From Chryseobacterium geocarposphaerae (GTDB lineage Bacteria > Bacteroidota > Bacteroidia > Flavobacteriales > Weeksellaceae), in NCBI RefSeq assembly GCF_002797535.1, contig NZ_PGFD01000001.1:744001-808000 (forward strand): a stretch of 64,000 nucleotides of DNA, read 5' to 3'. The translations under genes were made by a program, and so were the position numbers. This document shows, piece after piece, positions 1 to 64,000 of this stretch. The notes under the pieces were generated by a model. That model was given only the letters and a program-made list of their open reading frames with translations. It was not told the DNA's origin and ran no database searches. How positions within the stretch are numbered: position 1 is the stretch's first letter; every line of letters begins with the position of its first letter.

Positions 1-2
1 AT

Positions 3-470
3 CTTTTTACAGATGATGAAGTAATGGGGTTGCACCTGTTTCGTACCAAGGCACAATGTATCAATTGTCATAATTCCGGATATTTTTCCAATAATCGTTT
101 CGAAAATATAGGAACGTCTTTGCTAAGCTCAGAACAAGAAGATTTAGGAAGATATTTGGTAACTAAAAAACCTGAAGATGTAGGTAAATTTCGGGTGCCA
201 AGTTTACGGGAAATAGTGAGAACCGGACCATGGATGCATAACGGAACTTTTACATCGTTAACAGATATTATTCAAATCTATAATAAAGGAAACCCGGAAC
301 TTTATAAACATCGGACTACTATATATAATGGAGCGGAATTGATTTCTCATAAATCTGATATGCTAAGGCTGCTTGATTTAACAGATGAGGAAATTATGCA
401 GTTAGAAGTATTTTTAAGAACGTTATCAACAAAAAACCAGAGAATTTCACCCCCGATTCTTCCTCAATAA
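3..470 (+). CDS. Di-haem cytochrome c peroxidase, C-terminal part (5' truncated by window edge)
   Basis: The reading frame is open from the window edge, so the start lies upstream. The visible part holds a CINCH haem-binding motif (CxxCH) and then the RVPSLREIVRTGPWMHNG stretch, whose methionine typically serves as distal haem ligand in the MauG/CcpA di-haem peroxidase family. These periplasmic enzymes reduce hydrogen peroxide with electrons from small cytochromes. The first haem site and signal peptide are outside the window. A hairpin terminator follows directly. Family assignment is firm; substrate is inferred. Confidence 0.8.
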   Translation, partial: LFTDDEVMGLHLFRTKAQCINCHNSGYFSNNRFENIGTSLLSSEQEDLGRYLVTKKPEDVGKFRVPSLREIVRTGPWMHNGTFTSLTDIIQIYNKGNPELYKHRTTIYNGAELISHKSDMLRLLDLTDEEIMQLEVFLRTLSTKNQRISPPILPQ

Positions 471-476
471 AAAAAT

Positions 477-508
477 AAAACCCACAATAATAAAATTGTG
501 GGTTTTTC
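477..508 (+). terminator. Rho-independent terminator after the cytochrome c peroxidase
   Basis: Arms aaaacccacaat and attgtgggtttt pair over 12 bases around a 6-nt loop, followed by T residues. It lies 7 nt after the stop codon. The A-rich left flank means it could also stop leftward transcripts from the MFS gene. Confidence 0.75.
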
Positions 509-718
509 GTAAATAAAATATATAATTAAGATTTGGGTGCTTACAATTTATAAATTCAAATTTTGTCTTTATGTTTTATAAACTTAACTGTACAACACGG
601 TGCAAATATTATGCCTGAAATCCCACAAATTTGTGATTTTTCATAAAATTAATTGGCGATTGGTTCTAACATGTTCATTTTCTGCTGGAAAAATGTGATG
701 CTTCAATAATTAATAAGG

Positions 719-1909
719 CTATTTAGAAAATACAGGAAGTTTCCCGACTAATAGAAATGCAATGAAAAGGATAGAGGCGAGTAGGCTTACAAAGAGGCTC
801 CATGAGGTTGCATGCAGCAAATATCCGGTACCGCTTCCCAGAATGCTTGAACCGGAATAATAAAATAACCAATACATAGAAGTGGCAGAAGATTTTCCAT
901 ATTTTGCACGAATAGCAACCAATTGACTTGCCATGGTATGTGCAGAGAAAAAAGAAAGAGTAAATAATGCTAAACCAAATATTACCAGATAAATATTTTT
1001 TGAATAGAAAAGCAATAAAGAAGCAAACATAATTAAAATAAAGTATTTCAGAATATTTCTTTTCTCATAATGTTTTGATAAATAACTGGTAAGCATGGTT
1101 CCGAAAACTCCGAAAATATACATCAGGAAAATTAAGGCTATGAAATAGTGGCTCAACGAAAATGGTGGAGCTTCTAGCCGGAAGCTTAAATAATTATACA
1201 TACTTACAAAAGTTCCCATAATGAGCGCGGCAATACAGAATAAAGATAAGAGAAACGGATCTGAAAGAAACTTTCTCATTTGCTTTATCTTTAAAGAATA
1301 ATCTGTTCTTTGAGGATGAAAAAAACGGGAATTTGGAAAAATTTTCCAGAAGGTTAAACCTAATATGAGACTTACTATTCCAATAATCATAACAGCCGTT
1401 TTCCAACCGTATTCTCCAGCAAGAATTGTGGTAAATATTCTTCCGCTCATTCCTCCAATTGTATTTCCGCTCAGATACATACTGATAGCAAGTGCTACCG
1501 AAGATATTTCCACCTCTTCGGTGAGATAGGCAAGAGCGACTGCCGAAACCCCTGAAACTAAAAAGCCTTTTAAAAAACCAATTACAATTAAAATTTCAAG
1601 ATTGGGGATCCAGGTAGAAATAAAAGTTAGAAGAGCAGAAGAAAGTAGAGAAAACACCATAAGTCGTTTTCTGGAATAAGCATCAGCTTTAAAAGCAAAG
1701 AAAAAAAGTCCTGTTGCCATTCCGATGGTGGAAGAAGATACTAAAAGAGAGCTGTTTCCCGCTCCCGCATTAAAATATTCACTTACTAAAGGAAGAAGAG
1801 GCTGAAAAAGATAAAGCTGGGCAAATACGGAAAGTCCGGATAAGAATATCCCTATTTTAATATATTTGAATCTGTAGGTGTTCTTGTTCGCCTTTTCTGA
1901 GTTGCTCAT
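719..1909 (-). CDS. MFS family transporter, 12-TM
   Basis: A 396-residue, strongly hydrophobic protein with two groups of about six membrane helices and a central basic loop near residues 195-215. The loop between helices 2 and 3 (FKADAYSRKRLM) resembles the MFS motif-A position. It looks like YnfM/AraJ-type drug or sugar-efflux proteins. It stands alone, with intergenic spacing on both sides. Substrate cannot be read from the sequence. Confidence 0.75.
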   Translation of the reverse strand: MSNSEKANKNTYRFKYIKIGIFLSGLSVFAQLYLFQPLLPLVSEYFNAGAGNSSLLVSSSTIGMATGLFFFAFKADAYSRKRLMVFSLLSSALLTFISTWIPNLEILIVIGFLKGFLVSGVSAVALAYLTEEVEISSVALAISMYLSGNTIGGMSGRIFTTILAGEYGWKTAVMIIGIVSLILGLTFWKIFPNSRFFHPQRTDYSLKIKQMRKFLSDPFLLSLFCIAALIMGTFVSMYNYLSFRLEAPPFSLSHYFIALIFLMYIFGVFGTMLTSYLSKHYEKRNILKYFILIMFASLLLFYSKNIYLVIFGLALFTLSFFSAHTMASQLVAIRAKYGKSSATSMYWLFYYSGSSILGSGTGYLLHATSWSLFVSLLASILFIAFLLVGKLPVFSK

Positions 1910-2129
1910 GATATCTTCTGGGTTCGGAATAATAGATTTGAAAAGAGCAAATTTCTTACTATTTTTTTAATGCTGAAAGTAGTAGAGTTTAATGAAATCT
2001 ATTCATAAAATTGATTGGATATTTAATTTTTAAAGCAAAAGATTATCTAAAAGAAAATGAGTTAATGTTTGTGGAAAAAAATATTTATATATTTTTGTGA
2101 ATTAAATGTAAATATATAACTATAAATCA

Positions 2130-2137
2130 TATATTTG
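2130..2137 (+). promoter_or_regulatory. Bacteroidota -7 element (TATATTTG) for the PLP transferase-TetR operon
   Basis: A perfect TAnnTTTG match 33 nt before the start codon at 2171. No well-placed TTG -33 element was found. Confidence 0.5.
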
Positions 2138-2170
2138 TATTAAATAACTCCACAAACTAATAACTAAAAA

Positions 2171-3427
2171 ATGAACATAGATTTTACAACGGCAACTTTC
2201 AAAGATTTTGAAAATATTCCAGGTCTGGATATGATGGATCGTGCGGATGCTTATTATGATTTCTTGGATTATATGAAATCTAATGGACATCGTTACAGAT
2301 TACAGAATAATACGGGATGTAGTTCGGTAATGAGTGTTACTACGGGAAATACTACTAAAGAGTTTATTAGTTTTGTTACCAGTGATTACTTAGGTTTTAC
2401 ACAGCATCCAAAAGTAAAGCAGGCAGCTATTGAAGGAATTGAAAAGTTTGGTGCAGGTACGGCAGCCACTCCTCTTATCGGGGGATATTATTCCTATCAC
2501 AAGGATTTGGAAGAAAAAATTGCCTCTTTTTTTGGAAGATCGCAGGATGAAGCTGTAATTTTTACTACCGGATATACTGCAAATAGTGCCACATTACAGA
2601 TTCTGCTTCAAAAAGAAGATATTGCCATTGTAGATATGGCTGTACATGCAAGTGTGTATGAAGGATGTATTTTAACAAATAGAAAAACATTTCCACACAA
2701 CAACTTGGAGGCTTTAGAGCAAATTTTAAAGACCTCGGAAAGTCAATACCGTACCAAATTGGTAGTTATTGACGGAGTGTATTCTCAGGATGGAGATACA
2801 GCGCCAATTGAAGAAATATATCAATTAGTAAAAAAATATAATGCCTATTTAATGGTGGACGATGTACATGGAGTAGGGATTTTAGGTAAGACAGGTAGAG
2901 GTACCATTGAAGATACAGGTTTACTGAATAAAATTGATATTATAACAGGAACCTTCAGTAAGACATTTGGAAATCTTGGAGGATATGTCATTGCTAATAA
3001 AAAGCTGACTAATTTTATCCGGTTTCAATCCCGTCAGCAAATATTTTCGGCTACGACTCCGCCTCCTACCGCTACGGGAATTATTAAAGCCATTGAATTA
3101 ATAGATGAAGAACCGCACTGGCGTTTAAAGCTGTGGGATAATATCAATTATTTCAAAAAAGGATTAGACGATATGGGATTAGATACAGGGACTACCTGTT
3201 CTGCTGTTATCCCTGTGAAAATTGGAGATCCGCATGTTACAGGAGATGCGGGGAAACTTCTTTTAGATCACGGGATTTATACCAATCCGATAATATATCC
3301 CGCAGTAGCGAGAAAAGATGCTCGTATAAGAATGAGTATCACTGCAACACACGAAAGAGAGCATCTTGACAAAACGTTGAGTGCATTTGAGGATATAAAA
3401 AATAAATTGCATATTGCAAAAAAATAA
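2171..3427 (+). CDS. Alpha-oxoamine synthase family PLP enzyme (serine palmitoyltransferase- or cysteate acyltransferase-like)
   Basis: A 418-residue fold-type I PLP enzyme. Visible landmarks are the stacking histidine H159 (MAVHAS), D230 with H233 in the DDVHGVGILG strand that contacts the PLP ring, and the Schiff-base lysine K264 in GTFSKTFGNLGGY. This family condenses an amino acid with an acyl thioester (AONS, KBL, ALAS, SPT). The extra N-terminal 60 residues and the lineage favour a lipid-forming member: serine palmitoyltransferase for sphingolipids, or cysteate fatty acyltransferase for capnine-type sulfonolipids. A TetR gene follows 5 nt downstream, so the two are probably cotranscribed. 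The choice of amino acid substrate is not resolved. Confidence 0.75.
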   Translation: MNIDFTTATFKDFENIPGLDMMDRADAYYDFLDYMKSNGHRYRLQNNTGCSSVMSVTTGNTTKEFISFVTSDYLGFTQHPKVKQAAIEGIEKFGAGTAATPLIGGYYSYHKDLEEKIASFFGRSQDEAVIFTTGYTANSATLQILLQKEDIAIVDMAVHASVYEGCILTNRKTFPHNNLEALEQILKTSESQYRTKLVVIDGVYSQDGDTAPIEEIYQLVKKYNAYLMVDDVHGVGILGKTGRGTIEDTGLLNKIDIITGTFSKTFGNLGGYVIANKKLTNFIRFQSRQQIFSATTPPPTATGIIKAIELIDEEPHWRLKLWDNINYFKKGLDDMGLDTGTTCSAVIPVKIGDPHVTGDAGKLLLDHGIYTNPIIYPAVARKDARIRMSITATHEREHLDKTLSAFEDIKNKLHIAKK

Positions 3428-3432
3428 TAAAC

Positions 3433-4071
3433 ATGCCTAGAAAAGTTGTACAAGGTCCTATCAGAGATAAAGAAAAGACCAAACAAAAACTATTAGCCGC
3501 AGTTGGAAAAATTTTAAGAGTAAAAGGCTATTCAGGACTGAAAGTGAGTAAAATTGCTGCAGTAGCTGGATTTGATAAAAAACTGATCTATGAATATTTC
3601 GGAAGCACCGATAAACTGATCGATGAATACATCAAATCTCAGGACTATTGGAGTAGAGTGAATCAGGAAAATGTTGAAGTTGATATTTCAGACGGAGGTA
3701 AGGAACTGTCTAAAATTGCTATTCTGAGTCAATACGATAATCTGAAGAAAAATAAAGAGCTTCAGAAAATCATCCTTTGGGGGCTTTCTGAAAGTAAACC
3801 TATCCTTAAGAAAATTGCGGATGAAAGAGAAGAAATGGGGGAGATGCTTTTTACGAATATCGTAGATCCTTATTTTGGGCCGGAAGATTCAGTAAGGTAT
3901 AGAGCAATTGCTGCTTTACTTGTTTCCGGAGCTTATTATCTAAATCTTTATACAGGGCATAATGCCAGCAAATTCTGTGGTATAGATTTGAAAACAGACG
4001 AAGGAAGACAGGAAATTGAAAAAGCTATCGTTGATATTATTGATTATGCTTACCAGAAAAAAGAGAAATAA
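3433..4071 (+). CDS. TetR/AcrR family transcriptional regulator
   Basis: 212 residues with an N-terminal TetR helix-turn-helix at about residues 14-60 (KVSKIAAVAGFDKKLIYEYF), followed by an all-helical ligand domain without recognisable ligand residues. It starts 5 nt after the PLP transferase stop codon, which suggests it controls that lipid gene, possibly in response to an acyl-CoA or lipid. That role is inferred from position only. Confidence 0.8.
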   Translation: MPRKVVQGPIRDKEKTKQKLLAAVGKILRVKGYSGLKVSKIAAVAGFDKKLIYEYFGSTDKLIDEYIKSQDYWSRVNQENVEVDISDGGKELSKIAILSQYDNLKKNKELQKIILWGLSESKPILKKIADEREEMGEMLFTNIVDPYFGPEDSVRYRAIAALLVSGAYYLNLYTGHNASKFCGIDLKTDEGRQEIEKAIVDIIDYAYQKKEK

Positions 4072-4141
4072 AATTATTATTTTCTAAGAATTTTGTGGAT
4101 AATTTGAAACCTTTACCCTTTCAGATTAAAACTTTATTTCT

Positions 4142-4149
4142 TATTTTTG
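4142..4149 (+). promoter_or_regulatory. -7 element (TATTTTTG) immediately before dnaX
   Basis: A perfect TAnnTTTG match ending 4 nt before the dnaX ATG at 4154. If used, transcription would begin at about the start codon, giving a leaderless or near-leaderless mRNA. Confidence 0.4.
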
Positions 4150-4153
4150 GCCA

Positions 4154-5239
4154 ATGGAAAATTTTATTGTATCTGCAAGAAAGTACCGCCCGCAAGAGTT
4201 TGATACCGTTGTTGGGCAATCTCACATTACAGATACTTTAGAGCATGCGATTGAAGAAAATCAATTAGCTCAGGCTCTGCTTTTTTGCGGGCCCAGAGGA
4301 GTTGGTAAAACAACGTGTGCCAGAATTCTGGCTAGGAAGATCAATGAAAAAGATGGTTCTGTTTCAGAAGATGGCTTTGCGTATAATATCTATGAATTAG
4401 ATGCAGCGTCTAATAACTCTGTGGATGATATCAGGGAATTGATAGATCAGGTCCGCTTTGCTCCTCAGGTTGGTAAATATAAAGTATATATTATCGACGA
4501 GGTTCATATGCTGTCTTCTGCTGCTTTTAATGCTTTTCTTAAAACATTGGAAGAGCCGCCTGCTCATGCAATCTTTATTTTGGCAACTACAGAGAAACAC
4601 AAAATCATTCCTACGATTTTATCCCGTTGCCAGATTTATGATTTTAAAAGAATTACCATTGAAGGTATTCAGGGACACCTTAGGAATATTGCTCAGAAAG
4701 AGAATGTACAGTATGAAGATGATGCTTTATACTTAATTGCTCAAAAAGCCGACGGAGCGTTAAGAGATGCACTTTCTATTTTTGACAGGCTTTCCACATT
4801 TTCCCAGAAAAATATTACACTGGCGAAAGCTGCTGAAGTATTGAATATCCTGGATTATGATCAATATCTTAATATTGTTGATTTAGCCAAAGAAAATAAA
4901 ATTCCTGAAGTATTATTCTCTTTCAACGAAATTGTAAAAAAAGGATTTGATCCACATATTTTTATTGCAGGTTTAGGAAATCATTTCAGAGATCTAATGA
5001 TGGCTCAAAATGCCTCTACAATAGAATTAATAGAAGTGGGAGAGCAAACCAAGGCAAAGTTTGTGGAACAGGCCCAAAAATGGAATGCTCAACAATTAAT
5101 AGACGCCATTGAAATTTGTAACCATGCGGATATTAATTACAAAAATTCTAAAAATCCTAGGCTTACTGTAGAGATCGCTTTGATGCAGCTAGCTTCTTTA
5201 ACGGCTAATGGAGACGTTGCAAAAAAAAAAAGTTCATAA
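4154..5239 (+). CDS. dnaX: DNA polymerase III subunit gamma/tau, zero-frame (gamma-like) product
   Basis: The 361-residue zero-frame product is the clamp-loader ATPase: Walker A GPRGVGKT at residues 46-53, Walker B IIDEVHML at 113-120, and the SRC sensor at 157-159, then the lid and collar domains. The four zinc-ligand cysteines usual in E. coli-type DnaX are absent. The frame ends at a stop directly after an 11-A run (5221-5231). The -1 frame continues open to 5850 and encodes the tau-type C-terminus. This matches the gamma/tau frameshift architecture known in E. coli and Thermus. A missing A in the assembly would look identical. Confidence 0.88.
   Translation: MENFIVSARKYRPQEFDTVVGQSHITDTLEHAIEENQLAQALLFCGPRGVGKTTCARILARKINEKDGSVSEDGFAYNIYELDAASNNSVDDIRELIDQVRFAPQVGKYKVYIIDEVHMLSSAAFNAFLKTLEEPPAHAIFILATTEKHKIIPTILSRCQIYDFKRITIEGIQGHLRNIAQKENVQYEDDALYLIAQKADGALRDALSIFDRLSTFSQKNITLAKAAEVLNILDYDQYLNIVDLAKENKIPEVLFSFNEIVKKGFDPHIFIAGLGNHFRDLMMAQNASTIELIEVGEQTKAKFVEQAQKWNAQQLIDAIEICNHADINYKNSKNPRLTVEIALMQLASLTANGDVAKKKSS
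5221..5232 (+). promoter_or_regulatory. Slippery A11-G run, candidate programmed -1 frameshift or transcript slippage site
   Basis: Zero frame reads GCA AAA AAA AAA AGT TCA TAA. A -1 shift gives AAA AAG TTC ATA ATA and enters a frame open for about 200 codons. A GGAG sits 7 nt upstream (5210-5213), like the internal Shine-Dalgarno stimulator in E. coli dnaX, though Shine-Dalgarno use is weak in this phylum. Only a weak 6-bp hairpin (5252-5257 with 5266-5271) lies downstream. Confidence 0.6.
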
Positions 5240-5850
5240 TATTAGCTCCGTTTCTTGAAGAAAAGCAAGAAGTTAAAATTCCCGTACCGGCACAACCTCA
5301 GGAAATAAAAGAAACAAAGATAGAAGCTGTAGTTTCTGTTCAGGAGGAAAATGTCATTATTAAAACCTCTAAACCTTTATCAAAGCGCCCGTCTACATCA
5401 GGATTCAGCATTAATTCTTTTCTGAATAAAGAAGAAAAAACAGAAGTAGACGAGAATGTAGCGGTAAAAACCGAAAATCTTCCACAAAACCATTTTACAG
5501 ATACCGATCTTCAGATGGAATGGAACCTTATGCTAAAACAATTGCAGAAGAAAGATTCATTCATTTTTAATGCGGTGAAAACATTCAAAATGTTTAAGTC
5601 AGCTGAACATCAGATTACAGTTTCTTATCCTTCAGATTCTGCAAAGGTTGAGTTTGATAAAGTGAGTGGTGAGTTTTTCAACCATTTTAGAAGGAAAGTC
5701 CATAACTATTCCATCGAGATTGAATATAAGAGAGACTTCGAAAATCTCAAGGTGGAAGTAATGACCAAAAGAAAAATCTTCGAAAAATTTGTAGAAAAAA
5801 ATCCTCTTTTGAAAGATCTTGATGATTTAATGAGGTTTGATTTGACATAA
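5240..5850 (+). CDS. dnaX: DnaX tau-specific C-terminal region (-1 frame extension)
   Basis: This frame has no start codon near its beginning and is joined to dnaX only by a -1 shift on the A run. The first ~90 codons form a low-complexity linker rich in E, K, P, V and T. The rest, from about 5515, is a compact domain (EWNLMLKQLQKKDSFIFNAV and onward) of the kind at the C-terminus of Bacteroidota DnaX, expected to bind the polymerase alpha subunit. The joined tau product would be about 565 residues. It could instead be the second half of a gene split by a sequencing error. Confidence 0.75.
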
Positions 5851-5939
5851 TTTTATATATTTGTCAAATATTTGAGCGGAAAATCGTTTTCCGGCAAATG
5901 GAAATTATTAAAGAATAGCTGAAAATAGACGTTTTAACA

Positions 5940-6120
5940 ATGAAAAAATTGTTTACACCTTGCCAGTCTACTTTTGCACCCGCTGATTATTTTAGCGGTT
6001 ATTTTAGCTTTTCGTTTACCTATTTTAGAAATTTCAGAAATTATTACCGATTTTATTGGTATTGCTAATCTGAATTTCTTTCTCAAAAAATACAGGAAAA
6101 CTGAAATTTCTTTCATTTAA
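5940..6120 (+). pseudogene. Possible small membrane protein gene broken by one frame slip
   Basis: ATG at 5940 opens MKKLFTPCQST; the +1 frame then reads LHPLIILAVILAFRLPILE, a plausible membrane helix, and runs to the TAA at 6118. Removing one T from the run at 5972-5975 would give a continuous ~59-residue protein. A TATATTTG promoter element at 5856-5863 and a hairpin at 5877-5893 precede it. No family recognised; this could be chance in AT-rich DNA. Confidence 0.25.
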
Positions 6121-6234
6121 ATCCTGATTCCTTTAAAACTTTAACGGCATTTTTTGAAAAGAATTATAAAGTAATTTTATAATGCATTTGCTATGGATAT
6201 TAACTCATAAACAAGAATAAAATAGAATAAAGAT

Positions 6235-7314
6235 ATGAACTTAAAAGATTTACAAAACGAGTGGATTAAAGACTTTGCTCAGCCGATGATGATTGCAGGA
6301 CCGTGTAGTGCTGAAAGTGAAGCTCAGATGTTGGAGACAGCCAGAAGAATTAAGGAAACCAATGCGCAGGTTCCGGTTTTCCGTGCGGGAATATGGAAAC
6401 CAAGAACGAAACCGAATGGATTTGAAGGAGTAGGAGTGATTGGTTTGAACTGGTTGAAAAAAGTGAAAGAAGAATATGGATTCAAAACAGCGACTGAAGT
6501 TGCCAATGCACATCACGTTTTTGCAGCGTTGGAAGCAGATGTAGATATTTTATGGATTGGTGCCCGTTCTACGGTAAATCCTTTTACAGTTCAGGAAATT
6601 GCTCAGGCTTTGAGAGGAACAAATAAAATTGTGCTAGTGAAAAACCCGGTAAATCCTGATCTTGCTTTATGGATCGGAGCTTTAGAAAGGCTTTTAGGAC
6701 AAGGGATTACTAATTTGGGAGTAATCCACAGAGGATTTTCTACCTACCAGAAAACAAAATACAGAAACAATCCGAATTGGCAGATTGCACTAGATTTCAA
6801 AAGCCAGTTTCCCAATATTCCTATGCTGATTGATCCTTCTCATATTTGTGGCAACCGTACAGGTTTGGCAGATATTACTCAGGAAGCATTAAATGTTGGT
6901 TACCAAGGTGCAATTATTGAAACACACAGTAATCCTGACGAAGCCTGGAGTGATGCTTCCCAACAGATTACACCGGAAGTTTTGGCTGAACTGATTGGTA
7001 ACTTAAAAGTCAGAAATACAAACTTAGCAGGATTTGAAGGCGAAATGGGGCGACACAGAACGCTGATATCTGATCTTGACTTTCAATTGATAGAACTGCT
7101 TTCTCAGAGAATGAAAATTTCGGAGAAAATCGGTAAGCTTAAAAAAGAAAATGATATTGCAATTTTCCAGCCGGAACGTTGGAAAGTGATTACAGAATAC
7201 GCAGTTCAAAAAGCTTTGGAAACGGGAATGTCTCAGGAATTTATTGAGAAAGTCTTCAAAGCAATTCATGAAGAATCTATTGAAGTTCAGAATAATATTA
7301 TGATCAACAGATAA
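6235..7314 (+). CDS. Bifunctional DAHP synthase / chorismate mutase
   Basis: A 359-residue fusion. Residues ~1-255 form a KDO8P-synthase-like (type I beta) DAHP synthase, with the GPCSAES, FRAGIWKPRT and LIDPSHICGNR signatures of the PEP and metal sites. Residues ~265-359 form an AroQ-type chorismate mutase helix bundle (GRHRTLISDLDFQLIELLSQR). The enzyme joins the first shikimate-pathway step to the phenylalanine/tyrosine branch, and this domain order is common in Bacteroidota. The fusion usually lets prephenate or chorismate feed back on DAHP synthase. Confidence 0.92.
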   Translation: MNLKDLQNEWIKDFAQPMMIAGPCSAESEAQMLETARRIKETNAQVPVFRAGIWKPRTKPNGFEGVGVIGLNWLKKVKEEYGFKTATEVANAHHVFAALEADVDILWIGARSTVNPFTVQEIAQALRGTNKIVLVKNPVNPDLALWIGALERLLGQGITNLGVIHRGFSTYQKTKYRNNPNWQIALDFKSQFPNIPMLIDPSHICGNRTGLADITQEALNVGYQGAIIETHSNPDEAWSDASQQITPEVLAELIGNLKVRNTNLAGFEGEMGRHRTLISDLDFQLIELLSQRMKISEKIGKLKKENDIAIFQPERWKVITEYAVQKALETGMSQEFIEKVFKAIHEESIEVQNNIMINR

Positions 7315-7417
7315 TAGTTTTTAGATTTTTATAAGTAAGGCTTAGTTTTTAACAAATAGTTTGATGACAATTCTGTTTGCTAAATTCTAAGCCTTATTTT
7401 TCTATTGCCTAAATCCT

Positions 7418-7425
7418 TATATTTG
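7418..7425 (+). promoter_or_regulatory. -7 element (TATATTTG) for rsgA
   Basis: A perfect TAnnTTTG match 14 nt before the ATG at 7440. It implies a very short 5' leader and argues against the TTG at 7434 as start. Confidence 0.5.
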
Positions 7426-7439
7426 CAGCAATATTGTCT

Positions 7440-8366
7440 ATGAAAGGAAAAGTCATTAAATCTACAGGAAGTTGGTATCAGGTTTTAGAATTGGAAACCG
7501 GAAAAATTTTTGAAGCCAGAATTCGTGGAAAATTTAAATTGATTAAAACCAGATTAACGAATCCGCTTGCTGTAGGAGATTTTGTAGAATTTCAGCTGGA
7601 GCAGGATGATATCGCCTGGATTACAAAAATAGAACCCCGCAGAAATTACCTGATCAGAAAGTCGGTGAACCTTTCAAAAGAAGCTCATATTATTGCTTCC
7701 AATATTGATTTGGCATGCTTTATCTTTACCTTGAAACATCCTGAAACATCTCTGGGATTTCTTGACAGATTTTTGGCATGCTGCGAAGCTTACAATATTA
7801 CCCCACTGATTTTATTCAATAAAATCGATGTACTCAACGAAGAAGAAATTGAAATTGTAAAAGATATAGAATTCCTTTACAATGAAATCGGATATGATTC
7901 TCTCGAGATTTCTTCCTATTCAAAACTCAATTTAAATCAGCTTCAGGATCTGCTTAAAGATAAAACTTCTGTCTTTTTCGGACATTCCGGATGTGGGAAA
8001 TCTACTTTGGTCAATGCTTTACAGCCGGGGCTAAATTTAAAAACCTCTGAAATTTCAGATACCCACTTAAAGGGAAAGCATACGACAACTTTTGCGCAGA
8101 TGCATTTTTGGGACTTCGGCGGTAATGTGATCGACACACCCGGAGTACGTGAATTTGCTATGATTGATATTGAAAAGGAAGAAGTACAACATTACTTTCC
8201 TGAGATTTTCAAAAAAAGAGAAGAATGTAAATACCATAACTGTCTTCATATTAACGAGCCGAAATGTGCCGTTTTGGATAGTTTAGAGACGGGAGAGATC
8301 CAACATTCCAGATATTCTACGTATTTAAAGCTTATGGAAGAGGCAGAAGAGTCTTCTTTAAAATAA
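7440..8366 (+). CDS. rsgA: Small ribosomal subunit biogenesis GTPase RsgA
   Basis: From the ATG at 7440 the protein has 308 residues; an in-frame TTG at 7434 would add two. It shows the circularly permuted GTPase order of this family: an N-terminal OB-fold, G4 NKID at 127-130, G1 GHSGCGKS at 181-188 and G3 DTPG at 232-235. A C-terminal zinc knuckle of three cysteines and a histidine (CKYHNC, later C) follows. RsgA checks late 30S maturation at the decoding site. It stands alone, with a structured intergenic region after it. Confidence 0.93.
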   Translation: MKGKVIKSTGSWYQVLELETGKIFEARIRGKFKLIKTRLTNPLAVGDFVEFQLEQDDIAWITKIEPRRNYLIRKSVNLSKEAHIIASNIDLACFIFTLKHPETSLGFLDRFLACCEAYNITPLILFNKIDVLNEEEIEIVKDIEFLYNEIGYDSLEISSYSKLNLNQLQDLLKDKTSVFFGHSGCGKSTLVNALQPGLNLKTSEISDTHLKGKHTTTFAQMHFWDFGGNVIDTPGVREFAMIDIEKEEVQHYFPEIFKKREECKYHNCLHINEPKCAVLDSLETGEIQHSRYSTYLKLMEEAEESSLK

Positions 8367-8399
8367 ATTTTTCGTTAATTTTTTTCGTTTCCTATAGTG

Positions 8400-8521
8400 T
8401 TATTGCTTTATAATGAAGCAATAATTGAATTATTGTATTTTAATAAATTAAATTTATTGCTGATTTCGCAATAAAAATATCTTTTATTTAATAATATAAA
8501 AAAACCCAGCCGAAGCTGGGT
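8400..8521. other. Structured intergenic region: two repeated-stem hairpins and a UUCG-loop hairpin
   Basis: Two hairpins share the same arms: TTATTGC (8400-8406) with GCAATAA (8418-8424), and TTATTGC (8454-8460) with GCAATAA (8468-8474). Either left arm can pair with either downstream right arm, so alternative folds are possible. A third hairpin (8504-8521, acccagc-cgaa-gctgggt) has a run of A on its left. Read on the minus strand it is a GC-rich stem closed by a C(UUCG)G loop followed by U7, an excellent intrinsic terminator, yet no minus-strand gene lies to its right. Confidence 0.5.
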
Positions 8522-8522
8522 A
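8498..8522 (-). terminator. Minus-strand intrinsic terminator with UUCG tetraloop
   Basis: On the minus strand the 7-bp stem ACCCAGC/GCTGGGT encloses TTCG and is followed by seven T. The plus strand lacks a T run after it. Its orientation implies a minus-strand transcript starting in 8530-8700, a region with no minus-strand gene. Confidence 0.6.
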
Positions 8523-8535
8523 AAAACTAATAACC

Positions 8536-8622
8536 ATGAAAACTCAAATTAAACATGAGAATCGGAATAGAATAAACAATTACTGTGCCAAAAAATCGAT
8601 TGCGAATTATTCAAAAAGTTAA
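8536..8622 (+). CDS. Possible 28-residue leader peptide or small protein
   Basis: ATG at 8536 opens a 28-codon frame rich in K, N, R and S (it begins MKTQIKHENRNR) and ends at TAA 8620. It lies between the UUCG-loop hairpin and the ndk promoter. No family recognised. It could be a leader peptide, a tiny protein or chance; the same DNA may instead template a minus-strand RNA. Confidence 0.2.
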   Translation: MKTQIKHENRNRINNYCAKKSIANYSKS

Positions 8623-8667
8623 TTTTATGTTAAAAAAAATTAAAAATCAAAATCGAATATTTTTTTG

Positions 8668-8675
8668 TAATTTTG
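8668..8675 (+). promoter_or_regulatory. -7 element (TAATTTTG) for ndk
   Basis: A perfect TAnnTTTG match 24 nt before the ndk ATG at 8700. No clear -33 TTG. Confidence 0.5.
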
Positions 8676-8699
8676 GGCACTTAAAAAATTATAACATTT

Positions 8700-9116
8700 A
8701 TGTCTAACATTACATTCACTATGATTAAGCCGGACGCAGTTGCAGACGGACATATCGGTGCGATATTAGGTAAAATCTCTGAAGGAGGCTTTAAAATTAA
8801 AGCTTTAAAATTGACTCAGCTTACAGTTGCTGATGCTAAAAAATTCTATGAAGTACACGCTGAAAGACCGTTCTATGGAGAATTAGTAGAATTTATGAGC
8901 TCAGGTCCGATTGTAGCTGCTGTTCTAGAAAAAGAAAACGCTGTTGAAGATTTCAGAACTTTAATTGGTTCCACCAACCCTGCAGAAGCTGCTGAAGGAA
9001 CAATCAGAAAAATGTTTGCAAGAAGCATCGGAGAAAATGCTGTGCATGGTTCAGATTCTGATGAAAACGCTCTTATTGAAGCTCAGTTCCATTTTTCAGG
9101 AAGAGAAATTTTCTAA
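8700..9116 (+). CDS. ndk: Nucleoside-diphosphate kinase
   Basis: 138 residues, the usual length. It begins [10 protein letters not shown] and carries the catalytic-histidine region [20 protein letters not shown], with the phosphoaccepting histidine in the HGSDS motif. It transfers gamma-phosphate from ATP to other nucleoside diphosphates. Monocistronic: its own promoter element upstream and a strong hairpin terminator after it. Confidence 0.96.
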
Positions 9117-9134
9117 GAAAAACTTTCAAAATAA

Positions 9135-9168
9135 AAAGTCCGGAGATTTTTCTCCGGACTTTCTTTTT
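9135..9168. terminator. Bidirectional terminator between ndk and the fucosidase gene
   Basis: A 12-bp perfect stem (aaagtccggaga / tctccggacttt) around TTTT, flanked by A on the left and T on the right. It serves the convergent ndk (+) and fucosidase (-) genes. Confidence 0.85.
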
Positions 9169-9177
9169 ATACAGACC

Positions 9178-11022
9178 TTACAAATTGTTTTCGATGGCTT
9201 TTACTTTTTCGCGGTACAATTCGACAGGTTTATCTAGTAAAACGGCAATTACAGTCATATTTTTATCCAATCTTTCTTTAGGGATATCAATATAAATAAT
9301 TCCGGGTCTGTCACTCCAGTACAGTTTGTTGTAAATAGAATGATTGAGTATAGATCCTTCACCTACAATACGGATTCTTGAAATTCCGTTTTTAATTCCT
9401 TTTAAGGCAATAGGTCCTGTTGGAACTCCTTCTACAAAAAGATAAACCGTCTGCCGGTCCTTCGAAAGAGCACTCATTCCGGCATAATGTCCGTTTGGTA
9501 AACCTTTTTCTGTTTCAAATAGAGCTTCGGCATGCTTGCTGATCCAGCTCAAAATTTCCTGATTGGTTTTTAAATTTGTTGGAATTTTCATATTCAGGCC
9601 ATCATTTGTTAAGCCTGAATTATTAAAAATATTTTTCCCTTCATACAATTGTTCCGCAATTTTGTATGTAGTATTTTTAGTATTTTGATCTTCTAAGATT
9701 TTTTGCAAGGTAAGATCCTCTTTTTTTATAACACTGGAGAACTTAATTTTTTCATTAAAACTAAGCTCTACAACCGTTACGTCCTGATCGAATTTTACGT
9801 TTGAAAAATTTAAATTTATATTTCCATTACTGTCATTTTTAAAATTGACTTTACCTGTATCGTCGCCAATGATTTTTGCTGATATGGGTAATAAATGTAA
9901 ACCGTAAATTTTTGCAAAATCTTTAGCTTCCTCAAGGTAAAGGAATAATTTTTTACCGTCTTTCGAGATAGAAGACTTTCCTTTATAATTTTCAAAGGGC
10001 AATCCTTTTCTTGTTCCGTAAACCGCTTCTTTATGTTTTGAAGTCCATCTCCCAAGATTTTTTAAAATTTCGATCTGTTCTTCAGGAATGCTTCCGTCTG
10101 ATTTAGGTCCGATATCCAATAATAAATTTCCTCCCATGCTGATTACATCTGTTAATGTTCTTACAATCATATTGGGAGTTTTATAATGAGCGTCAAATGG
10201 CTGAAATCCCCAAGAATCATTCATGGTATAACAAAGTTCCCAGAATTCGTTCTCTGGGCTGATTACCGGAATTCCCTGCTCAGGTGTTTCATAATCACCG
10301 TGATTATTAAGTCTTGAATTAATAATAATGCTTGGATTAAATTTTTTCAGATTTTCAAGAGTTTTGGGAGCGTGCCATTCTGCTGAGCTATGTTCCCAGT
10401 CGCCGTCAAACCATAAAAGATCGGGTTGATATTGAGAAGATAGTTCATTCAGTTGTGTTTGATAATATTTGATGTAGTTTTGCCAGCGTTCAGTATCGCT
10501 TTTTATGTCATATCTTTTCTCGGTTCTGGTCATAATGTCATAATAAGGATGGCTCCAGTCTGGAAGAGAGTAGTAGAGTCCTGTTTTTAAGCCAGATTTT
10601 TTAAGTTCACTTACGAAAGGAGTCAATACATCTTTTTGGGCTAAAGAGTTCTTAGGGATTGTTGTTGCTTTTTCTGCTTTGGAATTCCAAAGAGCAACAC
10701 CATCATGGTGCTTTGTGGTAATTACCGAGTATTTTGCTCCTGAATTTTTAATCAATTTTACCCAATCTTCAGGGTGGTATTGTGAAGCGGAAAATCCGTT
10801 AAGCTGCTTCATGTAATTTTCGTGATTGATATAATTATTGAAAAAAGACCAGGATTCGGAAATACCATTGACTGAATAAATTCCCCAGTGGATAAAAATC
10901 CCCAGTTTAGCATCCTGGAACCATTCCATTTTTTTACTGTCAGATGGAGTATGTTGGGCATTGATATGAGAAGTTGTGAAGATTATGCTTAATAAAAAGA
11001 TCTTGGTCAATTTATTTTTCAT
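9178..11022 (-). CDS. Alpha-L-fucosidase, GH29, secreted
   Basis: 614 residues with a signal peptide (about 1-22, ending INAQ). The GH29 TIM barrel shows WFQDAKLGIFIHWG near residue 34, HHD at 105-107, and the retaining nucleophile D206 in LLWFDGDW. The region after ~350 is beta-rich and carries two related segments, each beginning with a WTSKH/WISKH-A-x-(Y/F) phrase and 'KGLPxxxYxG(K/M)S', suggesting a duplicated C-terminal module. It removes alpha-L-fucose from host glycans. No SusC/D pair lies nearby, so it is not in a classical polysaccharide locus. Confidence 0.88.
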   Translation of the reverse strand: MKNKLTKIFLLSIIFTTSHINAQHTPSDSKKMEWFQDAKLGIFIHWGIYSVNGISESWSFFNNYINHENYMKQLNGFSASQYHPEDWVKLIKNSGAKYSVITTKHHDGVALWNSKAEKATTIPKNSLAQKDVLTPFVSELKKSGLKTGLYYSLPDWSHPYYDIMTRTEKRYDIKSDTERWQNYIKYYQTQLNELSSQYQPDLLWFDGDWEHSSAEWHAPKTLENLKKFNPSIIINSRLNNHGDYETPEQGIPVISPENEFWELCYTMNDSWGFQPFDAHYKTPNMIVRTLTDVISMGGNLLLDIGPKSDGSIPEEQIEILKNLGRWTSKHKEAVYGTRKGLPFENYKGKSSISKDGKKLFLYLEEAKDFAKIYGLHLLPISAKIIGDDTGKVNFKNDSNGNINLNFSNVKFDQDVTVVELSFNEKIKFSSVIKKEDLTLQKILEDQNTKNTTYKIAEQLYEGKNIFNNSGLTNDGLNMKIPTNLKTNQEILSWISKHAEALFETEKGLPNGHYAGMSALSKDRQTVYLFVEGVPTGPIALKGIKNGISRIRIVGEGSILNHSIYNKLYWSDRPGIIYIDIPKERLDKNMTVIAVLLDKPVELYREKVKAIENNL

Positions 11023-11244
11023 TGTTTATTTTTTGCTAAAATAAGGAAAGTGGTGATGTTGTAAAATAGGAGTATTTTAAACGTTATTAAAAAATACCGT
11101 AAAAATACGGCGTTGATTTCCGTGTTTTTACAGTGCTTTATATTAATATTTATTAAGAAATTTACACACGAATTATGATGGAAGTAATCTATAATTAATA
11201 CATAAAACTAATGACGATATAAACTCTATTTTTTTGGGAAATAA

Positions 11245-11272
11245 TAAAGGCAACCGAAAGGTTGCCTCTTCA
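11245..11272 (-). terminator. Terminator after rpe (minus strand)
   Basis: Stem ggcaacc (11249-11255) / ggttgcc (11260-11266) with a GAAA loop, followed on the minus strand by TTTATTATTT. It lies about 25 nt past the rpe stop. Confidence 0.7.
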
Positions 11273-11291
11273 TTTTATAAGTAAAGTCAAT

Positions 11292-11942
11292 TTAGACTTT
11301 TAATAATTCAATGGTTTTTTCAGGGTTTTCTGCTGAGAATACTGCGTTACCGGCAACTAAAACGTCGGCTCCCGCTTCAAAAAGTTTAGAAGCATTATCA
11401 AGGTTCACTCCTCCGTCTATCTGAATAAGGGCGGTAGAATTATTGCTTAGAATCAAATCTTTGGTTTCTGCGATTTTTTTGTAAGTGTTTTCAATGAATT
11501 TCTGTCCTCCGAATCCCGGATTTACACTCATTAATAGTACTAAATCTACATCAGCAATAATATCTTCAAGCATTAAAACCGGAGTGGAAGGGTTTAAAAC
11601 AACTCCTGCCTTTGCGCCTAAACTTTGAATGTGGTGAATCGTTCTGTGAAGGTGTGTACAAGCTTCATAATGAACAGAAACCAAATCTGCACCGTGATTA
11701 ATGAATTCTTCAACATATTTTTCAGGCTCAACAATCATTAAATGTACATCAACAAATTTTTTAGCATACTGTTGAATTGTTTTCATCACCGGAAAGCCAA
11801 ATGAGATGTTAGGAACAAATCTTCCGTCCATCACATCTACATGAAGCCAGTCAGCCTGAGAATTGTTCAGCATTTCAATATCTTTTTGCAGATTCCCAAA
11901 GTCTGCAGATAAAAGGGAAGGAGCAATAAGCTTCGTTTTCAT
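11292..11942 (-). CDS. rpe: Ribulose-phosphate 3-epimerase
   Basis: 216 residues starting KLIAPSLLSADF. Signatures are HVDVMDGRFVPNISFG (metal ligand and catalytic Asp), VHLMI, MSVNPGFGGQ and QIDGGVN with the second catalytic Asp. It interconverts ribulose-5-phosphate and xylulose-5-phosphate in the pentose phosphate pathway. It starts 34 nt after the M42 peptidase stop on the same strand, so the two may be cotranscribed. Confidence 0.95.
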   Translation of the reverse strand: MKTKLIAPSLLSADFGNLQKDIEMLNNSQADWLHVDVMDGRFVPNISFGFPVMKTIQQYAKKFVDVHLMIVEPEKYVEEFINHGADLVSVHYEACTHLHRTIHHIQSLGAKAGVVLNPSTPVLMLEDIIADVDLVLLMSVNPGFGGQKFIENTYKKIAETKDLILSNNSTALIQIDGGVNLDNASKLFEAGADVLVAGNAVFSAENPEKTIELLKV

Positions 11943-11976
11943 TTTTACTTTTTATACTTTACTTTTATTTCTTCTG

Positions 11977-13053
11977 TTAATGATACTTCAGTTTCATTTC
12001 CGGCTGTATCTTAAGAAGAGTTTCGTAGATAAGTTTGATCACGTTTCCTACATCTTCTTTAGAGACCATTTCTACTGTGGTATGCATATAGCGCAAAGGT
12101 AGGGAAATTAATGCACTTGGTACACCACCGTTAGAATGGGCAAAAGCATCGGTATCTGTACCTGTAGCCCGGCTTGCTGCAGCTCGCTGGAAAGGGATTT
12201 TCTTTGTCTTTGCCGTATCGATAATTAATTCTCTGATCGTATGATGAATGCTTGGAGCAAAGAAAATAACAGGACCCGCTCCGCATTTTTGATCACCCTC
12301 TTTTTTCTTTTCGATCATAGGGGTTGTTGTATCATGGGTAACATCAGTAACAATAGCAATGTTGGGTTTGATGGTATCAGCAATCATATCCGCACCGTAT
12401 AAGCCGACTTCTTCCTGAACGGAGTTGGTAATGTATAAACCAAATGGAATGCTTTTTTTGTTTTCTTTTAAAAGTCTTGCAACCTCAGCAATCATAAATC
12501 CTCCGATTCTGTTGTCTAAAGCACGGCAGACAAAATATCTGTCATTCATTTCAAAGAATTCATCAGGATAAGTAATCATACATCCTACATAGATTCCCAG
12601 ATCTTCAACTTCTTTTTTGGAAACAGCACCGCAATCAATAAAGATATTTTCAATTTTTGGTGTAGGCTCGTTTTGATTAGTACTTCTTGTATGAATTGCC
12701 GGCCAGCCGAAAACGCCTTTTACAATGCCTTTTTCTCCATGGATATGAACTACTTTTGACGGGGCAATTGTTTGATCTGAACCTCCATTTCGGATCACGT
12801 AGATCAAGCCATCATCTGTAATGTAATTCACATACCATGAAATTTCATCTGCATGGGCTTCGATCACTACTTTGAACTCTGCTTCAGGATTGATAATTCC
12901 GTAACAGGTACCGTAATGATCAACTTCTATTTTATCAACATAAGGACTAATGTAATCCATCCAGATTTCCTGACCTTTATGCTCAAAACCAGTCGGTGAG
13001 GCCGTATTTAAGTATTTTTCTAAAAACTTTAAAGATTTCTTTTCAAATTTCAT
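11977..13053 (-). CDS. M42 family metallopeptidase (glutamyl aminopeptidase/endoglucanase-type)
   Basis: 358 residues. The di-metal site shows as EAHADEISW, CRALDNRIGG, QEEVGLYGA, VTDVTHD and the late TDTDAFAHSNGG histidine region. M42 enzymes are cytosolic, often dodecameric aminopeptidases. The gene is divergent from the DUF4294 gene at 13106, a neighbourhood recurrent in Flavobacteriia. Substrate preference is not resolved. Confidence 0.9.
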   Translation of the reverse strand: MKFEKKSLKFLEKYLNTASPTGFEHKGQEIWMDYISPYVDKIEVDHYGTCYGIINPEAEFKVVIEAHADEISWYVNYITDDGLIYVIRNGGSDQTIAPSKVVHIHGEKGIVKGVFGWPAIHTRSTNQNEPTPKIENIFIDCGAVSKKEVEDLGIYVGCMITYPDEFFEMNDRYFVCRALDNRIGGFMIAEVARLLKENKKSIPFGLYITNSVQEEVGLYGADMIADTIKPNIAIVTDVTHDTTTPMIEKKKEGDQKCGAGPVIFFAPSIHHTIRELIIDTAKTKKIPFQRAAASRATGTDTDAFAHSNGGVPSALISLPLRYMHTTVEMVSKEDVGNVIKLIYETLLKIQPEMKLKYH

Positions 13054-13105
13054 AAAAAAGGAATGATTTTTGTAAGTAATTTTTGTTCTAATAAGTGTAA
13101 AAATA

Positions 13106-13810
13106 ATGAATTTTAATAAAATTATTTGCCTTTTTCTTTTCTTTTTAGGGGTGAGTGTTTTCGGGCAAAAAGATTCTTTAAGGTATATTCCTTTAAGCCA
13201 GTATCCTCCTGAGTTGTTGAAAGTAGATGAATTTGGTAATAAATATTATTATGATGAAAGGCAGAAAGCCAAGTTTTATGAAATAAACGGTGAAACGGTA
13301 GTTGTAATGGATGAACTGACGTTATTGAACAAACCAAAGTTTAATAACCAATTGGATAAAAACTACTATTATTTCCTTAATAAAAAATTATACAGGGTCT
13401 ATCCGTTATTTGTAACGGCTTTGGGGCAGTATCGCGATATTCAGAAGGAAATGACCAATATGGATAGTAAAGCGAAGAGGAAATATGTGAGAGAGCGACA
13501 GAATATGCTGGCTGATCAATATGAAAAGCAGCTGAGGGATTTAACGACTACAGAAGGCCAGGTTTTTGCTAAACTCATGAACAGAGCAACGGGTAAAAGC
13601 GTTTATGAGATTATTAAAGAACTGAGAGGTGGTTTTTCTGCTTTTATCTGGAATATAAAAGGTAAAATAGCAGATATTGATCTAAAGGATCAGTATAATC
13701 CTCATGTTAACAGAACAGATGAATTTTTAGAATCTTTATTGCAGTCTAACTGGAACTCAGGGTTTCTTCAGCCTTATCCGGGTGCTTATCAGTTTAAAGT
13801 TGGTAAATAA
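13106..13810 (+). CDS. DUF4294 domain-containing secreted protein
   Basis: 234 residues with a signal peptide (about 1-20, ending VFG-Q). The body contains the YYYDERQKAKFYEINGETVVVMDE and VYPLFVTALGQYRDI regions typical of DUF4294, then a basic helical part. Function unknown. It is divergent from the M42 peptidase and ends at a bidirectional terminator. Confidence 0.8.
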   Translation: MNFNKIICLFLFFLGVSVFGQKDSLRYIPLSQYPPELLKVDEFGNKYYYDERQKAKFYEINGETVVVMDELTLLNKPKFNNQLDKNYYYFLNKKLYRVYPLFVTALGQYRDIQKEMTNMDSKAKRKYVRERQNMLADQYEKQLRDLTTTEGQVFAKLMNRATGKSVYEIIKELRGGFSAFIWNIKGKIADIDLKDQYNPHVNRTDEFLESLLQSNWNSGFLQPYPGAYQFKVGK

Positions 13811-13819
13811 TCAAAATAA

Positions 13820-13852
13820 AAAATTCCTGTAATATTTTTACAGGAATTTTTC
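13820..13852. terminator. Bidirectional terminator between DUF4294 and NUDIX genes
   Basis: Arms aaaattcctgt (13820-13830) and acaggaatttt (13840-13850), A-rich left and T-rich right, between convergent genes. Confidence 0.75.
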
Positions 13853-14254
13853 TTTTAATTTATCAAATACAATTTTGTCAATAGGTAAAGGAAATGGATT
13901 GTGAGCCTGGTGAATATCAATCCATTCTGTTTTTTCGATACAAGGATCAAGAATAAGGAAGTCTTCCTCGTTGATAATATTTACAATATAATATATAGTA
14001 AGTAATTGTTCGTTTTCTCTGAAACGCGAAACTAAAAAGTCTTCCTGGGTATAAAAGTGTTCTACAATTTCGACTTTTACATTAAGCTCTTCTTCAAATT
14101 CACGATGAAGACACTCTAAAACCCCTTCTCCGTATTCCAGGCCACCGCCAGGAAATTTCATTAAAGCTTCACCTGCGTATTCTTCAAATAAGGTTAGTAC
14201 TTTTTTGTCTTTAACAACACAAGCGTAGACTCTAATGTTGATCTTATCTATCAT
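13838..14254 (-). CDS. NUDIX hydrolase
   Basis: 138 residues with a Nudix box: GGGLEYGEGVLECLHREFEE followed by EL, fitting Gx5Ex7REUxEExGU. Such enzymes cleave nucleoside diphosphates linked to another moiety. Substrate unknown. The stop lies inside the shared terminator stem. Confidence 0.85.
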   Translation of the reverse strand: MIDKINIRVYACVVKDKKVLTLFEEYAGEALMKFPGGGLEYGEGVLECLHREFEEELNVKVEIVEHFYTQEDFLVSRFRENEQLLTIYYIVNIINEEDFLILDPCIEKTEWIDIHQAHNPFPLPIDKIVFDKLKEKFL

Positions 14255-14360
14255 ATATAATAATTTGTATAGCTAAAGTAAGGAAATTTGGAGAGAAGTT
14301 AGATTCTAGGTTAGAAAATATATTGAACTTTGCTTACATCTCTTGTCATGTTCTTTTACA

Positions 14361-15035
14361 TTATAATTTAACTGCATTAATCATTTCTCTTTTTCCTGGG
14401 GGACCTTGCTTCTTTTCCACTTTAAAGTTCAGTTCCTGCAGGATTCTTCTTACACTGCCTTTTGAGGAATAGGTTGTTAAAAGCCCGTTAACTTCCATTT
14501 TATCAGCTACCATTTCAAATAAAGGCTTTTCCCAAAGATCTGGCTGTACTCTTGCCCCGAAACAATCATAATATACCAGATTTATTTTAGGTAACACAAT
14601 GTTTTTCAGCTCAAAAAAGTCACATTCTATCTTTTTGAGGTTAAATCCTTTAGTGATTTCTACTGATTTTTCCCACTCTGTTAGATGAATTTTCTGATAA
14701 ATATTTTTAAATTCCGGGTTATCAAAATGTTTAAAATAGGCTAAATCGTTAATTTCGGATTCATTTATGGGGTATTTTTCCAGTGAAAAATAATTGATGA
14801 CATGATTTTTGTCAGTTTTTAAATATTCATTAATTGTCACTAAAACATTCAAACCTGTTCCAAATCCTAGTTCTAAAATATTAATTTCGTAATCATTTAT
14901 TAGATTTAGTCCATTTTTAATAAACACGTGTTCAGCTTCCTGAAGAGCACCATGGTGGGAATGGTAGTTTTCATTTAATTCATTGATAAGCAATGTTTTG
15001 CTTCCGTCGTTTGTTGTTTTTATTTCTCTTTTCAA
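14361..15035 (-). CDS. mnmD: tRNA (5-methylaminomethyl-2-thiouridine)(34) methyltransferase MnmD (stand-alone)
   Basis: 224 residues. The Rossmann SAM site shows as ILELGFGTGLN near residue 55, with YYDCFGARVQPDLWEKPLF later, as in the methyltransferase half of E. coli MnmC. The oxidase half is absent, as usual in Bacteroidota. It completes mnm5s2U at the wobble position of certain tRNAs. Confidence 0.87.
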   Translation of the reverse strand: MKREIKTTNDGSKTLLINELNENYHSHHGALQEAEHVFIKNGLNLINDYEINILELGFGTGLNVLVTINEYLKTDKNHVINYFSLEKYPINESEINDLAYFKHFDNPEFKNIYQKIHLTEWEKSVEITKGFNLKKIECDFFELKNIVLPKINLVYYDCFGARVQPDLWEKPLFEMVADKMEVNGLLTTYSSKGSVRRILQELNFKVEKKQGPPGKREMINAVKL

Positions 15036-15086
15036 GCTATTTTTTCACAAATTTACTCTAAAATTTTTATATTTAGAAAATTATGT

Positions 15087-15094
15087 TAAATTTG
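15087..15094 (+). promoter_or_regulatory. -7 element (TAAATTTG) for ilvE
   Basis: A perfect TAnnTTTG match 25 nt before the ATG at 15120. Confidence 0.5.
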
Positions 15095-15119
15095 TAGAAC
15101 ATCATAAAAAATTTTAGAA

Positions 15120-16190
15120 ATGATAATTCAAAAAACTGAAAACTCCAGAATTTCTACATTCGACCCAAACAATTTTTCATTTGGAAATACTTTTATTGAT
15201 CATATGGTGATTTGTGAGTATGAAAATGGAAAGTGGGGTGATGTGAAATTAGTTCCTTATGGTCCAATACCATTTACACCAGCAATGATGGGGGTAAATT
15301 ACGGACAGGCTTGTTTTGAAGGCATGAAAGCCTATAAAGACAAAGACGGGCAGGTTTTCCTTTTCAGGCCTGAAAAGAATTTTGAACGTATCAATAAATC
15401 AGCGAAACGTCTTGCTATGCCTGAAGTAACGGAAGAAATGTTTTTGGATGGTTTGAAGGCTTTGGTAGATATAGACAGAGACTGGATTCCTCAGGGAGAA
15501 GGAATGTCTTTATACATTAGACCATTGATTTTTGCTACTGAAGAAGCGCTGAAGGCAAGAGTAGCTGATAAATATATGTTTGCAATTGTAGCAACTCCTG
15601 CGAAAATGTACTATACAGAACCGGTTTCTGTAAAAATTTCAGATCATTATTCAAGAGCAGCAAATGGTGGAGTAGGTTCTGCTAAGGCTGCAGGAAATTA
15701 TGCGGCGTCTTTCTACCCAACTCAGTTGGCTATTGAAGAAGGATATGAGCAAATTATCTGGACAGATGATGCTACTCACGAATATTTTGAAGAAAGTGGA
15801 ACAATGAATGTATTTGTAAGAATTAACGATACAATTTATACGCCTCCGACTTCAGAGAAAATTCTTGACGGGGTTACAAGAGACAGTTTTATTCAATTGG
15901 CTAAAAGGAGAGGAATTGAAGTGAAAGTTGAGCCAATCAAGGTGAAAGATGTTGTAGAAGCTCAAAGAAACGGAACTTTAAAAGAAGTTTGGGGAGTGGG
16001 TACAGCAGTTGTAACAACAGTTTTCCAAGCTTTAGGGTATAATGGTGAGAAACTGGAATTGCCGAAACTTTCTGCTGAAGAAAGCTATGCTGAAATTTTG
16101 AAAAAAGATTTAGTGGATTTACAGACTAACCTGTCTGAAGATACATTCGGATGGAGAGTGCTGGTAGACCACGTCTTGGAAACAGTTTAA
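15120..16190 (+). CDS. ilvE: Branched-chain amino acid aminotransferase
   Basis: 356 residues, fold-type IV. It has the VNYGQACFEGMKAY motif, FRPEKNFERINKSAKRLAMP, and the probable PLP lysine K189 in GGVGSAKAAGNYAAS; EESGTMNVF follows. It transfers amino groups between glutamate and the branched-chain 2-oxo acids. Length and motifs are closest to the BCAT2/eukaryote-like type. Monocistronic with a terminator. Confidence 0.92.
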   Translation: MIIQKTENSRISTFDPNNFSFGNTFIDHMVICEYENGKWGDVKLVPYGPIPFTPAMMGVNYGQACFEGMKAYKDKDGQVFLFRPEKNFERINKSAKRLAMPEVTEEMFLDGLKALVDIDRDWIPQGEGMSLYIRPLIFATEEALKARVADKYMFAIVATPAKMYYTEPVSVKISDHYSRAANGGVGSAKAAGNYAASFYPTQLAIEEGYEQIIWTDDATHEYFEESGTMNVFVRINDTIYTPPTSEKILDGVTRDSFIQLAKRRGIEVKVEPIKVKDVVEAQRNGTLKEVWGVGTAVVTTVFQALGYNGEKLELPKLSAEESYAEILKKDLVDLQTNLSEDTFGWRVLVDHVLETV

Positions 16191-16213
16191 TTCAATTCAA
16201 TAAAATCTATATG

Positions 16214-16240
16214 AAGTCGGGAATATTTCCCGGCTTTTTT
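16214..16240 (+). terminator. Terminator after ilvE
   Basis: Arms aagtcgggaa (16214-16223) and ttcccggctt (16227-16236), then TTTT. Confidence 0.75.
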
Positions 16241-16418
16241 GTTGGGTTTTGGTTTTTGTTATTCCAAAGGAAAAAGTAGGTTGAAGAATTTCTATTTTAT
16301 CTTAGATTCTTCTTTTGTTAAATGACAGTTAAGGAATCTATGTACTTAAAAAGACTAGATCAATTTATGATAGAACTTTTGTAATTAATTCCCGAAATGT
16401 GTATTTTCGCAAATGTTT

Positions 16419-16931
16419 ATGAAAAAAATACTCTTCATATCTGTATTAGGCTTATTGAGCTGTAATAGAAATCCACAGCAGGCACATCCTCCCGTAGGTG
16501 GTGTTCTGAGCAAAAGTGATCTGGATATTTCAAGGGAAAGAATGAAAAACCTGAACACGTTGGAAAGAAGCCAGATTCAGGATTGGATTGGAGGACAAAC
16601 CGAGAAATTTTATCCGACACAGCTTAATTACTGGGTGAATGCTCAGGGTTTTGATAAAAGAGAAAAAAGAGCGGATGAAAGTCTGATTTCTTATTCTTAT
16701 GATCTTTACGATTTTGATCAGACCAAGATTTACGATCAGCCCATTGCAAGAAGAGATGCTAAATTCGGACATTTTGATGAATTAAAAGCGGTAGAAAATG
16801 CTTTACGTTTTATACATGATGGTGAGGAAGTTACACTTTTGGTTCCCTCTTCTCTGGCTTACGGAACTTTTGGAGATGAGAAGAAAATTGATAACGATAT
16901 CCCTTTAATCATAAAATTAAAAGCTTTATAA
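16419..16931 (+). CDS. gldI: Gliding motility-associated FKBP-type peptidyl-prolyl isomerase lipoprotein, GldI-like
   Basis: 170 residues from ATG 16419; an in-frame ATG at 16413 adds two. It has a lipoprotein signal peptide with lipobox LLSC, then a shortened FKBP fold ending in LLVPSSLAYGTFGDEKKIDNDIPLIIKLK. The same layout is found in GldI, a periplasmic foldase needed for gliding and type IX secretion in Flavobacterium johnsoniae. It lies 3 nt before a second isomerase gene. In non-gliding relatives it may serve only secretion or folding. Confidence 0.72.
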   Translation: MKKILFISVLGLLSCNRNPQQAHPPVGGVLSKSDLDISRERMKNLNTLERSQIQDWIGGQTEKFYPTQLNYWVNAQGFDKREKRADESLISYSYDLYDFDQTKIYDQPIARRDAKFGHFDELKAVENALRFIHDGEEVTLLVPSSLAYGTFGDEKKIDNDIPLIIKLKAL

Positions 16932-16934
16932 TAA

Positions 16935-18050
16935 ATGAAATTGTTTAACAAGAATATAATTCTGGCAGCGGCAAGTATTTCGCTGATGAGTTGTACCCCA
17001 ATTTATAAAAAAATGAACGTAGACAAAGAAACTTACGAAGGTCTTAATGACGGACTTTATGCAAATCTTCAGACAACGAAAGGAAATATGATCGTAAAGT
17101 TTGAAGATAAGAAAGCACCTGTAACTGTAGCGAACTTTATTGGTCTTGCAGAAGGTAAAATCGATAACAAAGCTAAAGGGAAAGGAGTTCCTTACTATGA
17201 CGGAACTATTTTCCACAGAGTGATTAAAGATTTCATGATTCAGGGAGGAGATCCTCAGGGAACAGGAATGGGAGATCCAGGATATAAATTTGAAGACGAA
17301 AGAAACGATCTTAAGCATACAGGAAAAGGAATTCTTTCTATGGCGAATTCTGGCCCAAATACGAACGGATCTCAATTCTTCATTACTGAAGTTGCAACAC
17401 CGTGGTTAGACGGAAGACATACGATCTTCGGGAAAGTAGTAAAAGGAGAGGATGTGATAGATGCGATTGCCAATGTAGAAAAAGGACCGCAAGATAAACC
17501 TAAAACAGATATCGTTTTAGAAAAAGTTTCTGTTTTCAGCAAGGGTGATGAGTACAAAAACTATGATCCGGCAAAAACTTTTAACGAAGGAAAAGCTAAA
17601 ATTGCAGAGAAAAATAAAGAATTCGCTGCTAAAGAAGAAGCTGAAAAGAAGAAAAAAGAAGAAGAATTTAAAGCGAATCAACTGAAAATGGTTGAAGACT
17701 TAAAAGCGGGAATGCAGAAAACTGAATCAGGTCTTTACTATAAAATTACAAAAACGACTACAGGAAAAGCTCCAAAAGCAGGTGATAATGTATCGGTACA
17801 TTATGCGGGTAAGCTGGTAGACGGAACTGAGTTCGATTCTTCATTCAAGAGAAATGAGCCTATTGAAATTCCAATCGGGATGGGTAGAGTAATCAAAGGA
17901 TGGGATGAAGGTATCCTTTTGTTAAAAGAAGGTGAAACTGCTACTTTATTGATTCCGCCAGCAATGGGGTATGGAGAGAGAGGAGCAGGAGGAGTAATTC
18001 CGCCAAACGCTTGGTTGATCTTTGATGTTGAGCTTGTAAAAGTACAATAA
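16935..18050 (+). CDS. Cyclophilin-FKBP fusion peptidyl-prolyl isomerase lipoprotein
   Basis: 371 residues. The lipoprotein signal has lipobox LMSC. A cyclophilin domain spans ~40-195 (YDGTIFHRVIKDFMIQGGDP, SMANSGPNTNGSQFFIT, WLDGRHTIFGKV). A charged, coiled-coil-like K/E linker covers ~210-255, and a complete FKBP domain ~257-371 (VSVHYAGKLVDGTEFDSSF, LLIPPAMGYGERGAGGVIPP). Combining both families in one protein is the dual-family immunophilin arrangement. It follows gldI by 3 nt, so the two form a foldase operon facing the periplasm. Confidence 0.88.
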   Translation: MKLFNKNIILAAASISLMSCTPIYKKMNVDKETYEGLNDGLYANLQTTKGNMIVKFEDKKAPVTVANFIGLAEGKIDNKAKGKGVPYYDGTIFHRVIKDFMIQGGDPQGTGMGDPGYKFEDERNDLKHTGKGILSMANSGPNTNGSQFFITEVATPWLDGRHTIFGKVVKGEDVIDAIANVEKGPQDKPKTDIVLEKVSVFSKGDEYKNYDPAKTFNEGKAKIAEKNKEFAAKEEAEKKKKEEEFKANQLKMVEDLKAGMQKTESGLYYKITKTTTGKAPKAGDNVSVHYAGKLVDGTEFDSSFKRNEPIEIPIGMGRVIKGWDEGILLLKEGETATLLIPPAMGYGERGAGGVIPPNAWLIFDVELVKVQ

Positions 18051-18072
18051 TCGAATCTTAAAAATATTTTTG

Positions 18073-18100
18073 AAAGCCGTCGTTGTGGACGGCTTTTTTA
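18073..18100 (+). terminator. Terminator of the gldI-immunophilin operon
   Basis: Arms aaagccgtc (18073-18081) and gacggcttt (18088-18096), then T residues. Confidence 0.8.
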
Positions 18101-18178
18101 TTTAATTAAAAATCATTTTGTAACAAATAATCTTGATACTTCGACATATTTTCTTAAAGATACATTCAAAAATTAGTA

Positions 18179-18757
18179 ATGATGAAAACCCAATCACTTT
18201 TATTTCTCTTCGCTCTCTTATCATTTATTTCTTTTGCACAGACAAAAGTGAATACAGATGATATAGCCATAAAGAAAAACCTTACCTATTTTGTAAATAC
18301 AATTAAAACTAAAAAAATAGATCAGTCGGTAAATTGTATTTATCCTAAATTTTTTACCATTGTTCCCAAAGAGCAAATGACACAGATTTTGAATTTAACC
18401 TACAACAATCCTTTTATGAAGATTGATGTACAGGATTTGCAATTCGGGGATATTGAGAAACCGGAATTAATTAGTGGTGAATATTTCTCTATTGCCAACT
18501 ATTATCTTAAGATGAAATGTAATGTAAACTCATTGAATGATGAAATGAAAAAGCAGATGAATGCAGCTTTAGTAAGTAAATATGGTAAAAATAATGTGAA
18601 ATATTTAGCTAACGAAGGCTCATATCTAATCAATGCCAATATGAAAGCGTGTGCCGTTTCAAAAGACAGAAAATATTGGAAATTTGTAATCCTCGAAAAA
18701 GAATTTAAAACTGAATTAATAAAAATATTGCCGAAGAAAGTTTTGGATAAGATTTAA
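18179..18757 (+). CDS. Secreted protein of unknown function
   Basis: 192 residues with a clear signal peptide (MKTQSLLFLFALLSFISFA, cleavage before QTK). The mature part is alpha/beta, lysine-rich and has two cysteines. No motif recognised. It is isolated between terminators and convergent with another small secreted protein gene. Confidence 0.6.
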   Translation: MMKTQSLLFLFALLSFISFAQTKVNTDDIAIKKNLTYFVNTIKTKKIDQSVNCIYPKFFTIVPKEQMTQILNLTYNNPFMKIDVQDLQFGDIEKPELISGEYFSIANYYLKMKCNVNSLNDEMKKQMNAALVSKYGKNNVKYLANEGSYLINANMKACAVSKDRKYWKFVILEKEFKTELIKILPKKVLDKI

Positions 18758-18762
18758 TAATA

Positions 18763-18798
18763 AAAATCCCTCTCTTATTTTTAGGAGAGGGATTTTAT
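18763..18798. terminator. Bidirectional terminator between two secreted-protein genes
   Basis: Arms aaaatccctctc (18763-18774) and gagagggatttt (18785-18796), serving convergent genes. Confidence 0.8.
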
Positions 18799-18810
18799 TT
18801 GGAGCTTTTT

Positions 18811-19386
18811 TTATTCAGTCTGATCTAAATAAGTCAAATTTGATTCTTTTATAAAATCTTCAAGGGGAGTATTCTCTTTTGCACTTTTGTTGGTAAGCTC
18901 AATCAAATAGATGATTGTACTGTTGATTCTGTTATCTTTAAAAGTTAGCTTGAATCTTTTTGCTTTAGGGTTGGAGTTAGTAAATGTAAGTTCTTTAATA
19001 CTGCTTAGTTTTACATTATTTACGTCAAAACCAGCACGAGGATCCTTCTGAAGCTTCAGGAATCTCTTTTGGGTTTTATCTGTGGTTTCAGCCAGGAATT
19101 TCTCCATTTGATAATCGGTCAGTAGTTGCGGATATATGAGACCTTGTTTAAGGATAGAAGCTATGGTCTTATCTGATTTGTCATAGAAAATAACCTTATC
19201 ATCAAACAGTACCTGAGTATCTTTTACATTTATTTTCCCTTCGAATTTTTCATAGTTCTTCTTTTTATATTCTGTTTTAAAATGCTCAACAATTGCCTGA
19301 TCTTTGGAGCTTAATGTTTCTGTTTTTTGCCCGAAAGAGTAAACAGATAATGATAAACAAAGACTTAATGATAATAAAAGTTTCAT
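18811..19386 (-). CDS. Secreted protein of unknown function
   Basis: 191 residues with signal peptide LLLSLSLCLSLSVYSFG-Q. The mature domain is lysine-rich with no catalytic signature. It lies 31 nt after the NudK-like gene on the same strand and may be read with it. Function not recognised. Confidence 0.6.
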   Translation of the reverse strand: MKLLLSLSLCLSLSVYSFGQKTETLSSKDQAIVEHFKTEYKKKNYEKFEGKINVKDTQVLFDDKVIFYDKSDKTIASILKQGLIYPQLLTDYQMEKFLAETTDKTQKRFLKLQKDPRAGFDVNNVKLSSIKELTFTNSNPKAKRFKLTFKDNRINSTIIYLIELTNKSAKENTPLEDFIKESNLTYLDQTE

Positions 19387-19417
19387 AATTTGAAAATTTA
19401 ATTTTTACGTAAGAATT

Positions 19418-19999
19418 TTATAAAATATTTTTTAGACGGAGATATTGAATCAACATGATGGTTTTTGCATCTTTAATACCTCCTTTATCAATGAGATGAA
19501 GTGCTTCTTCAAAAGAAAGCTCCAAAACCTCAATATTTTCACCTTCCTCTTCAAGGCCGCCTCCATCGGTCATTTTCATCTGACTTGAATACTCAGCGAT
19601 AAAAAAATGAAGAATTTCAGTAACTGAACCGGGTGACATATAGGCTTCAAATACTTTTTGCACTTCAGAAATCTTATAGCCGGTTTCTTCCTCTGTTTCT
19701 CTTTTTATGCATTCTTCAGGATGGTCATTATCTAATAATCCTGCACAGGCTTCAATCAGCATTCCGTCATCATTGCCATTGATGTAGGTTGGTAAACGGA
19801 ACTGTCTGGTAAGAATAATGGTTTTCTGAGAAGTATTATAAAGGAGAATTACGGCTCCATTTCCTCTGTCATAGGCTTCTCTGCTTTGGATTTCTTCACT
19901 GCCGTCTTTCTTTTTAATACTAAAGGTTACTTTTTTCAAAGTATACCAGTTGTCGGATAATATTTCTGTGTTTTTAATCTTTATTTTTGGATTTTGCAT
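19418..19999 (-). CDS. nudK: NUDIX hydrolase, GDP-mannose pyrophosphatase NudK-like
   Basis: 193 residues. The Nudix region reads [20 protein letters not shown] then TGYKI, very close to E. coli NudK, and is preceded by RQFRLPTYI and followed by [14 protein letters not shown], both family features. NudK-type enzymes hydrolyse GDP-mannose and related sugar nucleotides. It lies 9 nt downstream of the epimerase-like SDR gene on the same strand, so an operon is likely. Confidence 0.82.
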
Positions 20000-20008
20000 C
20001 TGTAAATT

Positions 20009-20920
20009 TTATACTTTTTTTGATAATAGATCTTCTAAACTGTTTTGTAAATTGGGAAATTCAAACCGGAAACCTGCATTCTGGATCTTCTGTGAAGAAG
20101 CTCTGGAACCTTCTAACAAAGCGTTGGCAAGCTCTCCGAAGATAAGTTTTAATACAAATCCAGGAATCTTTGGCATGAATAAAGGCTTTTGTATTGTTCT
20201 GGCTATTTGTTTTGTTAAATTTTCATTAGTTGTATGCTCTGGAGAGTTCGCGTTGTAAGCACCATTTATATGTGAGTTTTTTAAGGCGAATTCATAGATA
20301 GAGCAAATATCTTTAATATGAATCCATGGCATATACTGCTTTCCTGTCCCAAGTGCTGAACCTATACCATATTGTATTGGAGGAAGCATTTTCTTTAAAG
20401 CACCTTCTTTTTCGGATAGTACAACGGCAGTCCTTATTTTTACTACTCTTTCTGCCAGATTTTGTATTTCGAATTCATCCGCAGCTCTCTCCCAAAGAAC
20501 AACGACTTCGCTTAAAAAATCATTCCCTTGAGTGTCATTTTCTGTAAATATTTTTTCGGAAGTTAGTGTTCCGTAATAATTAATTCCAGAAGCAGAAATG
20601 AAAGATTTCAGTTTTATATTTTTTTTTCTTACAGTATCTAAAAGTAGCTTTGCAGAATCTACACGACTGGAAATAAGTTCTTTTTTTCTTTCCGCAGTCC
20701 ATCGCTTTTCTGAAATATTGGCTCCCGCAAGATGTATAATATGAGAAACGTTCTCTAATGCAGATTCATCAATACTGCCTCTCTTTACATCCCATTCAAA
20801 ATCATTTTCATGCTTTTTGTTTCGGGTTAGAAATCTTACCTCAAAATCATTGTTTATTTTTTTTGACAGCTCTTGGGCAATCAATCCGCCGGCTCCTGTA
20901 ATCAGTACTATTTCTTTCAT
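20009..20920 (-). CDS. TIGR01777 family epimerase-like SDR protein (YfcH type)
   Basis: 303 residues. The N-terminal NAD(P) site is ITGAGGLIAQELSKKI, followed by IIHLAGANISEKRW, SASGINYYG and a C-terminal DUF1731-like part (EGSRASSQKIQNAGFRF). Members resemble sugar-nucleotide epimerases but their substrate is generally unknown. First members of the run are the HPP and zinc-ribbon genes just upstream on the same strand. Confidence 0.85.
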   Translation of the reverse strand: MKEIVLITGAGGLIAQELSKKINNDFEVRFLTRNKKHENDFEWDVKRGSIDESALENVSHIIHLAGANISEKRWTAERKKELISSRVDSAKLLLDTVRKKNIKLKSFISASGINYYGTLTSEKIFTENDTQGNDFLSEVVVLWERAADEFEIQNLAERVVKIRTAVVLSEKEGALKKMLPPIQYGIGSALGTGKQYMPWIHIKDICSIYEFALKNSHINGAYNANSPEHTTNENLTKQIARTIQKPLFMPKIPGFVLKLIFGELANALLEGSRASSQKIQNAGFRFEFPNLQNSLEDLLSKKV

Positions 20921-20932
20921 ATAGCAAGTCTT

Positions 20933-21277
20933 TTATGCTTGATTTTTTACGATCAGTATATAGTCATCTTCCAGTATTTTGTATCCGTAGTCGTAAATGA
21001 ATTTATATTCTGCTCCGTTTTTATACACTTTAATATTGGTAAAATAATTGAAATCAAACCCCAAGCCATCCAGTTTTGCTTTTGCGATTTTAGTTTTCCC
21101 TTCGGTATTTATCTCTGTCAGAATACGGTAATTCTTGCGTAACTTATTATTGACATTACGCATCAGATTGTTTGAATCCTTGTTCTGCTTATTGTTGTAG
21201 GCATTTCTACAAGCGTCATTGCAGAATTTTTTGTCAGATCTTCCGATAATTTTTTCTCCACATTCTAGACAATTCAT
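20933..21277 (-). CDS. Small zinc-ribbon protein of unknown function
   Basis: 114 residues. It begins MNCLECGEKIIGRSDKKFCN, with CxxC and a following C...C pair (CNDAC) that would bind one zinc. The rest is alpha/beta without a recognisable domain. It sits 5 nt from the HPP gene and 12 nt from the SDR gene, so it is part of the same minus-strand operon. Confidence 0.65.
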   Translation of the reverse strand: MNCLECGEKIIGRSDKKFCNDACRNAYNNKQNKDSNNLMRNVNNKLRKNYRILTEINTEGKTKIAKAKLDGLGFDFNYFTNIKVYKNGAEYKFIYDYGYKILEDDYILIVKNQA

Positions 21278-21282
21278 AATTT

Positions 21283-21885
21283 TTATTTTTTCATTTTGTG
21301 TGGATGCGCGTGCTTTTTCTTTAATAACCTTTTAAACCTTGTATGGTTGGGATAACTTCTGTTAGGTGTTAAATTATTAAAAAACAAAGCAACAAACAAT
21401 AAGATAATACAACCTGATAAAACAGGAGATAAAACATACCAATATCCTAATTCAGGAATTTTTCCTGTGGAACTTACCGCAATAAGTGCAGTTGCTCCTC
21501 CTGGAGGATGTAGAGTTTTGGTATACTGCATTAATACAATAGAAAAAGCAACGGCAAGTGGTGCTGAAAGCCAGATAATGTCCGGTACAATCTTATAAAC
21601 TGTAACACCAACCAAAGCCGAGAGAACATGTCCGCCAACTAAATTCCTCGGCTGTGCTAAAGGACTTTGAATAGCTCCATAAATTAAAACACTCGATGCC
21701 CCAAAAGAACCGATAAGGAAAATGTTTTCAGTTGCAGGCAATGTGTGAGATTGGATAAAAGCAATGATCCCAATTCCAAAAAAAGCGCCTAGAAATGACC
21801 AGAAATGTTCTTTATAATCTACCAGTGTTTCTTTGTAGATTACATATTTTGATACTCTTAATGTTCTCTTAAGGGTTTTTCGCAC
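21283..21885 (-). CDS. HPP family membrane protein
   Basis: 200 residues with four to five membrane helices and the family signature LHPPGGATALIAV near residue 125; LIGSFGASSVLIYG is also typical. Some HPP members are linked to nitrite or ion transport; function here is unknown. The tail is very basic and histidine-rich (KKKHAHPHKMKK). First gene of the minus-strand run leading to the secreted protein at 18811. Confidence 0.82.
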   Translation of the reverse strand: MRKTLKRTLRVSKYVIYKETLVDYKEHFWSFLGAFFGIGIIAFIQSHTLPATENIFLIGSFGASSVLIYGAIQSPLAQPRNLVGGHVLSALVGVTVYKIVPDIIWLSAPLAVAFSIVLMQYTKTLHPPGGATALIAVSSTGKIPELGYWYVLSPVLSGCIILLFVALFFNNLTPNRSYPNHTRFKRLLKKKHAHPHKMKK

Positions 21886-22058
21886 AATTTTCTTTTTATA
21901 AGCTAAAGATACAAAATATCCGTTTACAAACGACTACAAATGAATTTAAATAATTTTTAACCGATTCAATAAACAGATTTTCAGAATCTTTGCAACAGAG
22001 ATTTGAGAAAACAGTGAGCCTCTCTTATCTGATTGTTTAACTTATAAATTATAAAATC

Positions 22059-22391
22059 ATGTCACTAAGAAACAAAGTAACATTAATTGGTTACACAGGA
22101 AAAGAAGTAGAAATTACAAATTTCGAAAACGGAAACATCAAGGCAATCGTGTCTTTAGCTACGAATGACCATTATACTAATGCAAAAGGAGAAAAGGTGG
22201 AAGAAACACAATGGCATAATCTGGTTGCATTTGGCAAAACAGCAGAGATTTTCCAGAAATATGTTCCAAAAGGAAAAGAAATCGCTGTAGAAGGAAAACT
22301 AACATACAGATCGTATGATGATAAAGACGGAGTGAAAAAATATATTACAGAAATAAGAGTAGATGAAATTTTACTTTTAGGAAGTAAATAA
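22059..22391 (+). CDS. ssb: Single-stranded DNA-binding protein
   Basis: 110 residues, one OB-fold (LRNKVTLIGYTGKEVEI, WHNLVAFGKTAEIFQKYVPK, VEGKLTYRSYDD). It lacks the acidic C-terminal DDDIPF-like tip used to recruit partners, so it is a short SSB. Flavobacteria often carry more than one, and this may be the non-principal copy. The next gene, an HRDC protein, begins 37 nt downstream. Confidence 0.87.
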   Translation: MSLRNKVTLIGYTGKEVEITNFENGNIKAIVSLATNDHYTNAKGEKVEETQWHNLVAFGKTAEIFQKYVPKGKEIAVEGKLTYRSYDDKDGVKKYITEIRVDEILLLGSK

Positions 22392-22428
22392 TTAGCACGA
22401 TTACCAAATCTTAAAATAATAAGCACAA

Positions 22429-22881
22429 ATGAAAATTAAAGTTTTAAAAGTAAGAATTGCAGATGAGTTTTTGCGCATCGATCAAAAAAATATTGATGAG
22501 TTTCTGAATGACCATCAAATACTAAATGTTGAAACGGCTTTTGTACATGATGAAAATTTTTGGTCAGTTATCTTCTATTATGATGAAATTAAACAAACGG
22601 TAAACAGCGTAAAAGATTCTAAACCTGTAAAATATTCTGCTGAAGAAGAGATTTTAAGTGAAGATGATATTAAAATATTAGATGCTTTAAAATTATGGAG
22701 ATCAGAAAAAGCTAAAGAGCAAAATCTGCCATCATATTTTATAGCGACTAATAAAGAACTGACTTCTGTTGCGAAATATAAACCTGCTAAGAAAGAAGAA
22801 TTATTAGACATTAAAGGTTTTGGTAAACATAAAATTGAAAACTATGGAGAAGAAATTTTAGAAATTTTGGAAAGTATTTGA
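22429..22881 (+). CDS. HRDC domain-containing protein
   Basis: 150 residues. The C-terminal ~75 residues form an HRDC domain (LDALKLWRSEKAKEQNLPSY, then ELLDIKGFGKHKIENYGEEI), a nucleic-acid-binding helical fold usual in RecQ helicases and RNase D. The N-terminus is an unassigned alpha/beta region. Its place right after ssb suggests a DNA-processing role, but no catalytic domain is present. Confidence 0.82.
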   Translation: MKIKVLKVRIADEFLRIDQKNIDEFLNDHQILNVETAFVHDENFWSVIFYYDEIKQTVNSVKDSKPVKYSAEEEILSEDDIKILDALKLWRSEKAKEQNLPSYFIATNKELTSVAKYKPAKKEELLDIKGFGKHKIENYGEEILEILESI

Positions 22882-22988
22882 TTAAATATTGATTCAATAA
22901 ATCAAAACAACACAAATGATGATTTATTTTGAAGCCAAAGAATGTATTTCTTTGGCTTTTTGATTACAGAAAAGTCTTTGCAAATGCT

Positions 22989-22996
22989 TACTTTTG
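22989..22996 (+). promoter_or_regulatory. -7 element (TACTTTTG) for hisS
   Basis: A perfect TAnnTTTG match 34 nt before the ATG at 23031. Its position excludes the long upstream TTG start at 22929. Confidence 0.5.
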
Positions 22997-23030
22997 CATA
23001 CACAATTATCAACTATCAATCATTTATAAA

Positions 23031-24380
23031 ATGAAACCAAGTTTAGCGAAAGGAACTAGAGATTTTACGGTTTTAGAAGTTTCCCGAAGAAGATATATTA
23101 TCAATATTTTGCAGAAGAATTTTGAATTGTTTGGTTTTCAACCGCTAGAAACACCTAGTTTTGAAAACCTGTCCACATTGACCGGGAAATATGGTGAAGA
23201 AGGAGATCGCTTAATTTTTAAAATTTTAAATTCTGGGGAATATACTTCAAAAGTAAATCAGGAAGACTGGGAAAATAAAAACCATCAGAAACTGACTGCT
23301 CAAATCTCAGATAAGGCTCTTCGTTACGATCTTACCGTACCTTTTGCAAGATTTGTTGCCATGAACCATGGAAAACTAACATTCCCTTATAAGCGTTATC
23401 AGATTCAGCCGGTTTGGAGAGCAGATCGTCCTCAAAAAGGAAGATTCAGAGAGTTTTATCAGTGTGATGCAGACGTGGTGGGGAGCGAAAGTCTTTGGCA
23501 GGAAGTAGAACTGATTCAGTTGTATCTGAAGTCGTTTTCACAGCTAAATGTTTCAGTAACCATTCATATCAATAACAGAAAAATTCTTTCGGGTTTAGCA
23601 GAATATGCAGGAATTACAGATAAGCTGATTGATTTTACTGTAGCTCTGGATAAGCTGGATAAAATTGGAAAAGATGGAGTGGTAAAAGAACTATTAGAAA
23701 GAGGGATTGCTCAGGATTCGATTGATAAATTGGATTTCCTTTTTAATCAATCGAATGATGCTTTAGAAAATCTTCTTCAGCTGAAAGAAAAATTCGCGGG
23801 TAACAAGACAGGTTTGAAAGGAGTAGAAGAATTAGAATTTGTTCTTACACAATCTGTTAATCTTGGGGTTGATATTCAAAATCTTGTTTTTGATATTACA
23901 TTGGCAAGAGGTTTAGATTATTATACAGGAGCCATTTTCGAAGTAAAAGCAGATGAAGCGCAGATGGGATCCATTGGAGGCGGCGGAAGATACGATAACC
24001 TTACCGAAGTGTTTGGCGTGAAAAATGTCCCTGGAATTGGAATTTCATTTGGTCTTGACAGGATTTATCTGGTGATGGAAGAATTAAACCTTTTCCCTGA
24101 AGAGGCAACAGCGAATATTGAATATCTGTTTGCCAACTTTGGAGGTGAAGAAATATTGGAGTCTTTAAAGCTAATAAATCAATTACGGGAAAAAGGAATT
24201 TCTGCGGAACTTTATCCTGAAAATGCTAAATTAAACAAGCAATTTACTTACGCAGAGAAGAAGGGGATTAAAAATCTTGTCTTTTTAGGTGAAGAAGAAA
24301 TTAAAACGAACACAATCCGATTTAAAAACTTAGAAACAGGCGAGCAAACCATAATTTCTCGGCAAGAGTTTTTAGGATAA
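23031..24380 (+). CDS. hisS: Histidine--tRNA ligase
   Basis: 449 residues from ATG 23031, which begins [12 protein letters not shown] as expected; an in-frame TTG at 22929 would add an unlikely tail. Class II motifs: motif 1 around [10 protein letters not shown], motif 2 [20 protein letters not shown] with FYQCDAD, the histidine-specific [12 protein letters not shown], and GGGGRYDNL with motif 3 [12 protein letters not shown]-terminal anticodon-binding domain ends the protein. A strong terminator follows. Confidence 0.95.
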
Positions 24381-24401
24381 GATTATTTATAGATCAAAAT
24401 T

Positions 24402-24442
24402 AAATTCCGGCCATTCTTCTGCGAAGAGGCCGGAATTTTTTA
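24402..24442. terminator. Bidirectional terminator between hisS and terD-like gene
   Basis: An 11-bp stem aaattccggcc (24402-24412) / ggccggaattt (24428-24438) followed by T residues. Confidence 0.85.
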
Positions 24443-24462
24443 TATATTTTATTTACGTTTTC

Positions 24463-25131
24463 TTATGAAAGGAACTCAAAATCCTTTTTTTCCATGGCAT
24501 ATTTTTTATCCGAAAGGCCTTTACCGATTGCCTCAAATTTCCATTCATTATTCGTTTTAAGAAGTCTTCCTACGAGTAAAGTTCCTTTTTTAATTGAATC
24601 ATTATTCTGTGGAATCTCAAACTGGCAATATGTTTTGTTGATGTGATGAATATTGCCCTCAAATATATGAACTGTTACAGAAGGTATCAGAGAAAAATCT
24701 ATCGTATTAATCCTTTTTGGATTAATATGGAGGTAAAAAAAGATCTGATCGATCTCAGTATTAATCTTTTCCAGATTTATTTTTATTAATTTCTTATCGG
24801 AATTATTTAAAGAAGAATTATCGCTTTCCTGATGTTTAAAAGCTTCATCTTTGGAAGAAAGTTTTCCTAGCGGAAAATTATTCTGAATAAGCCAGCTGTT
24901 GTATTTGGGAGAATGGATCCAGTCGAGCCTGTTTCCATTTTTATCAAGCATGATACAAGTTAATTCAAGATCAATTTCGGTTAAACTTTTTCTGTTAAAA
25001 AGACTTAGATAAAAAGGGAGAGGCAATTTAACCTTACTCCAGCTAACTCCCAAACAGAAGTCAGTAAGGTTTTGTCCTGTATTTTTTTTTAGAGAAAAAA
25101 AGTCTCCTTTTTTTAAATTTAACATGAGCAT
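24463..25131 (-). CDS. TerD domain protein (tellurium resistance/stress family)
   Basis: 222 residues with TerD landmarks in order: L-x-KGDFFSLKK, LGVSWSKV, IDLELTCIMLDKNGN, the KINLEKINTEIDQIFFYLHI strand-helix, and the closing TNNEWKFEAIGKGLSD. TerD proteins bind calcium in ter operons linked to tellurite, phage and stress responses. No other ter gene is nearby, and the central stretch (about 85-115) is shorter and S/N-rich compared with canonical TerD, so calcium binding may be altered. An in-frame ATG two codons in is an equally good start. Confidence 0.75.
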   Translation of the reverse strand: MLMLNLKKGDFFSLKKNTGQNLTDFCLGVSWSKVKLPLPFYLSLFNRKSLTEIDLELTCIMLDKNGNRLDWIHSPKYNSWLIQNNFPLGKLSSKDEAFKHQESDNSSLNNSDKKLIKINLEKINTEIDQIFFYLHINPKRINTIDFSLIPSVTVHIFEGNIHHINKTYCQFEIPQNNDSIKKGTLLVGRLLKTNNEWKFEAIGKGLSDKKYAMEKKDFEFLS

Positions 25132-25382
25132 GGTTTATTTTGAATAATGGTAATTTTAGTTTTATAAATTTTGATTAATGGCGTTTTCACAAATGTATAT
25201 ATTTTTTTGCTTATAAATCTGTGAATTTGTGTAAAAAAAATGTAAATTTTTACAACAACAAGAATTTTTTTCATTTAATTGTGATATATTTATTAAAATA
25301 ATGAAATTGTAATATAAATAACACAATAAAAAATTATCTGGATGTTAATAGAAAATCTTGACATGCAAAAGTAGGATATACT

Positions 25383-25448
25383 GTGGAAGAATTTGAGAAA
25401 GAAAAATGGAGAATTTCTCAGTTCGGAAACAAGATCCCTTTAGTATAA
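25383..25448 (+). pseudogene. Short open frame resembling the tail of a lost gene
   Basis: A 21-codon frame beginning VEEFEKEKWRISQFG sits in a 390-base intergenic stretch and ends 4 nt before a long palindrome. Its composition is unlike the surrounding AT-rich DNA. It has no good start codon (GTG at best) and a stop in frame a few codons upstream. No family recognised; it may be a gene remnant or chance. Confidence 0.2.
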
Positions 25449-25451
25449 AAG

Positions 25452-25490
25452 CAACAGAAAAAGCCATCATTATGATGGCTTTTTCTGTTG
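25452..25490. terminator. 39-nt near-perfect palindrome, terminator of the YtxH-like gene
   Basis: Two 19-base arms (25452-25470 and 25472-25490) pair perfectly around one central T; the inner part is a aaagccatca/tgatggcttt hairpin with T run. It lies 29 nt beyond the stop of the minus-strand gene at 25520. Confidence 0.75.
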
Positions 25491-25519
25491 TGTATATGAA
25501 TGTTAAATTGTTAAGTTAG

Positions 25520-25756
25520 TTAAAAGTTAGAATCCTGAACTTTCGCTTTAGTTTCTTCAACTTTGTCCTGAACCTGAGAAGCTACCTCATTAGCTTTATT
25601 TTTAATATCATTTCCCCACTTGTTAAGATTATCTTTTGCTGAATTGATTTTATCTTTTACAGCTTGCTGCTGCTCGGGAGTAGATTTCTTATATTTCCAA
25701 TATGCTAAAGCTCCTAAACCTAATAAAGCCAATAAGCCATTTGTTTTATTTCCCAT
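25520..25756 (-). CDS. Small YtxH-like stress protein
   Basis: 78 residues: a short N-terminal hydrophobic helix (LLALLGLGALAYWKY) followed by a charged amphipathic helix rich in K, E, Q and A (NKANEVASQVQDKVEETKAK). This layout is typical of YtxH-domain and similar general-stress proteins. It is a lone gene; role inferred only. Confidence 0.6.
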   Translation of the reverse strand: MGNKTNGLLALLGLGALAYWKYKKSTPEQQQAVKDKINSAKDNLNKWGNDIKNKANEVASQVQDKVEETKAKVQDSNF

Positions 25757-25984
25757 GATTTCCGATTTTAAAGTTAATAATTAAGATTTGATATTAGTAT
25801 ATCAGTAAATTACGTGCCAAAATGAAATTAGCTGTAATAAAATAATGTTAAAATTTTCTTTTTCCTAATTGCTAAGGAGTTTTGTTGAAAGTTTAATTTG
25901 CAACTAAATTTGTCATTATAGATAGCAAAAAGCAATTACTTAAATTTAATGATAAAAACTTTCAAAATAAACGATAGAAAGTCA

Positions 25985-25992
25985 TATATTTG
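25985..25992 (+). promoter_or_regulatory. -7 element (TATATTTG) of the glycogen operon
   Basis: A perfect TAnnTTTG match 49 nt before the first ATG of glgB (26042) and 76 nt before the second (26069). Confidence 0.5.
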
Positions 25993-26041
25993 AGTGACAT
26001 CCAAATTTTAAATAAATAGATTTTGAAATACCTATTTTCTG

Positions 26042-28009
26042 ATGCTATTATTTCGAAATCGTTTGAATATGAATTCTGTTAAAACATATACTCTTTTTAC
26101 GGATCATGATATTTATCTTTTTAAAGAAGGTAAACATTATCGTCTTTACGAAAAGTTTGGTTCGCATTCCGTAGAGAAAGAAGGGACTTCCGGAGTGTAT
26201 TTTTCAGTTTGGGCTCCCCATGCAACGAAGGTTTCTGTAATAGGAGATTTCAACAAATGGAACTCAACAGATCATATCCTGTACCCAAGATGGGATGAAT
26301 CCGGAATCTGGGAAGGTTTTATTGAAGGATTAGAATGGGGAACTTTATACAAATATGCCATTGAAACAGCTCATGGTGAAATGTTGGAAAAAAGTGATCC
26401 TTATGCTTTGAGCTGGGAACAGAATATACAGGCCGCTTCTCTAGTTTCTACCAACTGGTACGAATGGAATGATAAGGAGTGGATGAATAGCAGATGGAAA
26501 AAAAACAGCATAGAAGCTCCGATTTCTGTGTATGAATTACATTTGGGCTCCTGGAGAAAAAGCGAATTCAATACTTTTTTAAATTATAGAGATATTGCCG
26601 GAGAACTGATTCCTTATGTTAAAGATATGGGATTTACCCATGTAGAATTCATGCCGGTGATGGAATATCCTTACGATCCGAGTTGGGGATATCAGATTAC
26701 AGGTTTTTATGCAGCCACGTCACGTTTCGGTTCTCCTCAGGATTTAATGTTTTTAATTGATGAACTTCACAAACACAATATAGGAGTTATTTTGGACTGG
26801 GTTCCGTCTCATTTTCCGGGAGATGTGAATGGCCTTCACAGATTTGATGGAAGTTATTTATATGAGCCTGAAGATCCCAGAAAGGGCTTTCATCCGGATT
26901 GGAAATCTTATATTTTCAATTATGGAAGGAATGAAGTAAAATCATTTCTGATTTCAAATGCCATGTTTTGGCTAGATCGTTATCATGTGGATGGATTGCG
27001 TGTAGATGCGGTAACCTCAATGCTTCATCTTGATTATTCAAGAAGTGAAGGAGAATGGGAACCCAATATTTTTGGAGGTAATGTAAATCTTGAAGCAAAG
27101 GCTTTCTTACAAGAATTTAATACTGCCGTTTATAAAGAATTTGGTAATGCCATTATCACGATTGCGGAAGAAAGTTCAGATTTTCCAATGTTGACCAAGC
27201 CTGTCCATGACGGAGGAGTAGGTTTTGGAATGAAATGGATGATGGGCTGGATGCATGATACGCTTGATTATTTTGAAGAAGAGTTTATGAACAGAAAATA
27301 TCATCACCATAAACTTACTTTTGCCTCAATGTACATGTATAATGAAAATTATATGATGCCATTGTCTCATGATGAAGTTGTTCACGGGAAATCGAGTCTT
27401 ATTTATAAAATGGTTGGGGATGAATGGCAGAAATTTGCCAATCTCAGGACATTATACGTTTATATGTATACCCATCCCGGAGCAAAACTTCTGTTTATGG
27501 GTGATGAATTTGGTCAGACCAGTGAATGGAATTTTACCAAAAGCCTGGATTGGGATTTATTACAATATCATGTTCATAAAGGACTACAGACACTCGTTAA
27601 GGATCTTAATTTTATTTACAGAGATATACCTGCCTTTTATGAAAACCAGTTTCAGAAAGACGGTTTTGAATGGATTGAAGCGGATGACTTGGAAAATTCG
27701 ATCTATGTATATCTAAGAAAAGGAAAAAGACGGGATGATGTTTTTATGATCATTCTGAACCTTTTGCCTAAAGTTATCGATTACAAAATAGGAGTCAAAG
27801 CAGGAACACATTGGGAAGTGATTTTTAATTCAGATGATGAAAGATATGCAGGAAGCGGTGTGGAACCGGAAATATGGAGTGAGCAATATGAAGAGTATAT
27901 GCGGCATCCCAAATCCATAACTTTAAAATTACCACCTCTTGCCGGAGTTATTCTAAGACAGACAAAAGACAAAAAATATAAGCACCACAGAAGTAAATTT
28001 AGAAAATAA
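26042..28009 (+). CDS. glgB: 1,4-alpha-glucan branching enzyme
   Basis: 655 residues from ATG 26042; a second in-frame ATG at 26069 (MNSVKTYTLFTDHD) is at least as likely and gives 646. An N-terminal CBM48 (SVWAPHATKVSVIGDFNKWN) precedes a GH13 barrel with DGLRVDAVTSML (nucleophile Asp), ITIAEESSDFP (acid/base Glu) and MPLSHDEVVHGKSSL. It forms alpha-1,6 branches in glycogen. First gene of glgB-glgA-glgC, with 39 nt to glgA. Confidence 0.94.
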   Translation: MLLFRNRLNMNSVKTYTLFTDHDIYLFKEGKHYRLYEKFGSHSVEKEGTSGVYFSVWAPHATKVSVIGDFNKWNSTDHILYPRWDESGIWEGFIEGLEWGTLYKYAIETAHGEMLEKSDPYALSWEQNIQAASLVSTNWYEWNDKEWMNSRWKKNSIEAPISVYELHLGSWRKSEFNTFLNYRDIAGELIPYVKDMGFTHVEFMPVMEYPYDPSWGYQITGFYAATSRFGSPQDLMFLIDELHKHNIGVILDWVPSHFPGDVNGLHRFDGSYLYEPEDPRKGFHPDWKSYIFNYGRNEVKSFLISNAMFWLDRYHVDGLRVDAVTSMLHLDYSRSEGEWEPNIFGGNVNLEAKAFLQEFNTAVYKEFGNAIITIAEESSDFPMLTKPVHDGGVGFGMKWMMGWMHDTLDYFEEEFMNRKYHHHKLTFASMYMYNENYMMPLSHDEVVHGKSSLIYKMVGDEWQKFANLRTLYVYMYTHPGAKLLFMGDEFGQTSEWNFTKSLDWDLLQYHVHKGLQTLVKDLNFIYRDIPAFYENQFQKDGFEWIEADDLENSIYVYLRKGKRRDDVFMIILNLLPKVIDYKIGVKAGTHWEVIFNSDDERYAGSGVEPEIWSEQYEEYMRHPKSITLKLPPLAGVILRQTKDKKYKHHRSKFRK

Positions 28010-28048
28010 GGTTCTAAATTAGATTAACATAAACATTATAGAAATTAT

Positions 28049-29458
28049 ATGACCATATATCATCTAAGTACAGAATGTTATCCTGTAGCAAAAGTAGGAG
28101 GATTGGCAGATGTTGTAGGCGCTCTTCCCAAATACCAGAACAAAATAAAAGGAGTTGATTCAAAAGTGGTTATGCCATGGTATAACAAATCTTTTATATA
28201 CAATCATGAGTTTGACATAGTTTTTGATGGGTTCATTCATCAGGGACCGAATATGCTTCAGGTACAGGTATTGAAGGAGAAAACCAATGTGCTGGGATTT
28301 GAATTGTTCATGGTGAAGATCCCTGGACTTTTGGATCGGGAAAACCCTTACGGTTACGCTGATGAGAACTTTCAGTTCATTGCTTTTCAGCATGGGGTTT
28401 TACATTGGTTGAGTGCGATGGAAATTCGTCTGGATGTACTGCACTGTCACGATTATCATACAGGATTAGTACCTTTTATGACCGAACATTGTGCTGAATT
28501 TGCTTTTTTAAAAGGAGTAAAAACCATAGGCACAATACACAACGGTGAATATCAGGGGAATATGAACTGGGAAATGGCTAAATATATCCCTTCATTTGAT
28601 TATTATAAATGGGGGCTGCTAGACTGGAAAGGCCAGATTAATCCATTGGCAGCAATGATTAAGTGTTGCAATGCATTTACTACGGTTTCAGAAGGCTATC
28701 TGGAAGAACTTTTTATAAGTTTCAGAGGGTTGGAAAGTCTGGTGCGTCAGGAATTTGGAAAAGCATACGGAATTATTAACGGAATCGATACTGAAGTCTG
28801 GAATCCTGAAACCGATCCTATGCTGGATTTTAATTACAACATAACAAATGCTCTTGAGCAAAAGAAAAAAAATAAAGAAAAGATCTGTAAAGAGTATAAT
28901 CTGAAGCCGGAACTTCCTTTATTTGCTTTTATTGGCCGTTTTGCAGGAGAAAAAGGAGCAGATTTGTTACCGGATATGGTCTGGAGAAGCATAAAGCAAA
29001 GTTACGGAGCGTTAAATATTATCATTTTAGGATCGGGGGATCCTTATATTGAAAATAAATTGAAGGAATATGATACTACATATACCAATTTTGCACTAGA
29101 TTTGGGATATAAGGAACAACTTTCTCATAAGATCTACGCATCGGCAGATTTTTTATTAATGCCTTCAAGGGTAGAGCCTTGTGGTTTGAACCAGATGTAT
29201 TCAATGAGGTATGGGACAATTCCGGTGGTAAGATATACAGGAGGTTTAAAAGACACTGTAGCTGATATCTCTACGGGAGGAGCGGGGCTCAACTTTGCTT
29301 TTCCGGGAGTAGATGATATGATTCATGCTATGAACAGGGCGTTAAGTCTTTATAATCAGAAAGAAATAATGAAAGATCTTATTCATGCTAATATGAGTTT
29401 TGATTTTGCATGGGAAAAATCTGCGGAAAAGTATTTAAAATTATATAGTAATAGTTAA
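28049..29458 (+). CDS. glgA: Glycogen synthase (ADP-glucose type, GT5)
   Basis: 469 residues. The N-terminus holds the ADP-glucose-binding KVGGLADVVGALP; further GT5 signatures are HCHDYHTGLVPF, TIHNGEYQG, INGIDTEVWNPETDP, FIGRFAGEKG and the C-terminal SRVEPCGLNQMYSMRYG with the catalytic-site Glu. It elongates glycogen from ADP-glucose. It ends 15 nt before glgC. Confidence 0.94.
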   Translation: MTIYHLSTECYPVAKVGGLADVVGALPKYQNKIKGVDSKVVMPWYNKSFIYNHEFDIVFDGFIHQGPNMLQVQVLKEKTNVLGFELFMVKIPGLLDRENPYGYADENFQFIAFQHGVLHWLSAMEIRLDVLHCHDYHTGLVPFMTEHCAEFAFLKGVKTIGTIHNGEYQGNMNWEMAKYIPSFDYYKWGLLDWKGQINPLAAMIKCCNAFTTVSEGYLEELFISFRGLESLVRQEFGKAYGIINGIDTEVWNPETDPMLDFNYNITNALEQKKKNKEKICKEYNLKPELPLFAFIGRFAGEKGADLLPDMVWRSIKQSYGALNIIILGSGDPYIENKLKEYDTTYTNFALDLGYKEQLSHKIYASADFLLMPSRVEPCGLNQMYSMRYGTIPVVRYTGGLKDTVADISTGGAGLNFAFPGVDDMIHAMNRALSLYNQKEIMKDLIHANMSFDFAWEKSAEKYLKLYSNS

Positions 29459-29473
29459 AAAAATACAAAATAT

Positions 29474-30742
29474 ATGAATCGTAAAGTAATTTCTATTGTT
29501 CTTGGAGGAGGAAGAGGCACAAGGCTTTTTCCGTTGACCTATACAAGATCAAAGCCGGCTGTTCCTATTGCAGGAAAATACAGATTAGTAGATATTCCTA
29601 TTTCAAATTGTTTAAACTCTGGACTGAATAAAATCCTGGTATTAACACAGTTTAACTCTGCATCTCTTAATTCACATATCAAGAACTCATACCATTTTGA
29701 CATTTTTAGTAAAGGATTTGTTGATATTCTGGCTGCAGAACAAAATGTAGAGAATGATAACTGGTATCAGGGAACTGCAGATGCAGTCCGCCAGTCGATG
29801 AAGCATCTGGAAAAATATGATTATGATTATATTCTGATTCTTTCCGGAGATCAGCTGTACCAGATGGATTTTAGAGAGATGCTCGACTTCCATATTGAAA
29901 AAGGAGGTGATGTTACTATTGCAACTATTCCTGTAAATGCTAAAGACGCGACAGGCTTCGGAATTTTGAGTTCTGATGATGAAGGAAATATTACTTCTTT
30001 TGTAGAAAAACCGGCTCTTGATGCTTTAGATAATTTAAAATCTGAAGTTTCAGAAGAAAATAAGCATAAAGGAAAAGAATATCTGGCTTCGATGGGAATC
30101 TATATTTTCACAAAAAGCATTCTTAAAAAAATGTTTGATGAAGGAGCAGGTGACGATTTTGGAAAAGATATTATTCCAAGCTCAATTGCGAAATATAAAA
30201 TCATGAGTTACCAGTATGAAGGATATTGGACGGATATTGGAACCATTGAATCCTTTTATGAGGCTAATCTAGACTTATGTCAGGATTTACCTCAATTTAA
30301 TCTATTTTCCACTTCTCCTATCTATACAAGGGCAAGAATGTTGCCTCCTTCAAAAATAAATGGTTCTTATGTAAGCAAAGCGATTTTTGGAGACGGATGT
30401 ATCATTATGGCCGATAAAATTGAAAATTCAATCATAGGTAACCGAACGAGAATTGATAAAGGCAGTACAATTGTGAATTCTTACATTATGGGTTCAGATT
30501 TTTATCAAAATACAGACGAAATTCTTAAAAATAATAAAAAAGGAAGCCCCAATATGGGAGTTGGAAAGTACTGTTATATTGAAAAAGCAATCTTAGATAA
30601 GAATTGTTATATCGGAGATAATGTGAGGATTATAGGAGGAAAACATTTGAAAGACGGAGACTATGGAACCTATTCTGTTCAGGACGGAATTGTAGTGGTG
30701 AAAAAAGGAGCTGTTCTACCTCCGGGAACTCATATCGGATAA
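29474..30742 (+). CDS. glgC: Glucose-1-phosphate adenylyltransferase
   Basis: 422 residues. Nucleotidyltransferase start IVLGGGRGTRLFPLTYTRSKPAVPIAGKYR is split over residues ~8-37; YQGTADAVRQS, LSGDQLYQMD, FVEKP and YWTDIGTIESFYEAN follow, and the C-terminus is a left-handed beta-helix. It supplies ADP-glucose to GlgA. Last gene of the operon, followed by a terminator. Confidence 0.94.
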   Translation: MNRKVISIVLGGGRGTRLFPLTYTRSKPAVPIAGKYRLVDIPISNCLNSGLNKILVLTQFNSASLNSHIKNSYHFDIFSKGFVDILAAEQNVENDNWYQGTADAVRQSMKHLEKYDYDYILILSGDQLYQMDFREMLDFHIEKGGDVTIATIPVNAKDATGFGILSSDDEGNITSFVEKPALDALDNLKSEVSEENKHKGKEYLASMGIYIFTKSILKKMFDEGAGDDFGKDIIPSSIAKYKIMSYQYEGYWTDIGTIESFYEANLDLCQDLPQFNLFSTSPIYTRARMLPPSKINGSYVSKAIFGDGCIIMADKIENSIIGNRTRIDKGSTIVNSYIMGSDFYQNTDEILKNNKKGSPNMGVGKYCYIEKAILDKNCYIGDNVRIIGGKHLKDGDYGTYSVQDGIVVVKKGAVLPPGTHIG

Positions 30743-30760
30743 TAATTCTTTAACATAAAC

Positions 30761-30790
30761 AAGTGATCGAGCATATTGGTCACTTTTTTT
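30761..30790 (+). terminator. Terminator of the glgBAC operon
   Basis: Stem aagtgatc (30761-30768) / ggtcactt (30778-30785) with two wobble-tolerant pairs, then a T run. Confidence 0.7.
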
Positions 30791-30798
30791 ATTTGTAT

Positions 30799-30806
30799 TA
30801 CATTTG
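30799..30806 (+). promoter_or_regulatory. -7 element (TACATTTG) directly before the SRPBCC protein gene
   Basis: A perfect TAnnTTTG match ending 4 nt before the ATG at 30811, implying a leaderless or nearly leaderless transcript. Confidence 0.45.
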
Positions 30807-30810
30807 TGAA

Positions 30811-31851
30811 ATGCGTTTTTTTAAAATCTTAGCGGTAATTGTTATTCTTTTGGTGGGAGCTTATGCTGCTTCCATGTATTTTTTTGTAGAGGAAAATAAA
30901 AATTTTCAGATTGAAAAGGAAGTTGATTATCCTTTAGATAAAGTCTTTTCCCAGTTCAATAATCTGCAGCATTTTACCCGCTGGAACAATTTTTTTACCA
31001 GCTCTCAAAGTATGGATATAGACTATTATACACCTTATGAAGGAAAAGGGAGTTCAATAAGCTATGTAGATACGAAAAACGACAGGGAAGGAGAAATGTT
31101 TATCCGTTACGAAAACCTGAACAAAACTTTAAAATACCAGCTTTTTGAAGATAAAAATGAAAATCCTACGTTGGTTGATGTGAAATTTAAAGCGATTTCT
31201 CCTGAAAGAACTAAAATTATATGGTATGTTCATACGCCTAAGCTTTCGGTATTGAGAAGAGTTGAAAACTTCTGGACAGAAGATAGGTTTGCTGAAAATA
31301 TTGATAAAAGTATGGCAAATCTGAAGAATGTTTTAGGGAATAAGGTAGAAAAAGACAATCAGATGGCTGCTATAAAATATGACAGCCTTATGGTTGAAAA
31401 AGAGGAAGAAAAAATATTACTGGGAATTAACATCAGTACCTCCAATAAAAAAGATGCTTTGTATAAAAATGTGGTCATGAACTATAATAAAGTTTATAAC
31501 TATGTTACCATGGATTTGGGTAAAAAAGAAGATGAGTTTGGATACTCTGTGCTGATAACAGATGCAGACAATTACAAAGATAAAGAGGTTTCTTATTTTA
31601 TTGGAATTCCACTGTCTAAAAAAGTTGGGATTACGGATAATAACTTTAGTTTCAGAACGATAAATCCCACACAGGATTATGTGGTCTACTACAAAGGAAA
31701 TTATGCCGGAAGGATAAAAGCTATTCAGCAGCTTATTCAGAAAGCTAAAAAAGATGAAATGCGTTTTGGAGATATTCGTCAGACTTTCATAGAACGACCT
31801 ACGGAAGATCAGAATGTGAATATGAAGATATCTTTATCAGTTTATAAGTAA
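30811..31851 (+). CDS. Membrane-anchored SRPBCC (polyketide cyclase-like) protein
   Basis: 346 residues from ATG 30811; an in-frame GTG at 30763 would read through the operon terminator and promoter and is rejected. One N-terminal membrane helix (ILAVIVILLVGAYAASMYFF) precedes an SRPBCC/Bet v1-like domain at ~30-165 (VDYPLDKVFSQFNNLQHFTR). The C-terminal half resembles AraC effector-binding (GyrI-like) domains. Ligand unknown. Confidence 0.65.
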   Translation: MRFFKILAVIVILLVGAYAASMYFFVEENKNFQIEKEVDYPLDKVFSQFNNLQHFTRWNNFFTSSQSMDIDYYTPYEGKGSSISYVDTKNDREGEMFIRYENLNKTLKYQLFEDKNENPTLVDVKFKAISPERTKIIWYVHTPKLSVLRRVENFWTEDRFAENIDKSMANLKNVLGNKVEKDNQMAAIKYDSLMVEKEEEKILLGINISTSNKKDALYKNVVMNYNKVYNYVTMDLGKKEDEFGYSVLITDADNYKDKEVSYFIGIPLSKKVGITDNNFSFRTINPTQDYVVYYKGNYAGRIKAIQQLIQKAKKDEMRFGDIRQTFIERPTEDQNVNMKISLSVYK

Positions 31852-31920
31852 ATTACTGAAATTTATCATTTTTATAGTTATTTTTAATAAGTTAGCACTG
31901 TTTCACATCGGTTTTTTTAT

Positions 31921-31928
31921 TAAATTTG
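31921..31928 (+). promoter_or_regulatory. -7 element (TAAATTTG) for sucAB
   Basis: A perfect TAnnTTTG match 46 nt before the sucA ATG. Confidence 0.5.
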
Positions 31929-31974
31929 AAGATTAATTCTACAAATAAATTTTAATAATAGATAAACTGTAATA

Positions 31975-34788
31975 ATGGACAGATTTTCATTCCTAAACGC
32001 AGCTCATTCTCAGTTAATTGAGGATTTATACCAACAATATTTAAAATTCCCGGACTCTTTAGAACCATCATGGAAAGCCTTCTTTCAAGGTTTCGATTTT
32101 GCCTTGGAGAACTATGGTGATGACGAAAGTATTCAATACATTCAGACTTCAGCTCCATCTGCCCCTGCAGTGCAGCAAATTTCTCAGGCAGCAGCTAACG
32201 GAGAAGTTCCTGAGCATATCAAAAAAGAATTTAAGGTAGTAAACCTTATTGAAGCATACAGAACAAGAGGACATTTGTTTACCAAAACAAACCCTGTAAG
32301 AGAAAGAAGACACTATACTCCGACTTTAGACATCGAGAACTTTGGTCTTGACAAGTCAGATTTAAATACAAAATTCAACTGTGCTGTTGAAACGGGAATG
32401 AAAGGGCCTGCAACTTTACAGGAACTGATTAGACACTTAGAAAACATTTATTGTGATTCTATCGGTGTGGAATATATGCACATCAACAACGTTGAGGAAA
32501 AAGATTTCATCAAGCAATGGCTTCAGGTGAATGAAAACCACCCAAATCTTTCAGCGAATGAAAAAACTGAGATTTTACTAAAATTAAATCAGGCAGTAGC
32601 GTTTGAAAATTATCTTCATACAAAATTTGTTGGTCAAAAAAGATTCTCATTAGAGGGAGGAGAGACGCTAATCCCTGCATTGGATCAGTTGATCTCAAGA
32701 TCTTCTCAACTGGGAGTTGATGAAGTTGTTTTAGGAATGGCTCACAGAGGTAGATTGAATGTATTGACCAATATATTCGGAAAATCTTACAAGCAGATCT
32801 TCTCAGAATTTGAAGGAAAAGAATTTGAAGAAGATGTATTCTCAGGTGATGTTAAATATCACTTAGGATCATCTAAAAAAATCAAAACAGCTTCCGGAGA
32901 AGAAGTTGCCATTAATCTGACTCCAAACCCATCTCACCTTGAAACGGTTGCTGCTCTTGTAGAAGGAATTTGCCGTGCAAAAGTAGACGATAAATATAAA
33001 GATTATTCTAAAGTTTTGCCAATCATCATCCACGGTGACGGGGCAATTGCCGGACAAGGTATTGCTTACGAAGTGGCTCAGATGATGACTTTGGACGGAT
33101 ACAAAACAGGAGGAACAGTTCATATTGTTGTGAATAACCAGGTTTCGTTTACGACTAACTATATGGATGCAAGATCTTCAACATACTGTACAGACATTGC
33201 AAAAGTTACAGAATCTCCTGTAATGCACGTAAATGCTGATGATGCAGAAGCTGTAGTTCACGCGATCCATTTTGCTGCTGATTTCAGAGCAAAGTTTGGT
33301 AAAGATGTTTATATCGATTTATTAGGATACAGAAAATATGGTCATAACGAAGGAGATGAGCCAAGATTTACACAGCCTAATTTATATAAAACAATTTCTA
33401 AACACCCGAATCCAAGAGAGATCTATAAAGATCAGTTGTTGAAGGACAGTGTTGTTTCAAATGATCTTATTGCTAAAATGGAAGCTGATTTTAAAGAGCT
33501 TTTAGACAAAGACTTTGATGCTTCAAAAGAAATTGAGAAAAACGTAATGGACGTTTTCATGGCAGAAGACTGGACAAACTATCCAATCGGTAAGAGAGGA
33601 GCAGTTCAGGAAGCTGTAGATACAAAATACGACTTAGAAAAGCTGAAAGAATTGGCAATTAAAATGTCAACACTTCCGGCTGATAAAAAGTTCCTGAATA
33701 AAATTACAAGACTTTTCGAAAACAGACTGAAAGCTATTGAAGGAAATTCATTAGACTGGGCTCTAGGAGAGTGGCTGGCTTATGCTACACTTCTTGTGGA
33801 AGGTCACAATGTAAGAATTTCCGGAGAAGATGTGGAAAGAGGTACCTTCTCTCACAGACACGCGGTTGTAAAAACTGAAGATACTGAAGAAGAATATATC
33901 CCGTTAAGACATGTTTCTGAAAGCAGGTTTGATGTATTCAATTCTCACCTTTCTGAATACGGAGTTCTTGGTTTTGATTACGGTTATGCAATGGCTTCTC
34001 CCAATACTTTGACAATTTGGGAAGCTCAGTTTGGAGATTTCGTGAATGGGGCTCAGATTATTGTTGACCAATATTTGGCTGCTGCGGAAGAAAAATGGAA
34101 AATTCAGGACGGTTTAGTAATGCTATTGCCTCACGGTTCAGAAGGACAGGGAGCAGAACACTCTTCAGCAAGACTGGAAAGATTCTTAACACTTTGTGCT
34201 AACGAAAATATGGTTGTGGCGAATATCACTTCTCCTGCCAACTATTTCCACTTATTGAGAAGACAGTTGAAATGGTCATTCAGAAAGCCATTGATCGTTA
34301 TGAGTCCAAAATCATTGTTGAGACATCCAAGAGTGGTTTCTCCGCTTGAAGATTTCTCAAACAAAGGATTCCAGCCTATTTTAGACGATCCTACCGCAGA
34401 TCCTAAAAAAGTGGAAAAATTAGTGCTATGTTCAGGTAAATTATACTTCGAATTATTAGCTAAAAAAGAAGAACTGAATGCTGAAAATATCGCATTGGTA
34501 AGATTCGAGCAATTGTATCCGCTTCAGACAGATGCTATTGAAGCGATCTTCGAAAAATATTCAAACAGAAAAGAAATTGTTTGGGCTCAGGAAGAACCGG
34601 AAAATATGGGTGCTTGGTCTTATATTTTAAGAAACTTCAGAGATACAGGAATCCAGGTGGTTGCTCCAGTTCCAAGCGGTGCTCCGGCTCCAGGAAGCCA
34701 CAAGATGTTTGAGAAAAACCAAAATGCAGTGATCAACAGAGTATTCGATAGAAATGATGCTCCTGTAAAAAGACCTGTAACCGCTTAA
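31975..34788 (+). CDS. sucA: 2-oxoglutarate dehydrogenase E1 component
   Basis: 937 residues, the usual length. The N-terminal E2-binding segment (FLNAAHSQLIEDLYQQYLKF), the thiamine-diphosphate region GMAHRGRLNVLTNIFGK and IHGDGAIAGQGIAYEVAQM, and the transketolase-like C-terminal half with LPHGSEGQGAEHSSARLERF are all present. It decarboxylates 2-oxoglutarate in the TCA cycle. sucB follows 38 nt downstream; E3 is not in the window. Confidence 0.96.
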   Translation: MDRFSFLNAAHSQLIEDLYQQYLKFPDSLEPSWKAFFQGFDFALENYGDDESIQYIQTSAPSAPAVQQISQAAANGEVPEHIKKEFKVVNLIEAYRTRGHLFTKTNPVRERRHYTPTLDIENFGLDKSDLNTKFNCAVETGMKGPATLQELIRHLENIYCDSIGVEYMHINNVEEKDFIKQWLQVNENHPNLSANEKTEILLKLNQAVAFENYLHTKFVGQKRFSLEGGETLIPALDQLISRSSQLGVDEVVLGMAHRGRLNVLTNIFGKSYKQIFSEFEGKEFEEDVFSGDVKYHLGSSKKIKTASGEEVAINLTPNPSHLETVAALVEGICRAKVDDKYKDYSKVLPIIIHGDGAIAGQGIAYEVAQMMTLDGYKTGGTVHIVVNNQVSFTTNYMDARSSTYCTDIAKVTESPVMHVNADDAEAVVHAIHFAADFRAKFGKDVYIDLLGYRKYGHNEGDEPRFTQPNLYKTISKHPNPREIYKDQLLKDSVVSNDLIAKMEADFKELLDKDFDASKEIEKNVMDVFMAEDWTNYPIGKRGAVQEAVDTKYDLEKLKELAIKMSTLPADKKFLNKITRLFENRLKAIEGNSLDWALGEWLAYATLLVEGHNVRISGEDVERGTFSHRHAVVKTEDTEEEYIPLRHVSESRFDVFNSHLSEYGVLGFDYGYAMASPNTLTIWEAQFGDFVNGAQIIVDQYLAAAEEKWKIQDGLVMLLPHGSEGQGAEHSSARLERFLTLCANENMVVANITSPANYFHLLRRQLKWSFRKPLIVMSPKSLLRHPRVVSPLEDFSNKGFQPILDDPTADPKKVEKLVLCSGKLYFELLAKKEELNAENIALVRFEQLYPLQTDAIEAIFEKYSNRKEIVWAQEEPENMGAWSYILRNFRDTGIQVVAPVPSGAPAPGSHKMFEKNQNAVINRVFDRNDAPVKRPVTA

Positions 34789-34826
34789 TTATAAATAATA
34801 ATCAATAAAAAAATAAAAAATACGAT

Positions 34827-36089
34827 ATGTCAGTTTTAGAAATGAAAGTTCCTTCACCGGGCGAATCAATTACAGAAGTTGAAATTGCAACTTGGCTTGT
34901 GAAAGATGGTGATTATGTAGAAAAAGATCAACCAATCGCTGAAGTAGATTCAGATAAAGCGACTCTTGAATTGCCTGCTGAACAAAGTGGTGTTATCACT
35001 TTGAAAGCTGAAGAAGGTGATGTGGTACAGGTAGGACAAGTGGTTTGTTTAATCGATATGGACGCTGCAAAACCTGCGGGTAGCGCTGCTCCTGCTGCAG
35101 AAGCTCCAAAACAAGAGGAGGCTCCTAAAGCAGCTGAACCTGCTAAACAAGAAGCTCCAAAACCTGCTGCTCAACCGGTAGCTGCTGCAACGCAAACGTA
35201 TGCAACAGGTACTCCTTCTCCTGCAGCTAAGAAAATTCTTGACGAAAAAGGTATTGATGCTTCTCAGGTTTCAGGTTCCGGAAGAGACGGAAGAATCTCT
35301 AAATCTGATGCTGAGTTGGCTGCTGTTCCTGCATTCGGAGGAAACCCGGTTACGGCTACAGGATCAAGATCTACCACAACAACTAAACTTTCAGTTCTTA
35401 GAAGAAAAATCGCTCAGAGATTAGTTTCTGTAAAGAACGAAACAGCGATGTTAACTACTTTCAACGAAGTTGACATGTCTGAGATCTTTAGACTAAGAAA
35501 ACAATATAAAGAAGAGTTTGCTCAAAGACACGGAGTAGGACTTGGTTTCATGTCTTTCTTCACAAAAGCGGTTACCAGAGCATTACAGATGTATCCTGAT
35601 GTAAATGCATCTATCGACGGAGATTTCAAAGTAAACTACGATTTCTGCGATATTTCAATTGCAGTTTCAGGTCCTAAAGGATTAATGGTTCCTGTATTGA
35701 GAAACGCTGAAAACATGTCTTTTGCAAACGTTGAAGCAAACATCAAAGATTTGGCCATCAAAGTAAGAGACGGAAAAATCACTGTTGATGAAATGACTGG
35801 TGGTACTTTCACGATTACAAACGGAGGTACTTTCGGATCTATGATGTCTACGCCAATCATTAACCCTCCTCAATCTGCTATCTTAGGTATGCATAATATC
35901 ATCCAGAGACCAGTTGCGGTTGACGGACAGGTTGTTATTCGTCCAATGATGTATGTTGCAATGTCTTATGACCACAGAATTATCGACGGTAAAGAGTCTG
36001 TAGGGTTCCTTGTTGCGGTAAAAGAAGGTATTGACAATCCTGTAGAAATTTTATTAGGCGGAGACGAAAGAAAAGGTCTTGGATTATAA
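34827..36089 (+). CDS. sucB: 2-oxoglutarate dehydrogenase E2 (dihydrolipoyl succinyltransferase)
   Basis: 420 residues. One lipoyl domain (1-~75) carries the lipoyl lysine in [13 protein letters not shown]. An alanine/proline-rich linker (~80-125) and a peripheral subunit-binding domain ([20 protein letters not shown]) follow. The catalytic domain has ATLTTFNE-type and [15 protein letters not shown] motifs, with the active-site His and Asp. It passes succinyl groups to CoA. Operon with sucA; terminator follows. Confidence 0.95.
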
Positions 36090-36116
36090 TTTACAGTATT
36101 ATAAAAATATTTTACG

Positions 36117-36145
36117 ATCTCGTCTTGAAAAAGGCGAGATTTTTG
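36117..36145 (+). terminator. Terminator of sucAB
   Basis: Stem atctcgtctt (36117-36126) / aaggcgagat (36131-36140), GAAA loop, then TTTT. Confidence 0.75.
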
Positions 36146-36170
36146 TATCTAATAAATAAAATGAAAAAAA

Positions 36171-36557
36171 ATGTTTTCTAAAATCACATCTAATATCAGA
36201 GTTTCAGTAGTTCCTGAATATGATAGTAAGAACAGTTATCCCTCAGAAAACCGCTACGTTTTCAAATATAACATTGTGATTGAAAATAAGGGAGATTTTC
36301 CTATTAAGATTCTTAAAAGAAAATGGTTAATTTTCGATGTTGGCTTTGGCTATACAGAGATTGTAGGGGATGGAGTAATCGGCTTAACTCCGGTAATAGA
36401 ACTTAACGAAAACTTCGCTTATTTTTCGAATGTAATGCTTCGTTCCGGAGTAGGTAATATGAGTGGAAAATACCTGGTAAGAAATGAACAGACCAAAGAG
36501 AATTTTGAAATTGATATTCCGAAATTCAACCTTTTGTCTGAAGTCTTGAGCAATTAG
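36171..36557 (+). CDS. apaG: ApaG family protein
   Basis: 128 residues, fibronectin-III-like DUF525 fold: VVPEYDSKNSYPSENRYVFK, YNIVIENKGDFPIKILKRKW, GEIVGDGV-like VGDGVIGLTPVI and SGKYLVRNEQTKENFEIDIP. Named for the cobalt/magnesium phenotype in Salmonella; biochemical role unclear. It sits after the suc terminator and converges with the exonuclease gene. Confidence 0.9.
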   Translation: MFSKITSNIRVSVVPEYDSKNSYPSENRYVFKYNIVIENKGDFPIKILKRKWLIFDVGFGYTEIVGDGVIGLTPVIELNENFAYFSNVMLRSGVGNMSGKYLVRNEQTKENFEIDIPKFNLLSEVLSN

Positions 36558-36606
36558 TATGAAATTATTGTTCAACTTCGATGCAAATTTGTGTAAGCAC
36601 TAAAAA

Positions 36607-37161
36607 TCAAAGTTTTTTGATCTTAGCTTTCATGTATTCCGAAATTTCTTCATTACTGGTGAGAAACAATTTTTCAAAAGCTAATAAAGATATTTTTGCA
36701 CAAACCTCTGCATCGTCTCCTGCTCTGTGATGGTTGAATTTGATTTGATGGTATTCCGCCAAATGCTTTAAACCATATCTGGGAAGATAATTCCATGATT
36801 TTTTTGCCAACTGAATACTACACAGATAGTTTAATTTCGGAGTAAACATTCCGTAATAATCTAGGCAGCCCCGCAAAACATTTGCATCAAAACTTGCATT
36901 ATGGGCAATCATTAATGTTCCGTACATCATTTCTTCCACTTCATACCAAATATCTTCAAAAGTGGGAGCGTCTTTCACGTCATCCGGTAGAATCCCGTGT
37001 ACATCAATATTTCTTTGACTGAAATAGGGGAAGCTCGGAGGTTTGATCAACCATGTTTTCGTTTCTACGATTTTTGAATCCTGCACTACGCAAATTCCCA
37101 ACTCACAAGCGGAGTGTCGGTCAAAAGTAGCGGTTTCAAAATCTATTGCGCAGAAATCCAT
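36607..37161 (-). CDS. 3'-5' exonuclease, DEDDh (DnaQ-like)
   Basis: 184 residues. ExoI motif FCAIDFETAT with the first D and E, ExoII HNASFDANVLRG, and ExoIII HHRAGDDAEVCAK, with the DEDDh histidine. Similar to the epsilon proofreading fold but short and free-standing. Its start is 3 nt past the endonuclease V-like stop, the last gene of a tight four-gene minus-strand operon. Confidence 0.85.
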   Translation of the reverse strand: MDFCAIDFETATFDRHSACELGICVVQDSKIVETKTWLIKPPSFPYFSQRNIDVHGILPDDVKDAPTFEDIWYEVEEMMYGTLMIAHNASFDANVLRGCLDYYGMFTPKLNYLCSIQLAKKSWNYLPRYGLKHLAEYHQIKFNHHRAGDDAEVCAKISLLAFEKLFLTSNEEISEYMKAKIKKL

Positions 37162-37164
37162 CGT

Positions 37165-37677
37165 TTAAAATTGTCTTGTTAAAGTATCTACTTTTTTTAA
37201 TAGAGTGGGGATTCTATGTTCTCCATGCATCTTTTTAATGAGATCATAAGCTGTATTCATATCAATTCCTACACTTGAAATATATAAAGGGGTATCGCTG
37301 TTTCCTCTTTTTAATGGTAGTTTATACCTTTCCACAGTGGCAAAGTTTGTTTTTGCTACACCGATTATAGGGATTTCACTATCTAAAGCATCATATAAGT
37401 GTTTTCCTAAACCGGGTTTCATATGATCATCAACATACACAAAACCGTCAATAACAATGCAGGAAATATCTTCGATCTGAGTTTTAACCTTCTCTAAAAG
37501 GCTTAAAATACAAGGGAGTTCTCTTCTGTAAAACTGTCCCGGAATATATTCTTCAACACCTTCTTTTATTTCGGAAAATTCGTAATCAGGAACTGCACTT
37601 TCCCAATTCTCAAAAGCCAAACAGATGGTATTGGCTTTATCATGATCAAAATAATAAGTATCGAAAACTAAATTCAT
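37165..37677 (-). CDS. Endonuclease V-like protein
   Basis: 170 residues, shorter than the ~220 of E. coli Nfi. The catalytic aspartate strand VFDTYYFD, the YIPGQFYRRELPCIL helix (equivalent to the YVPGxLxFRE motif) and IVIDGFVYVDDHMKPGLGKH fit the family; the usual HPR of the third motif is altered. Endonuclease V cuts next to deoxyinosine. Paired with an exonuclease gene 3 nt away, which could serve the same repair path. Activity is less certain because of the divergence. Confidence 0.75.
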   Translation of the reverse strand: MNLVFDTYYFDHDKANTICLAFENWESAVPDYEFSEIKEGVEEYIPGQFYRRELPCILSLLEKVKTQIEDISCIVIDGFVYVDDHMKPGLGKHLYDALDSEIPIIGVAKTNFATVERYKLPLKRGNSDTPLYISSVGIDMNTAYDLIKKMHGEHRIPTLLKKVDTLTRQF

Positions 37678-37680
37678 TCC

Positions 37681-38652
37681 TTATAAAAAGTGTTTAAAGA
37701 TCAACCATTTTGATTGATAAAAATTACTTTTTTGATGCTTTTGTCTGCGTTTCCAGGTTCCTGAAGCCTGAGCATAAAATCCAAAATGAGCTCTTACAAC
37801 TGCCCAAAGATGAGGAAAGCCTTGTTTTAAACCAAAATAAATTCCGGCAACTCCATCCAAACACAATCTGAAAAAGATTAATCCGATTAGTTTAGGAAAA
37901 GGCAGATTTTTAAGCATCATAGAAAGGTTATTTCTAATGTTTAAATATGTTTTCTGAGCACTTTGTTTGTTTAAAGTTCCGCCTCCAACGTGATACACTT
38001 TAGATTTTCCGGTATAAAAAATCTTTCTTCCGGAGTTAATTAATCTCCAGCAAAGATCAATTTCTTCCTGATGGGCAAAAAATCTTTCATCAAAACCGTC
38101 CTGATCCCAAAAGTCCTGTGAACGAATAAAGAGAGCGCATCCTGAAGCCCAGAATATTTCCGTTTCATCGTTATATTGACCTTTATCTTCTTCCACCTCA
38201 TCAAAAACTCTTCCTCTGCAGTAAGGATAGCCTAAATTATCAATTAGACCACCTGCAGCTCCGGCAAATTCAAACTTATTTTTGTCGTTATAAGAGAGAA
38301 TTTTAGGCTGTATAGCGGCAATATCAGGGTTGTTTTCAAAGAGATTTAAAACAGGTTCGATCCAGTTTTCAGTTACTTCTACGTCAGAATTCAATAAACA
38401 ATAATATTCTGCATCGATTTGTCTTAAACCTTCATTGTATCCACCTGCAAAACCGGAGTTTTTAGAATTTATTACAATTTTTACGGATGGAAAATTGAGC
38501 TGTAGAAATTTTACAGAATCATCTGTTGATGCATTATCAATAACATAAATATCAGCACCATCAGAAAACCGAACTACGCTGGGAAGAAATTTTTCCAGCC
38601 AGTTTTTTCCGTTCCAGTTTAAGATGACAACCGCAAGTTTAGACTTCATCAT
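37681..38652 (-). CDS. Glycosyltransferase family 2
   Basis: 323 residues, GT-A fold: VVILNWNGKNWLEKFLPSV, DNASTDDS, NSGFAGGYNEGLR, LLNSDVEVTENW as the DXD-like site, and GFDERFFAHQEEIDLCWRL. A hydrophobic segment lies near residues 260-280. It resembles rhamnosyl- or polysaccharide glycosyltransferases. It begins 2 nt past the acyltransferase stop, suggesting envelope work. Sugar and acceptor unknown. Confidence 0.88.
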   Translation of the reverse strand: MMKSKLAVVILNWNGKNWLEKFLPSVVRFSDGADIYVIDNASTDDSVKFLQLNFPSVKIVINSKNSGFAGGYNEGLRQIDAEYYCLLNSDVEVTENWIEPVLNLFENNPDIAAIQPKILSYNDKNKFEFAGAAGGLIDNLGYPYCRGRVFDEVEEDKGQYNDETEIFWASGCALFIRSQDFWDQDGFDERFFAHQEEIDLCWRLINSGRKIFYTGKSKVYHVGGGTLNKQSAQKTYLNIRNNLSMMLKNLPFPKLIGLIFFRLCLDGVAGIYFGLKQGFPHLWAVVRAHFGFYAQASGTWKRRQKHQKSNFYQSKWLIFKHFL

Positions 38653-38654
38653 TT

Positions 38655-39539
38655 TTATATTTTTTCGGCATCAAAAGTTTTGATGGAATCCTGATATTTC
38701 CATTTTCTGTGGGACCAAAGATAATTATCTGGATGTTTGTGAATGGTATTTTCTAATAATTTATGAAATTTTTTGACCACCTCATTATTAACAAACTTTT
38801 CTCCATCCGGATAGATTCTGTGATAATTTACCTGATAAAAACCTCTTTTCACCTTTTTCATCTCACAGTAAATGAATACCAGATCCATTCTTGTTGCCAG
38901 TTTATCATATCCGATAAAGGCAGGAGTTCTTTGGTTAAGGAATTCAAGACCGTAATTGACATGAGCAATATGCGGAGTTTGATCGGCCACAAACATATAA
39001 GCAGAATCGCCATCGTTTTTATTCCTGAAAATATTCATGATGACTTCGTTGGCTTCTAAAGCTTCATTGCCAAATTTGTTTCTCACTTTCTTCATCTGGT
39101 CTTCCCAGAAATTGCTGTTTACTTTTCTGTAAACAGGATGACAGTGTTTTTGAGGAATTACTTTTGCTAGTGCATTGATCCATTCCCAGTTAAAGACATG
39201 ACCGGCAAGTAAAATAATATTTTTACCTTCTGCTTTTGCTTCATGAAATAAATGTTGATTGATATGCTGCATTCTTACTCTGGATTCCGTTTCGCTGATG
39301 CTGAAAGATTTTACAGTTTCTACCAGATAATCAGAAAAGTTGAGATAGAATTTCTTTAAAATAACCTGAATTTCCTCATCCGTTTTGTCAGGGAAAGAAT
39401 TTTTAATGTTTTGTAAGATGACTTTCTTTCTGTAGCCTACAATATAGTAGTTTAAAAAGAAAATGATATCCGAAAAAATATACAATATCTTAAGCGGGAT
39501 CTTTGAAATTAAATAAAGTATTTTGATTAAAAAATTCAT
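38655..39539 (-). CDS. Lysophospholipid/lipid A acyltransferase family (LpxL/HtrB-like)
   Basis: 294 residues. N-terminal membrane helix (ILYIFSDIIFFLNYYIV), then the LLAGHVFNWEW motif with HX4E catalytic pair and YMFVADQTPHIAHVNYGLEF. It adds a secondary acyl chain to lipid A or a related lipid at the inner membrane. First gene of the four-gene operon; its promoter element lies 8 nt upstream of the ATG. Confidence 0.88.
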   Translation of the reverse strand: MNFLIKILYLISKIPLKILYIFSDIIFFLNYYIVGYRKKVILQNIKNSFPDKTDEEIQVILKKFYLNFSDYLVETVKSFSISETESRVRMQHINQHLFHEAKAEGKNIILLAGHVFNWEWINALAKVIPQKHCHPVYRKVNSNFWEDQMKKVRNKFGNEALEANEVIMNIFRNKNDGDSAYMFVADQTPHIAHVNYGLEFLNQRTPAFIGYDKLATRMDLVFIYCEMKKVKRGFYQVNYHRIYPDGEKFVNNEVVKKFHKLLENTIHKHPDNYLWSHRKWKYQDSIKTFDAEKI

Positions 39540-39547
39540 AAGGTATG

Positions 39548-39555
39548 CAAATTTA
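39548..39555 (-). promoter_or_regulatory. -7 element (TAAATTTG on the minus strand) for the acyltransferase operon
   Basis: A perfect TAnnTTTG match ending 8 nt before the ATG at 39539, so a very short leader. Confidence 0.4.
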
Positions 39556-39617
39556 AGGATAATAAAAATATGGTTTCATTTTTGCAGGTAATAAGTATTA
39601 TTTTTTATTTTTATAGT

Positions 39618-40202
39618 ATGAAAAAAATGTCGTTAATAGCTTTTGTAGCCCTAAGTAGTGTCATTTGGGCTCAGAATGCAGAAACCAAAGAGGTTCCCGG
39701 AGTAAGATATTCGGGAGATAAGGCTTTGTTGGTGAAAAATGATGCTGCAGAATTGGAAGCAAAGAAGAAAGCTGCGGCAGAAGAAAAGGCAAAACTTCCT
39801 AAGCCTTATGATCCAAAAGCTGATGCACAGGCAGATATTAATAAGCTGATAGCAAAAGCAAAAAAAGAGGGAAAAAACATTATGATTCAGGCAGGAGGGA
39901 ACTGGTGTATCTGGTGTTTAAGATTTAACCAATATGTACAGACTACTCCGGAATTAAAAAATATCGTGGACAAGAACTATATCTATTACCATTTGAATTA
40001 TTCTCCGGAGAATAAGAATGAGAAGATATTTGCACAGTATGGCAATCCGGGTGATAAGTTTGGTTATCCTGTCTTTATTGTATTGGATAAAAATGGAAAA
40101 ATGATTCACGTACAGCCAAGTGATGTGCTGGAAGAAGGAAAAGGATACAGCCTTGAAAAAGTAAAAGGGTTCTTTAATCAATGGGCTCCAAAGAAATTAT
40201 AA
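39618..40202 (+). CDS. Secreted thioredoxin-like protein
   Basis: 194 residues from ATG 39618; an upstream in-frame ATG at 39570 adds an implausible extension. Signal peptide MKKMSLIAFVALSSVIWA-Q, then a charged K/A/E stretch (~45-75) and a thioredoxin fold with active site GGNWCIWCLRF (CxxC), and YPVFIVLDKNG with cis-Pro. A periplasmic reductase or disulfide protein is likely; partner unknown. Confidence 0.82.
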   Translation: MKKMSLIAFVALSSVIWAQNAETKEVPGVRYSGDKALLVKNDAAELEAKKKAAAEEKAKLPKPYDPKADAQADINKLIAKAKKEGKNIMIQAGGNWCIWCLRFNQYVQTTPELKNIVDKNYIYYHLNYSPENKNEKIFAQYGNPGDKFGYPVFIVLDKNGKMIHVQPSDVLEEGKGYSLEKVKGFFNQWAPKKL

Positions 40203-40207
40203 AACTT

Positions 40208-40233
40208 AAACCGGGAAATTTTCCCGGTTTTTA
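40208..40233. terminator. Bidirectional terminator between thioredoxin-like and ALDH genes
   Basis: Arms aaaccgggaa and ttcccggttt (40208-40230) around aatt, T-rich beyond. The two genes converge here. Confidence 0.8.
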
Positions 40234-40235
40234 TT

Positions 40236-41597
40236 TTACAAAAATCTTTTGATCCAATTTAATTTCTTGTCTGAATAAGGAGGATATTTGATGTTGGGTT
40301 CTCCCCACGTTGCTTTTTCCAGTATTGCTTTTTGATGAGAGAAGGTTTCGAAGCCGAATTTCCCATGATAATTTCCAATTCCTGAGTTTCCAACTCCTCC
40401 AAAGGGAAGATTCTCATTTCCCAAATGCATGATCACATCATTGATGCAACCTCCGCCAAAAGAAATCTTTTTAATAAATGCTTCTTTTTCTTCATTATTA
40501 CTGGTAAATAAATAGGCAGCAAGTGGTTTTTCGTGGTCTAAAATATCATTTAATATTAAATTAAAATCAGTAAAAGAAATTACAGGTAAAATAGGTCCGA
40601 AAATTTCTTCCTGCATAATCTGATCATTCCAGTCAATATTATGTAATATGGTAGGCTCTATATATAATTGCTCTTTATTATAACTTCCGCCGGTATAAAT
40701 TCTATCGTTGTCGATTAAGTGAATCAGTCTTTCAAAATTCTTTTGGTTAATGATCTTTGTGTAATGACTGGAATTGGGGTGATATCTAAATTCCTGAATA
40801 TATTTTTTCAATAAAGCTAAAAATTCTTCCTGAACAGTCTTTTCAACACATAAATAGTCCGGGGCAACACATGTTTGTCCTGCATTTAAAAATTTACCCC
40901 AGACTATTCTTTTGGCCGCAATTTCAAGATTAGCATCTTTAGAAATTATTGTAGGTGACTTTCCGCCTAGCTCTAAAGTGACCGGAGTTAGATTTTCTGC
41001 GGCGGCTTTGTAAACAATTTGCCCTACTTTTGTACTTCCTGTGAAAAAGATTTTATCGAATTTGAGCTTCAAAAGTTGTGTTGTTTCATCAATCCCACCT
41101 TTATAAACGTATAGATATTCGGAAGGGAAATTTTCATTGATGATTTTCGACATGATCTTCATGGTGTTTTCAGCAATCTCGCTGGGCTTCAAAATACAAC
41201 AATTTCCTGCTGCCAAAGCTGCAATTACTGGAGATAGGGATAATTGGTATGGATAATTCCAGGCACCTATCACCAAAACGTTTCCCAGTGGTTCGGGATG
41301 AATTTTGCTTTTCCCAATTTGATTAACAAGATTGGTTTTGACTTTTCGGGGTTTGGAAAGTGATTTTAAATTTTTGAGGTAATAATTTATGTCATTTATT
41401 ATAAAAGAAATTTCTGTGGTGAAAGTATCGAACTTAGATTTACCAAAATCTTTATCAATAGCTTCATATAAAAGATCTTCGTTTTCAAGGATTAAATTTT
41501 TTAATCTTTCCAGGTAATGTTTACGAAACTTAATACTTTTCGTTTGGTGTGTTCTGAAGAAATCTTTCTGTTTTTGAACAATTTTTTGAATTTCCAT
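40236..41597 (-). CDS. Aldehyde dehydrogenase (class 3/fatty-aldehyde type)
   Basis: 453 residues, the length of class 3 ALDHs. Active site: VTLELGGKSPTII with the general-base Glu and NAGQTCVAPDYL with the nucleophile Cys; FFTGSTKVG binds NAD(P) and EEIFGPILPV is present. Oxidises medium or long aldehydes. Monocistronic. Confidence 0.9.
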   Translation of the reverse strand: MEIQKIVQKQKDFFRTHQTKSIKFRKHYLERLKNLILENEDLLYEAIDKDFGKSKFDTFTTEISFIINDINYYLKNLKSLSKPRKVKTNLVNQIGKSKIHPEPLGNVLVIGAWNYPYQLSLSPVIAALAAGNCCILKPSEIAENTMKIMSKIINENFPSEYLYVYKGGIDETTQLLKLKFDKIFFTGSTKVGQIVYKAAAENLTPVTLELGGKSPTIISKDANLEIAAKRIVWGKFLNAGQTCVAPDYLCVEKTVQEEFLALLKKYIQEFRYHPNSSHYTKIINQKNFERLIHLIDNDRIYTGGSYNKEQLYIEPTILHNIDWNDQIMQEEIFGPILPVISFTDFNLILNDILDHEKPLAAYLFTSNNEEKEAFIKKISFGGGCINDVIMHLGNENLPFGGVGNSGIGNYHGKFGFETFSHQKAILEKATWGEPNIKYPPYSDKKLNWIKRFL

Positions 41598-41756
41598 AAA
41601 GTAAATTACTAATTATCTTTAATTCTAATATCTTGTTAAAATAGTAATGATAAAGTTAAGGATATTTGAATGTATTGTTAATATAATAGAAATATTGCTA
41701 TTTCATTGTTTTGTGATAAATAAAGCGTATATTTATATATCCCCAAATTACTAAAA

Positions 41757-43442
41757 ATGAGAAAAATTGTACTTTTAGCTTTCATTTTTATCAGTTATGT
41801 CTTACAAGCTCAATGCACAGGCTGTACTGTCACAAATCCAACCGACCCCAACTTTCATTTCCCGGATAATGCAACGGTCTGCTTTTCTTCCAATATGACT
41901 TTTAATAATCCAACATTTGGTTCTAATGTAAAGGTTTGCATCGGTTCTGGTGTAACGGTAACATTTCAGAATAATATTGCAGGAGTCAATAATGCCATGA
42001 CCTATTTTGATGTCTACGGAACTCTTCTTTTTAGTCAGGCTATTACCGCTGTTGCAGATCTTAATGTTCATGTTTTCAGTACAGGGAATGTATCCATGAG
42101 TTCAGGGAACGGAAATTTTACGATGAACGGGCTGCAGAATGTTATCGTTAATGAAGGAACTATAGAAATGGGAGTTTTACAATTTGGAGACAATACCACC
42201 AATACAGTAGATAATTACGGTACCTTTACGATTAATGGAAATATGAACATGAGCAATTCTGCTGTCACACATTTTAGAAATGAAAGAGGAGCTTTGATGT
42301 TTTTAAGTGGAAATTATACCAATAACGAGAACAGTATTTATATTAACTGTGGAAGCATTATTTCCGGCAATGGGTTTAATATTAATGGTGGAGCGATTTA
42401 TAATACGGGTACTTTTGCTGCTAACGGAGATATTAATTTATCAGGAAATTCCAGTATGATTTATAATTTCGGGCTTTTTAGTTCAAGCGGAAGCATGAAT
42501 AACGCGCCTTCAGATGCTGTTATTTACAATGAAGGAAAGATGGTAATTAATCAATATCAGGGAGGAAATGCTATTATTCAAGGGCCTTCATCATCTACTA
42601 AAAAAGGATATATAGAAGTTTTTAATCCTATCCAGGTAAATAATGCGGCAATGGGACCAAATCTTGATTTCAAAAGGTCTAGTGGAGTTTCCGACCCAAG
42701 TACTGTTTTTATGAATAGTAATCCGACTTTTCTCACCAATGTTACTTTTGATTGTGTATCTACCAATAGCTGTAGTGCTCCACTGGTTCTGAATCCCGAC
42801 TTTTGTCCGGCAATTGATGGAGATCTTCCTCCGATGGCAGTGGATGATTCATATACAATTAATGCCGGAAGTACATCCACTGGAACTGTTCTGGATAATG
42901 ATTTTGAAACGTATAACGGGCCACAGGCAACCATTACAAATGTTATTATATCTCAGATTTCAACATCAAATCCGAATGTTACATTAAACACAACTGACGG
43001 TCACATCACCGTTGCTTCGGGAACACCGGCAGGAACATATACTTTGGTTTATCAGATTTGTCAACAGGCGGATCCTACTAACTGTGACACTGCAGTTGAT
43101 ACTATAATCGTTCCCGGAGGGGGAGCTACACCTTGCTACAAGCCTGCTGTAAACACAGGAACAGCACTTCCTTCCAATCTGGGAATTACAGGTTTGGGAA
43201 GGGCTAATTCAGGAGATACAAACTGGCCAGGAGCCAGAAAAGGAGCGTGGATGGTGCTAGAATCTAAAACTAAAGGTTTTGTTTTAAACCGGCTTACAGA
43301 TACTCAGGTTGCAGCCATTCCTGCAGCAGATCTGAAAGAAGGAATGATCGTTTACAATACTACCCAAAATTGTCTTCAGGTGAATATTGACGGAACTTCT
43401 ACAGGGTGGAGATGTTTCAATAATCAAACATGTCCGGATTAA
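41757..43442 (+). CDS. Large secreted surface protein with repeat region, Ig-like domain and C-terminal GMIVYNT-W module
   Basis: 561 residues. Signal peptide (~1-18, ending LQA-Q). Residues ~70-270 consist of short glycine/asparagine-rich segments (NYGTFTINGNMNM, YNTGTFAANGDI, YNFGLFSSSGSM) spaced as rungs of a parallel beta-helix. Residues ~360-455 form an Ig-like/cadherin-like domain (DDSYTINAGSTSTGTVLDND). The last ~60 residues (KGFVLNRLTD ... EGMIVYNTTQNCLQ ... GWRCF) recur in the neighbouring gene. No typical T9SS sorting tail is seen. Likely adhesin or surface layer component. Confidence 0.65.
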   Translation: MRKIVLLAFIFISYVLQAQCTGCTVTNPTDPNFHFPDNATVCFSSNMTFNNPTFGSNVKVCIGSGVTVTFQNNIAGVNNAMTYFDVYGTLLFSQAITAVADLNVHVFSTGNVSMSSGNGNFTMNGLQNVIVNEGTIEMGVLQFGDNTTNTVDNYGTFTINGNMNMSNSAVTHFRNERGALMFLSGNYTNNENSIYINCGSIISGNGFNINGGAIYNTGTFAANGDINLSGNSSMIYNFGLFSSSGSMNNAPSDAVIYNEGKMVINQYQGGNAIIQGPSSSTKKGYIEVFNPIQVNNAAMGPNLDFKRSSGVSDPSTVFMNSNPTFLTNVTFDCVSTNSCSAPLVLNPDFCPAIDGDLPPMAVDDSYTINAGSTSTGTVLDNDFETYNGPQATITNVIISQISTSNPNVTLNTTDGHITVASGTPAGTYTLVYQICQQADPTNCDTAVDTIIVPGGGATPCYKPAVNTGTALPSNLGITGLGRANSGDTNWPGARKGAWMVLESKTKGFVLNRLTDTQVAAIPAADLKEGMIVYNTTQNCLQVNIDGTSTGWRCFNNQTCPD

Positions 43443-43459
43443 TTAAAAATTAAGTGAAA

Positions 43460-43969
43460 ATGAAAAAAACGGTTTTAATAATAGGATTAATATCTTCTGT
43501 TTCGCTTTATTCACAAGTTGCGATTGGAAAAGCAACAGCTGAATCAGCATCTTCTTCAATAGAATTTGGTAATGCTAATCGTGGAATAGTTTTGCCTTGG
43601 GTTACTGATGTAGCCAGTATGCAAAATGTTGCGAACGGAACTTTAGTTTTTGATCTTACGGACAAAAAAGTGAAATCTTATCAGAATAATACGTGGATTG
43701 ATCTGTCTGTTGATGGGACGGGAGTTGTAGATTCAACCTTACAGGATACTTTGACTGAAAATCCGGCTGCAAAGGTGTCTATCGGAATACCAACAGCAAC
43801 CTCAGGTATTTTGGTATTGGAAGACAATAACAAAGCGATGATTTTACCTAAAGTTGCCAGTCCGCATCTCAATATTATTTCTCCAGCAGCCGGAATGATG
43901 GTTTATGATACGGTGAAAAAACAACTTGTTGTTTTCAATGGTTCGGTGTGGACGTTCTGGGGAGAATAA
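43460..43969 (+). CDS. Secreted protein with two copies of the same surface module
   Basis: 169 residues from ATG 43460 (an in-frame GTG at 43454 is rejected). After the signal peptide (LIIGLISSVSLYS-Q), two copies of a ~45-residue unit follow: RGIVLPWVTD ... NGTLVFDLTDKKV ... W, and KAMILPKVAS ... AGMMVYDTVKKQL ... VW. The same unit ends the preceding protein, which lies 17 nt upstream, so the two probably act together outside the cell. Confidence 0.6.
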   Translation: MKKTVLIIGLISSVSLYSQVAIGKATAESASSSIEFGNANRGIVLPWVTDVASMQNVANGTLVFDLTDKKVKSYQNNTWIDLSVDGTGVVDSTLQDTLTENPAAKVSIGIPTATSGILVLEDNNKAMILPKVASPHLNIISPAAGMMVYDTVKKQLVVFNGSVWTFWGE

Positions 43970-43977
43970 TTTTAAAG

Positions 43978-45540
43978 CTACATAATATTTCTCACAGCAA
44001 TTTTCACCGGATGGTACAACAGCACAATAAAAGCTGTAGCCAATGCGAGCCAGAATAATCCCGTAAATATTTCCATATTGGAAAGTAAAATAGCCTGAGC
44101 ATTGATTTTTGCTTTAAAAACTCCAGCAGTTACGGATAAAGATTGATTTACAGGAAGTTTAGATATATTGGCTCCGAACAGCTGATTCCATTGGGAATAG
44201 AAAATAGGATTGGTATCTGTTAATTGAGAACTTAAAGCATCAGAATGTTTTAATGTTAGAAATAGCATTAAATTTTGCATTAAGGCGTATCCTATGGCTG
44301 TTGTCCAGAAACGTGTTGCAGTTCCTACTGCTGTCGCATTGGAAACATATTGTTCAGGCATTCCTGCAATTAAAAAAAATACGAGCGGGGTAAAAAGTAA
44401 ACCTTGACCAACTCCCTGAAGAAATAAAGGCGGACAAATCGTCTGAAGAGTAGTATCGGGATAAAATGTGTAAGTAAACCAAGCCGAATCAATGGCGAGA
44501 ATCAGAAACCCGGTAAAGAAAACTAATCTTGAAGAAGCTCCTCTTGTAATACATAGCGCAGAAATAATGACGCCCAAAAGGCTTCCTGCAATATTCCAGT
44601 ACTGAATTTTTACAATATAATCCCAAGGCCATTTCCAAACTGTTGCCATTACACTGTATACATTATTAATAGAAGCTCTCAGAATGTAAAAAATAAAAAA
44701 AAGGATAACTCCGACAATTACATTTTTAGAGCTGAAAACTTCAAAATGGAAAAAAGGGCGCGGCTGGTTTCTCTGTTTTAGCATAAACAATCCGCCGAAT
44801 AATAAGAAAATTAAAAAACAAAGAATAATAAGATCCGATTCGAACCACATCAATCTTTTTCCATAGATTAATGCATATCCACCTGCCTGCAGACAAACCC
44901 AAAGCAAAAACCAGCTGGTAATATCCAATTGGTATAACGGCTTCTTTGGGAAGAATCTGTTTTTATTGAAAATGGCAAAGGCAATGATTAGTACAAAGAC
45001 ATGAAAATAAACCATCATTAAAATCATATGCTTGAAATCATAATCCTCAATACTTGATTTTAAAAGAGAAGTCGTCAGTGTTCCTCCCGTAAGAATAATG
45101 GTATACATGAAGAGATAGGCAATTTCTTTAGCATGTTTTGTCTTGAGTTCAGCTATAATTAAAGGTAAGAAAATAGCACCTTCCATGACTCCGAAAATTC
45201 CTTCCAGAAAGCGGATAACTAAAATAATATGATAATCATTGGTGACTGAAAGTCCGTAGAGAATAAGTATTGAAACGGAAGACATCAGCAATGTATAATA
45301 TTTCACACTGAAATAAGCCATAAACCGCTGTATAACTAAAAGGGTAACCACAAATGTCCCATACATCAAAATCATTAAGTATTGGATATCGTCTGAATCG
45401 ACATCCATAAAAGAAGATGTGAAGGCACTATTGGAATGCAAAAGTGACAACAACATCAGGTGGGGAAACAGCGCCAGAATAAGAAGCGGCAGTTTCAGCC
45501 ATTGTGGTACCCATTTATGATAAATTGTATTATGTTGCAT
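43978..45540 (-). CDS. MFS efflux transporter, 14-TM DHA2 (EmrB) family
   Basis: 520 residues with about 14 hydrophobic helices. Weak motif A (RFMAYFSVK) and a motif C-like region (FLEGIFGVMEGAIFLP). With the membrane-fusion and TolC genes upstream on the same strand, it completes a tripartite drug exporter. It is 224 nt downstream of the HlyD gene, an unusual gap for such an operon that contains an inverted repeat. Confidence 0.82.
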   Translation of the reverse strand: MQHNTIYHKWVPQWLKLPLLILALFPHLMLLSLLHSNSAFTSSFMDVDSDDIQYLMILMYGTFVVTLLVIQRFMAYFSVKYYTLLMSSVSILILYGLSVTNDYHIILVIRFLEGIFGVMEGAIFLPLIIAELKTKHAKEIAYLFMYTIILTGGTLTTSLLKSSIEDYDFKHMILMMVYFHVFVLIIAFAIFNKNRFFPKKPLYQLDITSWFLLWVCLQAGGYALIYGKRLMWFESDLIILCFLIFLLFGGLFMLKQRNQPRPFFHFEVFSSKNVIVGVILFFIFYILRASINNVYSVMATVWKWPWDYIVKIQYWNIAGSLLGVIISALCITRGASSRLVFFTGFLILAIDSAWFTYTFYPDTTLQTICPPLFLQGVGQGLLFTPLVFFLIAGMPEQYVSNATAVGTATRFWTTAIGYALMQNLMLFLTLKHSDALSSQLTDTNPIFYSQWNQLFGANISKLPVNQSLSVTAGVFKAKINAQAILLSNMEIFTGLFWLALATAFIVLLYHPVKIAVRNIM

Positions 45541-45679
45541 GATTTTCTTGGTGAAAAGCTAAGAAAGAGAGAATATATCTAAAAATGCGAAAAGACAAAG
45601 GAACAGCATGTAAAAGTAAAGGTAAGATGGCAATATTACACTCTGCCTTTTCGCTAAAATAATTTAATGGTTGTTTTAA

Positions 45680-45763
45680 ATTTGAGAATGAGGAAATTGA
45701 AAAAATTAAAATCTAATATACATGCCCTTCTACATCAATTCTCAATTCCTCGGCTTCTCAAAT
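45680..45763. repeat. Imperfect inverted repeat between hlyD and MFS genes
   Basis: Arms at 45680-45700 (atttgagaatgaggaaattg...) and 45742-45763 are reverse complements over about 20 bases with small mismatches and a ~40-nt spacer. The second arm ends at the hlyD stop codon. It could form an RNA stem that separates expression of the upstream and downstream genes. Confidence 0.4.
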
Positions 45764-45764
45764 C

Positions 45765-46811
45765 TTATATCTTTTTGGCACTTACCAGAACATTCATTCC
45801 GGAAAGTAATTTTTCATTGTGCTGATTATTATTAAGAATGATTTTTACGGGAAATCTTTGTTCTATTTTCACAAAGTTTCCTGTTGCATTGTCTGGTTTT
45901 ACTAAAGAAAACTGCGAACCGGAAGCGGGGGAAACGGAAACAATTTTTCCTTTGAATTCTATATCAGGATAAGCATCTGCAGTAATGATCACTTCTTTAT
46001 TCTGATCGATTTGCCCTAACTGTGTTTCTTTATAATTGGCAATAATCCATTTTTCTTTACTTACGATCTGAACCAAAGCCTGACCTTCTTTAATCAGCTG
46101 ACCTTCCTGAATGGTTTTCTTTCCCACCCACCCGTCATAAGGAGCCGTAACAACTGTATAAGAAAGGAAGAGTTTAGCGTTATTCAGACTGGCAGAACTT
46201 TGCTGGATCTGACTTTTTACAGGAGCAACTTTCGTTTCCTGCTCATTCACGCTTGCTCTCACTGCATTTTTCTGTTGTTCCAAAGCTAAAAGATTAGCTT
46301 TTGCCTGCTCATAGGATGCCTTTACATTTTCAAACTGCTGCTCGGTTGCGGCATCTTCTGAAACTAAGTTTTTATATCTTTTGAAATCCTGTTCGGTTCT
46401 CCATATATCAATTCTTGCGGAAGCAATTTTCGCATCGATGATTTTAGTGTCACTTGCTTTGGTGTTTACGCCACTTTCAATCGTGTTGATATTCTCTGAA
46501 TTGGCATTAAGACTGGCTTCGGCCATTTTTACCTGATTGATAAACTCTCGATTATCGATCACAATTAAAGTATCTCCTTTATGGACAAACTGATTTTCGT
46601 TAAACTTAATGGTTTTGATGAAACCTGAAACTTTACTGGAAACAGGAGTAATATATTGTTCGATTTGTGCATCGTTGGTGGTAACATTTTTTCTGGAAAA
46701 AAGATAGAAACTTATCATTCCTGTAATCCCACTTACAATTAGGATCCAAGCAAGTAAAGTAATTGTTTTGTTGATTCTTTTTTCCTTTTGTGTTAATTCT
46801 TTCTTTGCCAT
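45765..46811 (-). CDS. HlyD/EmrA family membrane-fusion protein
   Basis: 348 residues. One N-terminal helix (TITLLAWILIVSGITGMISFYLF in part), lipoyl halves ITPVSSKVSGFIKTIKFNEN and VTAPYDGWVGKKTIQEGQL, an alpha-helical hairpin of ~100 residues between them, and a beta-barrel. It bridges the inner-membrane MFS pump and the TolC channel. It starts 5 nt after the TolC gene stop. Confidence 0.9.
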   Translation of the reverse strand: MAKKELTQKEKRINKTITLLAWILIVSGITGMISFYLFSRKNVTTNDAQIEQYITPVSSKVSGFIKTIKFNENQFVHKGDTLIVIDNREFINQVKMAEASLNANSENINTIESGVNTKASDTKIIDAKIASARIDIWRTEQDFKRYKNLVSEDAATEQQFENVKASYEQAKANLLALEQQKNAVRASVNEQETKVAPVKSQIQQSSASLNNAKLFLSYTVVTAPYDGWVGKKTIQEGQLIKEGQALVQIVSKEKWIIANYKETQLGQIDQNKEVIITADAYPDIEFKGKIVSVSPASGSQFSLVKPDNATGNFVKIEQRFPVKIILNNNQHNEKLLSGMNVLVSAKKI

Positions 46812-46816
46812 AGTTT

Positions 46817-48154
46817 TTATAGGTTTCCAATCGTATATTGGAGTTGGTAATATTTAAGTTGTCGGTTAATTTTTACGGAAATAAGATTTGATTGGGCTTC
46901 CAGATACGCGTTATCAGCGTCAATTAATTCTGTGATCAGGCTTAGCTTATTGGCATATTTGGTTCTTACTATTCTGTAGTTCTCTTTTGCCTGGGTAATT
47001 GCTTCTTCAGCAATCTTTACCTTTTGATCCGTTTCTTCGAATTTTTTATAAGCTTCATAAACATTATGTCTGATATTTTCTTCATTCTCTTCAATCTGCA
47101 GTTTTGCCAGATGGATGTTTTCTTTAGCTTCCTGCATTTTGTATTTGTTCTTATACAAGCTTTCAATAGGGTAGGTGAGATTCACTCCGATCATTCCTAA
47201 ACGATACGCATAAGGTTCGGGAGGGAAAAACATCATGTTTGGATATTTCATAAAATATTCTCCGCCTGCTGTAATTTTTGGTAGATAATTCGCTTTTGTG
47301 ATCTTTTGATCCAATTCTTTAAGCGAAAGGTTTTTGTTAGCCACTTCAACAGACTCATTTTTATATAAAGCTGTTTCTGTTAGTTCGTCTAAATAAGGAA
47401 TTTCTGCATTTTCAGAGATCAGATCTTCCGTGTTTACATGCATTTCCTGGCTTTCAGGAAGGGAAAGAATTGTTTTCAGTTTGTGTTCTGCAATCTGAAT
47501 ATCATTATCAAGCTCTGTCCAGCTCATTTTATGATTAGAAAGCTGTAAAGAGGTTCTTAAGACTTCATTTACGGTTACAATTCCATTTGCTTTCAATGCT
47601 TTTACCTGCTTAATGTTTACGGAATCTTCTTTCATTTTATCATTAATCAAGTTTTGCTGCTCTTTTAAATGATGGATTTGAAGAAAAGCTGTGATGATTT
47701 CCATCGTCAGTTGTCTTTCATCCAGATGGGTCTTTAACGAAGAAATTTGGGTGTCTATAGCTGCTTTCTTTTCAATATATTTAATTTTCCCACCCATATA
47801 AACCGGAATTGAAGCCGAAAGGGTAAAATCATACATTCCATTGATGACATCATATTTTGTGGCTTTTCCAAATACACCATTTTCATGTTGAAAAAGATTG
47901 GTAACCTGGTTGTAGCTTGTATGGAATTCAATATCCGGAAGTTTTTCCATTGTAAGGTCTTTTTCCTTCGTTTCGGACATTTCATTTTTTAGATGACTGA
48001 TTTGAATATTTTTGTTATTCTTTAGCCCAATCTCAACAGCCTGCTGCAAACTGAGATGCTGATAATCGATCATTTGTGAATATAAAAGATTGCTTATCAA
48101 TAATAAGCACAACGCTATACAGTGATATCTGCGTGCGCCAAATATCATTTTCAT
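46817..48154 (-). CDS. TolC family outer membrane efflux protein
   Basis: 445 residues with signal peptide and two TolC repeats of long helices (LSLQQAVEIGLKNNKNIQIS near residue 35; EAKENIHLAKLQIEENEENI near 350). It provides the outer membrane channel. First gene of the efflux operon, divergent from the AraC regulator with ~137 nt of shared upstream DNA. Confidence 0.88.
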   Translation of the reverse strand: MKMIFGARRYHCIALCLLLISNLLYSQMIDYQHLSLQQAVEIGLKNNKNIQISHLKNEMSETKEKDLTMEKLPDIEFHTSYNQVTNLFQHENGVFGKATKYDVINGMYDFTLSASIPVYMGGKIKYIEKKAAIDTQISSLKTHLDERQLTMEIITAFLQIHHLKEQQNLINDKMKEDSVNIKQVKALKANGIVTVNEVLRTSLQLSNHKMSWTELDNDIQIAEHKLKTILSLPESQEMHVNTEDLISENAEIPYLDELTETALYKNESVEVANKNLSLKELDQKITKANYLPKITAGGEYFMKYPNMMFFPPEPYAYRLGMIGVNLTYPIESLYKNKYKMQEAKENIHLAKLQIEENEENIRHNVYEAYKKFEETDQKVKIAEEAITQAKENYRIVRTKYANKLSLITELIDADNAYLEAQSNLISVKINRQLKYYQLQYTIGNL

Positions 48155-48195
48155 AATTTAATTAAAGGTTTTTTGCTAAATTGATTTTGATACTG

Positions 48196-48203
48196 CAAAG
48201 TTA
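48196..48203 (-). promoter_or_regulatory. -7 element (TAACTTTG on the minus strand) for the efflux operon
   Basis: A perfect TAnnTTTG match 41 nt before the TolC ATG, in the divergent region shared with the AraC gene. It is the likely target zone of that regulator. Confidence 0.5.
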
Positions 48204-48291
48204 CGCGGTCAAGCATAGGACGTAATTTGTGAAAACAGAAAAAGATTTGTTCATTTACGCCAAATTAAAATTTTCTTCATACCTTTATTTT

Positions 48292-49095
48292 ATGAATGAC
48301 AGTCATTTTGGAGCGGTTGAAGAAGTTGATGCTGAATTTTATGTTTACCATGTGCTTACCGGGAATGTAAAAACAGAGATTCATCATCACAGTTCTGCAC
48401 AATTAGTCTATGCAGAAGGCGGTATTGTACATGTGTTTACAGATTTGAAACACTGGTATTTGCCGGCAAGATGTTTTATGTGGATTCCTGCTGGAACGCC
48501 CCATTATATTTTTTCGACCAGCCCTAAAGTAGATTTATATAATTTTTATTTTAAAAAAGAAGAAAATGAAAGTGGCTTTTTTGATGAAATTAACATTTAT
48601 TCCGTAAGTCATCTTCTTAGAGAGATGATTTTATATACCAAAGACTGGGATGGGAAAATCACAAAAAATGATGGTCCTAAATATTATTTCCTTAAAGCTT
48701 TAAAAGGAATTTTACCTGAGAAAAGAGATAAAAAATTAGCATTCCCAGTTCAGCATCCTTTTCCTAATGACGAAACTTTATTGAAGGTGGCACAATATAT
48801 TCATGCGAATCTTGAAAAGCCATTAACGATTGAATCTACGGCAAAAGAATTCGGAATGAGTACCAGAACCCTTTCAAGGAAATTTAAAGAAATTTTGGGA
48901 ATGAATTACGTCCGTTTTTTACGTGCTTTGAGGATTACACGCTCGTTGGAACTTATGTTGGAAGGAAAATACAATATGTATGAAATTGCAATGATGGTAG
49001 GGTACAACAGTCTTTCTTCCTTTAGTAATATTTTTAAAAAAGTGATTGGAGTTGCTCCTACGGAATATCAGCATAAACTGAAAGGAGACGTTTGA
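48292..49095 (+). CDS. AraC family transcriptional regulator
   Basis: 267 residues from ATG 48292; an in-frame GTG at 48229 would extend into the efflux promoter region and is less likely. N-terminal cupin-like ligand domain (HHHSSAQLVYAEGG), C-terminal double HTH (TIESTAKEFGMSTRTLSRKF and NMYEIAMMVGYNSLSSFSNI). Divergent from the tolC-hlyD-MFS operon, it is the natural candidate regulator of that pump. Confidence 0.85.
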   Translation: MNDSHFGAVEEVDAEFYVYHVLTGNVKTEIHHHSSAQLVYAEGGIVHVFTDLKHWYLPARCFMWIPAGTPHYIFSTSPKVDLYNFYFKKEENESGFFDEINIYSVSHLLREMILYTKDWDGKITKNDGPKYYFLKALKGILPEKRDKKLAFPVQHPFPNDETLLKVAQYIHANLEKPLTIESTAKEFGMSTRTLSRKFKEILGMNYVRFLRALRITRSLELMLEGKYNMYEIAMMVGYNSLSSFSNIFKKVIGVAPTEYQHKLKGDV

Positions 49096-49114
49096 TTAAC
49101 TATATATAAAAGAA

Positions 49115-49145
49115 AAAACCACTTCCAATGAGAAGTGGTTTTATA
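49115..49145. terminator. Bidirectional terminator between AraC gene and rplI
   Basis: Arms aaaaccactt (49115-49124) and aagtggtttt (49133-49142). Confidence 0.78.
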
Positions 49146-49167
49146 TGTTGAGAAAATCTCGTCTTGA

Positions 49168-49677
49168 TTAAGCTTCTTCAGAAGGAGCTTCTTCTTTTTT
49201 AGCAGGAGCTGCTTTTGGAGCTTCTACCGGAGCGTCAGATACGATATCGAATTCGAAGTTGTACTCAACGTTTCTGTGCAATCTGATGTTTGCAGTTACT
49301 TTACCAGTTCTCTTAATAGTGTTCCCTGGGATTTTGATGTATTTCTTCTCAACAGAAACTCCAGCTTTTTCTAGAGCTGCAGAAAGGTCTGCATTGTTGA
49401 TAGATCCGAATAATTTATCACCAGTACCTACTTTTGCAGGAATAGTAACAGAAGTTTTCTTTAATTGCTCAACTACAGCATTTGCAGCAGCGATTAATTT
49501 AGCTTCTTCTTCTTTTCTAGCCTCCAAAGTAGCTTCTAAAGCTGCAATGTTTTTAGGAGTAGCTAAAAGTGCAAATCCTTGAGGGATTAAGAAGTTTCTT
49601 GCATAACCAGGCTTTACGCTTACTGTGTCGAATTCAAGACCTAAGTTTTCTACGTCTTTTTTTAGGATAATGTTCAT
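49168..49677 (-). CDS. rplI: 50S ribosomal protein L9
   Basis: 169 residues. The start MNIILKKDVENLGLEFDTVSV and GYARNFLIPQGFALLATPKN are the L9 N-domain; the C-domain ends at about residue 148 (YNFEFDIV). A ~20-residue tail rich in A, P, K and E extends beyond the usual length. Last gene of rpsF-rpsR-rplI. Confidence 0.95.
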   Translation of the reverse strand: MNIILKKDVENLGLEFDTVSVKPGYARNFLIPQGFALLATPKNIAALEATLEARKEEEAKLIAAANAVVEQLKKTSVTIPAKVGTGDKLFGSINNADLSAALEKAGVSVEKKYIKIPGNTIKRTGKVTANIRLHRNVEYNFEFDIVSDAPVEAPKAAPAKKEEAPSEEA

Positions 49678-49784
49678 TGTTGTTGTCCTTTTTAGATTTT
49701 AGATGTCTAAAATCAAGTTAGAATTAATTAAGTATTCAGCAACAAAAGAAGAGATTGCTCTCTTCTTTTATTTATTTTTTTGTC

Positions 49785-50087
49785 TTATTTTAATAAGTCA
49801 GCTACGTAAGGCATCAAAGCAAGGTGTCTTGCTCTTTTGATAGCAGCAGAAACTTTTCTTTGGTATTTCAAAGAAGTTCCAGTGTATCTTCTTGGTAAAA
49901 TTTTACCTTGCTCGTTTACGAACTGTAATAAGAAATCAGCATCTTTGTAATCAACGTGCTTAATTCCGTATTTTTTAAATCTACAATATTTCTTTTCAGA
50001 TTTTGTGTTGATATCAAGCGGAGTAAGGAATTTTACTTCTGATTCTCCTCCAGCTGAGGCTTGTTTAGCCATTTCATCTATTGCCAT
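49785..50087 (-). CDS. rpsR: 30S ribosomal protein S18
   Basis: 100 residues: [56 protein letters not shown]. 31 nt downstream of rpsF. Confidence 0.96.
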
Positions 50088-50118
50088 GTCTTGTCTTTTT
50101 AAAAAATTGGGTTAATAA

Positions 50119-50460
50119 TTAAGCTTTAGCTGCTTTTACTTTTGCTCTTCTTGTTACAGCGTACTCTACAGCGTGTTTGTCTAGTTTTGTAGTAAGGTAA
50201 CGAATTACTCTTTCGTCACGTTTGAATGCTAATTCTAGATCAGCAACTACAGTACCTTCTCCTTTAAATTCGATTAAAGTGTAGAATCCGTTCTTTTTCA
50301 ATTGGATCGGATAAGCTAATTTTTTTAATCCCCAGTTTTCTTTAGCAACGATTTCGCAGTTCTTTTCTTTTAAAAGGTCTACAAATTTGTTCACTGCTTC
50401 CTCTACCTGTGACTCAGATAGAACGGGAGTTAAAATGAAAACAGTTTCGTAATTGTTCAT
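50119..50460 (-). CDS. rpsF: 30S ribosomal protein S6
   Basis: 113 residues: [60 protein letters not shown]. It binds S18 in the 30S platform. First gene of the operon and carries a good promoter. Confidence 0.96.
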
Positions 50461-50494
50461 AATGTTAAATGAATTTGTTAATTATTTCGAGGTG

Positions 50495-50525
50495 CAAAAG
50501 TAGAAAATATATTTGTAATATGCAA
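50495..50525 (-). promoter_or_regulatory. Promoter of rpsF-rpsR-rplI: TTG-N20-TACTTTTG
   Basis: On the minus strand TTG (50523-50525) and TACTTTTG (50495-50502) fit the -33/-7 consensus of the Bacteroidota housekeeping sigma factor. The -7 element lies 34 nt before the rpsF ATG. Confidence 0.65.
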
Positions 50526-50594
50526 TATTATATTGGTTTTTGTTGGTTGAGGATATTCGATTTCTCTAATTTCCTCAAGTGGAAAATTAGATTC

Positions 50595-50950
50595 TTAGTA
50601 ATTATCTCCAAATTCTTTGAAAATTTCAAATATAATTTTTAACCCGAAGAAAGCCCAAAGAATTAAAATTGGACTTGTGACAACTATAGTTAAAGTAAAG
50701 TATGTTTATTTTGATATTTTTTATTTTCTGCGACTGTTTTCCAGAAAATAACAATTGCAATTATTAATAATATAAACATGCAAGGAAAAAAGAATCCAAT
50801 GTTAAATGCAAACTCGTAGGGTGCATAGCCTTTTATTACACCAAAATATTCTCTATACTATGGAGTAATTAGAATCAAGATAAAGAAAACTAGATTTAAT
50901 ATGCCGTGTTTTAATCTTTTCTTTTCAAAGTTTTGGGGTTCATAGTTCAT
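50595..50950 (-). pseudogene. Decayed small membrane protein gene
   Basis: On the minus strand ATG 50950 opens MNYEPQNFEKKRLKHG and a first helix, then meets an in-frame TAG (50858-50860). The same frame continues with YREYFGVIKGYAPYEFAF and a second helix, stops near 50690, and resumes in another frame with LTIVVTSPILILWAFFGLKI to TAA at 50595. The intact gene would encode ~117 residues with about three helices. One stop and one frame break indicate decay. Family not recognised. Confidence 0.6.
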
Positions 50951-51004
50951 TAACTTAAGTTTTACACTTATTATATACTATAATTTAAATTGAACTGAAT
51001 TTGT

Positions 51005-52351
51005 TTATCGTCTCAGTTCTTCTAAAAATCTCATTTTTAAAGCGTCATATAAAGAATGCCTGCTTACTAAAATCGAAGCAATGGAAGAAACCATTCCAGC
51101 CAACATCAAATGGAAAATTAATGAATGCCTGTCAGTCATTTCCAGAACGATAATCGCTGATGTAAACGGAGCTCTCGTAATTCCGGTCAGAAAAGCGACC
51201 ATTCCGGCGAGAACAACTACATTGGTTTCGTTGGAACTCAGATGAATAAATCCGGAAATTACAGATCCGATACTTGCTCCGGCAGTTAGGGCAGGAGCGA
51301 AAATTCCACCGGCACCTCCGGAAGTAAAAGACAGGGCAGGACCCAACATTCTTAACACTGGAACATACCAGTCTTCATGTTTATCTTTTGTGAAAAGCAC
51401 CCTCTCCATGATCTCTTTTCCTGAACCCAGAATTTCTCTATTGATAAAGAAGGCGATTGAAGCAATAATTAAAGCACTAATGACCAGGAAAACAACATTA
51501 GTTCTGTCAGTTTTTAGTTTTCTTTTCTTCCAGTCGTTCATCTTTAGCATAGTGACAGAAAGCTGACTGGCTAAAATCCCAGCAGTTCCTGCGACTAAAA
51601 TAATTGGAAACATCACCATTAATGAAACATCATTCGTTTTTGGATAGCCTAAATATAAATAGGAACCGGCTAAAGTCTGGGCAGTTAGCCCGGCAATAAT
51701 AACCGCAGTAAATAAAGCTGTTTTAAAATAATTGATATGAGTTTTAGAAAGTTCTTCCACAGCAAATACAATTCCTCCAAGTGGCGTATTAAATGCAGCT
51801 GCAAGTCCGGCTGCAGCTCCGGTCATAATCATATTTTTCTTGGAAATTTTTGGCCACCATTCCGGAAGGTATTCATTTACTTTTCTGAAAACGGAGCCCG
51901 CCACCTGGATGGTGGGACCTTCTCTACCAACTGCACCACCACCAATGACTAAAACCACTGATGAAATAATTTTAAAAACAATTATTTTTAAACTTAAAAG
52001 ACTTCGGATTTTTTTATGTTCTTTCGGATTAGCCAATTCTACAGCAGCCATTACCTGTGGAATTCCGCTTCCTTTGGCATTGGGTGCAAATTCTTTGACC
52101 AGCCACCACGACAATACAAAACCAACCGGAGCAATGATGAAAATCATCCAGGAATGCCAGTCGAGAATGAAATGTAGAAGATTTTCTCCCCACGCAAATA
52201 TTTTGGCGTACATCACAGCAAAAAAACCGGTAATCACTGAACCAATCCAGAACGGAATGGCCTGAAGCAGGTTGTGTTTCAGCTGTTCGTTTCGGATGTT
52301 GTCGAAAGATTTTTTCAGAGATTTTCGAATGGGTGATAAAAATTTCAACAT
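51005..52351 (-). CDS. ClC family chloride channel/antiporter
   Basis: 448 residues. Selectivity signatures GSGIPQVMAAVE, GGGAVGREGPTIQVAGS and SGGAGGIFAPALTAGAS; TRAPFTSAIIVLEMT near the end. No cytoplasmic CBS domains. The position of E. coli ClC-ec1's gating glutamate (GREGP) is preserved. Likely a chloride/proton exchanger. Confidence 0.92.
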   Translation of the reverse strand: MLKFLSPIRKSLKKSFDNIRNEQLKHNLLQAIPFWIGSVITGFFAVMYAKIFAWGENLLHFILDWHSWMIFIIAPVGFVLSWWLVKEFAPNAKGSGIPQVMAAVELANPKEHKKIRSLLSLKIIVFKIISSVVLVIGGGAVGREGPTIQVAGSVFRKVNEYLPEWWPKISKKNMIMTGAAAGLAAAFNTPLGGIVFAVEELSKTHINYFKTALFTAVIIAGLTAQTLAGSYLYLGYPKTNDVSLMVMFPIILVAGTAGILASQLSVTMLKMNDWKKRKLKTDRTNVVFLVISALIIASIAFFINREILGSGKEIMERVLFTKDKHEDWYVPVLRMLGPALSFTSGGAGGIFAPALTAGASIGSVISGFIHLSSNETNVVVLAGMVAFLTGITRAPFTSAIIVLEMTDRHSLIFHLMLAGMVSSIASILVSRHSLYDALKMRFLEELRR

Positions 52352-52624
52352 TTGTTAAGTTTAAGGCTTAAAAATACATGATTTTTATGGATTTTGCGTT
52401 TTAACAAATGAGAAGAATTAAATTTTAGTTGAGTTTTATGTGTTGTTACCGGTTTTAATTTTGTGCTCCCATTAATCAATCTTCAAAAACAAATATTATA
52501 TAGTAAATGGATATAGTTGTATTATTGATTTGTTAAATGATTTCAATTTAAATTAAATTATTCTTAAAATTTAAAACTTAAATTTGGTAGTTTGAGGTAA
52601 AGAATCATTCTTAGGTGTAAATGC

Positions 52625-52652
52625 AAAAATCCTGACTTTCGAAAGGATTTTT
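52625..52652 (-). terminator. Terminator after the serine hydrolase pseudogene
   Basis: Stem aaaaatcct (52625-52633) / aggattttt (52644-52652) with an inner ctttcgaaag pairing. On the minus strand it follows the stop at 52678 by ~25 nt. Confidence 0.55.
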
Positions 52653-52677
52653 ACTGAATGAATTTATATGTTTTTGA

Positions 52678-54115
52678 TTAATTTCTTTGAACCTGAATAC
52701 CATTGATCTTTTCAATCATATTTTTCGCATTGGTATTTTGAGGATCTAATTCTAAAGACTTTTTATAATTTTCAAGAGATAGGGTGTAGTTTTTTGCCAA
52801 AAAATAACCTTCTCCTAAACTGTCAAAAGCACTTCCGGATTGAGGATGCTCTACTGCATTTAATTTAAAAACTTTAATCGCTTCATCCATCCTTGAATTT
52901 CTCATTAAAATATAACCGAGATTATTTAGGGTGTTTTCAAAATCCAGTTTTGGGTTTTTAGATTTGATGGTAAAATAGTTTTTTTCAGCATTTTGAATGT
53001 TATTTTTTTTAGCAAATTCAGCTATAATGGATTCTTCAGCCAGGGAATAACTATCTGTCAGGTTTTTATCCATTATTGCAGCAATGTGGTTGACCATGTG
53101 ATATTGTGCAGGGAAAAAATTATACCCGTTCGATAGCATGATTATCGCCATATTATTCTGTGGAAAAAACCTGTAAGCACTTACATTTCCACCGGAAAAG
53201 CCATAGGACAGAATGTTGTTGGCTTTATTAATTTCCCAGCCGTATGCAAAAACATCTTTTTCATTTCCATATTCAAACGGTTGCCACATGATATCTTTCG
53301 TTTTTTGATGTAGGAAATCTGTTGTGCTTAAATGGCTGCTCCATTTTAAAAAGGCAGGTAGAGTAACGGCTATTCCATTTCCCGGATATGCCTTTTTCCC
53401 TTCAACATCTGTAGACTTTACATATTTTTTTGTTTCCGAATTGTAATTATACTTTGTAATACGATTGGTAATTTTTTCAAGAGCATTTGATGAATAAACA
53501 ACTTGATTTTTTTGCATCAGAAAATTGATTATTTAGAATAAAATCCTCAAAAGATTGTCCGGTAATTCTTTCAATAATCATTGAGAGAAGCATATAATTC
53601 GTTTGATTATATCTGAATTCATTCCCAGTTTTAAAGTCCATTTTCTCTTTGCTCAAACGTTCAATGGTTTTAGGACCAGAATATTCGGGCAAAATATCAC
53701 TGAATGCAACAAAATCCGGCATTCCCGAAGAATGGGTCAAAAGGTTTTTTACTTTTACATGCTGCCAGTCTTTGGGAAGATTGTCAACATATTTCGAAAC
53801 ATTATCTTCCAAAGAAAGTTTTCCCTGTTCAATCAGTTGAAAAACGCCTACATCGGTCATTAATTTTGAAGTGGAATATATCCTGAACATTGAACTTGGA
53901 CTGACTTTTTTAGCATCTTCTAAATTTTCTGTACCGTAATATTGTTCAAAAATGACTTCGCCATCTTTTATAACACCAATCGCTAAACCGGGAATTTGAT
54001 TTGTTTTGATAGCTTCTTGTACGTAATTATCAATTAGTTTAAATTGATTCGTTTGCTGCGAAAAAGCAGTGGCAGAAATATTTATAGCTAAAGCGGTCAG
54101 GAGAATTTGTTTCAT
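52678..54115 (-). pseudogene. Serine hydrolase (beta-lactamase/class C family) with C-terminal TPRs, frameshifted
   Basis: Two overlapping frames, 53477-54115 and 52678-53517, together make one protein of ~478 residues. The first has a signal peptide (AFS-Q), SxxK in YSTSKL and YxN in RYNQTNY; the second continues the fold with SYGFSGGNVSAY and ends in TPR-like repeats (GEGYFLAKNYTLSLENYKKS). They meet at a run of 7 A (53507-53513 as T); six A would restore SDAKNQVVYSSN. It is a recent frameshift or a homopolymer error. The family includes esterases and D-aminopeptidases. Confidence 0.78.
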
Positions 54116-54221
54116 ATATTTTAAAAATTGTGATTCATATTTTATTTAAGACAGGTGAAAAAGTATACTGTTACATGGTTTGTTAGTGATTGTTGTAAAA
54201 TGTTACAGATTCTTTCAATAA

Positions 54222-54250
54222 AAAACCTCCGAAAAAATCGAAGGTTTTGT
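54222..54250 (-). terminator. Terminator near the E2 acyltransferase gene
   Basis: Arms aaaacctccg and cgaaggtttt pair with one mismatch around aaaaaat. It lies ~75 nt beyond the E2 stop codon on the minus strand. Confidence 0.5.
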
Positions 54251-54322
54251 ATTGTAAAGATATTCAGATAAGTTTAATATGACAATCAAAATCATTTATA
54301 ACTCATCATTCATTGTTTATAA

Positions 54323-55633
54323 TTAAATTTCCGTATTCAGATCCCAGTTTTCAAGGTAATCGTGAACGTGTTTCAACATCATTCCACCCAGAGATCCGTC
54401 TACCACTCTGTGATCGTAAGAATGAGACATGAACATCAGGTTTCTGATTGCAATTACATCACCATCAGCTGTTTCAAGAACTGCAGGTTTTTTAACGATA
54501 GCTCCGATTGCTAAGATCGCAACCTGTGGCTGAGGAATAATCGGTGTTCCCATAAGGTTTCCGAAGCTTCCAACGTTAGAAATCGTGTATGTTGCTCCCT
54601 GAGTATCTTCAGGTCTCAATTTTTTGTTTCTTGCTCTGTAAGCTAGATCATTAATAGCTTTTGCCAATCCCGAAAGTGACAACTGATCTGCATTTTTAAT
54701 AACAGGAACAATAAGGTTTCCGTCTGGTAAAGCGGTTGCCATACCAATATTGATGTTTTTCTTTTTAATGATGTTTTCACCATTCACAGAGACGTTGATC
54801 ATTGGGAAATCCTGGATTGCTTTTACAACAGCTCTCACGAAAATAGGCATGAACGTTAGTTTTTCACCTTCACGTTTTTCGAAAACCGCTTTGTTTTTGT
54901 TTCTCCATTTTACAACATTGGTAACATCTGTTTCAATGAAAGAAGTTACGTGTGGTGCAATTTGTTTAGCTTTCACCATGTTTTCAGCGATGATCTTTCT
55001 CATTCTGTCCATTGGAATGATTTCATCACCTGCTGCAACAGGGATTGTAGAAGCCGGAGTTGAAGAAGCTGTCGGTTGTGGAGTAGAAGCTACTTGTACC
55101 GGAGCTGCTTGTGGAACTGGCTGATTTCCTCTGTTTTTAACGTAAGCTAAAATATCTTCTTTTGTAATTCTTCCTTCTAAACCGCTTCCTTCAATAGTTT
55201 TTAGTTCAGGTTCAGAAATATTTTCTTGTTGTGCAATTGATTTTACAAGTGGGGACAGATAAAGATCTCCCGAAAATTCTGTTGAAGCAGCTACCTGAAG
55301 AGGCTGTTCAATTGTTTTTAAAGTTTCAGCATCCGGAGTTGCTGCCGGAGTTTCAGTTTGTACCTCTTCTACAGCTGTATTTCCGCCTTCTCCTTCAATC
55401 TCTAAAATAGCAATAGCTTCACCTACCTTTGCAACTTCATCCTTCTGTTTCAAAATCTTTACGATTTTCCCCGAAACCGGTGTCGGAACGTCTGAATCTA
55501 CTTTATCTGTTGCAATTTCTACTACGGAATCATCTTCCTTTACATTATCACCTTCACTGAATAACCAAGTGATAATAGTAGCTTCCATAACACCTTCTCC
55601 CATGGAAGGAAGCAATAATTTGTACTCTGCCAT
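54323..55633 (-). CDS. 2-oxo acid dehydrogenase E2 acyltransferase (branched-chain type)
   Basis: 436 residues. One lipoyl domain with lysine in EIATDKVDSDVP, an alanine/proline linker, peripheral subunit-binding domain (LSPLVKSIAQQENISEPELK), then the catalytic domain with SHSYDHRVVDGSLGG. The sequence is closer to branched-chain oxo acid E2 than to the sucB product in this window. No E1 or E3 gene is adjacent, so it relies on subunits elsewhere. Confidence 0.85.
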   Translation of the reverse strand: MAEYKLLLPSMGEGVMEATIITWLFSEGDNVKEDDSVVEIATDKVDSDVPTPVSGKIVKILKQKDEVAKVGEAIAILEIEGEGGNTAVEEVQTETPAATPDAETLKTIEQPLQVAASTEFSGDLYLSPLVKSIAQQENISEPELKTIEGSGLEGRITKEDILAYVKNRGNQPVPQAAPVQVASTPQPTASSTPASTIPVAAGDEIIPMDRMRKIIAENMVKAKQIAPHVTSFIETDVTNVVKWRNKNKAVFEKREGEKLTFMPIFVRAVVKAIQDFPMINVSVNGENIIKKKNINIGMATALPDGNLIVPVIKNADQLSLSGLAKAINDLAYRARNKKLRPEDTQGATYTISNVGSFGNLMGTPIIPQPQVAILAIGAIVKKPAVLETADGDVIAIRNLMFMSHSYDHRVVDGSLGGMMLKHVHDYLENWDLNTEI

Positions 55634-55653
55634 TTTTAATTTTTAGATTTTGA

Positions 55654-55661
55654 CAAATATA
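55654..55661 (-). promoter_or_regulatory. -7 element (TATATTTG on the minus strand) for the E2 gene
   Basis: A perfect TAnnTTTG match 20 nt before the ATG at 55633. Confidence 0.5.
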
Positions 55662-55696
55662 TAAAAAAAATCGGTTTTTTTATGAAATGTATAATT

Positions 55697-56524
55697 TTAG
55701 GAAAATTCGATATAAATGTTCTCTCCTACGTTCATTCCAAACAGGCTTTTTGCTCCGTTTTTCTTGCTTCCTTTATAGATGGTAAGCTCCAAAAGCTGAC
55801 TGTCATTGAAGATTGCTGCCGACTGACCGTGATATTCCGTTTCTCTTTCCCAATCCGAAACGACTTCCGTATGACTGGAAAAAACTTTTGAAAGGGCTAA
55901 GTTCCTGAATTTGATCGTGAAGTTTTCATATCCGTTTCCTACACTTTCAAAAAAATCTTTACTGATATTTGAAATGATATTTCCGAAATTATCAATATAT
56001 GTTACTTCTCCAATGATCATCTTTTCAGATTCGTTATATACAGGTTTCGGGAATAAAAGCTGCTTTGCGGTATCAATTTTTCGCCCGATCACTCCGGGAA
56101 GTCCTCCGTTCGCCAAATGTACTGCTGCAGGAACGAAAACATCTGTTGAAGTGAAATTAACGATATCATCAAACCTGTTATTTAAAGTAATTTCAAAAAT
56201 TGCTTCGGGTTTGATATCAAAAAATATTAAGCTTAAAAGACCGTTATCCGCTGCAATAAAGTAATGACCATCTGCTTTGTATAAAATATTTTTTCTCGAT
56301 TTGTGCTGAAAACTATCGACAGAAATGATATGAATACTGCCTTTCGGAAAATGTTTATAAGCGTTTCTTACAATATATGAAGTCTGAATAAGGTTGAAAG
56401 CCTGAATATCGTGGGTGATATCAACAATATTAACCTTCTGATTCAGAGAAAGAATACTGCCTTTCACAGCGGCAACTCTGTAATCCAAATTTCCGAAATC
56501 TGAAGTAAGGGTAATAATTGACAT
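55697..56524 (-). CDS. SAM hydroxide adenosyltransferase (DUF62 family)
   Basis: 275 residues: N-terminal ITLTSDFGNLDYRVAAVKG, VDITHDIQAFNLIQTSYIV, FIAADNGLLSL, and a C-terminal beta-barrel with YIDNFGNIISNI. Relatives hydrolyse S-adenosylmethionine to adenosine and methionine and include the fluorinase and chlorinase. The conserved Asp of the N-terminus is present. Physiological role unclear. Divergent from phoH. Confidence 0.88.
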   Translation of the reverse strand: MSIITLTSDFGNLDYRVAAVKGSILSLNQKVNIVDITHDIQAFNLIQTSYIVRNAYKHFPKGSIHIISVDSFQHKSRKNILYKADGHYFIAADNGLLSLIFFDIKPEAIFEITLNNRFDDIVNFTSTDVFVPAAVHLANGGLPGVIGRKIDTAKQLLFPKPVYNESEKMIIGEVTYIDNFGNIISNISKDFFESVGNGYENFTIKFRNLALSKVFSSHTEVVSDWERETEYHGQSAAIFNDSQLLELTIYKGSKKNGAKSLFGMNVGENIYIEFS

Positions 56525-56550
56525 TGATTGTTTGTAGAATAATAGAACTG

Positions 56551-56558
56551 CAAATTTA
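56551..56558 (-). promoter_or_regulatory. -7 element (TAAATTTG on the minus strand) for the SAM hydrolase gene
   Basis: A perfect TAnnTTTG match 26 nt before the ATG at 56524. Confidence 0.5.
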
Positions 56559-56655
56559 TCTAAAATAAAAAGAAAGCCCGAAATATTCTAGCAAAGAATT
56601 TGATAAAAATTTCAAAAAAAGCTTTACATTTAAAATCTAAAAATAAAAATACTGC

Positions 56656-57612
56656 ATGTTTGAATTGACATATGATTTGGAAGATATCGACATGAAAATC
56701 TTCTATGGAGTTAATAACCAATTTTTCAATTTAATAAAATCAAGCTTTCCTACTCTTAAAATCACAGGAAGAGACCATTTTATCTTTGCGATGGGGAATC
56801 AGGAAGCGTTGGATATATTTAAACAGAAGCTTGATGATATTGTTAAGTTTATTTCGAAAAACAACTTTATCGAGCTTAAAGACGTAGAAAATATTCTTAA
56901 TTTAAAAGACGAGAATGAAAAACAGCTTGTTTTTGATCAGGATATTATTGTAAAAGGGGTAAATGGTAAAGTGATTAAAGCGAAAACCACCAATCTTAAA
57001 AAATTAGTGAAAGAAACTGAGAAAAAAGATATGGTTTTTGCAATCGGACCTGCTGGAACAGGGAAGACTTATACCAGTGTAGCTTTAGCAGCACGAGCTT
57101 TAAGAGATAAGGCGGTAAAAAGAATTGTATTGACCAGACCGGCTGTAGAAGCGGGGGAGAGTCTAGGGTTTTTACCAGGTGACCTTAAAGAAAAACTGGA
57201 TCCGTATTTACAACCTTTATATGATGCGCTTAGAGATATGATTCCTCATGAAAAACTGGAAGGTTTTATGGAGAAAAAAGTAATCGAGGTGGCGCCACTG
57301 GCTTTTATGAGAGGACGAACTTTGGATGATGCTTTTGTAATTCTGGATGAAGCACAGAATACAACACATTCTCAGATGAAAATGTTTTTAACGAGAATGG
57401 GAATGAATGCGAAGTTTATCATTACAGGAGATCCGAGCCAGGTAGACTTGCCACCCAAACAACAATCAGGATTGAAAGAGGCTATGAGAATTCTGAAAGA
57501 TGTTAAAGAAATAGGATTTGTTCATCTAACGGAAGAAGATGTAGTAAGACACCCTGTTGTTAAGAAAATTATCCTGGCTTATAATGAAGAAGAAAAGAGG
57601 CAAAGAGAATAA
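56656..57612 (+). CDS. PhoH family ATPase
   Basis: 318 residues. N-terminal ~110 residues with KH-like fold, then the PhoH P-loop [39 protein letters not shown], Walker [12 protein letters not shown] and [20 protein letters not shown]. An RNA-helicase-like ATPase, associated with phosphate or RNA metabolism; exact role uncertain. Monocistronic. Confidence 0.93.
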
Positions 57613-57637
57613 TTTTTCATAAAATTTTATAATTCCT

Positions 57638-57666
57638 TTGTAAATCAGCAAAAAGTGATATATTTG
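57638..57666 (+). promoter_or_regulatory. Promoter TTG-N18-TATATTTG for the first outer-membrane protein gene
   Basis: TTG (57638-57640) and TATATTTG (57659-57666) with 18-nt spacing match the consensus well; 31 nt before the ATG at 57698. Confidence 0.65.
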
Positions 57667-57697
57667 TCCGCTAATTTTTTATAAAAACAAGTATATC

Positions 57698-58360
57698 ATG
57701 AAAAAACTTTTACTTATTGCAGCAGTAGCTGTCATGGGAAGCAGTGCTTACGCACAGGAATTCAGATTCGGACCAAAAGCTGGTTTTGCAATGTCTACCT
57801 TAAAAATTGATGAAAAGCAGGATGATGCGGGAAAAAGAACTATGGATCCCAAATACACTTTTTACATTGGAGGTATGGCAGAATACAAAATCAACGATAA
57901 TTTCGGATTTCAGGCTGAAGTTTTATACTCTCCGCTTGGAGCAAAAGAAAAAATCGATGGAATAAATGCAGGAATCATTTTCGTAGGTGAGCAGACTAAG
58001 GTTAACTTAGGAACATTACTGATACCGGTTTCTGCAAAATATTTTATATCAGAAAATTTCTCTGTTGCTGCAGGAGCTAATTTTGGAGTTATTCTTTCCG
58101 CTAAGCAAAAAACGGTAATAGGTTCTGATTTTGCCGACATGGAAATTGAAGGAGATTCTGGAGAGGTAGATATTAAAGATGATATCAAGACATTAAACAT
58201 CGCTCCATTTGTAGGTGTAGAATATATGTTTGAGAACGGATTCTTCATCGATGGAAGATACAGTTTGGGAGTATCCAACCTTTCTAATGACGGAAGCGGA
58301 GGAAAAGTAACGAATAGCTTTGCTCAAATCGGAGTAGGTTTTAAATTTGGAGGTAACTAA
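57698..58360 (+). CDS. Outer-membrane beta-barrel (porin family) protein
   Basis: 220 residues. Signal peptide KKLLLIAAVAVMGSSAYA-Q, then alternating beta strands with glycine turns, ending in a aromatic strand GVGFKFGG. It looks like an eight-stranded barrel (OmpW/OmpX-like). Own promoter and terminator. Ligand unknown. Confidence 0.75.
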   Translation: MKKLLLIAAVAVMGSSAYAQEFRFGPKAGFAMSTLKIDEKQDDAGKRTMDPKYTFYIGGMAEYKINDNFGFQAEVLYSPLGAKEKIDGINAGIIFVGEQTKVNLGTLLIPVSAKYFISENFSVAAGANFGVILSAKQKTVIGSDFADMEIEGDSGEVDIKDDIKTLNIAPFVGVEYMFENGFFIDGRYSLGVSNLSNDGSGGKVTNSFAQIGVGFKFGGN

Positions 58361-58383
58361 GACTCATTTTAAATTAATTATAA

Positions 58384-58413
58384 AAAAAGCAGGAATTTTA
58401 TCCTGTTTTTTTT
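58384..58413 (+). terminator. Terminator after the first beta-barrel gene
   Basis: Short stem aaagcagga / tcctgtttt over 58384-58413, followed by a run of T. Confidence 0.55.
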
Positions 58414-58473
58414 ATGAACGGCATTTAGTTTGCTATACCTAAATTTTTATAACAACATTTTAAATTTTAAACA

Positions 58474-58980
58474 ATGAAAAGATTATTATTACTAGGTGCT
58501 TTTGCACTGTTTGGTGGTATGGCTCATGCACAGGAAGGCTTTAGACTTGGAGGTCACATTGGTGCTCCGCTAGGTGATGCTGCAGATGCTGCAAGTGTTA
58601 CGATAGGTATAGACGCTGCTTATATGTGGAATATTACTAAAGGATTGGATATTGGTGCTACTACAGGGTATTCTCATTTTTTTGGAAAAGATCAGCTGGA
58701 TGACTTTGGATTTATTCCTATTGCAGCATCAGGGAAGTATAAATTTGATAAAATTCCACTTTTTGTAGGGTTGGATTTGGGAGCAGCAATTTCTACCAGA
58801 GATTATATTAATAGCGGATTGTACGTTGCGCCAAGAGTTGGTTACCAGATGAAAAATGCTGAATTATATTTAGGATTCCAGAATATCAGCAGCAAATATA
58901 AAGATTATGGACCTTACTGGCATAATGACAGATTTAATTTTGGAGCTATTAATTTTGGTGTCAATTTCTTTTTAAAATAA
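58474..58980 (+). CDS. Outer-membrane beta-barrel protein
   Basis: 168 residues. Signal peptide RLLLLGAFALFGGMAHA-Q, then about eight amphipathic strands ending INFGVNFFLK. Shorter and little related to the neighbours beyond the fold. A terminator follows. Confidence 0.7.
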   Translation: MKRLLLLGAFALFGGMAHAQEGFRLGGHIGAPLGDAADAASVTIGIDAAYMWNITKGLDIGATTGYSHFFGKDQLDDFGFIPIAASGKYKFDKIPLFVGLDLGAAISTRDYINSGLYVAPRVGYQMKNAELYLGFQNISSKYKDYGPYWHNDRFNFGAINFGVNFFLK

Positions 58981-58999
58981 AAAAATAAAATATTGATCG

Positions 59000-59030
59000 A
59001 AACTTCGTCCATAGACGAAGTTTTTTATTT
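59000..59030 (+). terminator. Terminator after the second beta-barrel gene
   Basis: Stem aaacttcgtc (59000-59009) / gacgaagttt (59014-59023), loop cata, T run. Confidence 0.8.
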
Positions 59031-59310
59031 TTCGGATATATATATTTAAGCATATACTTTGTTTTATCAAAAGAATATCGGCTTATTATAAATTATTTGT
59101 TAAAATCATAAATACAGCTTGGTTTCCGAAGCCGAAACATGATTGGAAACAATCTTTTTTCTTTTTGGTTGATAAATTATAACTTTCTTATTCAAAATAT
59201 TGTGAAAAAATCAAAAACCTATATATAATGGGATTTTTTTTGGGAAACTGCGAAATTTTAACAGTGATATTAATCATGTTAACAAATTTTAATATTAAAA
59301 TAGACCATTA
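59031..59310. other. 280-base AT-rich intergenic stretch
   Basis: No gene seen between the terminator and the next promoter. It holds poly-T tracts and a weak hairpin (ggtttc ... gaaac near 59120-59140). Nothing else recognisable. Confidence 0.4.
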
Positions 59311-59318
59311 TACATTTG
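59311..59318 (+). promoter_or_regulatory. -7 element (TACATTTG) for the tandem beta-barrel genes
   Basis: A perfect TAnnTTTG match 27 nt before ATG 59346. It overlaps the in-frame TTG at 59316, which therefore cannot be the start. Confidence 0.5.
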
Positions 59319-59345
59319 CAGTCAGAAAGTATTAAAATTATTAAA

Positions 59346-60002
59346 ATGAAAAAATTATTATTAGCAAGTGCTATTGCACTTTTCGGTCTATCTAATGCAC
59401 AGATTGCTAAAGGAACAACTTACCTATCAGGATCTGTAGGATATTCTCAAGTAGAAACTAACAACGGAAACAATAAAACAGAAAACTTCAACGTATTGCC
59501 AACAGTTGGATATTTTGTAGGAACAAACTTAGCAGTAGGTTTAGGAGTTGGATACCAGACTCAAAAAGAGACTAATATTTCAACTACTACATTATCAGGT
59601 GCTACAATCGTAAACACTAACGAAGTAAAAGAGCCTGCTTTCGTTGTAGCTCCTTTCGTAAGAAAATACTGGACATTATCTGATAAATTATATATTTTCG
59701 GTCAATTGGCAGTACCAATGCAGTTTGGAAAAACTGAGGTTGAGAACACTACTGTAGCTACTTCAGGTTCTACTACTACAACAAATTCAACTTCTACTGA
59801 AGCTAAATACACTCAGGTTGGTGTAACTGTAAAACCAGGTTTAGATTATTTCCTAAACAAAAACTGGTCTATTGAAGCTACTATCGGTGAGTTTGGGTAC
59901 AACAACTACAAACCAAAAGATGGTGATGCTACAAACAACTACAACTTCGGTTTGAACTTATCTTCTGTAACTTTCGGAGTTAAATATGTTTTCGCTAAAT
60001 AA
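59346..60002 (+). CDS. Tandem outer-membrane beta-barrel protein, copy 1
   Basis: 218 residues from ATG 59346. Signal peptide KKLLLASAIALFGLSNA-Q, then a barrel ending LSSVTFGVKYVFAK. A threonine/serine-rich insert (TTVATSGSTTTTNSTST) at ~140-157 interrupts a loop that differs strongly from copy 2, while the last ~75 residues are nearly identical to it. The loop is likely surface-exposed. A terminator separates it from copy 2. Confidence 0.75.
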   Translation: MKKLLLASAIALFGLSNAQIAKGTTYLSGSVGYSQVETNNGNNKTENFNVLPTVGYFVGTNLAVGLGVGYQTQKETNISTTTLSGATIVNTNEVKEPAFVVAPFVRKYWTLSDKLYIFGQLAVPMQFGKTEVENTTVATSGSTTTTNSTSTEAKYTQVGVTVKPGLDYFLNKNWSIEATIGEFGYNNYKPKDGDATNNYNFGLNLSSVTFGVKYVFAK

Positions 60003-60026
60003 TTTAAGCTAAAAAGCATTAAAAAT

Positions 60027-60056
60027 AAAAGTCCTAAGTTTTCTTAGGGCTTTTTC
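60027..60056 (+). terminator. Terminator between beta-barrel copies 1 and 2
   Basis: Stem aaaagtcctaag (60027-60038) / cttagggctttt (60043-60054), loop tttt. Confidence 0.75.
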
Positions 60057-60076
60057 TCATTATTAAAAACTAATTC

Positions 60077-60745
60077 ATGAAAAAAATCATATTAACATGT
60101 GCTATTGTACTTTTCGGGCTTTCTAATGCCCAGATTAAAACAGGAACGGTATATGTTTCAGGACAGGTAAGTTATTCTAAAGAAGAGAATAAAAATATTA
60201 ATACTACAATCAATGACTTCAAAATAATACCTACAGTAGGAGTATTTGTAGCTAAAAACTTAGCTGTGGGAACAGGTGTAGGATTCACTAACAAAAAAGA
60301 AGAAGATAGCGAAGTTTACAGTGGCGGCTCTTTTACTACTTTTGTTGACTATGCAGGAGAAAAAAAGGCTGTTGTGGTAGCTCCTTTTGTAAGAAAATAC
60401 TGGACTTTATCAGATAATTTATATATTTTTGGCCAGCTTGAAATTCCAATGGAATTTGGAAAAATAAATCAGGATGCTTTGGTTACCTATGTAGATGAAA
60501 TGTATGGATATATAGACCATCAAACGCTATCTGTTGAAACAAAATATACTTCAATCGGAGTAACTGTAAAACCAGGTCTAGATTATTTCTTAAATAAAAA
60601 CTGGTCTATTGAAGCAACAATAGGAGAGTTCGGGTACAAGAACTTCAAGTATAAAGAGGAAGATGCCAAAGCTCTTAACAATTATAATTTTGGTTTAAAC
60701 TTATCTTCCATCTCTTTTGGAGTAAAATATGTTTTTGCAAAATAA
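60077..60745 (+). CDS. Tandem outer-membrane beta-barrel protein, copy 2
   Basis: 222 residues. Signal peptide KKIILTCAIVLFGLSNA-Q. Frames PFVRKYWTLSDNLYIFGQL and VTVKPGLDYFLNKNWSIEAT are shared almost unchanged with copy 1, whereas the loops at ~85-100 and ~140-165 differ. It probably arose by tandem duplication. It is 35 nt from copy 3. Confidence 0.75.
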   Translation: MKKIILTCAIVLFGLSNAQIKTGTVYVSGQVSYSKEENKNINTTINDFKIIPTVGVFVAKNLAVGTGVGFTNKKEEDSEVYSGGSFTTFVDYAGEKKAVVVAPFVRKYWTLSDNLYIFGQLEIPMEFGKINQDALVTYVDEMYGYIDHQTLSVETKYTSIGVTVKPGLDYFLNKNWSIEATIGEFGYKNFKYKEEDAKALNNYNFGLNLSSISFGVKYVFAK

Positions 60746-60779
60746 TAACAAATAATAAACTTTTTTAAAATTAAATACT

Positions 60780-61403
60780 ATGAAAAAATTATTACTAGCG
60801 GGTGCAGTTGCACTTTTCGGTTTGTCAAATGCTCAAATGACTAAAGGAGACTGGGTAATCAGTGGAAATACTGGTATGGGTTTCAACAGTGTTGATACAA
60901 AAACTAAAGTGGAAGGACAAAGCTATGATGGAGCAAAGGTAAGTACTTTCTCTGTTACTCCTTCTGTAGGATATTTCGTAATTGATAAATTAGCAGTTGG
61001 AATCGATTTAGGATTTACAAGTATTACCACAAAAGAAGACGGAGATAAGTCTACAATTTCCAGTTTTTCTGTAATGCCAACAGCAACGTATTATTTTGCG
61101 AACAGCAGTAAGCTGGTTCCTTTTTTAGGAGCGGGTATTGGATATGCATCTAACAAAACGAAAGAAACTTATTCAGGAACTACAGATGAATACACTGCAG
61201 ATGGTCTTGCTTGGAAAGTGAAAGGAGGAGTGACTTATATGGCTACTCAGTCTTTAGGGGTTAATTTAGGAGTTTCTTTTGATCAGTTTTCCAATAAAGA
61301 CACTTTTATGGGAACAGAATTTAAAAATACAGTAAACACTTTTGGTGTAAATGTAGGTTTCTCTTATTTCATCAAAGCTAAGGCTCAGAAAGGAGATAAA
61401 TAA
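60780..61403 (+). CDS. Tandem outer-membrane beta-barrel protein, copy 3
   Basis: 207 residues. Signal peptide KKLLLAGAVALFGLSNA-Q, nearly the same as copy 1. The barrel shares the SVTPSVGYFVIDKLAVGIDL layout but has diverged further and ends FSYFIKAKAQKGDK with a basic tail. A palindromic terminator follows. Confidence 0.72.
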   Translation: MKKLLLAGAVALFGLSNAQMTKGDWVISGNTGMGFNSVDTKTKVEGQSYDGAKVSTFSVTPSVGYFVIDKLAVGIDLGFTSITTKEDGDKSTISSFSVMPTATYYFANSSKLVPFLGAGIGYASNKTKETYSGTTDEYTADGLAWKVKGGVTYMATQSLGVNLGVSFDQFSNKDTFMGTEFKNTVNTFGVNVGFSYFIKAKAQKGDK

Positions 61404-61426
61404 TCTATATTTTAAGATAAAAAAGA

Positions 61427-61457
61427 AACCTACTCAAATTTGAGTAGGTTCTTTTAT
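61427..61457. terminator. Bidirectional palindromic terminator after the beta-barrel cluster
   Basis: aacctactcaaa (61427-61438) and tttgagtaggtt (61439-61450) are perfect reverse complements with no unpaired centre, then T residues. The TM2 gene converges here. Confidence 0.75.
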
Positions 61458-61476
61458 TAAGGTCTTATTTTTAATT

Positions 61477-61758
61477 TTAAAACCATTCTTTTTGATTTTG
61501 AACGTATGTTCTGTCGAATTCCTCATCCGATTTTGTAAGGTAAATGATTCCTTCTATAAATCCTACAATTCCAACAATTCCGCATGTTACAATCCCCAAA
61601 ACTAACTGAATGATTCCTGTTTTTGTATATCCTAAGTAAAATTTATGAATAGCAAATGTACCCAATAAAATACCTAATAGACCTGCAACAAGCTTTTTCT
61701 CAGATTTGTAAGGCTGTTGATTGTAATTGTAATTTTCTTGTTTTTCGTTAATTTCCAT
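61477..61758 (-). CDS. TM2 domain-containing membrane protein
   Basis: 93 residues. KKLVAGLLGILLGTFAIHKF and YLGYTKTGIIQLVLGIVTCG form the two-helix TM2 domain with the typical FAIHKFYLG turn. Function unknown across the family. It lies 32 nt beyond the ffh stop and may follow it or have its own promoter. Confidence 0.85.
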   Translation of the reverse strand: MEINEKQENYNYNQQPYKSEKKLVAGLLGILLGTFAIHKFYLGYTKTGIIQLVLGIVTCGIVGIVGFIEGIIYLTKSDEEFDRTYVQNQKEWF

Positions 61759-61790
61759 AATAATATTTTTTAAATCGGTTTTTGTGTTTT

Positions 61791-63152
61791 TTATTTCCCA
61801 AACATTCCGCCCATTCCAGGCATATTTGGCATTTTGCTCATCATCTGCATCATTTGTTTTCCCTGAGGTCCCTGCATCATTTTCATCATTTTACCCATTT
61901 GGTCGAACTGTTTCATCAATTGATTTACATCTTCAATCTTTCTTCCCGCACCTTTCGCAATTCTGTTTTTTCTCTGAGTATTGATAATGGAAGGTTTCCT
62001 TCTTTCTTCAGGAGTCATAGAGTAGATGATTGCTTCAATGTGTTTAAAAGCGTCATCGCTGATCTCTACATCTTTAATTGCTTTTCCAACTCCCGGAATC
62101 ATTCCCATCAAATCCTTCATGTTACCCATCTTTTTGATTTGATTGATCTGCTTTAAGAAGTCATCAAAACCAAACTCATTCTTAGCGATTTTCTTATGAA
62201 GCTTCTTAGCTTCTTCTTCATCAAACTGTTCCTGGGCTCTTTCTACCAAGGAAACAACGTCTCCCATTCCCAGGATTCTGTCTGCCATCCTTTCCGGGTA
62301 GAAAAGATCCAAAGCTTCCATTTTCTCACCTGTAGAAATGAATTTGATTGGCTTTTCAACTACCGAACGAATTGTTAAAGCAGCTCCACCACGGGTATCA
62401 CCATCCAATTTAGTTAAAACAACTCCGTCAAAATTCAAAGCATCGTTGAATGCCTTTGCTGTATTTACAGCATCCTGACCTGTCATTGAGTCAACAACAA
62501 AAAGGGTTTCGTTGGGTTTAATGAAATAATGAACCGATTTAATCTCGTTCATCATCTGCTCATCAATTGCCAGACGACCTGCAGTATCGACGATCACAAC
62601 ATCATGACCATTTGATTTGGCAAAATTGATGGCGTTTTCTGCAATGGTAGAAGGATTTGTAGAACCTTCTTCCGTGAAAACAGGAACCCCGATCTGTCCA
62701 CCCAAAACTTTCAGCTGGTCGATTGCCGCGGGACGATACACATCACAAGCAACCAAAAGAGGTTTTTTATTTCTTTTTGTCTTTAAATAATTAGCTAATT
62801 TTCCAGAGAAAGTAGTTTTACCGGAACCCTGAAGACCTGCAATCAAAATTACAGAAGGTTTTCCGGAAAGGTTGATTCCCTCCTGAGAACCTCCCATTAA
62901 ATCTACCAATTCGTCATGAACAATCTTCGTCATCAATTGTCCCGGAGTTAGGGAAGTAAGAACATCCTGCCCTAAAGCTTTATCCTGAACTCTTTTAGTA
63001 AGATCTTTTGCAACTTTATAATTAACATCGGCATCTACCAATGCTCTACGAATTTCCTTTACGGTCTCCGCAACATTGATTTCCGTGATCTTTCCACGTC
63101 CTGAAATATTATGAAGCGCTTTGTCTAATTTATCCTGTAAACTATTAAACAT
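61791..63152 (-). CDS. ffh: Signal recognition particle protein Ffh
   Basis: 453 residues from ATG 63152; an in-frame TTG at 63179 overlaps the promoter and is rejected. N domain, then G domain with GLQGSGKTTFSGKLA, DVYRPAAIDQL, VDTAGRL and LDGDTRGGAAL, and a methionine-rich M domain from ~300 ending in a run of M/G/K/P (KMMKMMQGPQGKQMMQMMSK) that binds signal sequences and 4.5S RNA. Targets proteins to the membrane. Confidence 0.96.
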   Translation of the reverse strand: MFNSLQDKLDKALHNISGRGKITEINVAETVKEIRRALVDADVNYKVAKDLTKRVQDKALGQDVLTSLTPGQLMTKIVHDELVDLMGGSQEGINLSGKPSVILIAGLQGSGKTTFSGKLANYLKTKRNKKPLLVACDVYRPAAIDQLKVLGGQIGVPVFTEEGSTNPSTIAENAINFAKSNGHDVVIVDTAGRLAIDEQMMNEIKSVHYFIKPNETLFVVDSMTGQDAVNTAKAFNDALNFDGVVLTKLDGDTRGGAALTIRSVVEKPIKFISTGEKMEALDLFYPERMADRILGMGDVVSLVERAQEQFDEEEAKKLHKKIAKNEFGFDDFLKQINQIKKMGNMKDLMGMIPGVGKAIKDVEISDDAFKHIEAIIYSMTPEERRKPSIINTQRKNRIAKGAGRKIEDVNQLMKQFDQMGKMMKMMQGPQGKQMMQMMSKMPNMPGMGGMFGK

Positions 63153-63176
63153 ATTGATTTGTAAATTATAAGTGTG

Positions 63177-63205
63177 CAAAAATAAGGATTTTTTTAGTAT
63201 ATCAA
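63177..63205 (-). promoter_or_regulatory. Promoter of ffh: TTG-N18-TATTTTTG
   Basis: On the minus strand TTG (63203-63205) and TATTTTTG (63177-63184) with 18-nt spacing; 24 nt before the ATG at 63152. It fixes the ffh start. Confidence 0.68.
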
Positions 63206-63312
63206 CCTGTATAGCACGTAATATTATATAGGATGTAGAATATTTTAAGCATTAAAGATGCCGCGATAAGATGATAAAAATCAAATCATGAAAAAATACG
63301 ATAGAAAAAGTC

Positions 63313-63320
63313 TATTTTTG
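63313..63320 (+). promoter_or_regulatory. -7 element (TATTTTTG) for the DUF6168-like gene
   Basis: A perfect TAnnTTTG match 50 nt before the ATG at 63371. Confidence 0.45.
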
Positions 63321-63370
63321 CGATTAGTTAAAATTAACCTAACTAGTGTTAGACGAAAATAAATTTTAAA

Positions 63371-63748
63371 ATGAAAGCTAATCCAAATATTCTGGTTACA
63401 GTATTGTTTTTTTTAACGTTTCTCATTCATTTCTCTTTATGGAAATTTGTTTTCCATCTGGATGTAATTGTTATTGTGAAATTTTATTTATTCCTGAGTG
63501 TAATGTTCATGATGATGATTACTCTTATTGTTTTAATTAACAGAGTAGTGCCAGAATTTTTGGGGTTGTCCGTTATCGGTTTGATCCTGCTGAAATTTGG
63601 TTTGATGTTCTTAATCAGAAAGAAATTAAACTTTGAAGCCATCCCAGACTATAAATTTCATTTTATTATCCCATATTTTGTCCTGACAGCACTGCTTACA
63701 TACTATGCAATAAAGCTAATTAATCATGATAAAAAACAGGAAAATTAA
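63371..63748 (+). CDS. DUF6168-like (AtpI-related) small membrane protein
   Basis: 125 residues with four hydrophobic segments and a short charged tail (HDKKQEN). It lies just upstream of atpB in the position of AtpI, the assembly factor of F0 rotor rings. Bacteroidota carry divergent proteins there. Role inferred from position and topology. Confidence 0.6.
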   Translation: MKANPNILVTVLFFLTFLIHFSLWKFVFHLDVIVIVKFYLFLSVMFMMMITLIVLINRVVPEFLGLSVIGLILLKFGLMFLIRKKLNFEAIPDYKFHFIIPYFVLTALLTYYAIKLINHDKKQEN

Positions 63749-63751
63749 TTA

Positions 63752-63780
63752 TTGAAAATAGAAAAAATATCATATTTTTG
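63752..63780 (+). promoter_or_regulatory. Promoter of the ATP synthase operon: TTG-N18-TATTTTTG
   Basis: TTG (63752-63754) and TATTTTTG (63773-63780) with 18-nt spacing, 21 nt before the atpB ATG. Independent of the upstream gene. Confidence 0.68.
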
Positions 63781-63801
63781 CACAACGAAAAAAACCTATC
63801 A

Positions 63802-64000
63802 ATGTTTAAGAAATTCGCAGTTTTATTCTACAGTATTTTTGTACTAAACTTAGTATCTGCACAGCATGGTGAACCCACTGCTGAAGGAGTGTCAGCTACT
63901 ACAGAACTTTCAGAGAAAGACAAAGTAAGTAAAGAAAACAAAGAGTTCATCGATCATCACTTATTGGATGCGCATGATTTCACATTGATGGTAGATAAAG
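63802..64000 (+). CDS. atpB: ATP synthase F0 subunit a, N-terminal part (cut by window edge)
   Basis: The first 66 codons of atpB. A signal-like N-terminus (FAVLFYSIFVLNLVSA-Q) is followed by a charged segment and EFIDHHLLDAHDFTL, typical of Bacteroidota subunit a before its first membrane helix. The helices that form the proton half-channels lie outside the window. Confidence 0.85.
   Translation, partial: MFKKFAVLFYSIFVLNLVSAQHGEPTAEGVSATTELSEKDKVSKENKEFIDHHLLDAHDFTLMVDK

What the first reader, a model, noticed from the sequence alone, without database searches (positions are those of the whole stretch)
5200..5850. dnaX reads through an 11-A run into a -1 frame: candidate gamma/tau frameshift
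The clamp-loader ATPase ends in a stop four codons after the A run begins, while the -1 frame, with no start codon, continues for ~206 codons and encodes a tau-type C-terminus. The short product stops at the collar domain, as E. coli gamma does. A GGAG lies 7 nt upstream of the run. Programmed frameshifting or slippage is known for dnaX in E. coli and Thermus; the run here is long enough for RNA-polymerase slippage. I do not know of a description in this group.
Basis: partly seen in the sequence, partly recalled or inferred. Interest (0 to 1): 0.75.

Follow-up and report, generated by a model that had tools for sequence, protein, structure and literature searches.

The report
Poly-A slippage site in dnaX
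The gene for a DNA-replication clamp loader carries a run of eleven A's that most likely makes RNA polymerase stutter so that one gene yields a short and a long protein; a similar run is kept in most of the related bacteria examined even where the reading frame around it has changed.

Summary
Confirmed: dnaX ORF1 (4154-5239, 361 aa) reads into 11 A's (5221-5231) and stops; the tau C-part (5230-5850, 206 codons) is in the -1 frame. It is unlikely to be an error or pseudogene: 148 of 148 same-genus genomes have dnaX, 146 with an open frame of 361-376 codons. Of 295 dnaX loci (nearest relatives over-represented, two duplicates), 265 have a run of at least 8 A's (186 exactly ten) and a tau frame open for at least 140 codons. 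Relative to ORF1, tau lies in the -1 frame in 168, the same frame in 92, the +1 frame in 5. Both non-tau frames stop within 10 codons in 248 of 265. On a tree of 218 sequences the tau frame changed at least 31 times, by one A or by flank indels, while the run stayed. No conserved Shine-Dalgarno or hairpin was found in the genus. This fits RNA-polymerase slippage (Thermus type), indifferent to template frame, better than -1 ribosomal frameshifting. No RNA or protein was measured. Two-ORF poly-A dnaX was reported in 2013 (PMC3711429), so this is a member of a known kind. By-product: one Bacteroidales family often has an in-frame UAG plus a hairpin instead.

The parts
4154..5239 (+). dnaX ORF1: AAA+ ATPase, lid and domain III (collar); by itself the 361-aa gamma-type product
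   Evidence: TIGR02397 dnaX_nterm 1.1e-117; PF13177, PF22608, PF12169
5221..5231 (+). run of 11 A: the proposed slippage site; the tract is kept in relatives
   Evidence: run of 8 or more with open tau frame in 265 of 295 loci; ten A columns invariant in 30 of 30 aligned genus loci
5237..5239 (+). TAA closing the template frame (gamma end)
5256..5258 (+). TGA closing the third frame, 8 codons after the run
   Evidence: read by eye; one search stop distances 2, 8, 206
5230..5850 (+). tau-specific C-part in the -1 frame (206 codons): variable linker then conserved C-terminal domain
   Evidence: NF011531 columns 435-613; dN/dS medians 0.31 (linker) and 0.10 (C-domain); alignment of 56 C-termini from all three frame classes
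5210..5213 (+).
   Evidence: not conserved: 12 of 80 genus-like loci

Best explanation
The gene makes two clamp-loader subunits. RNA polymerase slips on the A11 tract, so dnaX mRNAs carry different numbers of A. mRNAs with 11 A (or 11+3n) lead into the TAA at 5237 and give gamma (361 aa); those with 12, 15 ... or 9 A lead into the tau frame and give tau (about 565 aa); the remaining class runs into the TGA at 5256 and gives a second gamma-like protein. Because the mRNA population fills all three frames, the frame written in DNA matters little: relatives keep the run but have tau in frame 0, -1 or, rarely, +1. SHOWN here: the run, the three frames and their stops, homology and purifying selection of the tau part, conservation, frame flips, lack of a conserved SD or structure in the genus. 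INFERRED: slippage itself, its rate, the two proteins, and what each does (tau bridging polymerases and helicase, gamma in clamp loading: recalled from E. coli).
For: (1) 265 of 295 loci keep a run of at least 8 A (10 A: 186; 11: 51; 9: 22; 12: 3; 8: 2; 13: 1) with an open tau frame (two of the 265 are duplicates). (2) Tau frame -1 in 168, 0 in 92, +1 in 5; at least 31 changes on a 218-tip tree; 10 genus labels hold more than one state. Near-identical flanks differ by one A (L159 A11/frame 0 against L190 A10/frame -1), or an equal A10 has a different flank (Aquimarina L037 against L041), which a homopolymer miscall cannot explain. (3) Both non-tau frames stop within 10 codons in 248 of 265; mean of the farther stop 7.2 codons, codon-shuffle null 20.9; in 23 loci with 50-70% GC after the run 10.7 against 36.5. 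(4) In 92 frame-0 loci the +1 frame, which -1 shifting never visits, is closed at 5.9 codons against null 19.1. (5) GC-rich genomes can keep A10: L276 has 64% GC and Lys codons AAA:AAG 0:14 in ORF1. (6) The base after the run is G in 164, T in 56, C in 45 of 265, and zero-frame A_AAA_AAG occurs in 43 of 265, so it is not required. (7) Seven of 120 listed database proteins near this one are full tau of 564-567 aa; all seven read K4-5 then F at the junction. (8) Published: an A11 cassette from another gene gave 63% frameshifting in E. coli (PMC3711429 section 24); A9 slippage makes gamma and tau 1:1 in Thermus (PMC5009743 section 21).
Against: No transcript or protein evidence. In the 168 frame -1 loci the third-frame stop is hardly closer than chance (mean 6.9 against null 8.4, mean percentile 0.53), so closure of both off-frames by selection rests on the other classes. 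Zero-frame A_AAA_AAA, itself slippery for ribosomes, is present in 264 of 265 loci, and A_AAA_AAG in 23 of the 88 frame -1 loci outside the genus-like set, so ribosomal slipping could contribute. Genus downstream sequence folds somewhat better than codon shuffles (mean z -1.3, first 60 of 80; other 185 loci -0.45), although no consensus structure appears. Only 5 of 265 loci need a +1 shift; some could be homopolymer miscalls. The run is under 8 or absent in 19 of 295 loci. Sampling favours near relatives; tree branch support was not examined.
Confidence: 0.78

Rival explanations
1. Programmed -1 ribosomal frameshifting: ribosomes slip on A_AAA_AAA and continue in the -1 frame to make tau.
For: Direction fits the window and 168 of 265 loci; zero-frame A_AAA_AAA is in 264 of 265 loci and A_AAA_AAG in 43 of 265; a GGAG lies upstream; weak genus fold signal, mean z -1.3; the review notes a Chlorobium candidate with stimulators (PMC5009743 section 21).
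Against: Cannot make tau in the 5 +1-frame loci; A_AAA_AAG in 0 of 80 genus-like loci; SD-like motif in only 20 of 80; no consensus structure in 30 genus sequences, window fold z -0.08, no Rfam dnaX element within E 5; the +1 frame is closed in frame-0 loci although -1 shifting never enters it.
Confidence: 0.17
2. Replication slippage (phase variation): cells differ in A number, so a population is a mix of gamma-default and tau-default cells.
For: Run length varies among close species (A10 51, A11 27, A12 2 of 80 genus-like loci); P0007 and P0008 have five and four lysines at the junction.
Against: A lone dnaX lacking tau in part of the cells would be costly if tau is essential, as expected for a replicase organiser (recalled, not tested); closed off-frames and frame indifference are better met per mRNA than per cell.
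Confidence: 0.04
3. The -1 ORF is a separate protein started internally.
For: An ATG at 5515 opens a 111-aa ORF.
Against: The residue at that place is M, S or N among rows shown; the linker before it is under purifying selection (0.31) and its first 10 columns are well conserved (0.82); 92 of 265 loci encode the parts as one frame.
Confidence: 0.01

Closest known systems
Thermus thermophilus dnaX (A9 transcriptional slippage)
   Same: A run at the gamma/tau boundary, other frames closed by nearby stops, two products expected from one gene
   Different: Thermus writes tau in the template frame; here tau is in the -1 frame of the template (as in 168 of 265 loci)
Two-ORF dnaX cluster of Antonov et al. 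2013 (PMC3711429; 17 genes, 12 genera, nine with ten A)
   Same: Gamma stops in the template frame after poly-A; tau lies in the -1 frame; slippage proposed by the authors
   Different: In the sections I read only Chlorobi are named among the poly-A cases; they do not report the spread in Bacteroidota or the frame flips found here. The supplement, which shows the nine A10 cases, was not available
E. coli dnaX -1 programmed ribosomal frameshift
   Same: Gamma/tau pair from one gene at an A-rich site
   Different: There tau is default and gamma comes from the shift, with A_AAA_AAG, upstream SD and stem-loop; none of the three is conserved in the window's genus
Shigella mxiE (slippage needed for the longer product)
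   Same: Two overlapping ORFs joined by transcriptional slippage (PMC1088944, passages seen)
   Different: Run of U, a transcription activator, not a clamp-loader pair

Membership tests
dnaX expressed by transcriptional slippage (Thermus type) | Uninterrupted A run of 9 or more at the gamma/tau boundary | tested here: met
   A11 at 5221-5231
dnaX expressed by transcriptional slippage (Thermus type) | Stops close by in both frames other than tau | tested here: met
   TAA 2 and TGA 8 codons after the run; 248 of 265 loci within 10 codons
dnaX expressed by transcriptional slippage (Thermus type) | Tau in the template frame | tested here: not met
   Window: -1 frame; met in 92 of 265 loci
dnaX expressed by transcriptional slippage (Thermus type) | mRNAs heterogeneous in A number; gamma and tau proteins about 1:1 | not testable with these tools
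   no RNA or protein data
Two-ORF poly-A dnaX (Antonov 2013) | Two overlapping ORFs, -1 shift at DNA level, poly-A at the junction, both parts gamma/tau family | tested here: met
E. coli-type dnaX -1 PRF | Zero-frame A_AAA_AAG heptamer | tested here: not met
   Zero-frame codons GCA AAA AAA AAA AGT; 0 of 80 genus-like, 43 of 265 all loci have it
E. coli-type dnaX -1 PRF | Upstream SD stimulator | tested here: inconclusive
   GGAG in the window, not conserved
E. coli-type dnaX -1 PRF | Downstream stem-loop | tested here: not met
   z -0.08; no consensus pairs; genus mean z -1.3 is weak contrary evidence

The most novel reading that the evidence does not exclude
Across much of Bacteroidota the dnaX reading frame on DNA is nearly neutral: a maintained run of about ten A's makes RNA polymerase supply all three frames, so indels at the junction that would kill another gene only swap which subunit is the unslipped product (at least 31 swaps on a 218-tip tree). 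Where the run is lost, another recoding device can replace it, such as an in-frame UAG with a recurring 3' hairpin in one Bacteroidales family.
Probability: 0.6. Interest if true: 0.78.

Novelty: new member of a known kind. Interest (0 to 1): 0.6.

Why it matters
If true, much of a large bacterial phylum depends on RNA-polymerase stuttering to make its replicase organiser; several public records from this family already list only a 361-aa 'gamma/tau' protein, and natural pairs differing by one A are ready-made tests of slippage. It would also be a core replication gene whose template frame evolves freely, testable in laboratory flavobacteria. The UAG variant would be a second route to the same two subunits, for which my searches found no description.

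Tried and rejected
Assembly error or pseudogene: rejected. Three genus loci with A9 (L279, L280, L297) have no frame open beyond 43 codons after the run and were left out of the counts as probable miscalls; that is a judgement, not shown. SD- or hairpin-stimulated ribosomal frameshift: not supported. Internal start: not supported. A first dN/dS for ORF1 was off by one base and is void; one search gives 0.038. The dN/dS of the tau part in the UAG loci (0.50, 142 pairs) is from diverged pairs and does not settle selection there.

Full report
OBSERVATION. The window lies at G000:C1:744001-808000 of a 4.11-Mb genome. The nearest named locus is Chryseobacterium lathyri, 96% identical over ORF1 (L034), so the genus is inferred to be Chryseobacterium. 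ORF1 (4154-5239, 361 aa) matches gamma/tau models over the ATPase, lid and collar. It reads GCA AAA AAA AAA AGT TCA TAA through 11 A's at 5221-5231. The -1 frame 5230-5847 matches the end of the same NCBIfam model. No second dnaX and no second copy of the tau part was found in the genome.

CONTROLS. A9 is depleted in the window (5 overlapping matches, 3 of them in this run; shuffles 26 +/- 8). The genome has 19 distinct A/T runs of 10 or more (overlapping matches merged by me); of three that are 11 or longer only the dnaX run lies in an ORF of at least 80 aa.

CONSERVATION. Genus search: 148 of 148 genomes have dnaX; the best-match open frame is 361-376 codons in 146, 350 in G063, and split in G127. 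Family search: 141 of 143 matched, 138 with a short frame (361-419 codons) and 3 with a continuous one (G197, G162, G254). I then read 295 dnaX loci: all loci except three paralogues, plus 140 regions that I chose for spread and for odd cases; so the proportions are not those of an even sample. 276 have a run of 8 or more; 265 also have a tau frame open for 140 codons or more. The 30 left out: 19 without such a run (several Bacteroidales and non-Bacteroidia; L109 and L113 among them end near a contig end), L071, L208 and L222 cut by contig ends, L080 and four 600-kb genomes with a shorter part after the run (L226-L229; L226 and L228 have A11 with the longest frame in +1), and L279, L280 and L297, probable miscalls. 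Two of the 265 are duplicates of others (L034, L202). 47 family labels and 117 family/genus label pairs are covered (labels come from two naming schemes that overlap, and 'None' is one).

FRAME. Tau is taken as the longest open frame after the run; it is frame -1 (168), 0 (92) or +1 (5) of ORF1. Outside the 80 genus-like loci it is 88, 92 and 5 of 185. On a tree of N-terminal parts (218 rows: from 265, 260 distinct and stop-free, genus-like rows above 91% cut to 18) the label changes at least 31 times (quick method, branch support not examined). Close pairs show how: one A more or less (L159/L190, L045/L046, L161/L197), or the same A10 with an altered flank (L037/L041, both Aquimarina). The second kind cannot be a homopolymer miscall.

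STOPS. In 248 of 265 loci both non-tau frames stop within 10 codons; the mean of the farther stop is 7.2 codons against 20.9 after codon shuffling (mean percentile 0.20), and in 23 loci with 50-70% GC after the run 10.7 against 36.5. By class: for frame-0 loci both off-frames are closer than chance (5.9 against 19.1; 2.0 against 11.3). For frame -1 loci the template stop is (2.7 against 15.3) but the third frame is not clearly so (6.9 against 8.4). The last figure is against a strict reading for the window's own class.

SIGNALS. SD-like 4-mers in 20 of 80 genus-like loci (105 of 265 overall); next base G 164, T 56, C 45 of 265. Zero-frame A_AAA_AAA is in 264 of 265 loci; zero-frame A_AAA_AAG in 43 of 265, in 0 of 80 genus-like loci and in 23 of the other 88 frame -1 loci, so a ribosomal contribution is not excluded there. 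No consensus structure in 30 genus sequences, window z -0.08; a mild mean z of -1.3 in the first 60 of 80 genus-like loci, -0.45 in 185 others, remains unexplained. No Rfam dnaX element. Ten A columns are invariant in 30 of 30 aligned genus loci although AAG is 24% of lysine codons in genus-like ORF1. L276, with no AAA among 14 ORF1 lysine codons, still has A10.

TAU PART. Median pairwise dN/dS in genus-like loci: C-domain 0.10 (242 pairs), linker 0.31 (683 pairs), ORF1 codons about 140-340 0.04 (221 pairs). Fifty-six C-termini that I chose from all three frame classes align, with W42, N135 and P136 nearly invariant. Seven of 120 listed database proteins are full-length tau with K4-5 then F at the junction; whether these come from DNA or RNA assemblies, or from miscalls, is not known.

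MECHANISM. RNA-polymerase slippage explains the retained homopolymer, indifference to template frame, closure of the off-frames and the lack of conserved ribosomal signals in the genus. A -1 ribosomal shift could add tau in the window but not in the 5 +1 loci. I put slippage as the main mechanism at 0.78.

LITERATURE. PMC3711429 sections 23 and 24 read and passages: two-ORF dnaX, 17 genes in 12 genera, nine with ten A, slippage suggested; an A11 cassette from another gene gave 63% frameshifting in E. coli. PMC5009743 section 21 read and passages. PMC1088944 passages. PMC9976891: abstract start in listing only. Searches (80, 82 and 83 returned nothing) listed no title or abstract start on dnaX slippage in Bacteroidota beyond these; subscription papers and all supplements are outside what I could see, so the genera of the nine A10 cases remain unknown to me.

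BY-PRODUCT. In the family of L104 (uncultured Bacteroidales), at least 46 of 117 matching genomes show exactly one TAG inside the dnaX match (rows counted by eye, query genome included; three others show TAA). Of 31 loci read (L102, L104 and the 29 best), 27 have gamma ending at an in-frame TAG with a further 193-260 codons open in the same frame and 4 are continuous. TAG-AT(T/A)-GC-N-AG and a following short hairpin recur, with changed stems such as CGCC/GGCG, GCC/GGC and GTCC/GGGC (stems picked by script without a shuffle control, and two loci gave only a doubtful one). RF1 is present in 3 of 3 genomes; no CUA tRNA appeared in the 30 of 41 tRNA loci scanned of one genome. No Rfam match in four of these loci. 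Of 20 further family loci, two have the in-frame TAG, two a TAG with the long frame in +1, ten an A run of 9-11 at or near the junction, L372 neither, and five are continuous without a run of 7 or more.

Noticed in passing
L104:3087-3173, L102:2776-2862, L326-L354 (27 of 31 loci): In one Bacteroidales family dnaX often has no A run; gamma ends at an in-frame TAG, tau continues in the same frame, and a recurring TAG-ATW-GCN-AG plus hairpin element follows: candidate programmed UAG readthrough (or stop-start reinitiation).
   Followed up: partly
L359, L361: Same family: a TAG at the gamma end with the long frame in +1 and a similar downstream element; a possible +1 shift at the stop.
   Followed up: no
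L084, L085, L107: Run-less Bacteroidales dnaX with GGGGCGTAGC(C/T)C at the junction, a possible short hairpin; tau is continuous in L084 and L107.
   Followed up: no
L226, L228: Two 600-kb genomes: A11 then TGA closes ORF1 and about 130 open codons lie in +1; several genomes of the same genus label have a longer single frame.
   Followed up: no
L306, L322 (loci of the window's genome): Two other ORFs (498 and 390 aa) of the genome are read through ten A's; possible further slippage or hypermutable sites.
   Followed up: no
L075: A MAG labelled Chryseobacterium gleum has a dnaX only 58% identical to the window's, far below the 89-99% seen for the main matches in the window's genus; probably mislabelled.
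   Followed up: no
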